From Polytrichum commune (Eukaryota > Streptophyta > Polytrichopsida > Polytrichales > Polytrichaceae): a stretch of 64,000 nucleotides of DNA. Every line of letters starts with the position of its first letter. The stretch's first letter is position 1. The notes below the pieces were generated by a model. The model did not search any database and was not told the origin of the DNA. It saw only the letters and a list, made by a program, of their open reading frames with translations. Position numbers and translations under genes: made by a program. The DNA lies in the NCBI GenBank assembly GCA_950295325.1, contig OX485805.1, forward strand, positions 25,469,501 through 25,533,500, given 5' to 3'. Positions 1 to 64,000 of the stretch are shown in pieces.

Positions 1-555
1 TTTTTCATTTGTTCAAAAAGGGCAATTTTGAAAGAAAGAAAATTCAAGTTTGACCATTCTCTTGTCTTCTCTTGTCTTCATTTTCTCTTCCCCAAGAAAA
101 ATTTCATAAAAAAACGTGTTATAACAACATTTCTTTGCCATGGGCCCTTGCCTTTTTCTACAAGAGCACATTTTTTGCCTTTCCCACCACAAAACCTGTT
201 GGACCAAGTTTGTGGATGATGTAGGCCTTAAAATATGTCTTTGAGGGACCTCGAACCCCATGGTCACTCTGACATTTTTTCCTTGGTGTAAACCAAAAGA
301 TCCCGGGACGAGTTCAACAACCAATCACAAAGTTTACAGGGCCTTGGGACAACTTCATGGTCCATGGTGTAAACAACCCCTCAATAAGCTATGGTAAATT
401 TGGTTAGTATACCATGCCTTTCTTGGGGTCGATAGAATGATTCAACCCATATATGGTCAACATAGGCTTGCCGTGCACTTGCATATTGTCCATATTGTCC
501 ATATTGTTATTTGGTGGTTGGATCAGGTTGGGATTTATTGTCATCATGTTAGCCC
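1..555. other. AT-rich intergenic sequence, no gene seen
   Basis: No reading frame here resembles a known protein and no repeat ends could be defined. The longest open frame (minus strand, 324-13) has no domain signature. It merges on the right into the dispersed repeat that starts near 556. Confidence 0.5.
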
Positions 556-805
556 CTCAGACAAGCACAAGAACTAAACTGTTGGTTTAGGACTTCGTGC
601 ACACACACTTCTGGTTGGTACTTCTGAGCGCTTAGAAGTGAGAACTTCTCAAATTTATAACATGTATACATGACACAACACAAACCAATACTTTCAAGTC
701 TTCCCTAGTCTCAGTTGTCTGGACAAATCTCTTTTCTGACTATAGCAACTCTAGTCACCCATGACACTTAAATGCTTGAGAGGTGAAAAGTGTTTGTGCA
801 ATTAA
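556..805. repeat. Dispersed repeat family A, left part of copy 1
   Basis: This stretch (landmarks: GAACTAAACTGT, CATGTATACATGACACAACAC, then CTTGAGAG) recurs at 45715-45975, 47310-47545 and 47715-47900 with perhaps 80-90 percent identity by eye. It is cut at 805 by the Harbinger-like insertion and resumes at 2731. No coding sequence was recognised in any copy. The family is probably a degraded transposable element or a segmental repeat. Confidence 0.7.
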
Positions 806-2727
806 GGGCCGCTTTACACTATGGTGGAGAAGTGCACCGGTCGGTCAAGAACTTTCGCCCAAGACATGGTTGTTTGAGGTGAGGGATGGTATGCCGGAGA
901 AGATGAAAAGACAATAAAATAATGCCTTAAGAAATCTTGACCCGCCGTAGTGTAACCACCTATAGGAGAAGTGTATTGGACAACTTCACCAAGAGGAGAA
1001 GTCCACCGGACTACTTCACAAAATGGTCAAAGCCTGCCATAGTAGAAACATTACCCCCTAAATGACCATTGTATTGATATTTTAAAAATATATATTGATA
1101 AATAAAATTAAATGTATATGGCAATGTTTTAGAACTTCTTTCATGACAATAATTTAATTGAAAATGTTCCACTTCTACATACATCCCCATTAAGGTAAAT
1201 AAGTAGGTAACATTATCTTCTTATTGATTTTTAAAGAAATAACATGTTGGTATAGTCCAACCTCGTTAATACGACACTCGTTCATATGACACATTTTTAC
1301 GAGACCAAACTTTTTAGTTCAAAATTCCCTCTTTTATATGACTACAACACTCGATAATGCAACATATAGAATCTCCGTTTTGTCATATTAAAGAGGTAGT
1401 TAATGCTAGAATTCCTTTCATCTATATAATGTACATCTAAAATACATCCATCTTCACTTGGGAACCACTTGGGAACTTCACTTATTGCTGGGAACTTAAT
1501 GGTAATTAGGGTTACTAGTGTAGAATGGACATGATTTGGGTGAGTGTGGCCTCCTACCTAGTATGTTGCCTTGTACACCGGTGATATAGTATCACCAGTA
1601 TCTTGATGCTAAACGTCATGCATCATTGTTGTGTAGTTTCTTATTAGAGAACTCTTTATATTTTGGTGCTAATGAAATTATTAGTTTCCAAAAGTTAGAT
1701 GGGAATTTAGATAAGATGACAATTGCTAACTTGGGTGGCAAAACCAAATATCTTTGGACTCTTATTTTAAGAGTTGATGAGAATATTTGTGATAGTTTGG
1801 AGTTATAAGTTATTATTTCATACCATCTATATTGCTTAAACTTGTTGTATATATTTTAAAGCTAATATTACTTATGTTTTTGTATTCCCTCAATAGTATG
1901 ACAACTTTATGTCATTTGTCATAGTAATGAGAAGATGATACATCGATAATACGACTTTTTTTGTATTTCCCAAAAATGTCATACTTAAGAGGGAGAACAA
2001 TAGTGCAAAGATTTCTCTCGGGGCAATCACACCCCCTTACGTTTCATAACCACATGCGATAAAAGTTTGCTTCCCTATATTCAATGCCATATATAATTTT
2101 GAAAATTATGATACTTCTTCTACATATGGATAACCATGGATAATATATTCTTTATATATTTTCTTGAAATTTGTGAGTATCTTAATTTTGTAGTAATTTT
2201 TTAGTTCAATTTTGCATCATTCTAGCTAGAAATTGTATGTTTTACAAATTAATTTAAAAAATCATAAAATTTGGTTATTATCTTTTACTATGTAATAGAT
2301 ACCGTGTATATCTACTCATGAAAAACAATTGATAAAATTTTGACCCATTTTGGTGATGCTTTATGTGTACAATAGATTTTATTTACCGCATGTGGTGTCC
2401 AACTTGACAATGGAGTGCACCCCCCGAGAGATTTCTTTAAGGAAGAAATATTTTCTTGAAGTTGGAGTTCTCCGGAGGCCAAGTTTCTTGTCCGAGGCTT
2501 TGAGGTTCCCAAGAAACTTGACCCCCAAAGAACTCCCCTTGGCAAAAGTGTCGCCACGTTGCCAACCATGTCATTAATTCATCCATGTACAAAGTTCTCC
2601 ACCAAAGGACTCTTGGCCGTAGTGTAAACCACCACCGGACAAGAGTGTCACTCTTGGCCAATCAAATTTCAGAATTCCCCTAGAATTCTTGACCGGAGGA
2701 CTTCTCCACCGTAGTGTAAAGCGGCCC
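806..2727. mobile_element. PIF/Harbinger-like non-autonomous DNA transposon (1,922 bp)
   Basis: The two ends are inverted copies of each other: the left begins GGGCCGCTTTACACTA and the right, reverse-complemented, is identical for those bases. The similarity runs on for about 35 bp with a few mismatches. It is flanked by a direct TAA on both sides (803-805 and 2728-2730), the 3-bp TWA-type duplication expected for the PIF/Harbinger superfamily. Paralogous flanking repeats near 45.98 kb and 47.54 kb are uninterrupted at the same point, so the empty site is visible in the window. Subterminal repeats of the type CCGTAGTGTAA occur near 950 and 2615. No transposase frame is present, so the element would need a helper in trans. 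Confidence 0.82.
1255..1400 (+). repeat. Possible pogo/Tc1-like terminal remnant inside the Harbinger-like element
   Basis: The sequence around AACCTCGTTAATACGACACTC resembles the TA-bounded ends of pogo-type elements, and a related stretch occurs at 8803-8865. The matching opposite end was not found; a weak partner may lie near 1950-1995. The assignment rests on a resemblance only. Confidence 0.25.
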
Positions 2728-2730
2728 TAA

Positions 2731-4620
2731 GATTGATAACCAAATACTACTCTTGTGGAACCTGGAATTTAAGAGTCTCACCTTGCATATAAATCAAATC
2801 CGGTGCAGATTTATAAAGGGAGTCAGACATCGAAGCCCCCACCAGTATTGATGGCTACATAAATCACCCAACTTGGCCCATTGATTAACATCCCGTGCAT
2901 CCCAACCTCCTAATACAATATGTACATATATCAAGTTAGACCAAGCCCTCGTAGTTTTGAGCCTTTAAGATATGATTGACAATCGTGATTTGTGCAAGCT
3001 ACACATGATTGAACAATTCTAAGGAACATGTCAACATAAACTATAAGAATCATGAGAGAAAGATGAGGTCGGCCTAGGGGATGCTATGAATGAGAGAGGG
3101 TTCACTCTAGGTTTAGCTTGTATGTAAATCGGCTTGTGCACTATCATAGAATATCGGTTGGTATAATTACATGTTTTGTGCCAAATCTAAGAGAATTAGT
3201 CTCTATACTCCATATCTAATTTACATCCCTCACATCCCAACCTCCTAGTACACTATGTACATTGGACGAGGTACACTAAGGGCATTTCTTACTCGTAGAA
3301 CCTAGGAACCATGGATTGCATGACTGATACCTAATAAAATGAGCTTCTATTCGCTACACTAAATAATGTATTTATTGTCACCAATTTTATTTGTCTTGCT
3401 CGAGACTCAATGTAAACCCCCTTGTACTGTTGACCATCACTCGATGTGAGCCTAACATTATTTGTCAATCCTGGTAAAAACATTTGGACATGAGAACTTT
3501 ACAATGTTTCATTTCTTGTCACTAACTAAGTGATTTTTCATCCAAATATGAATCATCCACGACAATATTTCATTACAAAACTTATAGGATGAATAATATA
3601 TGCCAAACTTCATATCAATAATTGGCAACTGGATGAATTTAAAACAACTTGGGGCGACAATACTTGTAAACTTGTTCATACAAAGTGTCACTAGAAAATT
3701 TACCACAACAACATAAAATATCGTATTATGACACTAATAACAATATTTAGTGTAATCGTAATAGTGCATATTGAAGTCAGAGGTCTGGGCATTTCTTGAG
3801 CAATTTTATCCTTACTTTCAAGTTTAGTCACTTCTTAGTACATCCTCTTCTTTAGAGGCCATTCCATTACCCTACATATTTGTGTGTTCTTCAATACCCA
3901 AGAGGGTGGATGGGACCATCCCTCAAGGAAAATTTGTGTCTAACTATCTTCCCAAATTTGGTGGTTTCCCATATAGGTTTGCCTCCTACCACTAAAAATG
4001 TATAACCTCAATCATCAATATAGTAAGGTGATATCTACCTCTAATACGTTCTTAACCCTCTTTTCACTTGGGTAAAATGTTGTGCTAAGTATCCAAAGTT
4101 TACATGTTCAAGTTCAAAAACGTGTGCAAGACAAAATCAATAGAGCTTCAAAAGTTTACCTTGAATCCATATGTTTTGTATTCTAAATTATCTAATAGAA
4201 TACCTAAGCAACATACACATAATTTTTTGAAGAAAGATGAGATACAAAACTTAAGAGTGCTACCAAATTTGTGAAGGTCTGCCTCACATGTGCCCATGCC
4301 ACCAACGAAATCCACAAAGAGGGTTTGGAACGTACATGAGGTAAATATCAGCTGAACCCAATTATTATCTATGTCACACATTCATTTACAACATAAACAT
4401 TCATTTTGTATCACCAAATACACATAATGTCATTGAGTATTCTACACGTTCTTTAGACATTTGAACTACGTGAGACTGAGCTTTGTAGTAGGTGACACAC
4501 TCCTTCCACCTTTACTAGTCCTCACTACTTAACCTAATATCAAGGGTTACTTAGGGTAATCAACCGTTGTTACTTAAACTATGAGAGAAAACTCTAATGA
4601 TTTGCCCGTGAACGGGCATC
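2731..4620. repeat. Dispersed repeat family A, right part of copy 1
   Basis: This continues the repeat interrupted at 805. Blocks of it recur at 45976-47270: the ACTACTCTTGTGGAAC block near 2746 and 45988, the GATTGAACAATTCTAAGG block near 3008, and the GTCTGCCTCACATGTGCCC block at 4276 and 47111. Shorter copies of the middle block are at 5265-5960 and 35360-35960. Compared with the 46-kb copy, this one has extra sequence around 3530-3960. No protein-coding frame of note is seen. Confidence 0.65.
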
Positions 4621-5264
4621 ACAAGAATTATAAGACTCTTGAAGATTGTTACGTCCTCCCAAATATGAACACCTTGAACATGTGTGGAATAACCAATGTC
4701 ATGCACGTATCTCGCCACGAATAAGCCCATGGATTCTCACAAGGTTGGGTTGGAAATATCAGGTACCTTGATAGCCTAGCTATGATTGTGTAGGTCACAT
4801 ATAGTGGTAGAGTGCCACGGCTAGTTCACTTAGTGCATTCTTAAAACGATGTGCGGCATAATATAGGGACGATTAAATTTGTTTGACATAAAAGTTATAA
4901 TAGAATTCCAAATAATGAAGGGTTCATTAGACGTAGACGATCACATTACAAGTAAGGTAGATAGGAATAAAATGTGGGTTATCCCTTTTTTTTTGTAAAA
5001 GTAACATAGGGGCTGAAAAATAAGGATCCTAGGATGTATGTTTAGTAGGGTCGATTTTGTACACATGTCTCACGAAGGATGGATGAAAAATGGCTTATGG
5101 TTTGCCCAAAAATGGATGAAATTGTAAGCCTAACCCTAACTCTCTCCCTGACTTCTCTCGGTGGCTCCTCTCCCTAGCCTTTCTCCATGACTTCTCGCAC
5201 TTGCCTCTCATTTCCTATGGCTTCTTAATTTTTGGCAATTTCTCTACTCCAACATCGTCATCTC
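4621..5264. other. Unassigned non-coding sequence
   Basis: Nothing resembling a coding exon or a defined repeat end was seen in this stretch, which separates two copies of family A. Confidence 0.4.
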
Positions 5265-5960
5265 CAACATGAATAAATTACAATGGTGATTTACATACTA
5301 CACATGATTGAACAATTATGAGGAATATGTCAACATTAACCCTAAATATCATGAGAGAAAGATGATGTCAGCCGAGGGGTTGCTGTGAATGAGAGAGGCT
5401 TCACCCTAGGCTTAGCTTGTGCATACATCGGCTTGTGCACTATCATAGAATAGTCGGTTGGTGTAATGACGTGTTTTGTGCCAAGTCCAAGAGAATGGGT
5501 CTCTATACTCTATGTCCAACTCCAATTTACATATCACCCCCTTCAAACATGACCAAACACCATAAATAAATACACCACAAGGTCGCAAGTGCCCTGAACA
5601 CCACCACCACTACCACACCTAAATCTTCAATCACTCGCTATGTTTTCAAGCTTGCACTTCAAATCATAAGCAAGGTGTGACCTCAAACATCTCAAAATTG
5701 CAATCTATAGAGTCTAGGTTGGCTTCCTAGGTTCAAGAGTCGAAGGAGTAAGAATGGTCTTGGAATGGTCATTGTATTCAAAGGGGTAAGAATTGGGAGG
5801 CAAACATGGTGTCTAGTATAAAAAGATTTAAAGTAGTTGGGAAGTACACTAAATATGATATTTAGTGTCAAACGGTATTTAATGTCACTATGGCAACTTT
5901 TGGATGACACTTCTTATGAATAAGTGAACAAGTATTGTCATGGATGATGGATGAGTTCAT
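5265..5960. repeat. Dispersed repeat family A, short copy 2
   Basis: Matches 35360-35960 closely over most of its length: the anchor ACACATGATTGAACAATT, the GCTTGTGCACTATCATAGAAT block, the CTCGCTATGTTTTCAAGCTT block, and an ending in GTCTAGTATAAAA. The two differ by small indels and scattered substitutions. No gene is present. Confidence 0.65.
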
Positions 5961-8900
5961 CCATTGGCCTAAACCCTAAATTCTTTGTGAGCAACTTATG
6001 ATGAAATATTGTCATGGATGATTGAAAATTGGATGAAAAATCAGTTGGTAACTGACAGTATGTGCAACATTGTAAATCCGTAACTCTTGAAAATAACTTA
6101 CGAGGAGTGACAAATAATGTTGGGTCAACATTTAGTGTTGGTGACACTATACCGCAGTTTTACAATTAGCATCAAGCAAGACAACTAGAATTAGTGACAC
6201 TACATATCATATTTAGTTCTATAAGATGCCATGCATGTTCATGAACAATGAGACTGATATGAGCTTGAAGGAGAGAAAGCCACTTGTCCAATGCCTAGCA
6301 ATACATTAATATTTGAGATGTCGAGATTGACATCTCTCTTCCCAAGGCATTGGCCAATATTTAACATTACTCCCCTTACCCCTCCCACCTTACTACCTTC
6401 ATCTCGCCTTTGATTGTGTTTTCCTTTTCCATCTCCTACACTCTCACATCTCCCACCCCATTGACGATGTCATCATGTGGGGTCAAGTGGGGTGGTTGGA
6501 AGGTTTCATTTGGTTCTATACCCATGCAATTTGACTAGTATTATGACTTTGATACCAACTTTCGTAGCTTATAATATTGATATTGTTGTTATTTGTTGAT
6601 TACTTACATTCATAAGTATACCAATGCGACAATATAACGAACGCACCATTAGTGTGATGGTGTGCCCTTTGTATTGTTGTAAACATAATGTGTAGTTTGC
6701 ATAATTTATTATCGTGCATCAACATGTGTTAGGTCCAGGTAAAATGAACCTAATACGATAAATATCTTAAATCAAACACTTATGTTTTGAATGATGTGTG
6801 GTTAGTTATCAATCTTATAAAACACACCAAAAACACACGCATTCAAAAATGGGAATGTATGCTAAATGTTGGTTAACTATCATAAGTCAAATAGGTGGCA
6901 TAATTAAGGAAAACTAGATGAGCACTTAACAAGAAGCAAGTTCTTCACTTTGATTGAGAATAAAATATGCATATGACCTCCATTTTCATATAAAGAAAAA
7001 TCATTTGACTTGAGTGTTTTGAGTCATGAAGGGCTTATGTGAGAGCATTGAAGGTGTTTAGACTCCAAGAGCATCAAATAGACATTATTGCGGATGCGGT
7101 TTGGATTCACTAATCGTCACATAATTAACATCCAATATGGGATGTGGACAAGTCATATAATCATCTCATAGATTTGAAACCTCATAACAAATCCAAATCA
7201 TCCATAACATTACGCAAGGTCCTTTAGTTGTTCCATGGGCCCAACAAATCGGCACATAAAATTTGGGTACAAGCAACTAGGATGTTGGAATTTGTAGCCG
7301 GCCAGACTGTAGTTGAGTCTCCCTACACTACACTACTCAAAACTAGGAAAAAGAACATATAGAGGGTTTTGAATAATATTATGACTCCTAGGATTGAACA
7401 AATCGGACACCATAGGTTGATAGCATGTTGGACAAAAAATAAATCAAAAAGTCAAGCCCAATGTTTTTTGAAATGAATGAGTCAAATGGCCTAAAGGGAA
7501 GGAAAATAATCATTAAGAAAGTCAAAATATTAGTAAATTTCTCAACACTCAATACTTTCTCAATTTCATGAATGGGAGGAAGCATATGATGGATTTATCT
7601 TTGCCTCTTAGCTAAGTTTGTAAATTTCTAAACATGAGCACACAACAATAGAAAACATTGCTCACAACCTTAATTAGCACACTAAGTTAACCTAAACCCT
7701 AAAGGTTAACATCACGTACTTAACCGCCATGAATGAATAAATAAGTAACAATACATCCTATAGTAGTTTAAGCAAGTCGTAGCTTAATTGTCGGAGAAGT
7801 GAGCTAATCGGGAAAGGAAGAGGGGGAGGACAATAATATAACAACTCAAAATAAAAAACCATTTAAGACCCATTTCTTAGCTACCCAATCAATAATAGTT
7901 GGTCAAGTTGATGTGAATGTACCTCGGGAATAATTTATTCTAGATCACATTTCTCAAGTACCTAGTGTAAGTATGTGGTTTGTAGTCATCCAAGCTTAGA
8001 AGATTTGCAATTATAATGTGCAATATGGCCATAAAGAGTTAAGATGGGTACAATAGTAAAGAGCCTATAGTTCACTACAACTAAATTAAGAGATGGTTGA
8101 GATTCTTGAACCATTTTACATCATGTTTTAGCATTAACGTTAGATACTCAACTATCTTTGATTGGTAGAAAGAGATTTGCAGTTTAGTTTTTTTCAAGAA
8201 TTGAGTGAATGAAATGTGGCCTCTTTGTAGTGAATGTGGTGACGCCATAGTTTTTTAGGGGGTCCAAACTTTAGGATTTAGGTTCGTATTTTATTTCACA
8301 ACACATTTAGCATTAAATTATTATTGGTGCCTCAATCCTTATGGAACCAACTAGCTTGGACCCATGCCGTCCTGGCCCGTTGTATATAAATTGATATCCC
8401 AACAATCTTATGTGTATCCCTATCTGTTACACCGATGCACATGATTATGAAGAGACAAGGTTATTATGTACGAGCATACCCCTCATTCATCATACATAAA
8501 ATCCATGAAAAATTATGCAGTTTGGAGTTTTCTTTTAAAAAAAAATGGACTTGACATTGGAATTAGCTTTGAAGACCTTGAATTAGTCCACCTGATGTCA
8601 TTTGAGATGAATTGGTAACAAACCTATAGGGGGTCAAGTTTTTATGATGGATGGAGGAGAGGTACACTCGTATACAATAAAGCTTTCCCTTCTCTTCATG
8701 GATTTAATATCCCGTTGCACATGTGCATTGGGATTAATATCTTGGGTCAGCCCAACCCCATATGCCCACCAACCCCATGTGTACCCGCCACATGCATGTA
8801 TAGTCTAACCTTGTTAGTACGACAATCGTTTATACGACACCCTCAATATTACAACACATTTGTATCCAAGATCCAAGACACCCATATAATATTGACCCAT

Positions 8901-9119
8901 ACAATGACTTGGGTATATAATGATTAGATCTTATGATGTGATACCTACCAAATGTAACAACATTTCTCAAGAATAAACTTGTCAATGGAGCAACATTTTG
9001 ATGGTGGAGCCAACCAAAGATTCAAAAGGACGAAGACAAACAAGATTGGACATAACACATGCAAAAGTCCAAGCTCTACATATGCGAATGCGTATGATGT
9101 CCGAAACAAGAGACACTGC
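5961..9119. other. AT-rich sequence without recognisable genes
   Basis: Three kilobases with only short, low-complexity open frames. A block at about 6000-6090 recurs diverged at 52280-52370 (both contain the string GCAACATTG), and a block at 8440-8510 resembles 28745-28800. A pogo-like end resembling 1255 lies at 8803-8865. None of these has clear boundaries, and I see no gene. Confidence 0.45.
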
Positions 9120-9128
9120 ACCAACCAA

Positions 9129-9210
9129 AGAAAAAGAAAAAAAATTAAGCCCATACATTATACCGGCATGAATGTGAGCCCGTTATCCAAATGCTTAACA
9201 CGTTGAACGA
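9129..9210 (-). mobile_element. 82-bp micro-insertion consisting of a LINE 3' end
   Basis: Read on the minus strand this is the last roughly 80 bp of the LINE family found at 11914-25838: the GGGCTC arm, the ATGCCGGTA block and the T/C tail (A/G-rich on the plus strand). It is flanked by a direct 9-bp repeat ACCAACCAA (9120-9128 and 9211-9219), so it is a complete, extremely 5'-truncated insertion event and not a random fragment. It could equally be a SINE that borrowed the LINE tail, but no promoter-like head is present. Confidence 0.8.
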
Positions 9211-9378
9211 ACCAACCAACACAAAGCATGACATTACTTTAAACTGAAAAGTCAAACAATTCCACCAAACAATATTCCACAAAATTCAATTTTATGTGTT
9301 ATGCAAAATCTAATCTACCACACAAACAAATTGGAAATATATGAAACATATGAAAAAGGACCTTGTAACTTCACATAC

Positions 9379-9447
9379 CAAAAAATTTCCGTCTCCAATT
9401 TCACCAGTCCTTGCTTGATCATGAATAGTATCAATCACAGCTTCAAC
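9379..9447 (-). pseudogene. PII (GlnB-type) signalling protein exon remnant
   Basis: A 69-nt stretch on the minus strand bounded by CAG upstream and GTATGT downstream, exactly like a spliced plant exon. It reads VEAVIDTIHDQARTGEIGDG followed by three more residues. The RTGEIGDGK(I/V)F stretch before the B-loop is a hallmark of PII proteins, which sense 2-oxoglutarate and ATP/ADP and, in plants, regulate N-acetylglutamate kinase in plastids. Here the K-I-F codons look one nucleotide short, so the last residues are off-frame. No other PII exon was found nearby, although up to 140 bp on either side may be old intron. I infer a gene fragment left by duplication or capture. A single exon of a very large gene cannot be excluded. 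Confidence 0.6.
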
Positions 9448-9577
9448 CTGTTGCCAAAGTCATATTTAAATTAACTTCCATGATAAAATAAAGTAGAATA
9501 TTTTGCTCAACGTACTTCAAGGAGATTGATTGCCATTTTTTTAACATGCTATTTTCAATAAAAATAAACATAAAAAC

Positions 9578-11197
9578 TTGCATAACTCAACCACCTCCTT
9601 CACAGGCAGTCACTTTGGATCAACACCCCCTATAGAAATCAGTCGCGACACAATACAAGGCGATACCCTCAGTCCTTACCTATTCATCATCTTCCTAGAA
9701 CCTCTCCTTAGATGGCTAGAAAAAGATGACCTAGGATACCACTTTAATACATCTCTCTCTACTTGTACCACAACAGCATACGCCGATGATCTAACTATTA
9801 TAACGGACAATATACAACACATACAACCACAAATTAACAAACTACACAAATTTGCACAATGGTCATACATGGACCTAAACCTATCCAAGTGCGCAATCAC
9901 GGGGTGCCCAAATAAATCCAAACTCAAACCAACCACCTTCAAAGCATACATTCAATCACAAAATATCACCTACAATTCCCAAAACTTCCCCACCCTCACC
10001 CAAAATGAACCCTATACATACCTAGGAATACACCTAACCCCGTCACTCAAATGGAACTTACAAAAAGACATTATACTCAACAAAGTCAAACAACAAAGCC
10101 AACTCCTAAACAACTCCCCTGCTAGCCTTACACAAAAGATCAAAATCCTTAACACTGTCATCAAACCCCGAATAGCCTACGCTTACTATGCCGTCCCATT
10201 CTCCAAACCCGACATCAAGAAACTAGATAAGATTATTAGTAAGCTAACCAAGAAAATTTGTAACATACCCACAAGCACCGCCAACATACTCACTCACCTC
10301 CCACACGAAAACTTCGGCATCAACGCCACCTCACTCCTACCCGAATACATACGATGCATAGGGCAACAACTAATACAAGCCCTCAACGACCCATGGCAAC
10401 TAGGAATCATATATCAAGGACTAGCCAAACACATAGTAGCCAAATATGGAGGATCACTCCACCTCTCCACACTCAAACAACAAGCATGCATACGATCACC
10501 CATAGCTAGGACATTATTCCTCCTCAACAAAGAATATGAAATACACGTCACTACCGCGAACCGCGCATTTCCCATCAAAAAAACTCCGTTAGAAAAGGAA
10601 TGGAAGAACAACACGAATTACGCTAGTCTCATGGACGAATCCAAAGCCAAATCCCAAAAATACCTAGACAAACTCTACATATATGGCATCACCACCCTCC
10701 CACAAATCCAAAATCCCGACACTAAATCCATATTAACACCAAAAGAATTTCAAAAAATATATAAACATGCCCCCAAAACTATCAAGGATGCTCTACTACA
10801 AGCATCAACAATATTCCCCACACCACCACCACCCCCATCAACTATGAGCAACACACACCAAACACAACCACCCTTGCAAGACACGTACACTAACCCGCCC
10901 CCCCCTCTCCCACAAACAACACTAGGCCAGATAATTCAAAGTATAATAGACACAAAATCCCACACCTCAAAAGACAAATGGGGAGCAAGCTCCATCCGAA
11001 AATGGTACCTATGCCAATGGTACCTACCCCAAAAGAGCGTGCAACAATGGCGCAAAGAAGAAGAATTATTACACCCGGATAACTTACTACTAGAACACAA
11101 CACAATATGTATTTCCCAATTCCATAAAAAACAATTAGAACAAAAAACCACACAAAACATATGCAAGTCTCACCAACCATATCCAATCAAAGGATAA
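9578..11197 (+). pseudogene. LINE ORF2 fragment: reverse transcriptase part (outer copy)
   Basis: Reverse transcriptase that would copy LINE RNA into DNA at a nicked target. The frame starts midway through the RT palm. It shows IQGDTLSPYLFIIF, then the catalytic TAYADDL (YADD at about residue 68), followed by the thumb and a proline-rich linker (FPTPPPPPSTM). The frame closes at 11197 after a small indel near 11160-11185, and the matching sequence continues in another frame from 11217. The first methionine here is not a real start; it lies near the truncation point. A one-residue change (RGTIQG to RDTIQG) also distinguishes it from the inner copy. Confidence 0.9.
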
Positions 11198-11216
11198 CAA
11201 ATACATACACCCACCA

Positions 11217-11913
11217 TTGAAAATCACCAACCTCAAGCTATCCACACAAGAATGTAACCCCGACAGAGATATTCAAGTGGATCAACCCACTATCCAAATA
11301 CAAAACTCCGAAACCCACATATACGACCAAAGGGGGAAGCACATAGCCACCATAACTATCGAGAGACTACAATGGCTATGGAACCAATTCTCCCAAAATA
11401 TACTCACGACAAAAAGTAAATCCCTACAACCCCCACCCCAAAATTTCGAAACAGAGGTATTATGGCTTATACAAAGATACATAACTATACTCCCCAAAAG
11501 GAAACCAAAAACCATACAACCAAATAATCTACATCATACCCTACACCCGGCAATCACTAAAATACTAATTGAATCCTTTAAAATTACGCACTACTCATCC
11601 CCCCTCATACTACTCATCCCCCCTCACCTGCCCCATACAACTCACACAGTATCACTCACCCCACAACAGGGATACAATATTTGGATCCATAGGACACGCC
11701 CAATCCTCCAGATGGAAAGGAACGGGACTAGCATATCCCACAGACCACAAAACAATTGTGGAAGCCTTCCATTGGGCCAGAATGGCCACCAAGGCGGACC
11801 CAAATACAACCACCATCCTCATTATTAATCACAAAGACTGGACATCCCAACAAATACCACTAACCGCAAAAGCCGACGTACACATCATGGCAACCATTCC
11901 CCCACACACCATA
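11217..11913 (+). pseudogene. LINE ORF2 fragment: region between RT and RNase H (outer copy)
   Basis: Continuation of ORF2 in a new frame, aligned with the inner copy from KITNLKLSTQECNPD onward. A 19-bp tandem duplication (units 11591-11609 and 11610-11628, beginning CTACTCATCCCCCC) shifts the frame again. The downstream frame then carries SRWKGTGLAYPTDHKT and HWARMATKAD, a conserved block of unknown function also present in the inner copy. The coding match stops exactly at the target duplication 11902-11913. Confidence 0.85.
11902..11913. repeat. Target-site duplication of the inner LINE, left copy
   Basis: CCACACACCATA, identical to 23913-23924. The base before and after differs between the two places, so the duplication is 12 bp. 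Removing 11914-23924 rejoins the outer ORF2 (IPPHTI then YTPTPEWPKYYQY) in the order seen in the inner copy. Confidence 0.95.
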
Positions 11914-11928
11914 GAAAAGAAAAGAAAA

Positions 11929-12093
11929 AGTAACGCCCGCACATTGTACCGGCGTGAATGCGAGCCCGTTGTCCGAATGCTAAACACGGCGGGCCGTGTT
12001 GTAGCATGGGGAGTTATGCCTCCGTTAGGAGGTGGGCTCTGTTAGTAAAAAGAAAGAGAAAGTAAAGTGTAAGGAGGTTAGTGTATGGAGTGG
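11929..12093 (-). ncRNA. LINE 3' UTR branched RNA structure and T/C tail (inner copy)
   Basis: On the sense (minus) strand an outer stem GAGCCC/GGGCTC (12034-12039 with 11962-11967) encloses two hairpins: CCTCC/GGAGG (12028-12032 with 12019-12023) and AACACGGC/GCCGTGTT (11993-12000 with 11983-11990). A third hairpin, ACGCC/GGCGT (11951-11955 with 11933-11937), follows just before the T/C tail. The outer copy keeps the same architecture with different paired bases. Structured 3' ends are what LINE reverse transcriptases are known to recognise when starting target-primed synthesis, so this is probably the RT recognition element. Confidence 0.75.
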
Positions 12094-12119
12094 TTTTTTT
12101 TTTTTTTTTTTTTTTTTTT
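12094..12119 (-). repeat. Internal A26 run in the LINE 3' UTR
   Basis: A run of 26 T on the plus strand, A26 on the LINE sense strand, lies about 10 nt after the ORF2 stop and 180 nt before the true 3' end. It is absent from the outer copy at the equivalent place, so it is an expansion in this copy and not the terminal tail. Confidence 0.85.
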
Positions 12120-12128
12120 AATAAATTT

Positions 12129-14861
12129 TTAGGGGGGTGCAACGGGATTTTGTTTGTTATCGAGTTTTCTTTTATTTAACACGAGGTATGTGAGATATTT
12201 GATGGCATTTTGATGTATGTTTTTCATGAGGATTTTTATATTAGATTTTGGGATTTTGAGGTCTTCTAATTTTTTGATGGAATTTTCGTGTATGGCACCT
12301 CTAACTCATGCTGTGATGGTTATAAGAGGATTTGTTTTCCATCCCTTGCTTTGTATAGTGCTAATCAATGGGTCGTATTTGGCATGTTTGTGTGTTATGG
12401 CTTGTTCTGGGAATCTGTCGTGACAGTATGTGAATTCAATGAATTGGATGGTTCGTGCGTGGGATGGTAGCATGGGTGTTGGGGTGTGGTTAGGGGCTCC
12501 TATAATACATAGGATGTCGGGTCTTAGTCTGGCGTGGCACTGGCAACCGGTTTGAGGGCATAGACATTCAATGAGCCAGTCGGGGACCGTTTGTTCTTGC
12601 TTGTTGTTGTTGATATTACCTGCATTTGTTAGTGTGTAATATCTGGTGTGTTTGTTAGCTTGGAGTGTTTGGGTGATGAGGTGTACTGCCTTGTTGTGGC
12701 GTGCTATTCTTAGGCCCTTTAAGTATGGGTGTTCGCATGTTGAGAGTAGGTGTGGCCATGTGTCTCTTTCATTTTTGCGGCATAATGTACAGTTTGGGTT
12801 TTGAAATTTGAGGGGCCAGAAAATATTCTTTCTATGGTTACCCATGTATTGGGCATATCGAAATTTTAAAGTTTGGGTGATTTGAGCGTCCGTTATTTTA
12901 TTGTTTTTCCAAAAGTGATTGGAGAGTTTGTGGTTTATTTGGTCGTTGGAGAGCCATTTGTCTACATATGGGTGTTTATGTTGGGCCAACCTAATTTCTT
13001 GTTTTTCGTGTGTTTTTGTGATGAATGTGTGCAAGTTTCGGATTGCCCCATTGCGTGTTGCTGTGGGACAACTTGTTAGCCAATATGGTGTAGCGTGTGC
13101 GATGTGTATATGGGGTGTGGGAGTGGGTTTTTCTTTATTTGTGCCTTCGTTGGCTAGCGCATCGGCTATTTCATTTCCTTTGATGCCCGTGTGGGCACGT
13201 ACTTTATGTATGTGTACTAAGTGCGGTGTTAGGTAAATTTGGTGTATTATGGCGGCGATGAGGATTTTGTCCGGGTGGTGGTGTTGTGAGGTTGGGTGTT
13301 GTATATGGTTACTAAGTAGATATATGCTATTAAGGCTATCTGTAAAGATGTGTGTTTCAATTTTTGTGACTTGGATGGTTTTGACTGCTATGAGTATGGC
13401 ATTTAATTCTGCTCTAAGTATGTTTTGGTATCCTGGTAGTCGTTCTGCTATACGAATGTTTGTGTTGGGGCTATAGACTCCTAAACCTGCGATGTCACCC
13501 TCTATTTGGCCTTCGGAGTTCTTAGTTGGTGGGATGAATGAGCCATCTGTGTACATGCATTGTTGTGGGTGGAATTTGGGGGGGTGTTGGTGGTAGTATT
13601 TAATGGGGAGGTTTGATTGGGGGATTGTTGGTGGTGGGGGGATGTTTTTTATGGGGGCGTTTTTCCATATGTTCGAGAATTTAATGTGGTAATTTGGCGT
13701 TGTAGGTTTGATTGGGAATGTGTCTATGGGTGCGTTGATGGTATGTTCTAGTACTTGTGCGAGGTCTTGTGGGGTTTTTAGGCTTGGTGTGAGGTTGGCG
13801 TGGTTATGTATACATAGTATTGTTGTGAGCGAGGGTTCTACGTATTGGTAATATTTTGGCCATTCCGGCATAGGGTTATATAGTATGGTATGTGGGGGGA
13901 TGGTTGTGATGGTGTGTATGTCACCACTTGTGGTAAGTGGGATTTGTTGTGTGGTCCAGTCGTTATGGTTGATTATGAGTATGGTGATCGTGTTTGAGTC
14001 TTCTTTGGCCGCCATTCTAGCCCAGTGGATGGCTTCAATGGTTGTTTTATGGTCTGTGGGGTAGGCTAGACCAATGCCTTTCCATCTAGATATTTGTGCG
14101 TGTCCTAGAGAGCCAAATATTATGTCACGGTTATGGGGTGAGTGATATTGTGTGAGTTGTGTGGGGCATGTGAGTGGGGATGAATAGTAGGAGTGCGTGA
14201 TTTTGAGGGAGTTTATTAATGTTGTGATAATTGTCGGGTGGATTGTATGGTGCATGTTTTGGGGTTGTATGTTTTTTGGCTTTCTTTTGGGGAGTATGGT
14301 GATGTATCTTTGTATTAGCCAAAGTATTTCAGTTTCAAAGTTTTGTGGTGGGGGTTGGAGGGCGTTTGTAGTTTGTGAGAAGTGGTGGAAAGAGAATTGG
14401 TTCCATAGCCATTGTAGCCTTTCTGTAGTGATGGTGGCCATGTAGTTTCCTTTTTGGTCATATATGTTGGCTTCGGAGTTGTGTAATTGGATGGTTGGTT
14501 GGTTTACTTGAATGTCTTTATCCGGGTTGCATTCTTGTATGGATAATTTTAGGTTGGTGATGTGAAGAGGGGGGTGTATGAATTTATTGTCTTTTGATTG
14601 TATGTGATTGAGGCAATTAGCGTATGTGTGGGTGGCTAATAGTTCGGCTTGCTTTGTGTGATATTGTGTAATACATAGTATGTTGTGGTCTAGAAATATA
14701 TTATCCGGGTGTAGTAGTTCTACCTCACTTCTCCATTGTTGGGTGATGCCTTGTGGGGCTTGCCATTGACAAAGGTAGTTCGTCCTTATTGCTTGTGCAC
14801 CCCATTTGTCTTTTTTAGTGGAGGTCTTTTCTTTTATTATTGTTTGGATTGCTTGTCCTAG
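12129..14861 (-). pseudogene. LINE ORF2 C-terminal half: RNase H and zinc knuckle (inner copy)
   Basis: RNase H removes the RNA strand of the RNA-DNA hybrid. This frame picks up right after the G18 tract (14861-14878), which shifts ORF2 out of its upstream frame. The first ATG in it is at 14441. Counting from there, RNase H spans residues 295-432 with the four expected acidic residues visible: YTDGS (D299), RAELNA (E345), FTDSLNS (D368) and GNEIADALA (D427). A zinc knuckle CX2CX9HX4C follows (CTLCRKNERDTWPHLLSTC). A TGA at 12308-12306 replaces a sense codon present in the outer copy. The frame would otherwise run 58 more codons to TAA at 12131-12129. Confidence 0.92.
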
Positions 14862-17800
14862 GGGGGGGGGGGGGGGGGATGTTTACCATGACCTCGTTTT
14901 GTGGTGGTGTTTGTTGTATTGGGTTTGTAGAGTTTGTGGGTGGGGGGGGGGGGAACATTATTGTTGCTTGTTGGAGAGCCTCTTTGATGGTTTTGGGTAT
15001 GTGTTTGTATGTGGATTGAAATTCTTTTGGGGTTAGTATGGCTTTGGTGGTGGGGTTTTGGATTTGTGTTAGTGTGGTAATGCCGTTTATGTATAGTTTG
15101 TCTAGATATTTTTGGGTCTTGGCTTTGGATATATCCGTTAGGGTGTTATAATTTGGGTTGGTTTTCCAAATTCGTTCTAGTGATGTTTCTTTGATGGGGA
15201 ATGCTTGGCTTGTGGAGTGGACATGGATTTCGTATTCTCTTTCAAGGAGAAAGAGTGTTCGGGCTATAGGGGAACGGACACATGCTTGTTGTTTGAGTTT
15301 GGGGAGGTGTCGGGCCCCACCATACTTGGCCGCTATATGTTTGGTTAGCCCTTGGTATATAATGCCTAATTGACCCGGATCGTTAAGTGCTTGGATTAGT
15401 TGTTGTCCTATGCATCGGATGTAGTCGGGTAGTAGGGAGGTTACGTTAATGCCAAAACTTTCTTGTGGGAGGTGGGTGAGGATGTTGGCCGAGCTTTTAG
15501 GAATGTTGCAAATTTCTTTGGTTAATTTGCTAATGATTTTGTCTAATTTTTTAATATCCGGTTTGGAGAATGGGACGGCGTAGTAGGCGTATGCTATTCG
15601 CGGTTTAATGACTGTATTCAAGATTTTGATTTTTTGTGTGAGGCTAGCCGGTGAGGTAGTTAGGAGTTGACTTTGTTGTTTGACTTTCTTCATCGTTATT
15701 TCTTTTTGTAGGTTCCATTTGAGTGATGGGGTGAGGTTTATTCTTAAATACGTATAAGGTTCGTTTTGGGTGAGGATGGGAAAATTTTGAGAGTTATATG
15801 TGATATGTTGTGATTGGATGTATGCTTTGAAGGTAGAGGGTTTTAGTTTAGATTTATTAGGACATCCGGTAATAGCACATTTTGATAGGTTGAGGTCCAT
15901 GTGGGACCATTTCGCGAATTTTTGGAGTTTTGTCACTTGTGGTTGAATGTGTAGTATGTTGTCCGTTATGATAGCTAAGTCATCCGCATATGCGGTTGTG
16001 GTGCATGTGGCGGATGACGTGTTGAAATGATAACCTATGTTATCTTTCTCGAGCCATCTTAGTAGTGGTTCGAGAAAAATGATGAAAAGATACGGGCTAA
16101 GGGTGTCCCCTTGTATGGTCCCGCGGCTTATTTCTATTGGGGGCGTCGTGCCAAAATGACTCCCGGTGAATGATGTGGTGGAATTGGTGTAGATATTGCC
16201 TACGATTTCTACCGCATCTAATGGGTAGCCTAGGTCCTCCATTATGGCTAGGAGTCTTGCGTGGTCTATAGAGCCGAAGACATTTCTAAAGTCTATATAA
16301 ATTAAGTATATGTCTTTTGTGGTTAGTCTTGCGTCTTCTAAGGTTGCTATAATCGTTTGAATTTGTCTCGAAGTGTTTCGTTGTGGTCGGAAGCCTTCTT
16401 GGCTAAAGTGTAGTAATCTATGTTTTTCTCCATAGCTTGTTAGGAGTGATGTTAGTGTGCTAGTGTATAGTTTATAGATTGTGTTCGCTAGTGAGATTGG
16501 TCTATAGTTGGATATGTGGGTGGGATCGTCCTTTTTGTGTAATAAGATGGTCTTACTATGTTTCCAGTATTGCGGGATCGTTCTTTGTTTGTTACAATGT
16601 TTGAAAAATAGGTATAGGAGGTCTTGCCATTGTGTTGGTAGTATTTTAATGATATCATTTGGGATATTGTCTGGGCCCGGGACTTTCCCTTTTGTTAGGC
16701 TTTTGACGCAACAGTCGTAGACTTCTCTAGTGAATTGGTTACTTATTTGTGTGTTGGGGTTGCCTCGTTTTTCTAGAATGATTCCTTGATGTGAGTGCCA
16801 TGGGTATTTTCGTACTGCACATATGCACGTATTAGGGTGGTCCGTGGTGTCCTCACATAGGGGGGCTTGTCTTTGGAATGAGGTTTGTTGAGTATGGTAT
16901 ATTTCCCTAGCTATCTCGGCGGGTTTGGTGAGAATTTGACCTTGGGGGTTTTGTATACAGTCAAGTGTGTTGGTGGTTGTTGAGTGAAATATTTTTTTGT
17001 GGATTATTTTGGGTTTAGTGTTTAGTAGGATTCTATATTTGTTAATGGCTGCTTTGCAATTAAGTGAGGTTTGCTTGGTTATGATTTTGTATGCTTCTGT
17101 CTTCGCGTTTTTTCCTATGGTGACTAGCTGTACAATCCATGTGTGTATTTCTGTGGGATGGGGGGGTGGTGGTGGAATATTGGGGTTTCGTATTAGCTGA
17201 AGGTTTGTGATATCTGGGTGGTTATGTAGTTGTGTATGGGGGTAGTGACATGCAGCTTTTATGGCTTTCCGGGTGTTGTGGTATATTTTCAGTTGATGCT
17301 TCCATTTATTCTGTTGGGTCCTGGGGAGGAATCCGCCTTGGGGTTTTATCCTATTTGGTAGTGGTGGGGTGGGGTGTGACATGCATGTCTGTTCTATGCA
17401 TTGACTAAGGGAATTGGTAATTTCTTGGAGTTTGAGTTGTGTGTCTGCCCATTGCGTGGGCGTAAGATGTTCTTGTTGGAGTATTTGTGTGAGGTTTTCT
17501 ATTGCTATATTTTGTTTTCCTAAAAAAGTTGTTTGTAGGTTTTGGAGGTTGTTAGGGGATATAGGGTATGTGATACGTGGGGTGTTTATGGGGTTGGTGG
17601 TTTCTTTGATGACTATTGTATTGGGGGCTAGCTGGAGTTGTACCGGGAAGTGATCCGAGTTTTGATTTAAGTTGGTTAACATATGGCTATGAAGATTGGT
17701 GATATTGGGGTCGTTGGTGTAGAAGCCGTCTATATGGCTAGTTGCTGTGTAGTTGTGGCTTCCTTGCCTTGTGAAGTTTACTGGGTTATGGACTACTTTG

Positions 17801-19749
17801 AGTCCATTGTTTTGTATGAATCGTGCCCATTCTTGGTCATCCGTATTAGGCGGGGTTGTAGTGTTATTATTGGTTCTTCCTTGTAGTAATATGTCACGGT
17901 TAAAGTCTCCGGCTAATATGATGGTGTATTTGGGGTGTTTTAGTATGATATTTTGAATTTGGTTTTGGATTTCGGGTATGAGGGGCTCATCTTCTAAGTG
18001 GGATGGCATGTACATGTTTAGGATGATTAGCGGTGTTAGTGGTTTGTTATTGATTATTATGGCTTGTAGGTAGGGTGAGATTGAGCTTGGGGTAGGTATT
18101 TTGATGATGTTTTCGTTTGTGTATATTGCTATGGGTATCATGGCTAGGATGCCACCTCTAGCTTGTGTGGGGCCCGTATATCTATTATGTTTTTGTGGTG
18201 TGGTATTGGAATTGTTGTATATGATTTTGTATTCTTTTAGTTGGCGGTCTATGTATGATGTGGATTTTGTTTTTGGGATTTTGGTTTCTTGGATGAGTAT
18301 AATATGGGGATTGTTGTGTAGTGTTTGGGTGAGTTCTTGGATACCGGGTAGGCTAGAGTTAATACATCCGGTGTTCCAAGTGATTATTTTCAGGGCTTGA
18401 GTGGTTGGGTTGTTTGGCCTAGTGTGGTCGTGTGGGGTATCCTGGTTAGGTCTATGTGTGTTGGGTTGGTATCCTGTTATTTTTTGGGTACATTTAGTTA
18501 GTTCTTGTATTATTTTGTTTGGGATGTGGTGTATTTCATTTTGTAGGGTTACTGCGGTTATGGGTACTCCCTTAGCGATTTTGTCGTTGATGATGGAGTA
18601 GGCTTGTGGTATGGTGGTTATTGTTGGAGTATGTATGTTAGTTTCGTGGGATGTGTGTGGGTGCGTATTAATTGGCAATTGTTGTAGTCGTCTTAGGATG
18701 GTCAAGTATCTTGGATGAAGTTTGTTAGTCATTTTTTGATTGCATATTTGTGGTATTGGGCTATATGTTAGGATAAGGGCATATATTTGGTGGTGGGTGG
18801 GGTAGTTTGAGAGGAGTGAGGAATGGTTTTTTAGGTGTGTTAATTCTTGGGAGTTGGGAGTGTTTTGGGGGTTGGGGGTGTTGTTGTTTAAGTGGGGTTC
18901 AAATAACTTTTCAAGGTGGGCGTATTGAGGTTTGAGTGTTAGGGTTTTTGGTATAAAGTATTGTTTTTGTCGTTGTGTGTATTCTTTGGGGAGGTTTTTG
19001 AGGATGGTTGAGAGCGGCCCCGGGTTTAGTTCAATGTCTCCGTGTAGGAGTATGAGTGTAGAGTTATTCCAAGTGTAATATGCTATGGTTTTAATTTTTG
19101 GTTTTTTGTGGTGAGTGTGTGTTATGTAGTAGATATTTCCTATATATATTGGTATATTGATGGGGATGATTGTGTGGTTTGTGTATGGGTTGTTATTTAT
19201 GTGGTAGTGGTGGTTGTATGTGTGTGAGGTGGTCTTTCTATGGTTATATTGGTGAGTGTTGTCTATGTGTGGTGTATATATTGTGGTTTTGTGTGGTCTA
19301 TGGGAGTAATGGGGATTATAGATGTATGCGATGGGTATCATGTAGTTGTTTGGGAGAGGTGGTAATGTGTGTATTTGTAGTGTGTGGGTAGTGGTAAGTT
19401 TGGTGGTCTTCGTGTATGTGTGTGATGTGTGTGGTGGCATAGGGGGAGTCATGGGTGGTGTTGTTTTTTGGGTGTGGTTGTGGGGGTTAAATATGACATG
19501 TCTTAAGGAGGATTTGTGAGTATGGTGTGTTGGATTATGGGTGATTTTGGTGTGTGTGTGTTTTGTTAGGAGAAGGAGGGTAGTGATTAATAGGTATATA
19601 TGTTGGGAGGTGGGTCTAGTTTTGTGAGAGTTTAGGTATGGAGAGAGTACACCCTTAAAAAATGTGGGCATTTTATTATATAAAGAAAAAACAATACAAC
19701 ATATAAAGGAGAGGGACCATTTATGGTGTCCTTGGAGGCCACTATCCAT
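14815..19749 (-). CDS. LINE ORF2 N-terminal part: 2A-like motif, AP endonuclease, reverse transcriptase (inner copy)
   Basis: Target nicking and reverse transcription. The frame is open from 19905. The ATG at 19749-19747 overlaps the ORF1 stop (ATGGATAG) and is the likely start, making the stretch to the frame break about 1,644 aa. Domains by DNA: hydrophobic N-terminal segments (about 19715-19560); 2A-like GDIELNPGP (19041-19015); AP endonuclease (about 18393-17632) with IITWN, the catalytic Glu in LIQETK, LAGDFNRD, SHIDGFY and NSDHFPV; RT (about 16690-15880) with GPDNIP, NYRPISL, SQEGFRPQR, YIDFRNVFGSIDH and the catalytic YADD (15990-15979). The usual FxxAFD of RT motif A reads FRNVFGSID here. 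The frame ends 13 codons after the poly-proline stretch encoded by the G18 tract, while the homologous sequence continues in another frame. Confidence 0.93.
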   Translation of the reverse strand: MDSGLQGHHKWSLSFICCIVFSLYNKMPTFFKGVLSPYLNSHKTRPTSQHIYLLITTLLLLTKHTHTKITHNPTHHTHKSSLRHVIFNPHNHTQKTTPPMTPPMPPHTSHTYTKTTKLTTTHTLQIHTLPPLPNNYMIPIAYIYNPHYSHRPHKTTIYTPHIDNTHQYNHRKTTSHTYNHHYHINNNPYTNHTIIPINIPIYIGNIYYITHTHHKKPKIKTIAYYTWNNSTLILLHGDIELNPGPLSTILKNLPKEYTQRQKQYFIPKTLTLKPQYAHLEKLFEPHLNNNTPNPQNTPNSQELTHLKNHSSLLSNYPTHHQIYALILTYSPIPQICNQKMTNKLHPRYLTILRRLQQLPINTHPHTSHETNIHTPTITTIPQAYSIINDKIAKGVPITAVTLQNEIHHIPNKIIQELTKCTQKITGYQPNTHRPNQDTPHDHTRPNNPTTQALKIITWNTGCINSSLPGIQELTQTLHNNPHIILIQETKIPKTKSTSYIDRQLKEYKIIYNNSNTTPQKHNRYTGPTQARGGILAMIPIAIYTNENIIKIPTPSSISPYLQAIIINNKPLTPLIILNMYMPSHLEDEPLIPEIQNQIQNIILKHPKYTIILAGDFNRDILLQGRTNNNTTTPPNTDDQEWARFIQNNGLKVVHNPVNFTRQGSHNYTATSHIDGFYTNDPNITNLHSHMLTNLNQNSDHFPVQLQLAPNTIVIKETTNPINTPRITYPISPNNLQNLQTTFLGKQNIAIENLTQILQQEHLTPTQWADTQLKLQEITNSLSQCIEQTCMSHPTPPLPNRIKPQGGFLPRTQQNKWKHQLKIYHNTRKAIKAACHYPHTQLHNHPDITNLQLIRNPNIPPPPPHPTEIHTWIVQLVTIGKNAKTEAYKIITKQTSLNCKAAINKYRILLNTKPKIIHKKIFHSTTTNTLDCIQNPQGQILTKPAEIAREIYHTQQTSFQRQAPLCEDTTDHPNTCICAVRKYPWHSHQGIILEKRGNPNTQISNQFTREVYDCCVKSLTKGKVPGPDNIPNDIIKILPTQWQDLLYLFFKHCNKQRTIPQYWKHSKTILLHKKDDPTHISNYRPISLANTIYKLYTSTLTSLLTSYGEKHRLLHFSQEGFRPQRNTSRQIQTIIATLEDARLTTKDIYLIYIDFRNVFGSIDHARLLAIMEDLGYPLDAVEIVGNIYTNSTTSFTGSHFGTTPPIEISRGTIQGDTLSPYLFIIFLEPLLRWLEKDNIGYHFNTSSATCTTTAYADDLAIITDNILHIQPQVTKLQKFAKWSHMDLNLSKCAITGCPNKSKLKPSTFKAYIQSQHITYNSQNFPILTQNEPYTYLRINLTPSLKWNLQKEITMKKVKQQSQLLTTSPASLTQKIKILNTVIKPRIAYAYYAVPFSKPDIKKLDKIISKLTKEICNIPKSSANILTHLPQESFGINVTSLLPDYIRCIGQQLIQALNDPGQLGIIYQGLTKHIAAKYGGARHLPKLKQQACVRSPIARTLFLLEREYEIHVHSTSQAFPIKETSLERIWKTNPNYNTLTDISKAKTQKYLDKLYINGITTLTQIQNPTTKAILTPKEFQSTYKHIPKTIKEALQQATIMFPPPPPTNSTNPIQQTPPQNEVMVNIPPPPPPRTSNPNNNKRKDLH
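19015..19041 (-). other. 2A-like ribosome-skipping motif in LINE ORF2
   Basis: Codons read GDIELNPGP, preceded by NSTLILLH, which is the D(V/I)ExNPGP consensus with the usual hydrophobic lead-in. Known 2A motifs make the ribosome skip the Gly-Pro bond, releasing the upstream peptide ending in Gly and starting the downstream one with Pro. It sits at about residue 237 from the proposed ORF2 start, roughly 200 codons ahead of the endonuclease. Some animal and trypanosome LINEs have 2A motifs near the same place. Activity here is inferred, not shown. Confidence 0.88.
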
Positions 19750-22102
19750 TAAACGTGCTAGGTCCTTGGTGGGACATTGTTGGGTTGGTATGGAAGCCCG
19801 GTGGGGCTTGTAGAGGTAGCGGGGAGGCGGTCGTGTTGTAGCTTTGTGGTAGTGGGGGTGGGGCGGTTCGTTGTAGAATTTCCGGTGCGGCGGCGGCGAT
19901 TCCATTTACTAAGCCTTGCATGCGGAGGTTCGATTGTTGGAACTCGTGAGCAATTGTGCCGAAGAGTGCTTGAAGGTTGTTGGTGTGGTGTGTGATGGTC
20001 GCCGTGGTTGTTTCGAGGCGTCGATCCGTGTGCGTGTTGATTGTGGTGGTGAGCGTGCAAAATTTCTCATCCAACTTGTCTTCGAATTCTTTCATGGTTT
20101 TGGTGAGGTAGTTTTCGGTGAGGAGTGGGTTGGCGTTGGTGGCGTTGCCCATGGCTTGAATTGTCTCCGCAATGGCTTCACGAACGGGGGCTTGGGCTAG
20201 TCGTATCGCCGTCTTGTTGGGGTCCGTGCCGTCTATACTCCCTCGGTGGGGGATGAAGTCGATGCGGCGTCCAAGGATGAATGTGGATTTGTGGAGCCAC
20301 TCCGTGTACACCGCGGTGTTGAGACATTGGATGTGGCACCATCCGGCTTGTTTGTCGGAGTGGGGTTGGTTATTGTTGCCAAAGCTAATGCCCACGATGT
20401 TGTCCGTCCTGAATGCATGCTTGATGGCCCTTGTAATTGTTGTTTGTGTCTCACGTTGTGGTAAGTTGTTGGCCACTAGTGTTGTGCTAATTCGGAGCTC
20501 CGAAGGGTTGCCGGTTCCTCGGTCTCGGGTGATGCTTACTTGAAGCCTCTCATGGTTGAATGTGATCCCGTCCTTGAGTATGTGGTCGCGTGCTTCTTCG
20601 GTGGTGAGTGTGAGAAATGCAAAATTTTTATCGAGTTCCGGCTTGGTGAGGCCCATGAATTCGTGTTGTTGCCCGTTGTAGTAGCTCTCCCGAACAATGG
20701 TTTCGAAAATGTTGGATGCATGTTCATGTCGAAGTGTTTCTCCCTTGAGGTGTAATCTAAGGTTGCGGGCTTTAGTGGCAAGCTCGTACCCCTTTTCCAC
20801 CTTACCAATGACCAACTCCTTATCCTCCATTTCCATGGCAAATGAGCGGTTTCCTTGGAGTAGTGCATGTCCGTCACGTTGTGGGTGTTGGAGATGGACT
20901 TTGATGAAGCCCGCCCAATTTTTGGTGACGGCGTTGATCCCTACATCAAGAGGATTCGAATATGCCTTGCCAAGTGGGATGTCCATTTGCTTAAGTCTTT
21001 CAAGGCAAACCCCTCTAGCTTCTTGCCTACTAATGCTTTTAAAGCCAAAGTCAAAACGAATGGTTACATGGAACCCTTCGGATAAGCCGGTTGAGGGGTC
21101 TACCTTTTCTTGTCTTGGGATTTGTGTAAAGTGGAGGTGGTTGCCGGGGACCGCGTCCAGGCGCTCGCTTGGATAGAAAAGTTGTGGGACTCTTGGAAAG
21201 GCTCTCCGAAGGGTTTTGAAGTGGATGATTTCTTTCGGGGGGGTCCTGATCCGAGCAAAATCTTCGTTGGTGCGGAGCTCTCGTATGACGTCTACACCCT
21301 TTTGCACCGCAACGGCTTCATGGATGGGGAAGCCCAACCACATTTGGGACACTATGTCTATGCTTGGAATCGCTTCCTCGGACCTCGTGTTGTGTGATTT
21401 GTGTGAGTCGGGGTTGGCCTCTATTCCTCCCGATTCACTTCTTCTCCTTTTCGCACTTTGATTGTCCGATGTGGCTACATTCATTGAGCTCTTGTGTGTT
21501 GTAGTTGTGGGTGTCCTTTCGGCCAAGTTGATGGTGTCAAGTCGGAGTATGGCGGCTTGGTTCGGGGCGGCCATGAATTCATCATTGGATAATGAAAGTT
21601 GGAGAGAGCTCCCTCCATGCTCGGGGGAGACGTCCGCCAATTGCATATCAATGTCAAGATCGTGAAAAGTGAGGACCTTCCCCTTCATAAGTGCTGGTTG
21701 GCTTGCTTGTTGGATATCTTCATCTTCATCATTGTAGTCCTGTATGAGCGCCCTTCTTCGGCTACCGTTGCTGTTTCTGGTTCCGGGGCCCCTACTGTCT
21801 TGGTCTCTGGTGCCGTCGCTGTCGAGTGGCGTTGCTGCTATCCCTTCACCTACGCTCCCCGCTCCGGTGGCACCCCTGAGTCCGTCGTCGATTCCGCCTC
21901 CTGTCTTCGCTCGCCTTCGGTTGCCCCTAGCTGTGTCCTCTTTCTGTCTGCTGCTTGAGCTCGGGCGAAGACCTCCTCTGCTTTCGGTGCCGGAGCTTCT
22001 GGTGTTCCTGGTTCTGCTTCTGGGTTCCGCATCTTGCCTTGCATCAGTTGCTGTGGGGGTCTTGTGGGTGTGCTTCGCCATATCTTCTAGATTAGAGGCC
22101 AT
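19742..22102 (-). CDS. LINE ORF1 protein (inner copy)
   Basis: LINE ORF1 proteins bind the element RNA and help carry it to the nucleus. The ATG at 22102 lies in a good context (CACCATGG) and gives 786 aa. The protein has a basic, Arg/Ser-rich N-terminus, an acidic patch (YNDEDED, residues about 121-127) and a folded middle part. Residues about 536-625 (ISTTLVANNLP to GRRIDFIPHRG) look like an RRM-type nucleic-acid-binding fold. A helical, possibly coiled-coil stretch follows (about 635-745), then a Pro-rich tail. No CCHC knuckle is seen. The same frame is open upstream to an ATG at 23899, close to the element 5' end, so a 1,385-aa form is possible. Confidence 0.8.
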   Translation of the reverse strand: MASNLEDMAKHTHKTPTATDARQDAEPRSRTRNTRSSGTESRGGLRPSSSSRQKEDTARGNRRRAKTGGGIDDGLRGATGAGSVGEGIAATPLDSDGTRDQDSRGPGTRNSNGSRRRALIQDYNDEDEDIQQASQPALMKGKVLTFHDLDIDMQLADVSPEHGGSSLQLSLSNDEFMAAPNQAAILRLDTINLAERTPTTTTHKSSMNVATSDNQSAKRRRSESGGIEANPDSHKSHNTRSEEAIPSIDIVSQMWLGFPIHEAVAVQKGVDVIRELRTNEDFARIRTPPKEIIHFKTLRRAFPRVPQLFYPSERLDAVPGNHLHFTQIPRQEKVDPSTGLSEGFHVTIRFDFGFKSISRQEARGVCLERLKQMDIPLGKAYSNPLDVGINAVTKNWAGFIKVHLQHPQRDGHALLQGNRSFAMEMEDKELVIGKVEKGYELATKARNLRLHLKGETLRHEHASNIFETIVRESYYNGQQHEFMGLTKPELDKNFAFLTLTTEEARDHILKDGITFNHERLQVSITRDRGTGNPSELRISTTLVANNLPQRETQTTITRAIKHAFRTDNIVGISFGNNNQPHSDKQAGWCHIQCLNTAVYTEWLHKSTFILGRRIDFIPHRGSIDGTDPNKTAIRLAQAPVREAIAETIQAMGNATNANPLLTENYLTKTMKEFEDKLDEKFCTLTTTINTHTDRRLETTTATITHHTNNLQALFGTIAHEFQQSNLRMQGLVNGIAAAAPEILQRTAPPPLPQSYNTTASPLPLQAPPGFHTNPTMSHQGPSTFNG

Positions 22103-23899
22103 GGTGGTGCTAATGTGTGGATTGAGGGGAGGGCTGGAGAGAGAGATAAGAGACTGGGATGGCTGTTGGGGTATTTGAGGGATTCGGTGTGGGTGGTGGG
22201 TGGGTTTTTCCTGGTTTGATTCAAGGCTTGGCAGGTGATCGTGGGCTGGGTGCGGAGTAGTGTGTTGTACTGTAGTCGGGTTTGGTTGAGTGTTTGCTGT
22301 TGTGACCATTTTTGTTGTGGGCGTTTTAGATGTGGATCTGTGGCGCTCATTGTGGCTATTTACGATGTGGGTGTTTGTTTGTGTGAGTGTGCTGGGGTAT
22401 GGGTGTTTTTTGTGTGCATTCTTGGTGGTGGTTTGTTGTGGGTCTCCTTTTAGGTAGGAGTTGTGATAGACTTGGGTGGCTGGTGGCTTTCTGGATTTGG
22501 GGTGCCGAGTTGTCCCGGCGGAGCGCGCTGGTCTGTCTTGGTTCGGCACTTTTCGGGGATCTTCATGGGGGTTCGAGGTCGTGCAGGGGATCGCCGAGCT
22601 GTGAGGAGCGGCCTCTGGAGGTAAGTCAGTGCAGAGTATTCGGCTGTCTTTGTGTTTTTTGTTTGGGGTAGCTTCTTGGTGGTGGGTGCATCCATTTTTG
22701 CTAACCTCTGTGTGTATGTGGGTGTGATCTGTGGGCGACGGCGGTGGCGCTTGTGGATCTGGTGGCCTTTTTGGAGGTGGAGGTGCACGGGGGTTAGGTG
22801 TGCATTGTGGGGGGCTCACTGTGTTGTCAGTGTGTGTGGAGGTGGGCATTTGTGAGCGGGGTCTTGGTGGCGTCTTCAAGCGTGGAGTATTGTTGGGTCT
22901 TGGAGGTAGCTTTAGATGGAGGCTTGAAGTGTGTTTGGTAGAGAAGAGCATTGGGGGGCAACCTATAGTTGGGTGTGATAGTATTTTGGGTGGAGAGTAA
23001 TGTGGGTACTTTGTGGGGGGAGAGCTTAGTGGGTGTATTGGGGGTGATTCCATTGTTGAGTGAGAGCTTTGTGGGGGAGTTGTGGGGTTGAATATTGAGG
23101 GGGGAGCATTGTGGTGTGTGTGTGCACACAGGATAATGGTGCTTATGAGCACCCATTTTGTGTTTGAGAATAAAGCTGTAGCGTTGGACGCATTTGTTGG
23201 TGTCGATCCGTGTCTTCTTCTTGCCTCGCCGCGATCTAGATCTGTTTTGCTCCTTCTTTTCTTAGCATGCTTGTGCTTCTGGCTTGTTGGTGCGGTCTCC
23301 GGGGTAGTGTTTGGGGCGCTGGGCCTGTTCGCAGGACTTCTCCCCATCTGTGTGCATCGTGCTGACTTGTTGATGCGGCCGCTAGGGTTGCTCTTGGGGG
23401 TACCGGGATCTGCTCTCTCCTTGTTCGTGGTGCCTCCTTCTCTTGTGTGAGCCCTGCAGCTGTGCTGCTGCCGCATTGCAACATCGCTCCTCTGTAGATC
23501 TGGGACATAGTGGTGGGAGGTAGAGTTCGCGGTGTACTTAGGGTTAGCTGAGGGGAGCGCGTTTGCTTGGCAGATGCTAAGCAGTGTGTATAACACTTGT
23601 AAAAATGTGCAATGAAATCTTGGAGGTTTGCTCTTCAGATGCCTTTGGTGTGTTGTGTCAATCACTCCTCCTGCTATCACTGGGCTTGCTTGCTTCGTTG
23701 CTGTCCCTTGTATTTGCGCCGATGTTGTGTCTCGCCCGGTGAGTCTGAGGCATGCGGTGTGCTGGATCGTGTGCAACGGGTCGCTGGTGTCTATGCTCGA
23801 AGGTTGGGCTTTTTGCTGCGGCGGCGTCTTGAGTTTGTGTCTACTCCGTGGTGCTTTCTCGGTTGCGGCACCGCTCTGGAGCTGCGGGCGGGCAGCCAT
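22103..23899 (-). other. Open, Pro/Thr/His-rich extension upstream of LINE ORF1
   Basis: About 1.8 kb read through without a stop, in frame with ORF1, from an ATG 14 nt after the element 5' end. The translation is low in complexity and rich in Pro, Thr, His and Ser with no domain I recognise. Its sense strand is poor in TA-rich words, which lowers the chance of stops, so openness alone does not prove translation. It is either a 5' UTR/promoter region or an N-terminal extension of ORF1. Confidence 0.5.
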
Positions 23900-23903
23900 C
23901 TTG
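23892..23903 (-). promoter_or_regulatory. YY1-like motif at the LINE 5' end
   Basis: CAAGATGGCTGC sits at nucleotides +10 to +21 of the element sense strand. It resembles the YY1 core AAGATGGCGGC, which in human L1 lies at nearly the same distance from the 5' end and sets the start of transcription. Plants have a YY1 homologue. The motif is short and also contains the first ATG of the element, so the match may be fortuitous. Confidence 0.35.
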
Positions 23904-23912
23904 GTAGTCAAT

Positions 23913-23924
23913 CCACACACCATA
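23913..23924. repeat. Target-site duplication of the inner LINE, right copy
   Basis: CCACACACCATA, the partner of 11902-11913. The outer LINE resumes immediately after it. Confidence 0.95.
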
Positions 23925-25679
23925 CAATACACCCCTACACCGGAATGGCCCAAATACTACCAATACATCGAATCTTCACTCACATCAATAATATGTGTAC
24001 ACGGCCAAGCAAACTTGACTTACGATCTACAAACCCCACGAGAACTCGCATACATATTAAAACACGCCACAAACACACATATAGAAACCCACCCTATAAA
24101 ACCCACAAGATCACAATATCATATTAAATTCTCCCCCACTTGGAAAACTTCACCCAATACCAACACTCCCACAAATATAACTATCCCCTCAATAACGATA
24201 CCAACCAAGTACTACCACCAACACCCCCTTAAATACCAACCGCAACAATGCATATATACGGACGGTTCATTCATACCCCCCTCAAAAAATTCAGAAGGAC
24301 AAATAATAGGCAATACCGCAGGCTCCGGTATATACAGCCCCAACAATAACATCCGCATATCAGAAAGATTACCAGGATACCAAAACATCTTGAGAGCAGA
24401 ACTAAACGCTATACTAGTCGCCGTCAAAACCATACAAACAACCCAAGTTGACACACACATATTCACACATAGCCTTAATAGTATATACCTAATCAACAAC
24501 CACATACAACGCCCAACCTCACAACACCATCACCCAGATAAACTACTCATAGCTGCCATAATACACCAAATATACTGGACCCCACACACAATCTCCATCC
24601 ATAAAGTACGAGCACATACGGGTATCATAGGCAATGAAATAGCCGACACCCTCGCCAACGAAGGTACACACCAGAAAAAACCAACTCCCACGCCACACAT
24701 ACATCTAGCCCACGCATCACCTTATTGGCTAGCAAGTTGCCCAACCGCCACACACGATGGAGCTATCAGAAATCTACACACGTTCGTAACAAAAGCACAT
24801 GACTACCGTGAGGTAGGGCATGCCCAAAACAAATTCCCATACGTAGAAAAATGGCTATCCAACACCCAAATAAATCAAAAACTATCCAACCACTTCTGGA
24901 AAAACAATAAAATAATAGATGCCCAAATCACCCAAACCTTAAAATTCAGATATGCCCAATACATGGGGAACCACAGGAAAAACATCTTCTGGCCACTTAA
25001 ATTCCAAAATCCCAATTGCACACTCTGTCACAGAAATGATAGAGACACATGGCCACATCTACTATCCATGTGCGACCACCCCTACCTAAAAGGCCTGAGA
25101 ATTGCTCGCCACAACAAAGCAGTCCACCTCATCACACAAACACTACAAGCCAACAAACACACCCGCTTCTACACATTAGCAAACGCCGGCAACCAACACA
25201 ACATGCACCATGAAAACACCATCCCGGAATGGCTTATACAATGCGCATGCCCACAACCACCCTGCCAGTGCCTAGCTAAACTAAAACCAGATATACTATG
25301 CATATTAGGTGCCCCCACTACATCAACAACACCACTAATTCTAACACCAGCATACACTGTGCAACTCATTGAATTTACATACTGCCATGATAGGTTCCCA
25401 GAACAAGCCCTTACACACAAACATGACAAATACGACCCACTAATTAACAACATCCAAAGCAAAGGATGGCAAACAAACCCCCTCATCACCATCATAGCCG
25501 GTGTAAGAGGCGCCATACATGAACATGCCATCACTAAATTAGCCAACCTTAAAATCCCAAAACCAAGCATTAAAACTCTCATGAAGGATCTACACCAAAA
25601 TGCCATCAAATACCTAACCTACTTAGTCCTAAACAAAAGAAAACTAGAAAACAACCAAGCTACTATCACACCCTCCTAA
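23925..25679 (+). pseudogene. LINE ORF2 C-terminal part: RNase H and zinc knuckle (outer copy)
   Basis: Continues the outer ORF2 on the plus strand in one open frame to the natural TAA at 25677-25679. RNase H motifs are YTDGS, RAELNA and GNEIADTLA, but the third acidic residue is changed: the copy reads FTHSLNS where the inner copy has FTDSLNS (codon CAT at 24466-24468), which should abolish catalysis. The zinc knuckle CTLCHRNDRDTWPHLLSMC follows, and then a C-terminal stretch ending NNQATITPS. This gives the intact C-terminus missing from the inner copy. Confidence 0.9.
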
Positions 25680-25838
25680 AACTTAATAGGAACTAAAAGC
25701 AAACTAACCGAGCCCACCTCCCAAGGAGGCATAAATCCCTAAACGACAACCCAGTAAAATGGGTTAAGTTTTCGGACAACAGGCTCATATTCATGCCGGT
25801 ACTATGTGCAGGCGTTATTTTTTCTTTTTTTTCTTTTC
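25680..25838 (+). ncRNA. LINE 3' UTR branched RNA structure and T/C tail (outer copy)
   Basis: Outer stem GAGCC/GGCTC (25710-25714 with 25782-25786), hairpin CCTCC/GGAGG (25717-25721 with 25725-25729), hairpin AACCCA/TGGGTT (25748-25753 with 25760-25765) and terminal hairpin ATGCC/GGCGT (25793-25797 with 25811-25815, one G-U pair), then the T/C tail. The second hairpin occupies the same place as AACACGGC/GCCGTGTT in the inner copy but with different bases on both sides. Confidence 0.72.
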
Positions 25839-28800
25839 TACACACAAGGTTAGAGCCCCTTGTTTTGTTCCATAGTCTCTTCCAATAGTATCCAGTGACC
25901 ATAGGCCATACCACAGGTTAGATGACACTATCACTATAGCTCCATTTACATTCCTATAATGGAAATATTGATTGATTAAAATTAATGATATAAGATTCAA
26001 TCTTCTTTTGTTTCCTACATATTGACAAAACAACGTTTGACTTAATGCTTTTTAAATTAAGTTATTATAATTTGCAAAAGTCTAGTTACAATTGACAATA
26101 ACGACTTACCGGAAGATAAGCGAATAGGGTCCTAAACAAGTGTCCCAAATAGTAGCTCAAGTCTAACAACGAGGCCATAGTCTAAGTCACAAGTATCAAG
26201 TCTAGTTCCAAGTAATGGTCACAAGTAGCTAGTCTAATAAGTAGTGCAGACCATAGTCTTTAGTAACAGAGAAGCGTCTATTTGGGACAACATGCTTGCC
26301 GGAACTCCTTTTATATCTACCCTTAGTAGTACTCCTCAACGATATGGGATAAGGGACTCACCTTTTTCCCTGTAGCTGCACCGTCATCATTCGCGCATCG
26401 ATTGCTTCTTCCGCAGCTTGGCTTACTTTATCTTCGTTATTCTGGGTGACTGCAATCGAGTGATCAATTTCTCCATTGCAAACTCCTAAGACCTCTTTCC
26501 GCTGCGAAGATTCGAGCTTTGGGGTTCCGGGGTCAAAATGAGGTTTGTCAATTTTACTTGTAACCACTCTTTTGCTTTGAATTCTTACTTCCCTCTGATT
26601 TCAACCCGACTACACACACAACTCTCTCCAAATAGTGAGTTCCATGTAACCTGATCAACACTAGTCCAAGAAGTAAGAATATTTCTTCTTCAATCAGCGA
26701 AGCACTAAGGTGGAACTTGAAGTAGATTGGTTTCCCACCATCCAATTTATCCCTTCATCAATGAACACCGCAGACACCAGGACATTCCTTCCATGGAATG
26801 AAACTTTCTGAAAGACAGGTTGAATTTACAATCTCAAATTACTATTAAGGGAATTACATCCTCCTTCCCTAACAATTGTGGAATGGCTCGCATTGATGCT
26901 TTCAATCAGATGTGCCTCCCACCAATACTGAATAACAATACCCTACACTGCTCTTAATTCCAAAATTCAAGACGAGGAGGAAGACCAGTGAACTGCTGAA
27001 TTACATTCAAGTTTAGAATTGAATTTACACAAGGTCCAAGGGTTTGACACCCGATCAATCCATGAACTTAAAAACTTAATCACTTTACTAAGTGGACATG
27101 GTTCCTTCTCTCTTCACGAGATGATTCAAAAACTTCTCTTATTGATTTCACAGGATTGAAACATGCATTTACCCACATTAGAATTTCACATTCTACGTAT
27201 AAGTTACCACCAGGAATTAGGATATGATTCTTGAGACACGTCCAATGCTCCACATATGATCGATTATGGAGTAAACTTATACCAATCAAGACACGGGTAC
27301 AAGGTGAAAACTCCACTGTATTACATTCAGATACATTACAAAATAGAGTTCACAAAATAAGTAAGGGCTTCACACCCAATCGTTTCAGAGGAATCAAAGC
27401 TTCCCTCACCAAGAGGATAGACAAGGGGATGTCCCTAATTCACTCTCTTCACGAGAGAAAGGTATATTGATTCTCTTTTTTTTTTCTTTTTTTTCCTCTC
27501 TTATATCCTTCCCTCATCCACTGACTCCCTTGCGAACAGTTTCCTCTGACCATAGCCAGGATCTGAAGGTGTTTCTCGTAACTAACCATGTGACTATTCA
27601 CTGACTCTTGGTAACTTTTACCCTAGACTATGGTCAGCACATATAACATATGTCCAAATTTGCTTGTTTCCATCCCAGAGTCACTAATTGCCTAATTTAT
27701 CATGATATTTAGAGTTCTGAATGCCATTTTACATCAAATTAACATTCAAAATTTAAAACTGTTCTACTCGTCCAAAAAATTGTATCACACTATCAATATA
27801 ACTATTATACCTAACTAAAATTATGTGGACGGTGAACTTGGAGAGAGAGAGAGAGAGAGACTTAACTCACCATACAACCCGGGTGGAAACTCTACCCTTA
27901 AAATCATGTTTGTGAATCCCTTCTAATGCTTCTATCTAATTGATGAATTGTTATTTTAAAAAACAAATAGTGACATGATGCTTGGGTTGCAAATTGCACT
28001 TTTGAATGTCATTTAGGAAATAATTAGAGACAATTTTACTGGCACATAGGTAAATTTCCAAACTTCCTAGGTATTTATCTTCACTATTAAGAAAATTTGT
28101 AAATCGTTTAGCATTCTTTTTCTTAAGAAATGCTCATAAAACAAGAAAACAGTAGAACCGTGAGGCTCTGTCCTTTGCTATGAAAGACTACAATTGTAGC
28201 TGATTACTTTGCTCATGCCAATCCATGGCTATTCACTATACCAAACCTTTCTTGGATTTTGTGCACCTTCTTCTCAAATACGGGTCAAGGATTGAAGCTA
28301 CTCATTTATCACCCGAAATGTTTTAAATGAATAATCAAGAACTACTGAAATAACTATAGTTAACTAGATTTCTTTCAATGCACTTTAGGGAGCACTTGTA
28401 TATATATATAAACTGTAGTTAACATCCACATTACATAAAGTGGATAAAAAATAACAAGAACAAGTAACGTCCAAGTGTGAACACAAAGTGGTTAGGAAAT
28501 TTGCTCTTGAAACGAAGAAGTTGATGCATAGTCTCTGTCCTATAGACAAAGCCAACAAATGCAACTCCAAGATGATGCTTCAAAGAAATGGTTAAGTAGC
28601 TCCAACCAAATTCTAAAGACAATGAGCCATGTGAGTGCTACAAATAGTTGCCACCCCAAACCATGAGTCAATGACACATCACAACAAAGCATAATTGGGG
28701 CACAACCCAACATGTCGAGTGAGCAATTGCCCCATGGCACAAAGAGAGGGAATTATTGTATATGAGCGTACCTCTCATTCATCCAACATAAAAAGTTGTC

Positions 28801-28941
28801 CCCTATAAGTTTGTGGCCGTATCATCTCAAATGACATGGGGGCGCAACCAAGGTCAAGTGGATAGCTCTTGTACAAAGGCCAAGCTATTTATGTCGACCA
28901 TTGTTTTCCCAAGAAAAGTCTACATATTTTAGAAGATGATG
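25839..28941. other. AT-rich region, mostly unassigned
   Basis: No complete gene is recognised. A (GA)n microsatellite lies at about 27842-27862, and an AT dinucleotide run near 28398-28410. Two stretches (about 26990-27120 and 27310-27450) look like diverged tandem copies, both ending near CTCTTCACGAGA. A possible exon at 26362-26567 is listed separately. The open minus-strand frame 27316-27080 gives no family I know. Confidence 0.4.
26362..26567 (-). CDS. Possible internal exon, product unknown
   Basis: On the minus strand an open stretch (reading KIDKPHFDPGTPKLESSQ, then an acidic, Gln/Glu-rich part) ends in a textbook donor, AAG followed by GTGAGT at 26361. The composition (NEDKVSQAAEEAID) looks like a helical protein segment. 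I do not recognise a family and could not locate flanking exons or the acceptor with confidence. It may be a leftover exon of a gene broken by insertions. Confidence 0.25.
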
Positions 28942-28946
28942 CAAGT
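28942..28946. repeat. 5-bp TSD CAAGT, left
   Basis: Identical to 33053-33057, and directly abuts the TG terminus of the CCGGA-rich element. Confidence 0.75.
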
Positions 28947-29440
28947 TGTGGGAACACACGAACACCAAAATATCCGGATTGGCGTTTTTAAGTGCCTAAT
29001 CCGGTTTTGTCCGGATGACCCTAGTATTGTCCAGGGATTCTGTGAAGTGTAGGAGGTCGAGAACTCCCCGTACCCGCTTATCTTCCACTCCTTAGCCGAA
29101 TTTCCGGAAACCCCGGTTTCCGGCCTTCCGGTCTTTTGGAAACTCTTCCTCCTCCGGAGTTTGCCTTTCCGGATTGTATCTTTAGGTCCTAATTATAATA
29201 CTTACTCACCCCTATGGTCCAGATTTACCCCTCTATGTTCTACCCTCTAGAATAGTTGGTTTCTTCCGGTGAAGACGTCCCTTATAAGATTGGGATCCGG
29301 ATATTCCCTCACAACCAATCCGGATTGGCCAAATCCGTCTTGATAGGTCACACAGGGAAATCCGGATTATATCTTAGGACTACAACGACCGGAGTATTCC
29401 GGATTCCACCCGGAGATCTGACTCAACGGGATAAGTGGGT

Positions 29441-29922
29441 GATCCGTACCACTTTCCGGATTGTCCCGTCCAAAAGCGGTGAGACCTCTTCAGAAGATCA
29501 AATTGGCGCAAGTCCGGATCCCTTCCGGATCCCTTCCGGATCTTTACCCAGTCCTCCCCACGGCTATCTCACCTAGACGTTACCCAAACATCCAAAACAA
29601 TGAGGTCCTCTTCCCACTACACTCCGGAGATGGCCTCCGACCCGGAATCCTAACTGTTCCGGTCCTTCCCTCCTCCTTCTGACGGATCGATCCGGCTACC
29701 ACTACCTTGGACTCTACTCAATCTGAGCTAACTAGGCGATCCGTACCACTTTCCGGATTGGTCCGTCTAAAGGCGGTGGGACCTCTTCAGAAGCTCGGAC
29801 GGCGCAAGTCCGGATCCCTTCCGGATCTCACCCAATCCTCCCAGCGGCTATCCCACCTACACGTTACTCAACCATCCGGAAAAGTGAGGTTTCCCTCCCA
29901 CTACACACAGAGAGGATCTGCA
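29441..29922. repeat. Diverged tandem duplication, period about 297 bp
   Basis: The block starting GATCCGTACCACTTTCCGGA at 29441 recurs at 29738, and the two stay aligned for about 185 bp. The first unit contains three head-to-tail 11-mers CCCTTCCGGAT (around 29512-29545), the second two. Confidence 0.75.
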
Positions 29923-31302
29923 AAGCAATAACTAGATCTGATCCGGGTTTCTTCTCCCATGTCCTATCCGGAACTCCTATCCCCTCATGCTCTCTCTCTC
30001 CTCCGCTAACGATCTCCGAATCATTCGTACACAAAATCAATCAAGGAAAATCAAGGAGTGAGAAATCAAGGAGTTATTAGAGTAGGAGCAAACAAAATAC
30101 AACAATGGAGAAGGAACCCCTCTCCAACTCCTTATTCAGCCTTAAGTAGAGGCTTGCAATCCCTAACTACTGGTGGCGGCCCAGGCGGCCGCCCTGAAAA
30201 CCCTAGGCAGCGAGAACTCCGGAAACGCGTCCTTCGCGGAATTTCCGGATCTCGATCCGCTTTTTGCGCTGACAGAAAATTTGAATTCACAGTCTTGCCA
30301 AAACTCAAAAAACATCCTAAACTCTGTCTGCCTAATTCTGATCTACCTAATGTTAATCTAATTGGTGCGATGTTTTTTCGAAGCCGTCCCGTCCTTGGAA
30401 TGGCTTGCGGGCCCGCTGATGGCGGAGGAGCCTCCTCCGGGGGTCAAAAGTCGCCGTTCCTGCAGCCTTGTAAATACCCTCCTCATATTTGGAGAAGGGG
30501 CAATCTCGTCCTTCGAGTCCCCTGCTCCTTCTGTTCGTGGTGTTCCGGAAACTGTACTTCCCTTCCGGACGCTCCGGATCGGGGAAGGATCGCTTCCGGT
30601 GCGCTGTTCCGGATTCTGTCCGCCTGAGATCGAGGTAGTCCGCGGGTCCCTGGTGAAGGCCGCCCTTGAGGGTGGCGGAGGGAATGTGTTCACCATTTGG
30701 CAGTCTAGAGGAAACGACGGCGAGGCTTGGGTCATAGGGGCCTTACCCCTATTCAAAGTCGCCTCTCGATCCGGAATTCGGTGCCTTATAGGGGTCCGAG
30801 CTCTGTCCGGAGTCCGGGACCGATCCGAGTTTCGCGGGACAGGGGACTGGCCTCATCCGGATCTAACAGACCCGGTGCTCTTCCGCCTCACTTGGGGAGA
30901 GCGGATCCTTTCCGGAGCTCTTCCGGAACTGGCAGGCCGAGAGCTGCCTCCATGCTGGTTGGGTCCTGCAGCCGTTGGCGGATTTTGGACCAGGGCAACT
31001 TCACCAACTACCTCATAGAGGGTTCCGGATGGTGACCTAGGCGGACCCGGATAGAGTACCCGCCGAGGTGTTCCGCTTGGCGGAACCACCTTCTAGATTT
31101 CCGCTAGGAGATCCTTCATCGTCCGTGAGTATTTCACGAGGATGGGGAGGGTCTGCCTAGCGGAAGTCGGTTCTCTGGACTCCATCATCCGGTCGTAGAG
31201 ATGCGCCTTATTGACGATCTCTGCCGGCTGCCCCACCAGCTCCCGGATCCAGCTGAAGACCATTGCCTGCTCCGCGTGGTACTTCCGGATTTCCTCGCTC
31301 TT

Positions 31303-32403
31303 CTAACTCAGCTCCTGAGTCATGGCCACTACCTGCGCGGTGAGGTGAGCGTTTTCCGTCTTGGCTTGCTCGAGCTCCTTCCTGTCCGCCCTCTTCGCCA
31401 ACTCCCGGAGAATATTTCCGGGTCCGCAGTTGTCCAGGGCCTGGTTCGCTCCCCGGGCAATGTGTTCCAGCCGGAAGTACTGGTTCTGTAGATCCTCCAG
31501 CCCCTCCTGGACCCGCTTGAAGGGATTTTCCGGAAAGTCCCAAGCGGAGAGATCCACATTCCGCCAAGTGGTTTCCCGGCTGGGTCCGGCTTCTGGATGA
31601 TAATGAGGGGGAGGAGAGGTTGGTCTTTGGAGGGTCGGCGGCGGACTTCCGGGTGAAGAGGGAGGCGCTTCCGGAATGATGGGGTCGCTTGAGGTTTCCG
31701 TCTCGATGTCTCCGACTTCCGGATGGAGCTTGTAGGTGACTTCGTCCGCCGCTCTAGTCAGCATGTCCTCCTCCTCGGCCGTGATGCAGTCAAAGTGCTG
31801 ATAGAGGTGCAGAATGAAGGGGGAGAGGAAGGAGGGTTTCCGGCCTACATTGGGGAGGGCCTGCCCTACTACCTCGTGAATTATCAACCCCCAATTCACG
31901 GGCCAAACTCCGGACATAGCACCGAACAGGGTGTTAGTCATGGTAAGGCTGATCTGCTTAGGCTTGTCCGGGTTAAGGATGGGCATGAGGAACTCTAATA
32001 CCCTCCGCTCTCTAAGGTTCCGGCAGTTCCCGGGGTGGAAGCCGTCTTTCGGGTCCGCGTCTCCTCTAAACTTTCCGGCAAACATGCCATCGCGGCGGCC
32101 GGCCCATCCCTCTGGAATTCCTCTCGGAAACCCGTAAACCCTATTCCAGACTTCCGGAGTCCAACTATCCGGATCCCTCTTTTTAGTTCTCAGCCACTGA
32201 TTCCCTCTCTCGAACTTGAATTCCCGGAGGGTATCTTCCGCTCGGAGGTTCCAGGGTTTGGCGAGCAAACCCTCGCAACCCATAACCCGGAGATCCTCCA
32301 CTAGCTCCTGCAGCTCCCCATCCTCCCTCGGAATTGCAGGGATGAGGGCTTTGAGCGGAATCGGGATGGGTTCCCTCCGATCCTCTTCCTGTACTTCCGG
32401 CAT
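31303..32403 (-). CDS. 366-aa protein of the CCGGA-rich element, function unknown
   Basis: Starts at the first ATG of the open frame (MPEVQEEDRREPIPIP) about 230 nt downstream of a TATA box. The N-terminal 230 residues look folded and mixed helical (WTPEVWNRVYGFPRG, ILNPDKPKQISLTMTNTLFGAM). A Pro/Ser-rich linker follows (PPSSPGSPPPTLQRP), and a C-terminal helical stretch with a possible coiled coil (LEDLQNQYFRLEHIARG, ELEQAKTENAHLTAQ). It resembles the loosely defined plant-transposon proteins of unknown role that accompany non-autonomous elements. I see no RT, integrase, protease or transposase motif. It may be a gag-like or accessory protein; that is a guess. Confidence 0.6.
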   Translation of the reverse strand: MPEVQEEDRREPIPIPLKALIPAIPREDGELQELVEDLRVMGCEGLLAKPWNLRAEDTLREFKFERGNQWLRTKKRDPDSWTPEVWNRVYGFPRGIPEGWAGRRDGMFAGKFRGDADPKDGFHPGNCRNLRERRVLEFLMPILNPDKPKQISLTMTNTLFGAMSGVWPVNWGLIIHEVVGQALPNVGRKPSFLSPFILHLYQHFDCITAEEEDMLTRAADEVTYKLHPEVGDIETETSSDPIIPEAPPSSPGSPPPTLQRPTSPPPHYHPEAGPSRETTWRNVDLSAWDFPENPFKRVQEGLEDLQNQYFRLEHIARGANQALDNCGPGNILRELAKRADRKELEQAKTENAHLTAQVVAMTQELS

Positions 32404-32490
32404 TTTCCTTTCTTCTCTCAACCTCTGTCACAACTACAGAAATTCTCCCCCCTCCAGGTTCCCTCTCTTCCGCTTACTTGCTACGGAGTC

Positions 32491-32548
32491 CCGGCAAGCC
32501 AACTGCCGGTAACTAGAAATTGCGGAGTCCCAGCAATCCAACTGCTGG
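32491..32548 (-). promoter_or_regulatory. Two tandem leader hairpins with compensating base changes
   Basis: Between the TATA box and the ATG lie two nearly identical 19-nt hairpins: CCGGCA/TGCCGG (32491-32509) and CCAGCA/TGCTGG (32530-32548), each followed on the sense strand by the same GGACTCCG. The one paired position that differs is changed on both sides, which keeps the stem. Confidence 0.65.
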
Positions 32549-32629
32549 CGGCTCGAAAAACAACCTCACCACTCGTTCTCTCAACAAATTTTCCTCTTGC
32601 GAAAAATTGGGGAGGAAAAGGAAGGGACC

Positions 32630-32638
32630 CTTAAATAT
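32630..32638 (-). promoter_or_regulatory. TATA box of the CCGGA-rich element
   Basis: Sense strand ATATTTAAGG, about 415 bp from the element 5' terminus and 230 bp ahead of the reading frame. It is flanked upstream by the MYB-core cluster and downstream by a pyrimidine-rich leader. Confidence 0.55.
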
Positions 32639-32654
32639 CCTTCCTCCCTCTTCC

Positions 32655-32875
32655 TTCCCATGTTACTGTTCGTTTTAACGGAAAACGGTTGCCAACCGTC
32701 TTCCGACGGTTTACCAACGGTTTCCCCCAACCGCCACAAGTCCGTTGTAACCGTCGTTACCAGCCGGCTCTCCACTTCCGGACCGTTGGGTAAACTTGGC
32801 GTAACCGTTACTTGGTCCGGACCAGCGGTCCGGACCATAATCAAACGGTCCTCCTAGTCCAATTTGCCGGACCGG
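32655..32875 (-). promoter_or_regulatory. Cluster of MYB-core (AACGG/CCGTT) motifs
   Basis: About ten AACGG or CCGTT cores (several as AACGGTT or AACCGTT) fall in about 220 bp just upstream of the TATA box. AACGG is the core of the MYB/MSA-type sites bound by plant MYB3R and related factors. Spacing is irregular. It looks like an enhancer array of the element. Confidence 0.5.
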
Positions 32876-33324
32876 TAATAGTACCCCTTTTTATCATTTT
32901 TATCGTGCGAGGCGGATTTAGAACGCCCTATTTCCTAGTACAATTAATTTACCCTAAGAGACCCTATTGTCCTCATACGAGCAGGGTAAAATACGGAAAA
33001 TGGATCCATATTTCCGTATTTCTGTATTTCCGTAGAATATTGGACTTCCACACAAGTGGTGTACAAGTAGGTGATATTGAACAAGTAATTGTTTAATTTT
33101 TTAATATATCAAAAATTACATAAAATTGATGTTTCTCTACAAGTTTTTGTGATGTAGACCTCAAGTTTATAATGAATTCAAGGAATATGAAAAAAAATTT
33201 AACTTCAAAATATTTAAGGTCATGAAATCTACGTCCACTACCTTTTGAGCATCACTTTAAATAATAAGTTTTGAAGACCTCATCTTGACATTTCCATGAG
33301 TATCTAACACAATAGTAGAGGTTG

Positions 33325-34801
33325 TGTCAGCCCTAAACCCTCACCCTTATGCGTCTGTATCCAGGGTGGGAGCCTAAGGCTCACATGTACTTGCTTTAAC
33401 TCCCTTGGCCATAGATACCTAGTGACCCATACCCCAATAATGATAACATAAAACACACACCTTTTATTAAAGATCACAAAGTCACAAGTATTCAAAAACA
33501 CTTGCTCCCTTTCAAATGTGATGCCCGCAGTTTAATCCTAAAGTCTTAACATTAACCCTTAATCCCCAACCCTTGCTAATTATGCACTACCCTAGGCAGA
33601 TTAATGCCGGCCATCTTGCCCCATGTTCACATCAGCTTCCCGGGTTGCTGATCCCGGCCCCCCAGGTGGCCAGATTCCGAAATGCAGCCTCTTCGAGAGG
33701 CCGCCAACTGCTTTTAGTCACCCCCAACCCCCAACAATTCTCTTGGGCAGCCGTAGCCACTATTCGTCTCCTGCAACTTCCTGGCCCGGCCTCGTTCTGG
33801 TTAGACTGCTCTCGGGAGCCACCTAATCCCTTCGTCGTCACCTCTCTCCCCAGAGCTGGGAGAGCTCGGCCGTGAAGCACCCTGGTCATGCACCGATCCG
33901 CTACCTTCCTGGGCCAAGCATCGCTGCAGAAGGGGAAACGATCCCTACCAGAAGCGGCCCCCCCTCGGCCATTCTTCCTTCCTTATGGCCCAATCTCCCC
34001 CTTCTGCGAATATGATTCCAGAGACACACACACACGCACCCTGTGTGCACTCCCCTTACTCAACAATTCCTCCTCCAGCAACTCTTGAAAAATCCCTATC
34101 CTTATGCCATTCCTGCCATTTTGTAAACGACGCCCTTCCAGCCGAGACATTCCAAGCTGACCAACCCTTCAAGACCCCATACCAATGCAGGCTTAACCGA
34201 ATCCTAAAAACAACCGCTTATTTTCTCCCTCACAGGCGGCGGCTCACACCACCGGACACCGCCTGGTTGATCACTTTCTATCATCCCCATTCGGCTTCCA
34301 CTTCAGTGGCCTCGTTTTCTCACCCATTCCCCAACGGCCTGCATTGTCGGTCATCCTCGGACCTGAGCTCGCCGCCTTCAGGCCTTTCAATTCCTAGTTC
34401 TCCCTCTGCTACTCGACAACCCCTGTTTTCTCAACAACCAACAACAAATTTCACAGAGCTGCCGGTTCCAACCGCAACCCCCCTCGTCCAGGTCCTGGGA
34501 AAATCTAGGGGTGCAGTGCACCCCCCCCCCTAAATGAACACTTAACAACCTCAATAAGGCCTATTTAACTCCAGCTCCTAAGTCCCAATTGCAACACCTA
34601 CCCCTTATTAAAACCACTACTTAACTAATCCCTTCCCGCATCCTAACCCGTAAGCCCTGAATACTAGCTTAAGTCTTAAATAACAATCCAATCCAGCCTC
34701 ACTCTGTTTATATTTTTCTAAATGAGCAATAAAAATTCCAATGCCGATACTTAATGAATTCTAAGCCTAAAAACACTTGTGGGCACCATATTGGGCTCAC
34801 A
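33325..34801 (-). mobile_element. Solo LTR 1 of the TGTGAGCCCAAA family (1,477 bp)
   Basis: Begins TGTGAGCCCAATATGG on the minus strand (34801) and ends GGGCTGACA (33325), flanked by perfect 5-bp duplications GGTTG (33320-33324 and 34802-34806). No internal retrotransposon genes are present, so the rest was removed by LTR-LTR recombination. The open frames inside (for example plus strand 33985-34533) are chance frames in a C-rich stretch. Confidence 0.88.
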
Positions 34802-34984
34802 GGTTGTCATGAAAAAAAATCTCAATTTAAACAACATGTTGCTACTACTTTAGGTGTCTAACCAAAAAGATTATGGTTTTAGTATACCATAGTATTTGTT
34901 TCATACACTTGACCATGCTTGCCCATGGACTACACTAATTCAAGGTCTTTAAAACCAACTTCAGTGTCAAATCAACTGAGCATA

Positions 34985-35345
34985 AATAATCTCCTAAATG
35001 CACACTATTTTAGGACTTATGTGTAGAGTACATGCACCCATAATCGTTCACTTAAGAGATTCTATGCCAAATTTGAAGAAGTATACCGCGGTGCAATTTT
35101 GTTATCGGTGTGGGAAGATAGAAATCAAGAGGATTGCATTTTTCTTGGTAATTTTATTCTTTCAATTGAAAAAATTGTGAATTGTTGAAGCCAAAAGTTG
35201 GCCTAAACATTTTACCAATGTCCTCCTCGGTTTAACACTCGTAATCATCACATGTGTCATGACACTGTTAATTCCGACTTGATTGAAATTCCGGTATCCT
35301 ATAGATCTCCGAGGGGTTCTTGATCGGGAATAGGTGGCTCGACTA
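34985..35345. repeat. Dispersed repeat family B, copy 1
   Basis: Aligns with 53635-54025: anchors CACTTAAGAGATT, GAAGCCAAAAGTTGGCC and GATTGGGAATAGG or its variant. No coding signal. Confidence 0.6.
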
Positions 35346-35359
35346 TAACATGGATGAGC

Positions 35360-35960
35360 AGTGGTAGCTTTGAGCCTTTCAAGAATAAATTACAATGGTG
35401 ATTTGTGCAAGCTACACATGATTGAACAATTCTAAGGAATATGTCAATATTAACCCTAAATATCACGAGAGAAAGATGACGTCCGCCGAGGGGTTGCCGC
35501 GAAAAAGAGAGGCTTCACCCTAGGCTTAGTTTGTCTGTACTTCAGCTTGTACACTATCATAGAATACTTAGTTGGTGCAAATAACGTGTTTTGTACCAAG
35601 TCTAAGAGAATTGGTCCTTACTCTATATCTATACTCTATATCCAACTCCAATTTACATCTCGCCCCCTTCAAACAAGACCAAACACCATATATAAATACC
35701 CCATGAGGTGGCAAAAGACCTCAACACCACCACACCCAAATCTTCAACCACTCGCTATGTTTTCAAGCTTGCACTTCAAATCATAGGCAAGGTGTGGGCT
35801 TAAAGATCTCAAAATTGCAATCTATAGAGTCCAGGCTTGCTTCCTAGCTTCAAGAGTCGAGGGAGTAAGAATGGTCTTGGAATGGTCATTGTATTCAAAG
35901 GGGTAAGAATTGGGAGCCAAACATGGAGTCTAGTATAAAACTAGTTTATGAAACTTACAT
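35360..35960. repeat. Dispersed repeat family A, short copy 3
   Basis: Close match to 5265-5960. The end of the similarity (GTCTAGTATAAAA) is shared by both, which suggests a real element boundary near 35940. Confidence 0.65.
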
Positions 35961-38900
35961 GTTCCTCACCATAGGTCACTTAGACCTCACCATAGACCAT
36001 ATTTGCTCTTCTACTAGGGTTCATGTGCTAAATTCAAGTCAATTATGCGAAAGCAATGTACTAGTAAGCCATAGGCCCGAGTAGTATGTAATGGTTAATT
36101 AGTTAAATATGCATTGGTGAGTTGAACATACCATGGTTAGTTAAGTATACAATGCAGTTATGTGTTGTGTTGAATATTCACTGGCAACTTACCATAGGCA
36201 ATGGCTAGTTACCGTAGGCAATATGCAATTGCTAGTTGCCATCCTTGAGATGTATACTTAACTATTACTAGCTTGCCATCCTTTACTTGGCCATTTACAT
36301 TATTGAAGTCCCTATTGCATATCTTGTTCATTATCAATCATTGTATTATCATGCTCGTGTCATGGTCACAGAGAACACTAAATTTGTTAATTTGAGACTT
36401 TCTCTTGTCTCAAATTAATATATGGACCACAACAACATGAATTCGCCCGAAATTATATTGTCAACAATCTCAAATATATTATCAGTTTAATATCCCAAAA
36501 TCAGTGGTTGGCCAATATAACCACATTGGATAGAGCACTTGAAACCAACAGAACCAACAGAACCACAAGGGTAGAGCACTTGAAACGAACCTCACGAAAG
36601 AAATCATATAGAATGTTGGCTTTTTGTTAGAAGGTCCAAGACCGCTTTTTGTTAGACCTAATCAAATACCTTCAAACGCTTGTGGGGAGCGGACTACCTG
36701 TGCCCCAATTCCTAAGTTATAATCCGATAGGCGAGAGATACATGGATCCGAGGGACTATATGTACAGAGAGTTGTACACTCACGTGAAATATAATAAACT
36801 CATTTGAGATACTACATGGTGTGCCATTTGTGTAATATATTATGCCTCAAACGTATATCGATTTTCACATGCTCCCTCTCCCCCCCTTCCCTTGGGTTTT
36901 GTTTGTTTTTATTTTGGCATCAGCGTTTGGAGTCCTCGCTTGAGGTGGTTAGTAAAATCAAACTTGGGAAGCTGCTCCTATGAGACCGTTTACGATGCCG
37001 TGTCCACCATCGACTACTCCAAGAAGCCTCTTGATGCCAGCATCGTCGATAGCCCCCCACCCAAGCAAATATTCTCACAATCTCCCTCTCCATCACCACT
37101 CAAGGGCATAGATCGCAACTGTGTCCGGGCGTCCCCCTCTCGGCCCGACGGCAGCATTACACCTCAACGGTGGCTGCGGATGGACGCTCGGCCTACGAAA
37201 AGTGGACCCCTCCCTATTCCTTTGCGGGACGCTTTGCCCCTCCTCGCCAACTTGGACGCGAGCGCCCCCCGTGCCAAGGCGACCCCCCGCACATGGCTTA
37301 ACCATACATTACAATCATTCTGCACTAAAAATGAGCGTGTAACATGTTTAAGTCTTTGTCCTCAAACTAACACATGTTTCTTGGTGTGATGCATTGCAGG
37401 TTGCGTCCAACCCTAAATTTCCGCGGTCTAGTGCGTCCATCAAGTTGGAGTGTTTGTACGCCATGCCTAGAAATGCAAGACAGTCCACTTCATTGTATTC
37501 GAATTCTTTGTCCTATAATTCAGGCGGTCGACGGGATCCAAAATGTGTTATGGAGGGCCCACGTCCCAACCTTGGCTATAGTCGTGGTGCGGAGATTTTC
37601 AAGAATGTTGAAGCAATGCGAGCGAAAAAATCGGCGGCAAATGAAAAAGATGGAGTCTCCAAGGCTAGATAGGCCATCGTAGGCATAGGGGTTTGGGCCA
37701 TAGGCAAGATGATTTTGGGTCGCACTATCCAATGGATGTGTGGTGTTAGCATGCTATTCAATTTACATGGCATATTACGTTGTATATTTTATTTGCAATA
37801 TTATGAGTGTCATACGATTTCCCCTTCAATTTGATGTAATGTTTGGATTGTCCTACCTAAACCATCTCAATATGAGTTCTTTATTGGGTCCTTGATATGA
37901 ACACCCGCTTCAAAGTATTTGCATCTTACAAAAACCTACAATATTTGTGTCATTTTATCCATGTCATTTTGTTTGCAAATGTCTCAAAATGACCAAAAAG
38001 TCCCAAATTAACGAATATAGTGTTATAGGTCCAACTTCAAATATTGCAATGCAAATAATCTGCAATAATGTGAAAGGAGACACTCAATTGGGTGGATCAA
38101 GTGCAATGGCTTTACCATAAGCAATTGCCACATTGATTATCCCATTTAGTGTGTGTGGCACCAATTCCCCAAACCCATGATATTTTCCCAATTCTCAAAA
38201 TCGGTGAGGGTTCTAATTTTTATTGTGGGATTGTATTTACTTCATGAATACATTTCAAGAAAACTAATGCATGCTTTAAGGTATTTGTAGAGTGTACAAT
38301 TTGTTTTGGTGAGCTCAAACATCCCTGGAATTTTAATAACTCGAGCATCATAACTTGATGCACTCATGGCATGACACAACGCCCAAATCTTATTATTTTG
38401 TGTACATGGAGTCCACGAACTCCTCAAACCAATCCAAGGAAAAACTTGAACACTGTAATCTAACCACAATAAGTATCTTGGTGTGGCCCACACTCTTCAT
38501 CATCAACCCACACTCATTGTCTTGCAATTATAGATGCAATTGGACGGCAACAAGAGACATTCAACATCTTGCCTTTTCAGTATGACAAGAACCATGTCAA
38601 GGGAAAGGAATGATTCAAAAGCATCATTTGAGTGGTGTTAATGCAAATGCCATCCTTCAATAATACTAGTGGTACTCACCATCCCTATGCCCATTATCGA
38701 ATTCGTTTTCTAACAAATGCACTTCCACCTCTAGAATGGGTTCTACTGCATGGAGTGACATCATATGACACAATAGAATATACATGTAGAATTTATTTGC
38801 ACGTAACATTCTGAAACTTGAGAACACTATAGTAAAATTCGTGTTGTGCAATTTTTTCATTTTCCGGACACTATCGTCAACATCATGCAATCCCTCTACA

Positions 38901-39208
38901 ATATAGACAAATACACCTTGCATTTGAATAAAAATATGTGCAAGTCAACACCTATATGCATGTGAACAATCTCAACTCAAACATTGAAATCATATGACCA
39001 AATAGAATCTTTTGTCCCTAGCATGTACACATGAGAAAAGGAAATGATTGGAGGGGGTGCTATATCTTGTATCCAACCCTTGAAATAATCGTAGTCGCCG
39101 ATTGAGATTTGGTGATGAGGTTTGCAAGATTAGGGCTTTAGTAAAGACATGGTGGTAACCCTTAGCCCTAGAGTAACTCACCCAACCCCACTTTGCGCAC
39201 CCACTAGG
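35961..39208. other. Intergenic sequence; no recognised gene
   Basis: Contains a 12-bp perfect inverted repeat (36387-36398 and 36407-36418, 8-nt loop), a short tandem duplication around GAGCACTTGAAAC (36533-36585), and one C-rich plus-strand frame of 165 codons (36892-37389) with no known domain. The frame starts in MGFVCFYFG and contains a Pro/Ser-rich middle. I would not call it a gene without transcripts. The part from 38200 to 39208 is downstream of the resistance gene and should hold its 3' UTR. Confidence 0.35.
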
Positions 39209-40873
39209 CTACTGAATCCCATGCCTTTCGTACATACTAAATATATATGGTCGTTGTCCCTGGGCTCCAAATATTTTCCACGTCTTGCAATCCAAAACCT
39301 TTTCCAAGAAGGTAGGCGCAACTACAGAGGGGTAATGAAGGTATTTCTCCTCCCATCCTTGCTCCTTCCATGTTTGAAAATCTTCGTAACCCCAAATTTG
39401 TCCCCCATTACCACACATTATCTTATGTCTCTTAAAGTCCAACCCGTATGACCTAGAATAGTAGACGTATACACATGAGGGATCCGACACATATACTAGT
39501 TCCAACGCCTGCAATCCTTCAAGCATATGAATGTCCTCCTTATGTAACTCTACTCTAGTGAAAGTTATGTTCAACACCTTTAGGTTTGTCAGTTTACTCA
39601 TGTCTGACAACCAGCATAGCGATTCACAACCCAACAAATTGATAGTTTTTAGTCCACGTAAATCTCCAAGGCCTTGCAGACCAGTCAGTTGCCTGTTCTC
39701 ATAGGCGTTGATAACTTCTAATTGCTCCAACCCACTGAGGTTTGGTATCTCTGTTATGCCCAAGGCATTAATATGCAACTCACGAAGACACTGAAGTCCA
39801 GTAAGAGTAGGAAGTGTCGACAATCGTTCGCAATAACTTAGACTTAATAATTTCAAACCAACCAAGCCGTCCAATCCAGGGACTTCATCTATATCCAAAA
39901 AAATACATTTCAGTGTATGAAGGCGCTTCAGAGCAGTAAGACTCGGCAACTTCGAGAGTTTATGGTTCTCCATCAAGACCAATGATAGTAAACCAACCAG
40001 GCAGTCTAGTCCACAAACTTCAACCAATTCGCAGCACCAACGTATTTTGAGCGATTGTACGCTGTGGGGCCCTAATCTCACAATTTCCAACGTCTCAATG
40101 CAAGTAAGCTCCACTTCTTGCAGAGATGTACAGCTCCTCAAATCCAAGTCTGAAGTGTGAACATTCTTGAGCTTGAGCGATACCAAGTTGGTGCACAAAG
40201 CAAGGACGTCCAGCTCAAACACAACAGTAACAACTTTAAAAGCATCTCGTTGCTTTCTACTTACTACCAGAACTTTGAGTGCTGTTGGTAGTTGTCCTAT
40301 AGAAGCTCCACGATCGATACAGCTACTAACTATCTTGAAATAAGTCAAGGATTTCAGCCCTTCCAAGCCCTCAATTGAAAACTTGGATGGAGAAAAACTA
40401 TGTCTTGCTTCCACAGTTAAGCTTCTCAACCGAATGAGGTCTTTGAAATTCAAAACTCCAGATAATTCGTAAACAAAATCTAGCTTCAAGACCACAAGGT
40501 TCGTGCAATATTTCCATTCGATCGTCGTTAGACTCGTAATCCCCGATTTCTTCATAATTCCATAAGTCCCAGAAATACAAACTCGTGTCAACTTCTTCCA
40601 ACTACTCCTTGGCTCCGCCTCCAGCTCTGTAGGACGTGCATCCCTAGCATACACCCACCTCCGCTCCTCCATGTCCAAGACCATTAATTTCCCTTGTGCT
40701 TCCAATTTTGCAAACTCAAGATACAGATCGTGTATGCTCACTTCCCCATACCTCATCTCGGCATGCTCCAACAAGGCACTATCCACCAAATGTTGCAACT
40801 GCAATTCCATCATAAAACAATCACAATATAATCCATCAGACATGGGCATGAAATTTCCATGCAAACCCTTCAA
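39209..40873 (-). CDS. LRR exon of the TIR-NBS-LRR gene
   Basis: One uninterrupted frame of about 554 codons. It starts with a short MELQLQHLVDSALLEHAE helical piece and a probable winged-helix end (VSIHDLYLEFAKLE), which corresponds to the MHD region (here IHD). About a dozen leucine-rich units follow, with spacing LxxLxxLxLxxC, such as LPSLTALKRLHTLKC and LVGLKLLSLSYCERLSTLP. A non-LRR tail (YEDFQTWKEQGWEEKYLHYP) closes it. The upstream limit is uncertain because of frame breaks. The frame may extend a few codons 5' of 40873. Confidence 0.8.
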   Translation of the reverse strand: MKGLHGNFMPMSDGLYCDCFMMELQLQHLVDSALLEHAEMRYGEVSIHDLYLEFAKLEAQGKLMVLDMEERRWVYARDARPTELEAEPRSSWKKLTRVCISGTYGIMKKSGITSLTTIEWKYCTNLVVLKLDFVYELSGVLNFKDLIRLRSLTVEARHSFSPSKFSIEGLEGLKSLTYFKIVSSCIDRGASIGQLPTALKVLVVSRKQRDAFKVVTVVFELDVLALCTNLVSLKLKNVHTSDLDLRSCTSLQEVELTCIETLEIVRLGPHSVQSLKIRWCCELVEVCGLDCLVGLLSLVLMENHKLSKLPSLTALKRLHTLKCIFLDIDEVPGLDGLVGLKLLSLSYCERLSTLPTLTGLQCLRELHINALGITEIPNLSGLEQLEVINAYENRQLTGLQGLGDLRGLKTINLLGCESLCWLSDMSKLTNLKVLNITFTRVELHKEDIHMLEGLQALELVYVSDPSCVYVYYSRSYGLDFKRHKIMCGNGGQIWGYEDFQTWKEQGWEEKYLHYPSVVAPTFLEKVLDCKTWKIFGAQGQRPYIFSMYERHGIQ

Positions 40874-43800
40874 ATCATTGAATCTAAAATCTCTAGAAAC
40901 TTCTTGTTCTCATGCTTAACCATATTCACACTTTCATCATAGTTCAACCTATCTCCCCAACGATTATGGTGTTCAACAAACATAAGCTTGTAAATGATCC
41001 ATTTTGCATGTTCTCCAAGGATTGCTCGTCAATCTCGAAGGAGCTGCAATCCAAGAAATATTTTGTCAATTAATACAAAACAATTAAAATTTATATTAAG
41101 ATCTTAAGATAAATTAATATTTTATTATATTGATATTCATGTTGGGACTTGAGGCATCAAAGAGGGGGATTGACTACATACCCAATTTTCAATCACTTCC
41201 TTCTCCTTATTGTGAACAAGACTCAACCACTCCATCAAATCCACCTTGACATAATAATCACTTTCGGGGAAGAACATAGCTAGATCCATAAATAACTCTT
41301 GCTCCCCTTTAGGCAATCGGTCGAAATTGCTTCTAAGAATGTTGAACAAAGGATTCACTGGTTCTTGCGAATAGCTAGATTCTTTGAGTTTTTGTAAGTC
41401 CTTCATCCACGCGGAAGGTTCTTTACCTCCATATTGAAGGAAAACACCTAAGGCTTTCAATGATAATGGATGATAATGCGAACCTCGACCTTTGCCCTTG
41501 CCAAAGTAACAACTTTTGATACACTTCTCAATAGCATCCTCATCTTCCGTATTTTCAAACTTTTTTCCATTTGCTGCATGGTACAAAAACATATTCCTTG
41601 CATCATCCTTGTCAAGTTCTGGCATCTCAAAACATGCACTTTCATCCACATTAAGACTTATGAGAGTCTTTCTAAAGCGGGATGTTATAATCACCCAACT
41701 TCCCTCAACAAAAGGTGCTCGAAGAAACAATTTCCCTTGCTCCAATGAATCAGAATCATCCCAAACGTTGTCTATAGTTAGGAAGGTTTGTTGCTTCCAA
41801 TTCTCGAATTTCAAAAGGATGTCTTCACACTGCAAATACACCCAAATCATGAGTGGAAGGCACAATTAAAGGCATTGGGTTTCAAAGCATTGTACATCTT
41901 TTCTTAGGATAAAAATAGATGTCAATAGAATGCTAAGAACATTAAATGCACAAAACAACATCAAGTGAAACATTGGGAGTTGCATCCTAAGTTGCCTTCA
42001 TTTGCATATAATCTTGAGGTAAGCAATACTTGTCTTACTAATTCATGAAGCTCACAGGCTTAACATTGGATTCATGAAAATGTTCATGACTTTAAAGAAC
42101 AAATACCTTGTCCTCCCCCACTTCTTGAACAACCTCCGCACTTGTATTTGTCAATGTGGTCAATACCTTCTTCACTAACTGGTGTTTACTTTGCTTTCCC
42201 AATTCCACATGGCACACCTTCCCATCAAATTCTCCATCCATTTCGTTACACATCATCTTGCAAATTTGAGTTTTTCCCATTCCGCCCACACCATACAAAC
42301 CAATCACACGTACGCATGGCATCTTGGTGGAATTTGGACTATTTCCAAAATGGTCTCGTATAACCTATTGAAGTCACATCATGATGTCAACCAAATTAGA
42401 ACTCCATGTTAGTTTGAAGGTCTCAAATTAGAAGTATTTTAATGACATTGACTTATTGTGCTCACAACGGAAAGAAACAACAAATGCAATTCATACAAGA
42501 TTTAGTTAGTAGTTCCAAAACTTGGTATTTACCATGTTATATTGAACAAACAAATTCTTGCTGAAGACCAACATCATGATTAAAGATCATGAACTAGGTT
42601 CCAATATTGTTGCAAAGTCAAGAGTGATTGATCCAAATTGTAGCATTGAGATATCATACATCATCCCCTCATCGGAAGGTCAACTCACAAATTAGAATCT
42701 TTGAAATAACAGTTTCGAACCAATCCCCGAAAATAAGTGTTCCAAGTGAAAAAAAAAGTACATGGATGGAATGATTGAGAACATGTTTTGTGTTGATAAT
42801 AACTTTTGTTTCATTTTATCTAAGTGAATCAAACTCATTTTGAACTTAAAGTCATTGTAGCTTAGATTTGGAACGTACATGTACATTTATAGTTGAGGTC
42901 TAACTAACAAATTATCACGGGTAGATCACTCTAAGGCATTTTTGTGCACCACGTGCGGCTGGGGTTTTTTTCTTGTTTTGGGGCTATTTACCTTCAAGGG
43001 CTGAATTAAAGCCTCCCTATAATTACTTATATTTCAAAAATCGTCCATTTGTTTGCACCCTTCCATTATTTATATTGTCCAAGTCACTGCAATTTTTTGT
43101 TCTCTATATTCTTTTTAAGTAATAAAAGCGTGGGGAAGACGACCCCAACGACGGCGCGTTCCCTTTTCATCCATTTTTTAACAGACATAAATCCCAATTA
43201 TCATCCATCCCCGTGAGTCCTAAACCCATTTACATACCATACTAAACATACCTTCTAGGATCATTATCTTCAGCCCCTAGATTAATTTTACAAAAAAACA
43301 ATGGCCCACGTTTTATGTCCATCTAACTTACTTATAATGGGATTGTCTACATTTAATGGCCCCTTCATTATTTGGAATTCCTTTATAATTTTTATTTCAA
43401 ATGATTTGAATCCTCTCTATATTATGCCGCACGTCGTTTTTAAAATGCACTAAGTGATCTACCAGTGCAAATTATGGCTGACATGGATCAACCAAGAATC
43501 AACCTTTGGAATATCATCAATAATATTACCTGGCATAATTTTGAACGCCCTTGGACATGTGATTCATCGTATTTAATGTCTGATGGAATTGACTTGCATA
43601 TACTTGAAACAATCTCTTTTCGATAAGCAACAACTTCTTTTGAGTGTCGGTCATACACCAAACCATTGAAAGCACCAAACCACTTGAGACATTCTTTCCA
43701 TTCACCCACTTTAATTCGATGATCTTTTTTGGCCATCGTCTCCCACTTCTTGAACCATTCCTCTTGTCTAGCACTATCAGAAAATTCTCCCACATTGAGC

Positions 43801-44315
43801 CCGAAAAATAGAGGAAGAATCTTCAAAGTTGGATCTTTCTTATATGCTTGCACAAAGCCATTGAGCTCAATCATTGGCCACTTTGATGAAAAGTACTCCT
43901 CAGAAACCACCACCACCATGATTTTGCATTGTGCTACAGCAACTTTGATAAGGTCAGGAAACCTCTCCCCGTTGGGCAAGCTTGAAGGTCGTTTGTCAAA
44001 AAAAGGAAAGCGATGGCGGCTCTCGAGGTCCACACACAATTGCTCTACAAATTCTTTTTGCGCTCCACTATGGCTCAAGAATATTTTATGATGTCGGTGC
44101 AATATTGGGTCCTCGTACTTGAGATCAATTGACCTGTGTTGGCAAGGGAAAGGCATTTCAAAATTTACAAGGTGCAAAATACATTGAAGCCACATAAGGA
44201 CAAATACATGACAATATAATGAAAGAATAGGAAAATACAAAAACTCCTTCTCAATCCTACAACCAACTTGATGGATTTACCTGTCTATCTTCCTTCTATT
44301 GCTAGATGTAGCCAT
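39209..44315 (-). pseudogene. TIR-NBS-LRR resistance-type gene, probably disrupted
   Basis: An intracellular immune receptor type: the TIR domain signals, the NB-ARC domain switches on ATP binding, the LRRs sense. Exons by splice sites: 44315-44281 (MATSSNRRKID), 44133-43530 (TIR: HHKIFLSHSGAQKEF to about PSDIKYDES), 42364-42107 (P-loop GLYGVGGMGKT), 41829-41182 (kinase-2 FLTIDNVWDD, RNBS-B GSWVIITSR, GLPL-like PLSLKALG), then from about 41043 to 39209 (LRR). The introns start GT and end AG, and phases agree through exon 4 (515 codons). Just after, the sequence reads DCSSFEIDEQS, NRWGDRLNYDES and DFRFNDLKG in three different frames, with stops, so at least two frameshifts lie in 41040-40880. 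The LRR frame is then open for over 550 codons (for example LRELHINALGITEIPNLSGL). Confidence 0.85.
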
Positions 44316-45714
44316 CTTTAAACTGAATGTTTATTCAAAAAGTGGTGTAAATACCTACAAAACCAACCATGTCAATTGGTAAATGACTAGACTACAGTCT
44401 CCTACATAGACCAAACAACACAACTCTACAAATGTGCACCATAAAGAAATAAACCATATTTAAGAGATACATTATCAACAAGTTTCGATTGATCAAGTCA
44501 CATAGTTTTGCAAGGATCAAAGGTTAACAAGAAGGCTTCCACAGCCATTCAAACATTGCAAACTCTGCTTGCTCTAGTGCATAGAGATTTTAAGGTAGGT
44601 TGCCCCAAAACCAAAAAGGTAGAGACGATTGGGGTCCCCTCTGTACCACTCTACCCAAGAGTGAAACAAATAAGACCATACCAATATTTTTCAAAGACAA
44701 CCGTCCCCTACAATTAGCCACACTTCGGAACCATGCGGCAGATAAAACTTCACACTCACTGTTGACAGCTTCAAGAAGTTTTCAGATATGGCATCAAACT
44801 GCACGCATACCAAGGTACACTCAAAGCATAAGCTAATGCAGTTTGGGAATGTCTGGAGACAAACACAGGATATTCATGCAGTTTAAGGGGGTACCTAGGC
44901 TCTCGATTAAGGTTGTTCTAAGTCCTCATCAAAGGTCATGAGAGAACTTAGAACAACCTGCGAAAGGAGAACAGGAATGACTCCTCTGCTATTGAAATTT
45001 GATTTTTCTTTTACTGCGCAAGAAGGTTGTGACGAAATTTGTGATTGGGATGTGCAGTTCCCACACCATAGCCGTGTCTGTAAATTCAAACTTTCAGTAC
45101 TTGCCCTTTCACAAGGTACAACAAATGAAGTGTTACGCCGATCTCCATAGCCGGAGCCGATGGTAGATATATATGAGTGAAATAGGTTGTAAGGATAGAG
45201 TTTCAAACAAACAGAACACAGTCTGCTCATATTTGTCGGGGGCCCTAGGTTGATCGAGACTACATCATCAGCACTCGTACCCCTCCCTGGTGCCAAAAAG
45301 GTTCATCCAAAAGGAACAGAACACAAAGGAATCCACTTCATGAGAAAAGTAAGTGCTCCCCGACCACATGGCTCAAATGCAGACATATGCAAATTGCATG
45401 CCAAGAGCAAAAGAGAACTCCTCTGGAAGAAGGGTTTCCTTTTATAAACGTTTGTGGACAACTGCCTCGCACAAGCTATCCACCATCGAAGATATTGTGG
45501 TGACCAACGCATTTTGTTGCGGCTGCCTACCCATCTCAAGCTTCACAGTGGCTTACCTACTTGCACGTCACTTTGATATGAAATCAAAGTGCGGGCATAC
45601 CAAGATATACTCAAGGTAAGCCAACACAAGCTAATGCAGTTTCGGAATGTCTGGAGCCCCTGAGACAAACACAAAAACTAAATTGTCAACCTCGCAGTAT
45701 ACTATTACTATTAG
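44316..45714. other. Promoter side of the resistance gene and unassigned sequence
   Basis: Contains an imperfect duplication (44805-44875 resembling 45595-45665, anchor AAGCTAATGCAGTTT) and a 13-bp inverted repeat GGTTGTTCTAAGT/ACTTAGAACAACC at 44907-44919 and 44947-44959. An open minus-strand frame of 129 codons (45296-44907) has Cys pairs (CSVCLKLYP, WCGNC) but no family I recognise. No clear core promoter for the TIR-NBS-LRR gene was identified. Confidence 0.35.
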
Positions 45715-47945
45715 CCAAGCACAAAAACTAAACTGTCGGTACGGGACTTCGTGCTCTCACACTTGCGGTTGGTATTTCTCAGCGCTTACAAATGAGAACT
45801 TGTCACATTTATTCTAGCATGTATACATGACACAACACAGACCAATACCTTCAAGTGGTTGTGACTGATTCTTCCCTAGCCTCCGTTGTCTGGACAAATC
45901 TTTATTCCGACTATGGCAACTGCAGTCACCCATGACACTTGGATGCTTGAGAAATGAAAGGTGGTTGTGCATATAACATCGATCACCAAATACTACTCTT
46001 GTGGAACCCGGAATTAAGAGACTCACTTTGCTTACAAACCAAATCCGGTGTAGATATATGAAGGGAGTCAGAGATTGAAGCCCCCATCAATATCGATGGC
46101 TACATAAATCACCCAACTTGGCCCATCGATTAACATCCATCACATGCCAACCTCCTAATTATACAATATGTACATATATCAACTTAGACCAAGCCGTGAT
46201 AGATTTGAGCCTTTAAGATATGAATGATAATGGTGATTCGTGTGAGCTACAAATGATTGAACAATTATGAGGAATATGGCAACATAAACTATAAATATCA
46301 CAAGAGTAAGATGACGTTGGCCGAAGGGATGTTGTGAATGAGAGAGGGTTCACTCTAGGCTTAGCTTGTCTGTAAATCGGCTTGTACACTATCATAGAAT
46401 AATCGGTCGGTGTGTTAACGTGTTTTGTGCCAAGTCTAAGAGAATTAGTCCCTATACTCTATTTCTATACTCCATATCCAATGTACATCTCTCACATCCC
46501 AACCTCCTAGTACACTATGTACATTGGACGAGGTACACTACGGGCATTTCTAAATCGTAGAACCTAGGAACCATGGATTGCATGAGTGATACCTAATAAA
46601 AGGAGCTTCTATTCACTACACTAAATAATGTATTTACTGTCACCAATTTTATTTTTCTTGCTTGACACTCAATGTAAACCCCTGTGTAGTGTTGACCATC
46701 ACTCGATGTGAACCTAACATTATTTGTCATTCCTTGTAAAAACATTTGGACATGAGAAGTTTACAATGTTTCATTTCTTGTCACTTACTAAGATATGGTA
46801 ACTTTTCTATGGCCTCCTACCACTTAAAAATTTATAACCTCAATCATCAATCTAGTAAGGTGATATTTACCGCTAGTACGTTCCTAACCCTTTTTACACT
46901 TAGGTAAAATGTTGTGCTAAATATATAATTTTTAACATGTTCAAGCTCAAAAACGTGTACAAGACAAAATCAATGGAGCTTCAAAAGTCTACCTTAAATC
47001 CATACGCGTTGTATTCTTAATTTTCTTGTAGAATAGATAAGCAACATACACATAATTTATTAAAGAAAGATGAGATACAAAACTTAAGAGTTCTACCAAA
47101 TTTGTGAAGGTCTGCCTCACATGTGCCCATGCCACCAACGAAATCCACAAAGAGGGTTAGGAACGTACAAGAGGTAAATATTAACAGGATCCGATTATTA
47201 TCTATGTCACACATTCATGTATCGTACCTGCTTTTTAGCCATTTGAACCACGCGAGACTAAGCTTTGTAGTAGGTTACACACTCCTTCCACCTTTACTAG
47301 TACTCACTAAACTAAATTGTCAGTACAGGGCTTTGTGCATTCACGCTTCTCGGTCGGTATTTCTCAGCACTTACAAGAGAAAATTTCTCACAATCTAACC
47401 CGTATACATGACACAACACATACCGATACTTTCAAGTCTTCCCAACTCTCACTTGTCTGGACAAATCTCTATTTTGAATATGCCAACTCGAATCACCCAT
47501 CACACTTACATGCTTGAGAAATGAAAGGAGGTTGTGCATATAAGAACGATAACCAAGTACTACTCTTGTGGAATCTGGAACTTAAGTGACTTACCTTACT
47601 TACAAGTTAGATTTGGTGCAGATGCATGAAAGTCACGCATCTACCAAAATCACCCAACTTGGCCCATCCATTAACATGCCTTGCATTCCAACCTCCTCGT
47701 ACACTGTTACTATGAGCCAAGCACAAAAACTAAACTGTCGGTACAGGGCTTCGTGCACTCACAGTTTCCGTCGGTATTTCTCAAGCCTTACAAACGAAAC
47801 TTTCTCACTTTCTAACCTGTATACATGAGATAACATTGATCAATGCTTTCAAGTTCCTCTGACCGATTCTTCCCTAGTCCCACTTGCATGGACACATCTC
47901 TTTTCTGAATATGGCAACTCCCCCCACCCTGGCCAACAATCATCA
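45715..47945. repeat. Dispersed repeat family A, long copies 4-6
   Basis: Three partial copies in a row: 45715-47300 (long, matching 556-805 plus 2731-4500), 47310-47660 and 47700-47935. Each starts near the AAACTAAAxTGTC anchor. The first two preserve, uninterrupted, the sequence GTGCATATAA where the copy at 805 is split by the Harbinger-like element. No coding frames. Confidence 0.65.
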
Positions 47946-48459
47946 TCCCTACGGTTATCTTTGACTGAAGGTCAATTGGTAATCAAAATCTGTGGTCCAC
48001 ATAGGAGCTGCAAGCATCCAAAGCCTGTGGGAAGAGAAGTCGGCACTAGCTTAAGTTAGATTTGAGTACGTTGCAAGGCTTCTCTGAAATCGTTCTCCTA
48101 CACACAGACAGAAGAGTACCCAACTGGAAGGGGGACATTTAACCTCTCTCCACGAGCCCTCGACAGCGTACAGACATATATAGCTTGTTTATGGTTTCTC
48201 ATATCTATGGGATTTCTGGAGGTATGGCTACTGTAGTAGACTAGTAGTGAAGGGCATGTGAGGAAAAGATGAGGTTCATGTGCCTGCTGCCAATAGAAAA
48301 GTGAAAGCTGTCCAGATAATACATGGCATGACTTTAATAAGGAAATGCTGGAGACAGGAAAAGCTGAGAAGAAAATGCTGGTTTCCCTATTGGCCCTAAC
48401 TTAGCTTCAGTCGGGGAGTGCCGTGCAGACAGAGAAAGTGTCCATGGTACGCTAACACC

Positions 48460-48468
48460 CTGCCCACC
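48460..48468. repeat. 9-bp TSD CTGCCCACC, left
   Basis: Identical to 50095-50103. Confidence 0.65.
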
Positions 48469-50094
48469 AGGGCTGTTTTTTCACAAAGTTTTTACCCGTC
48501 CACGTCCAAAAACCTCAAATTGAAAGGCAAAAAATATTGCAACCCGTCCCAAAACCAGTAATTTCAAAACCAACCCGTCCATGGAAAGGTTAAAGAAAAA
48601 ACAACCTGTCCCAAAACCGGTAATTTCTAAACCAACCCGTCCATGAAAAGGTTAAAGAAAAAAACAAATTGATAAAGATAACCCTAAAGATGTCGGCATG
48701 TGATTGGTTGCACTTGGAAACAATAGTATCTTCCTTCAATTCTGCTTTATCTATTTTAGCTGCCACCTGCCCCATTTCGTCCACATAGACTAGTTCAGAG
48801 AACATACTCTGATCCTTCACAGCAACTTGTTGTCTCCTTCATCCTTTTCTCTCGGGACTGTATCTGCTCCCGAAGATACCGATCATATCTTCCAATTCTT
48901 CTTTCCCTGTCGCGGTTTGAACCGGTTGCGGTGATGAGTGCCGTTTCTTCTTCTTTTTCCCTAAGTTGCACTTTCTGACCTGGACTTTAAGTTCATCCTC
49001 TCCCTAGCTGTTTCACCTTCAATAAACAAATGGCACTCCGGTGACTCCAGCAGCATACTGATCAATGATGAGGATTCATGAACTTGAAGCAGCTCCAATA
49101 GGACTCATCAACCATGCCAGCTAAGTAAGTTAAAGTGAGTTGAGATCCTAGTGTTTGCAATTTAAAAATTCAAGTGTATGCATTTGCCCTTGGTGGGGTG
49201 TCCTCAGAAGAGTCCAATCCTGTGATGTGGATGTGGGAGAGTTTGTAGTTGCTCATTGGCAAAATTATTGGATTAAAGTTGTAGGTCACGGTACTGCTAT
49301 GTCTGTCGAATACAACATAGTTTTGTCAACTTAGGTCTGACAGAAGGCGTTATCAGAAATTGAATTATGTGACATTTGACAAAATTGTTTGAGTGTGTGC
49401 AGCTTTGGGAAGAGTCGAAACAGTCATGGCAAGGTGGTAGAATTTGTAGCCAATGTTGTTGACGTTGCCAGCCTCATACTTCTCTCATATGTAAGAGTCC
49501 TACTTTGTTTTCTCCCCTTTAGGTTTACAGCTTCACTAGATTCTTTGGTTGCCACTTCCTGCACATGATCATGTGCAAATATTCCAGTTGAAGACATCAA
49601 TTGGAATGCAGTGATGCTTGTTTGGAGAAACATGAAGGATAAAGAGAATTCATCCACTTCTTTGAAGGGTAAGTAGCTCTTTGTTTTTAAAATTTTGAAC
49701 ATGTTTATATATACTAATTCATATTCAATTACTAAGTTTACCTTCAATTATAATCTTTGACATTATGTTAAAAAGGTTTTAAATTTTGTGGTTGATGAAT
49801 TAATGTATGCAGGTGAATCAAGCACTTTAAGATTGATATTTTGATTGGGTATTAGTGGTTTGATTGCATTATGCTTATATTCACATGTCATATATGACAT
49901 AATGTAATTGATATTTGTACCATTTATTTTTTTGGGAAAAAAAATTATTTTAAAATGTTATTTTTAGAACCTGTCCAAAGTGAATTTGACACGTCCCAAA
50001 ACTGGTTCATTTTCTAAGAACCCGTCCACTGGAAATGTTCTTTTTATGAACATGTCCCTAGACATGTTAGGGACCTTGTGAAAAATCACCACTG
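48469..50094. mobile_element. Mutator-like element (1,626 bp), possible gene-fragment carrier
   Basis: Ends are inverted relatives: the left reads AGGGCTGTTTTTTCACAAAG, and the right reverse-complements to AGTGGTGATTTTTCACAAGG. They are flanked by a 9-bp duplication CTGCCCACC, the size typical of Mutator-like elements. The left side has tandem blocks around AACCCGTCCATG, and the right side has a related block in the same orientation. Inside, the minus strand at about 48990-48830 has an open, basic, protein-like stretch (GKEELEDMIGIFGSRYSPER) that could be a captured exon. No transposase is seen. Its right 500 bp recurs at 61284-61801. Confidence 0.6.
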
Positions 50095-50150
50095 CTGCCC
50101 ACCCCTGCTGGTGGGGTGGGCAGCAGTGAACGGAGTTCGCCCGTTCACTG
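50090..50150. repeat. Overlapping alternative hairpins
   Basis: A 16-bp perfect inverted repeat (50090-50105 with 50113-50128, loop TGCTGGT) shares its right arm with a second, 10-bp one (CAGTGAACGG at 50124-50133 with 50141-50150). The two cannot form together. This lies at the right edge of the Mutator-like element and includes its TSD. Confidence 0.7.
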
Positions 50151-50559
50151 CCACCAGTAGGTGTGGGCGTCTACGCTTTCTCGCGGCCCTCCCACCAGCA
50201 AGTATGTAAATTTTTTTGCCCCAGGAACCTTCGCGAATTTTTTTTTACCCACTCTGACTAGTAAAACTTGAGAAAAATGTGAAATCCTTCGGACCCAGTG
50301 ATCGGGGAGATTTTTGGGCATAATCGATTGAAACCCTATTGTTTGCAAGTCCAATCGGTTACACATTGACATCCTCTGGTTTTCCTGGGATAAATCGGGG
50401 TATATTCTATAAATTCCTCTAAAATGATTGGTAATTTTCTTGCAATCTTGAACTTCAACCGGTTATTTCTCAAACTCAACCGGTTCATCTATAACTAATT
50501 GCCGGTTCTCCCCGATCATAGTTCAGACCTTGGACAACTAACCAACTAATTCGCCTATT

Positions 50560-50890
50560 AGTTAACTACACTAAATATGATATTTAGTGTTAGATACACT
50601 AAATACGAACGCATGCACTAAATATCACTAACCCTACCAAAGTAAGTAAAATTAACTATGAACTCAAACACTAAATTTCAACTATGGTAATATGTGGAAA
50701 TCACATGCACAAATTTAGTGTTAGTAAGGATATGAAAATAAAATTAACAATGATAAAAGGAGAAGGCGAGCGGCTAGTAGGGAAGGTGGTGGCGCATTTA
50801 TGTCTAACACTAAATATCAAATAATTGAAATTTAGTGTTGAACATGATAGGGTGGTAACAACACTAAATACAATCAAACACTATTCATGC
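50560..50890. repeat. Cluster of ACTAAAT/ATTTAGT motifs
   Basis: About eight ACTAAAT or ATTTAGT motifs in 330 bp, including the palindrome ACTAAATATGATATTTAGT at 50570-50588. Scattered copies of the same motif occur near 3740, 5850 and 6130. Confidence 0.6.
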
Positions 50891-50940
50891 TCCTTAGCAG
50901 TCCACTGACGTAACTTATACTGTCCTTCCTCCTATTACTA

Positions 50941-51186
50941 GGCCGGGGATTCGTGGCACTCAAGTAAAATCATCCGTGCGGATGAAAAAAACACAGGAAT
51001 CATCTAAATGGCTATTTTTGGGTAATTTGATTCCGGAAAAGGAGTCAAAGGCCCCGAAGTAGTCTAGTGATGTCACATTCGAATGAATCGGCCCTCAACC
51101 CCATAGGGGGGCTTTTTTTATTGGAGCCACTTCATCCACGATATCTTGGATGGATGATTTTACTTGAGTGCCACGAATCCCCAGCC
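50941..51186. mobile_element. Mutator-type MITE (246 bp)
   Basis: Terminal inverted repeats of about 35 bp starting GGCCGGGGATTCGTGG (one mismatch between ends) and a perfect 9-bp target duplication CTATTACTA (50932-50940 and 51187-51195). No coding capacity. The size and duplication length point to a miniature Mutator-like element, with high inverted-repeat identity that suggests recent movement. Confidence 0.88.
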
Positions 51187-52442
51187 CTATTACTATGTGG
51201 GTTGACAACACCAATACACAGTAAGTGCAGTAGCTGCTGTACCTACTAACTTAACTTAATCCAGCCACAAAACCAAACCAAACCATAGTTGCAACAAGTT
51301 CAAAGGTAGAAAATTCTTTACTAACTAAATCGGATCAGTAAAACATCAGAAAAACGTCAGAAAAACATCCAAAATCCGGGAAATCATAAAATAATATATA
51401 CAATCCTGGATGCACTATGTAAAGTAGGTTTTTCAGTAAATAAAAATGACGGTCACGACAAACAAGTTATAGCACCTTGTGACTCCAAACAATAATATAA
51501 CTTCCCATAGACGGTGTTGATAACCACCGCCTTGTACTCAATAATCATGCAAATTATGTTTATCAATAAACACATGGACATTGTTGTGCTGGATTTGTAA
51601 ATCATGACTTAGAACAATTTCTTAGTATCGCAGGTCAATTGCCCAAGATATGTACACATGTAGTGATTGATCAAACTTTAAAAACATGAAAGAACCATAT
51701 GTGTAAAAATGACTACCCAAGATATTGGTGGATAAATGTATATTTGCATCAGGAAACCACTAAATTTGTATGTGCAAAAACTTTGCCCCACACTAATATA
51801 TCCACATACCACACTATTTTAGATATGTATTAATGAAATTTCTAAATACAATATTTTTTGTAATGTGGTTGATGTACAGATGAACAAAGATATAAATGTT
51901 TTAATTAGAATTTGACCCAAGTTAAGTTGCATGGGTTAAGAGTCAACGTATTTGCAAAGGCAACCTAATAGTTGGTATGTAAACCACCTTGTACTCATGT
52001 TTGTATGGAGGAATATTATACCACTTTAGCCAATAAGTTAGTGGGGTTGACCAGACTAGTGTCGTAATAGGCTTCTTTGATGCTTCAACCAACCCTTTCC
52101 ACATCCATTTGTTGACCCATCAATAAATATACAATAAGATTGATAACTACTTTTAAAATAGTATTTAGAGTCACATGGCAGTTTATGTCACTTATGTAAT
52201 GACATTTCTTAGGAATATATTCACAAGGAGTGTCATCCAACTTTATAAGTACAAATGGCATATTCTATGTCCTAACATTTTTGTAAGAAAATATAGTCAT
52301 GGATAGTTGAAATTTGCATGAAAGATCAATTAGTTAGTGACAATATTTGCAACATTGAAAATCTACAATGGCTATCAATTTTTACAACCCATCCTGCTAG
52401 AACAAGCTAGAAAATTGCTATCTTTTTTAGCCCAATACCGGT

Positions 52443-52612
52443 GAGCCGGTGAGTTTGAGGCCTAACACGGTTCAAGGTCGCGACTTCACAGTAATTCGGT
52501 GCCCAAAATTACCAAGATGAGCCAGTGAGTATGAAGCCTGACCTGGTTGAAGTTCTCAACTTCACAGTGTTTCGGTGCCCAATGTTACCAAGATGAGTCA
52601 GTGAGTTTGAGG
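52443..52612. repeat. 76-bp tandem repeat, about 2.2 copies
   Basis: Unit begins GAGCCGGTGAGT and contains ACTTCACAGT and TTCGGTGCCCAA. The unit starts are 52443, 52519 and 52595. Confidence 0.75.
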
Positions 52613-53634
52613 TCGATCTGTGCAACCTCAGCCACTGAGAGCATGGACTTTGCACATCACACGGGTTTCAATTCTTAAGTCCCAAGTATGACATGGATGC
52701 TTACATGGCAACATTGTTGGGAGGTGAGGCTCAAGACTTGCGTTGAGGGTTGGGTTAGTAGATAGGGGTGTATGTTTCAATGTAAATCTAGGAAAGGACA
52801 CAAAAAAAACACTTGTTTTAAAGAGTTTAAGTTATGTGCTCAAAATTTGTAATCATTCTATGTTCAGTTGTCAACGTAAATTGAGAGAGATTGTGAATTG
52901 AGAAAGAGAATCTTCACATTCTTAATGAGTCATATATTCTTGTCATTATAAGCATATGAGTCAGGGGCAATTATCATGCGTCTTTAGAAAGTTTATAAAG
53001 AATCTACCATGCTGGTAGATTTGCATAATTCTTTTCTTAACACAAGATGGTTACTTAGGATTCATATGCTTATAATGTATGATTAGCTACAAACATGATG
53101 AAGAACACGGCCATATACACCATTTGGAATTCGTAATCATCTTGCACTAATTATATATTCGCGTATCCTACAAGAAGTGGGTGCAGAGATAAAAGTGTGC
53201 AATTGAGGCCCACTTACTTGACATTTGCATGCGGACGCACAAAAACTCAACCTCGCAAATCCAAGTAGTATCCATAAGGTAGCAAAGAGCATAAAGCAAC
53301 CAAACAAATAAGTCCCACCTAAGGTAGAGAAGTCTTAAGTGGTTACTTTTCCCGAAGAGCCCCTGTCTCATAGGATATGGAACGCGAAATTAGTATGAGA
53401 TGGTTAGCAAATTCAAAGCGATTTTGTAGGCACTTTCTTGATAATTTTTGGAGCTTCTATGAACATCTTATTCATTACCAAAGTGAAGATTCTCGTGCTC
53501 ATTAAACAATCATATAGGTCCCCCAAATTGTGTTGATCATCAAGTCTAGAATGGTTATCATTTTTTGAGCACATAGTCCAATGTTTTTAAGATGCGTCCT
53601 TTTGGAATCTGCTCTTGGAGCTACACCAAATTAC

Positions 53635-54025
53635 ATACCACTCAAATAGAGTAGAGGCGCCCGTAACCAATCACTTAAGAGATTTTGTGCAAGATCTAAA
53701 GAAGTATAAGGTGGTCCAAATATTTCATGTGTAGGAAGATAGCAATCAAGAGGACTGCAAAATTTTCAATAATTTTATTCCTTATATCAAAATTATTGTG
53801 AATTCTTGAAGCCAAAAGTTGGCCCAAACATATTACCAATGCCTAGAGTATACCATAACCGCTCATTCATCCTCACTTTCGCACTCAAAATCAAAACATG
53901 TGTTATGGCACTATAGGTTCCGGCCTGATTGAAATCCACTCCTAGCCTCATCGAAACTCGATCCCAACCTAATCAAAATTCTAATACACTATAGATTGCC
54001 GATTGGGAATAGGCCCCTCTACTAT
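53635..54025. repeat. Dispersed repeat family B, copy 2
   Basis: Partner of 34985-35345. Both end in a stretch around GGGAATAGG. Confidence 0.6.
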
Positions 54026-54221
54026 ATAGGTATTCTAATAAGAAAAGCAACCAAACACAGGTTGTCTTCCTTACCATACATAAGATTCTCATCCGCATCG
54101 TCACTCACATGGAATTGTTGTTCTATTTTTTGGTGATTGTAAATGTTTTTGGTTTAAATAGGAATGGCTCCTTTTGGCCTAACCTACAATTCTACACACC
54201 AAGTAATATTTCCCACCACAA

Positions 54222-54557
54222 TAGAGTTATCCTTTAACTCAACCGGAGTTTTAGTAGGGAGTTGGTTGTTTCGCATGCATAACTTTCCATGTTCGGTAAG
54301 TTGTGGGTGCATGCTTGGAGTCAATGTGGAGGTTTGAACGAAGAACCTTCCATATTAGTTCATTGGGTACCAAACTCATTTTGGCATGCCAAGAGACGCC
54401 AAAATGAGTTTGATACCCAATGAACTAATATGGAAGGCTCTTTGTTCAAACCTCCACATTGACTCCAAGCATGCACCCACAACTTACCGAACATGGAAAG
54501 TTATGCATGCGAAACAACTCCCTACTAAAACTCCAATTGAGTTAAAGGATAACTCTA
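54222..54557. repeat. Long near-perfect inverted repeat (fold-back), arms about 160 bp
   Basis: Left arm 54222-54385 and right arm 54398-54557 are reverse complements except for about five substitutions and one 4-bp indel, separated by a 12-nt spacer. A transcript would fold into a hairpin of about 160 bp. No terminal duplication or TIR typical of a MITE was found at the outer ends. It could be an inverted duplication producing small RNAs, or a fold-back element. Confidence 0.85.
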
Positions 54558-55002
54558 ATGTCTCATCAGTGCCATGTCTGGCCTTGACACAACAATACCG
54601 GCACAGAATTGCAGAATGTAGAAAGGGAAGCTGGGGGAGTCTTCTTCTTCCTAGTGCCAAGGAGGAATTGAGGAATTCCAGAGTTGGGTAATCTGTTGAG
54701 TGGAGACATGGAGGAGGAATTAGAGCAATGAAGGACGGTGGTCAAAATGGAGCTCAGAATTCCAGCTCTTCAATTTTTGGAGATGTGGTGCTCGATTGTG
54801 GTGATGGCGAGGAGGGGGAGGACGAAAAGGAGGTTGCATGGGGCATCGATATACAGGACAAAGATGTCCAAATGCTGGCCCAATTCAAAAGCTTGTAAGT
54901 GTCAATTGGAACTGAATGTGAATCTTGTAGCTGAAGTTTCTCCTTCAGAGCAGAAATGTAAATGTGTCACTGTGTGGTATTCAATTCCAAAGCTGCCAAT
55001 TT

Positions 55003-55525
55003 TCTCATTTTGGTCAGCAATTGTGTTGAACATTTGCGACATGGCCGATTCAATCAGGGTTCGAGTGCTTCAAGAAATACCAATGAGCTGCATTCTTCTT
55101 GTTCCTGTCGGTTGAGTTGGTCCAATCTGTTAGATTTTAAGTCTTTTTTTGCATAGGTGCTAATTTGCTCATTTTGGTCACCAAATTGTGTACAACATTG
55201 CGACATGGCGGCTTCAATCAGGGTTTTATGTGCTCAAAGAAATACTGATGAGCTGCATTGTTGTTGGGTTTGTCCAATCTGTTGGAATTGGGGTAGTTTC
55301 CATAGCTGCTAACATTTTTTTCCTTCTCATTTTTGGTTTCTCATATTGGTCAGCATACTGTTGAGAACTTTGTGACAGGGCGGCTTCCCATGAGGATTTA
55401 TGGAACTACCGATGAGCTGAATTCTTGTTCTTGTGGGGTTTTTTCCATACCTGCTAATATTCTCATTTTGGTCAGCAAATTCTGTTGAACATTGCGAGGG
55501 GGGGGGGGGGGGCTTTCATCAGGGT
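55003..55525. repeat. Four diverged tandem units in TTTTGGTCAGCA-type repeat
   Basis: Units start near 55003, 55168, 55339 and 55462. Each contains TCATTTTGGTCA-like, GACATGGC-like and GATGAGCTG-like blocks; the last has a G13 run (55499-55512). No frame continues across all units. Confidence 0.6.
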
Positions 55526-55858
55526 TTAAGATTCCGGTGCAACGGTAGAGGGTGGTTTTGCAGGCCTTATAGTCGACGCCTTTTCGGATGGGGCCGTGAT
55601 TCCGCGAATGCATGAATTTTTTACGTTTGACATTCAATGCTAGTTTGTTAACATTTCGTTGAAACGTCTCAAACGATGGTCCCAGTTCATCATACATTTG
55701 TCCAGCTTCCTTATGAACGTCAGAGCAAAGCAATTGGTCCTTGATGTTGAAGACAGTGATGTGTAGGGGGTTCAAAGCCTTTGAAGTTGGTAGCACTCTC
55801 ACATTCAACAGATGTCTCGATAGGTTGGATTTCGTAGCAATATGTTCTCATGATTGTC

Positions 55859-55863
55859 CCAGA
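55859..55863. repeat. 5-bp TSD CCAGA, left
   Basis: Partner at 60626-60630. Confidence 0.8.
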
Positions 55864-57930
55864 TGTGAGCACAAATCCCCCTCACCCTTAGATTGCGTCC
55901 TAGTCCGGGTGAGGGATCATGAGCTACATTCAAAGTTCGATTCACATGTGTAAACAAGGAAAGAGGGTTGGGAGAAGTGGTGTGTATAACACCGTTCTTT
56001 CTTTATTTCTTAATTATGCAAGCATTTACAAGTGCTTGATTGCCACACAATGCCAAACACCAATGACTAAATGGAGCCCTTTCTACACCCTAGTCTGATT
56101 CCACCATTCTCCAAGGGCAGAGGAGTCGGTCCCAATCCTATCTAGCACCATCCACTAACACAAGCTCCTTCCTGATCCCCCCTCATTCGCCTAGGTGCCA
56201 CCACGAGTAGATCCCTTCGTTGATGCTCCTTCGCTGGCGTTCCCAACACCTTCAAGCTATCCCTGTAATGCTTCCCTGACTTTGCAGCTGCCGCGAATGC
56301 CGAAGTCGTCAGCAGCTTCGCTTTCACTTTTACTGTACTCCTTCGTCCCCGGCCTCTGCTTGCCGCCTTCAGTGTTGTGCGCTTGTAGTGAAAGTCCTGG
56401 AACTCCCAAGCACTGGTTCTTCCCGACCCATTCTCGACCCAGCCTGGCGCTCCGTCACCCTGGCGTTAACCGAACCTTCATGTGATGTCCTGGCCACTTC
56501 AATAACTAGCACAGTCTACTAGTAGACTTGCCTCCCGCATTCACCCCAAATCAGGCGCCAAAAAATCATCTCCTCCCATCTATCCAGCAACCCAAAGAGA
56601 GGTGCAAGACTTGGATAACTCGAGGTCCAACCCCCTCCAACCGAATCCTCCGCTCCAGTCCAGCCTTACTTCAAGTCGTATAGTGTACCCTTATATGTAT
56701 TAGGAACTCCAGGAACAAACAGTCTGAAGTCTTCGAATGGTCCGTGAAGCTCATCTCTCATTCCTTTAAGCTCCGTGATTTGTTGCCAAGTTGTGATCGT
56801 TATTGCCCCACCCCAGTTGGGGTGATTACCTTAATGGTGAACTAACCCTGGAGCGGAGCAGAGCCCACAAGAACTTTGCTCCTTCCAGTATCCTAGACCC
56901 TCGATACTCAAGTTCGGCAACAAGGATAAGTATCTCAACTGCAATTCAAGCACCACTAGTACAATCAACTAATTTGAGCAGATGCCGTCGATCCTCCTAA
57001 CGCCCTCGCAACTTGCAACTAAATGACCCAGTCGTGATCTTCCCCTTCCACCGAAGACCCGAAGATGTACGGTTGCCAGCAACGGCCAAGACTTCATGAG
57101 GAACTAAGGTCCTCGTAAGAATGACCAGGAACTGCGATCATGCCAGACCTCCCCCTGTCTGTAGATCAGTGTACCCTGAAGAAGGAGATCCATTCGGAGT
57201 TGCAAGGTTGGGGAAGCTCTTGTCCATCGCAGCAACCACATCCCGGAAGAAGTAACCCTAACTCAGTGAGGTCCCCCGTTCTGCCGCGCCGAACGCTGCC
57301 GTCGTCATCATGCACTCTTTCTTGTACCGCCCAGTCCTGATCTGCGGTGGTTGCAGTGCAATCCCCATATCCAGCTTGCCTTCAAGTACTGCACTCGCCT
57401 CGCATCACATCATCGCACCCTCCCCAAATGCCTCACTCTTACGTCATTCTCATGACGGTTAGCACGGTCAGTAGCTGGGTTGTCTCGCACCCCTCTCAGT
57501 TCTCAATCTAACCCCCCCTACTGGCATTTGACCCTCCCGCAACACTCCTTTCTTTCCCCCACATTCCGACAGCGCTTCTACACCTTCCCTCTCCTATTCT
57601 CGCATCAATCCTTAATGCAACAGAGCTTTCGCGTCACGGCCGGAGTTTTTTTTTTTTTTTTCTCCTCCTCTATCCTACCTTCATGCATCATTCTCAAAGA
57701 GACAGGGCTTCGCCCTCTTGCTACCTCTCTCTCCTTACCTCTACCTCTTGACATGCCTAATGAGGCTCCTTGCCTCTACCTCCGGAGACCCCTCCAACCT
57801 CTACCTTTTTTCCCGGGTTGCCCGGCATCTTCCGGGCCGCCCGAAGAAAAAAACGGTTTAAGACCTTTTCTTTTGGCCTCTCCCCTTTTCAAACCCACTT
57901 TCTCTTTTCTTCAATTGACTTCTTCTCCCC

Positions 57931-59761
57931 TGTGAGGCCAAATCCACCACCCTTAAGCGTCCTAGTCCGGGTGATGGCTTTGCGAGTCACATGTATCTCT
58001 TACAAACTTGAACCATATGCAAAGTAATTTTTATGTCCAAAAGAACACATATTGTTTCCACTCATTGTACTTTATTAATGTTAGCATCTTGGCTTGTGGT
58101 AGAGTTGGCTTTCTCAAGTGTCCAACCCGTGGCTTTAGCCACACATGCCCTTAAGGACATTCCCCTCGCTCGTTTATTCTTCACTTCCTTTTTCTTGCCA
58201 TTGCAAGAATCTTCCACATTCTCCATTAATAATGCAAGTGAGTTATTTTGACCAAGAGGTGCAAGTGTTGAAAAACACTTTTCTCAATGGTTAAACACAC
58301 TCATACAAACCCACACGTGGCACCAACTAGCCTAAATGAATATAACTTCTTAGCTACCACTAAAGATGGCCTAATGTGATCTAGTTTTTTATGTGCTAAT
58401 ACTTACTACTTGAGCTAGCCTTGCTAACCTCTAGATAGTCTAAATGAATTGTTGCGACTAAAACCCATTAGTTAATGAGTAATTTCCTCCTTGCTTACTT
58501 CCACTAATTAACCACCCACTGTAGCTTCATGGGCATAGGCTAATAACTCAACCGACTCCCAGTATGTAGCCTAGTAATCCATCTTAATGTAGTGGAAATT
58601 CAGCTCCCGACTGCTGCAGTCTACTGTAACCAGAAACCAGCAGCTTAGTGTAGTTGGAAATTCAGCTCCAGCGGCTGCAGTCTACTGTAACCAGAACCAG
58701 CAGCTTAGTGTAGTTGGAAATTCAGCTCCAGCGGCTGCATTCTACTGTAACCAGAACCAACAGCTTAGTGAAGCTTGGAAATTCAGCTCCCGGCTGCTGC
58801 AGTCTACTGTAACCAGAAACCAGCAGCTTAGTGTAGTTGGAAATTCAGCTCCAGCGGCTGCAGTCTACTGTAACCAGAACCAACAGCTTAGTGTAGTTGG
58901 AAATTCAGCTCCAGCGGCTGCAGTCTACTGTAACCAGAACCATCAGCTTAGTGTAGTGGGAAATTCAGCTCCAGCTGCTGCAGTCCACTGTAACTAGAAC
59001 CAACAGCTTAGTGAAGCTTGGGAATTCAACTCCCAGCTGCCGCAGCCTAATGCAACCATAAACTATCTAAATCTTAAACTAGTCACCCCACCCACTAATG
59101 AAGACTTCCACTAACTCAAGATAATCTTCCTACTAACCAACTAATTCCAACCTCTTAATTCTAAATGTTTAACTACCTAATCCCTAACATTATGTCTAAT
59201 GCTAAGAGCTTATCCCAAGTGTGAGAGGTGAGAGAGTAAGCTTAACTAACTAACTTCACTAAGAACTAATGTCTCACACACGTGGCTCAAGCTCTTAAGA
59301 GCTTGCTCCCTTGAGAGCGCTTGATGGAGAGAGAGGCAAATGAGAGAAAAAACACCTTAAGTAGCAAAGAGGAGAGAGGGAGAGAGGGAGAGAGAGGTGA
59401 GGATAGGGTGAGAGGATTAGCACCTCCAATCACAATCCTTTAACCCTCTCCTCCAAAGTAGGGACTAATCCCCATCCACCAAGCTTCCTTCTTCCTAAAC
59501 TAACAAAGTGGATCCAAAAGTGGGCATTTAACCCGCGGAGCTCACCTTGCCTCACCTTACCCTTTACTCACATAATCAAGGCATCCTCTTATTGAAATCA
59601 AACCTTGAAATAACTACACAACACATTCTAATGCCTAAACTTAAATCCACACCACACTTCACTCTTTTTATGTTTTGTGAATAGTCATAACACCTCAAAG
59701 TCAAACTAAAATTGGTTTTGAAGAGTTAATCACCACATGTGGGCACCATTTTGGGCTCACA
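57931..59761 (-). mobile_element. Solo LTR 3 (inner, 1,831 bp) of the TGTGAGCCCAAA family
   Basis: On the minus strand it starts TGTGAGCCCAAAATGGTG at 59761 and ends TTTGGCCTCACA at 57931. The flanking duplication is TCCCC (57926-57930 and 59762-59766). It lies inside solo LTR 2, so it is younger. It includes a 60-bp tandem array. A short stretch (plus strand 58100-58180, ALATHALKDIPLA-like) is shared with solo LTR 4. Confidence 0.88.
58580..59050. repeat. 60-bp tandem array, about 8 units, inside solo LTR 3
   Basis: Units start with CAGCTTAGTG at 58641, 58701, 58761, 58824, 58884, 58944 and 59004, plus a partial one before. The spacing is 60 bp except for one of 63. The core is GGAAATTCAGCTCC followed by CTGCAGTCTACTGTAACC. 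Confidence 0.9.
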
Positions 59762-59881
59762 TCCCCCTAGCCTCATAATTTATTAAAACTCATAGATAGA
59801 TAGAAAAGAATCAAGTTAATTAAGAATAGCCCACCGTAATCGTTAGCAAATCCTCACACTCGGTTAATGGTATAAATTGCG

Positions 59882-60015
59882 ATTTGTTGCTTTGGAGGTC
59901 GCCAAGTCATGTCTCCTTGGTTGGTTGAGGGAGGGAATCTGTACGACACTTAAACGGTCCGAGTTCGACTCCCGTCGAGTTCGTGTGATCGTTTCATGTG
60001 TTACACATGACTTGG
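59882..60015 (+). other. tRNA-like (SINE-head-like) segment closed by an 11-bp inverted repeat
   Basis: AGTTCGACTCC (around 59968) matches the B-box of Pol III genes (GGTTCGANTCC) at 10 of 11 positions, and a weak A-box-like TTGGTTGGTTGAG lies about 45 bp upstream. The whole segment is closed by CCAAGTCATGT/ACATGACTTGG (59902-59912 with 60005-60015). It lies within solo LTR 2. A real tRNA cloverleaf could not be folded by eye. Confidence 0.3.
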
Positions 60016-60625
60016 TGATGCTAGTGATTTCTAGGCAGGAAATTAGTATCCAACCAACCGGCTCTTACCCATCCTCCTGAGCTATCCGTGTAAATATCAT
60101 TCAATAAATAACGGTCATCGTCATGACCCCCCCTTTTATTCTATTGGTTTTTCTTGGTTCTTTTAAGCATGCTTTTACTAGACTCCCCATGAAACGCCTA
60201 TGCCTTATTCCCCTTTAATGCCCCTAAGGTTAAATTCTCTTCAAGCTCATAATCACCTTTTATCTTAATTTCACCGAGGTCTTTAACACCTTACCTCTCC
60301 CATCCTTGCATACCGAACCCAAGTATTTGAGTAGGGCTTCGCCCTCTCCTCCTTCCCTTTTCTTTTCTTGCTTGCCCGCAACCGACCTTTCCAATAATGT
60401 AATTTGACCTAGCCTTCTTGTCTTCTAGTTTAGGGGTCCACCTTGCCTACTCACCAATATTCCTTCTCCTCATTAATCCATGTGGTCACCTAGGCTAAGG
60501 TCCTAGTAGGAATGCACCAATAATCCCTTGTTTCTTCCGTAATTGCTTAAACGTTACTTAGCCTTATTAACCCCTTTTTGATTAATTTTTCGGTACTTAC
60601 ATGTGAGTGAGATTTTGCGCTCACA

Positions 60626-60630
60626 CCAGA
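60626..60630. repeat. 5-bp TSD CCAGA, right
   Basis: Partner of 55859-55863. Confidence 0.8.
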
Positions 60631-61283
60631 CTTTCCAAATGGCGCATTCAATGACTTTAGACTCCCGCCCCAATGCCTTCTTGCTCAGTGTGTTTGGCTT
60701 GCGCAACTTTCAAACGATTTCACATCGTTGTGCTTTGGTCAAGCGGGTTTCCTCATGTCTCATCCATTTCATGTTGTGATTCATCAAATTAGAGGGTTCA
60801 GAAAGCGACATGAATAAGTACGCACCTACCATCTAAGTGCGCACCAACGACTCCGGTTCAAAGTGCGTACTTAAGTGGGAGATTATTGTATAGTTGCACA
60901 CACTTGAGGGCGGTGGACTCTTCAATGGGAACCTAAATGACTTGCGTGGGTCATTATGAAATTAAACCCCTTATATAGGAGATGTTTATAAAGACATCCA
61001 AATGTACGCGTACTAATGACATGCTATAAAATGGACTCGTGTATATATACTAAGCTTTTTATTTAATGTGATAAATGTCTCCGCTACACAAATTCAAATC
61101 ATGAATCAAATAGGCCTTTATTACTCACAAACCTATCACCAAGGTGTTTCCATCACCCGTCATCGCCCGTCCCTCACCACCCGCATTCCCTCCACAAGAG
61201 GGGTTTTTCTAGACAAAACTTAATCAAAAGTCATCTACATGCTTATTTGAAGTTAGAGACTTTAGATGCTTTGATGCACATTT
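60631..61283. other. Intergenic sequence between solo LTRs
   Basis: No gene recognised. The stretch ends where similarity to the Mutator-like element begins. Confidence 0.45.
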
Positions 61284-61801
61284 CATGTGCAAATATTCCA
61301 GTTGAAAACATCAAATGGAATGCAGTGATGCTTGTTTGGAAAACATGAAGGATAGTAGAATTCATCCACTTCTTTGAAGGGTGAGTAGCTCTTTATTTTA
61401 AAATTTTTGAACATGTTTATATATACTAATTCTTATTCAATTGCTAAGTTTACCTTCAATTATAATCTTTGACATTATGTTAAAAATGTTCTAAATTTTG
61501 TGGTTGATGAATTAATGTATGCAAGTGAATCAAGCACTTCAAGATGGATATTTTGATTGGGTATAATTGGTTTGATTGCATTATGCTTATATTCACATGT
61601 CATATATGACATAATGTAACTGATATTTTTAAACTTTATTTTTTTGGAAAAAATTATCAAAAAATGTTATTTTTAGAACCCCTCCAAAGTGAATTTGACA
61701 CGTCCAAAAACCGGTTCATTTTCTAAGAACCCGTCCACTGGAAAGGTTTTTTTTTATGAACATATCCATGGACATGTTGGGGACCTTCTGAAAAATCACC
61801 T
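61284..61801. repeat. Second, partial copy of the Mutator-like element's right half
   Basis: Aligns with 49567-50090 over about 520 bp at high identity, from TCATGTGCAAATATTCCAG to TGAAAAATCACC. The left end and target duplication were not found. Confidence 0.8.
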
Positions 61802-61987
61802 TTCCTCTCGGTAATCAAATCATAGTTCCATCAAAAAGAAGAAAAAAAAAAAAAAAAAACAAGAACAAACGAATCTTCACTTTGGAGATGAATAAGATAA
61901 ACATGTTATGAGCTCCCAAAATGAGGAGGGATGTGGCTACGGCCACGATTTGGGTTTGCTAATCATCTTGCAATAATTTCATGTTTC

Positions 61988-63661
61988 TGTGAGCCCAAAT
62001 TGATGCCCATATTGGTTGTTAACACTTGTAAAACATTACAAGTGGTGTTTTGGTGATTTATGATTATTCACAAAAATATAAAAAGAGTGAAGCTTGAAGA
62101 AAGCTTAGTTTGAAGCATTAGGCTTTTGTGGAGTTGATTTAAGTAGGAGAAGGACAAACCTTGGTAAAGTGTGGTAGGTAGAAAGCCAAGGTTAGTTAAA
62201 TGTTTGAATTAGGATCCTTGTTGATCATTTGAGGGAGGAAGGCTTAGGAGATAGGATTAGAGCCTACAAAGTAGGAGGAAATCTTGAGGGCTTATCGTGA
62301 GCCTTGAGGGTGCTCACCCCCTCAAACTCACTATATAATCCCTCATTCTTCCCTCATTCATCCTCTCTTCCCTTCGTGCTCCAAGGCACCCCACGTGTTA
62401 TAAGTGTGGGTGTGTTGGAAGCAAGATTGGAGCACATGTGTGTGCTTAGTTTTTAGTTGGAGAGCCAAGGCTAGTTGGCCTTGAAGAGGGCTTGACCTCT
62501 TGTTAGCATTAGTTTTGGTGTGAATAATTTTAAGATATTTTATGGCTTCAAGTTGTAGTACTTGAGTTCATATTTCTTGGGTATTTCTTGAGTAGTCTAG
62601 GTTGTAAGGGGCATAACTTCCGAGCAAAAGAAGATACTTTGTTGAAATTTAGAGGGTTAGTAAACAACTTGTTTATATGAACATGGTCAAAATCTGAGGA
62701 TGTTTGGAGTACTAGAGCAGCAGTTATGACATTCTGAACTTCGCCTACACTTTCGAGCTGAAATGGGCATAACTCCTGGAGAGAGGCTTGGAAACGCATG
62801 AAATTTTGAGGGATGCTTTGTTCTTAGGTTTCCTAGTTGTGGTACAAATTTCAAGTCATTCCGAGTAGATGAGAGGGAGATATATCATTCTAAAGTGTTT
62901 TCAAGAGTTGCAGACTAAAAATGCCATAACGTTTTGGCAGAAAATGAAAATAGTTTGAAATTTCAGGGGGTCATAAACAATTAGTTTTTGTGATTGCTCC
63001 CAAAATTTAAAGTTCTTTAGAGCCTGTGAGAGGAAGTTATGACATTCTGAAATTTGGGTAGACTGACACACTAAGATGGTCATAACTGTCGGACAGAAAA
63101 TGGGATAGGTTCACAAATTGGTGAGATGTTTTTTGCTTTGTCTCCCTAGTTACAAATAAAATTTCAGGACATTCCGAGAAGTAATGGGAAAGTTACACTA
63201 TTAGCTAGTAAAGTCTAGGGGAACAAAGGAAGTTTGTTTGGTTCCATTAGGGATAACCATTAGTTCATTAAACCAATATAGTGGTTGAAGCGTGAGGAGA
63301 AAACTACAATAAGTGACAAGTATTTATCAATACTTAAACTTGTGTAATTCATGGAATCAATAAGCGAGAACTCATGTAGTAGTGTGGAGTCGACGGCAAG
63401 GACTCGCTTCACAAGAGGGATATCTTTGAAGGCATGCGTGGCCAAAGCGGCTAGGTGGACTTTAGAGAAGTACAAGGATGTGACATTACCCGAGATTAAG
63501 GAGTGTAAGAAGACATAGTATAGACTTGGCTAAGTTGTGTATATTCCAACGATAGATTGGAATCATACATTGTGTTACAAAGAGAGAAATCTCTACATGT
63601 CATTATAAACTTCTCCATTCGGGCTAGGATGAAATTGAAGGGTGGAGGCTTTTTGGTGACA
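61988..63661 (+). mobile_element. Solo LTR 4 (1,674 bp) of the TGTGAGCCCAAA family
   Basis: Plus-strand LTR starting TGTGAGCCCAAATTGATG and ending TTTTTGGTGACA. The 5-bp duplication GTTTC lies at 61983-61987 and 63662-63666. A TATA box (TATATAA, 62333-62339) followed by a pyrimidine-rich leader marks the U3/R boundary. The CCCCACGTGT block is shared with solo LTR 3. A segment at 63400-63470 (minus-strand reading ALATHAFKDIPL) is also shared. Confidence 0.85.
62333..62339 (+). promoter_or_regulatory. TATA box of solo LTR 4
   Basis: TATATAA, 345 bp into the LTR, followed by CT-rich sequence with CTTCCC repeats where transcription would start. Confidence 0.55.
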
Positions 63662-63666
63662 GTTTC

Positions 63667-64000
63667 CTATCAATGGAGAAGGTGGTGCAGACCTAAAATT
63701 GTCCATTTATGACCCACTTGCCTTAATTGCACATATTATAACCCAGAAGTGAAAATTTGAAACTACCTAGTTACTGGGCTGTATCTAGCTTCTACAGGAT
63801 TTTCTTAAAGTATAATATATATTATATATGCTTGAATATTAGAATATTCGGTCACCCTGAATCACGAAGCCTTTGAGTCAACTGGCAGTAAGTGGAACTG
63901 ATGATAAGTTAATGTATTCAAGACTGATGGTGTAATAAGGGCCACTTCACACACAAGCCAAGAGCCCTGACCATGAAAATAGGATTCATTAAATAGGATT
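63667..64000. other. Right edge, no feature recognised
   Basis: No open frame or repeat of note beyond the solo LTR. Confidence 0.4.

Follow-up and report, generated by a model that had tools for sequence, protein, structure and literature searches.

The plant LINE inserted in the window, the whole 64,000-nt stretch of DNA that was analysed, very probably carries a genuine 2A (StopGo) element, with a restart of translation at ORF2, release of a leader peptide and production of an enzyme that begins with proline. What is directly observed is the motif, together with its conservation by selection, the context upstream of it and the coding constraint on the leader, while the boundary with the folded enzyme is seen only in a structure model. 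The skipping, the restart and the reason for them are inferred and there are no translation data; ribosome skipping at the motif is likely and remains untested.

The minus-strand codons at 19015-19041 read GDIELNPGP when the reverse complement is translated, and they satisfy the 2A/StopGo core (D/G/C/N)(V/I)ExNPGP. The full consensus match proposed in the initial annotation, which named no strand, is therefore correct. The motif lies inside a 1696-codon stop-to-stop frame (14815-19905, minus strand), and Pfam matches to an AP endonuclease and a reverse transcriptase (RT) are located downstream in the same frame. Within the window this is the single match to the DNA pattern D(V/I/M)ExNPGP, which 100 shuffles failed to produce. 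The N-terminal peptide was estimated at about 244 residues, and there are indeed 244 residues from the ATG at 19749 through the last glycine of the motif. The features of the element are:

11902 to 11913, no strand: target-site duplication, left copy, 12-bp repeat CCACACACCATA
11914 to 23912, minus strand: LINE insertion of about 12.0 kb with 12-bp direct repeats at both sides, nested in a related plus-strand LINE
23913 to 23924, no strand: target-site duplication, right copy, the same 12-bp repeat
19742 to 23899, minus strand: ORF1, 1385 aa, counted from the first ATG within the insertion
19742 to 19749, minus strand: overlap of ORF1 stop and ORF2 start, ATGGATAG, ORF2 ATG at 19749
19018 to 19749, minus strand: ORF2 leader, 244 aa, rich in Thr, His, Pro and Asn, with a hydrophobic segment near the N-terminus (SLSFICCIVFSLY)
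19015 to 19041, minus strand: 2A/StopGo-like motif GDIELNPGP, break predicted between G (19018-19020) and P (19015-19017)
18484 to 19014, minus strand: helical domain predicted by AlphaFold directly after the motif, model residues 46-222
17605 to 18405, minus strand: AP-type endonuclease domain, model residues 249-515 (PF14529, PF03372)
15865 to 16539, minus strand: reverse transcriptase domain (PF00078, E 2.3e-30; R2 and L1 RTs in PDB)
14815 to 14882, minus strand: frame break, the overlap of two ORF2 frames
14097 to 14375, minus strand: PCIF1-like domain between RT and RNase H (PF12237, E 1.1e-7)
13143 to 13562, minus strand: RNase H domain (PF00075, E 1.2e-14)

The insertion meets the criteria for an APE-type non-LTR element. 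The AP endonuclease and RT share one frame 3' of the 2A motif, a target-site duplication is present, and there are no LTRs, in that a self-comparison of the window found no direct repeat linking the two ends of the insertion. When the 200 bp on each side of the insertion are joined, they align without a break to the homologous region of the related plus-strand LINE (75%). The top-ranked Foldseek match of the endonuclease part is the human L1 endonuclease (1vyb, E 1.9e-11). Against PDB, the RT scores 96 bits with R2 and 64 bits with human L1, without a clade reference set. Neither Pfam nor NCBIfam gives a match to ORF1. Elsewhere, only one partial match exists to the first 200 bp of the insertion, which leaves the true 5' end of the family unsettled. 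The 3' region has a 26-base T run at 12094-12119, which reads as A on the element strand and stands about 180 bp short of the element end.

The endonuclease-RT-RNase H enzyme described in the initial annotation holds for the window copy only in part. The endonuclease and RT do share a frame, but the RNase H sits in another one (12309-14882, minus strand) because of the frame break at about 14815-14882. In locus L080, a single frame of at least 2867 codons contains the leader, the motif GDIKPNPGP, endonuclease, RT and RNase H. Between RT and RNase H, the window copy breaks within a stretch rich in proline, and L079 breaks at the identical place. For these two breaks, mutation and a programmed shift are not distinguished.

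The host is a green plant, as had been claimed, and the LINE is native to it. The SBP domain, which is known only from plants, has 16 matches in the genome and none in 14 control genomes. The window also has TIR, NB-ARC and LRR frames in order at 39212-44276 (minus strand), which probably belong to a plant-type immune receptor gene. Copies of the LINE are located on large contigs: matches occur on all of the seven contigs of 42-78 Mb (C1-C7) that make up nearly all of the 408 Mb, and one match from the endonuclease search is on the small contig C36. Contaminating DNA is unlikely because all seven large contigs have matches. Seven large contigs suggest n = 7, which could point to a moss of the Polytrichaceae, although this placement is no more than a guess. 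A search for relatives in viral contigs gave 47 stretches with the pattern, none of which was confirmed, and a search in phages gave none.

The genome has 406 sites of GD(I/V/M)(E/Q/H/D)xNPGP and 273 sites of D(V/I/M)ExNPGP, compared with 0 for the reversed pattern in both cases. Since a reversed pattern is a weak null where repeats are concerned, selection was tested. The 82 loci compared include the window copy and represent 79 distinct places, because L079, L080 and L081 overlap L001, L058 and L041. Loci L001-L018 (18 of 124 matches, selected for long frames) were retrieved by N-terminal similarity with a query that itself includes the motif. The motif served to pick L019-L038, which were excluded from the selection test, and L039-L078 (40 of 141 matches) were picked mostly for open endonuclease frames with the motif disregarded. 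The 19 loci from the N-terminal search, counting the window copy, all keep NPGP; by eye, all 20 loci picked by the pattern belong to the same LINE module. The module is present in 39 of the 40 endonuclease-only picks, and at least one module with an intact NPGP is found in 36 of the 39. Among these picks, L056 is cut off before the module is reached, L071 has it farther upstream than usual, L052 and L069 read NLGP and L075 reads NPGS.

The loci fall into two groups, A and B, named by endonuclease identity, which is about 45% between the groups and also about 45% between group B and the window copy. G, D, N, P and G are invariant across 21 sequences whose identity to the window copy is 34-95%. 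Absence of the motif from other family members would have refuted the initial annotation; instead it is present in many copies of two deep groups and is under selection at the protein level. L006, which has a group-A-like leader, has a mosaic look: its leader and first module are near the window copy (80%), but its endonuclease is only 34% identical over the aligned stretch.

The selection set used 58 of 59 loci (the window copy, L001-L018 and the 40 endonuclease picks), which gave 72 modules, 71 of them with complete motif columns. D12 together with NPGP is found in 67 of the 71, and a broken NPGP in four (NLGP twice, NPGA and NPGS). Position 14 is E in 37 modules, Q in 14, H in 13 and K in 7, and position 15 varies freely, which is also true of known 2A. 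The claim of a conserved D(V/I)ExNPGP form is met by the 34 fully canonical modules; it is too strict for the family, mainly because Glu-14 is replaced in 34 of the 71. The residues upstream are hydrophobic and end in (C/S/H/G)-G ahead of D, with I or L at p7 in 71 of 71 modules, mostly I or L at p7-p8, C, S, H or G at p10 and G at p11 in 69. Judged by eye, this context fits the L-rich classes 2 and 6 of PMC12846837; in the available part of that source, L-rich StopGo classes end in (A/S/C)G with D at p12. The same part gives over 95% activity for His at p14 and 26-56% for Gln, and no activity value for Lys appears in it. The frequent replacement of Glu-14 and the four modules with a broken NPGP count against a 2A function.

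The tree for the selection test was built without the codons of p12-p19. The core positions 12, 13, 16, 17, 18 and 19 (D, I/V, N, P, G, P) have 60 synonymous and 8 non-synonymous changes, compared with 442 and 519 in the flanks (Fisher odds ratio 0.11, p about 2e-12). Equally few non-synonymous changes were found in 12 of 100,000 random six-column sets. These counts rest on parsimony and not on a formal model, and some of the rows are near-identical copies. In 20 pairs, the dN/dS of the module is 0 to 0.28, except for values of 0.46 and 0.84 in two pairs with the frame-broken L022. After the module, it is 0.08-0.47 in 12 pairs and 1.56 and 1.17 in two near-identical pairs (dS 0.015 and 0.005), and no value is available for six pairs. 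For the leader, dN/dS is 0.16-0.68 in 19 of the 20 pairs; the remaining pair, L004/L005, has a dS of 0 and hence no value for leader or module. This pattern suggests that the leader is translated and weakly constrained. Selection at the protein level maintains the motif in many copies.

The junction of ORF1 and ORF2 was compared in 20 loci (the window copy, L001-L018 and L080). ATGNNTAG precedes the hydrophobic leader in 19 of them, with L017 as the exception, and the ORF1 frame is additionally open for 60 codons upstream in 14. This is a short signature, and the loci, being related, are not independent. The overlap signature suggests a restart after termination, which is an inference. An ATG is missing from the overlap in L025 and L081; some families therefore fall outside the restart model. 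The hydrophobic peak of the real leaders is reached by 0-16 of 1000 shuffles except in L080 (79 of 1000), so the hydrophobic segment is not striking in every copy. The initial annotation placed the motif between a membrane-like N-terminal segment and the AP endonuclease; a hydrophobic segment and a downstream endonuclease are present, but membrane targeting is not shown. The group B leaders of L020, L021, L034 and L036 are long, basic and repetitive, with recurring RARPTGLA or HPKHK-like runs.

The AlphaFold run on 21 sequences is of modest quality (mean pLDDT 67, pTM 0.50). Residues 1-45, which include the motif, have a pLDDT below 50, order begins at residue 46 and the first helix is at residues 47-50. 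The motif is thus predicted to be disordered and to lie at the boundary of the folded enzyme, within the limits of such a model.

The explanation that best fits these results is that ribosomes ending ORF1 most likely restart at the overlapping ORF2 ATG, a step which is inferred, and that the hydrophobic, fast-evolving leader would be made first. The motif implies that the Gly-Pro bond would not be formed at NPG/P. The leader would then be released, and the endonuclease-RT enzyme would be made with an N-terminal proline. The likely benefit, also inferred, is that a nuclear enzyme would be freed from a leader that may tie it to a membrane or hinder it.

It is conceivable, but rather improbable, that the motif leaves the ribosome unaffected and is conserved only as a structural or binding peptide, in which case leader and enzyme would remain one protein. 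The columns p57 F, p59 P and p-9 P are as invariant as the core, the relaxed position 14 departs from the 2A consensus and skipping is unmeasured. However, conservation falls on the 2A core and leaves position 15 free, the hydrophobic-x-G residues upstream correspond to a known 2A class, and the motif is unfolded in the model with order beginning just after it, so this reading is weakened although not excluded. There is also little support for the 2A acting mainly as a brake, where some ribosomes halt at NPG and fall off and the ratio of enzyme to ORF1 is lowered. The sequence does not separate skipping from drop-off. Termination at some natural 2A sites is described in the available parts of PMC11512398 and PMC5009743, and the two or three NPGP motifs that share one open frame in 9 of the 82 loci would multiply such an effect, but 69 of the 82 have a single motif per open frame. 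A chance match within a decaying repeat has next to no likelihood and is ruled out by the shuffles, the genome counts (406 against 0) and the purifying selection, even though NPGP has decayed in the single copies L052, L069, L075 and L004.

Dual targeting, as in sea-urchin NLRs, is a refinement of the 2A explanation and not an exclusive rival. Partial skipping would be selected, so that unskipped ORF2 goes to membranes and the skipped enzyme to the cytosol or nucleus, with position 14 tuning the ratio. It is tentative at best. The E/Q/H/K variation at position 14 and the hydrophobic segment beside the ORF2 start in all junction loci but L017 are in its favor, and the portion of PMC4981915 consulted provides a precedent in mammalian and plant cells. 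The unremarkable peak of L080 does not fit it, the other group B leaders examined are basic, low in complexity and lack a clear start, and there is no known reason for a retrotransposon enzyme to enter the secretory path.

The loci with several motifs (L005, L006, L007, L009, L011, L012, L014, L060 and L068) derive from duplication of the 2A module. L009 carries GDIQLNPGP, GDIHPNPGP and GDIQTNPGP, and L010 and L016 have a second M-hydrophobic-NK segment as well. A speculative possibility, which is doubtful at present, is that StopGo is serial and tunable in a large plant LINE clade, where each duplicated leader-2A unit releases its own peptide and the change of Glu-14 to His, Gln or Lys sets the remaining leader-enzyme fusion. 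If true, this would be a built-in control over where and how much enzyme is made.

Natural 2A sequences are known in viruses, in trypanosome and animal LINEs and in some cellular genes. Reportedly, 2A was found in trypanosome L1Tc by Heras in 2006 and 2A-bearing APE-type LINEs of multicellular organisms were described by Odon in 2013. These elements are reported also to have the 2A core in frame near the N-terminus of a protein with AP endonuclease and RT. The window family differs from them in its green-plant host, the separate ORF1 with the ATGNNTAG overlap in most loci tested, the long weakly constrained leader, the frequent Q, H or K at position 14, and the PCIF1-like domain and RNase H downstream. 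The N-terminal 2A signal sequences of sea-urchin NLRs, as far as PMC4981915 was available, likewise have a hydrophobic N-terminus followed by 2A, but there the signal sequence is on an immune receptor, whereas here a 244-residue leader is on a retrotransposon enzyme. The viral StopGo classes 2 and 6, in the accessible part of PMC12846837, share the hydrophobic residues followed by G-D(I/V)ExNPGP; the plant LINE is non-viral, has a relaxed position 14 and also has His or Gly at p10. That part reports no 2A use in plant viruses, though 2A works in plant cells. A literature search limited to titles and the starts of abstracts found no 2A described in a plant LINE; priority is not certain. If translation confirms it, a plant LINE clade with hundreds of selected sites would extend natural ribosome skipping to plants. 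It would also offer plant-born 2A sequences for biotechnology, and the position-14 variants are a natural series for testing the rules of the motif.

The literature search also found no report of PCIF1-like domains in LINEs. PF12237 is the PCIF1 cap-methyltransferase family, and the related fragment at 11569-12042 has no match to it. The best PDB matches of the L080 region are PCIF1 chains and are weak (E 0.018 and 0.05), and the NPPF stretch of PCIF1 aligns with L080 residues that do not keep NPPF. The domain is found in the same place in L080 (5000-9901, aa 936-1031, E 7.6e-11) and in L081 (3-3758, minus strand, aa 671-764, E 2.2e-8).
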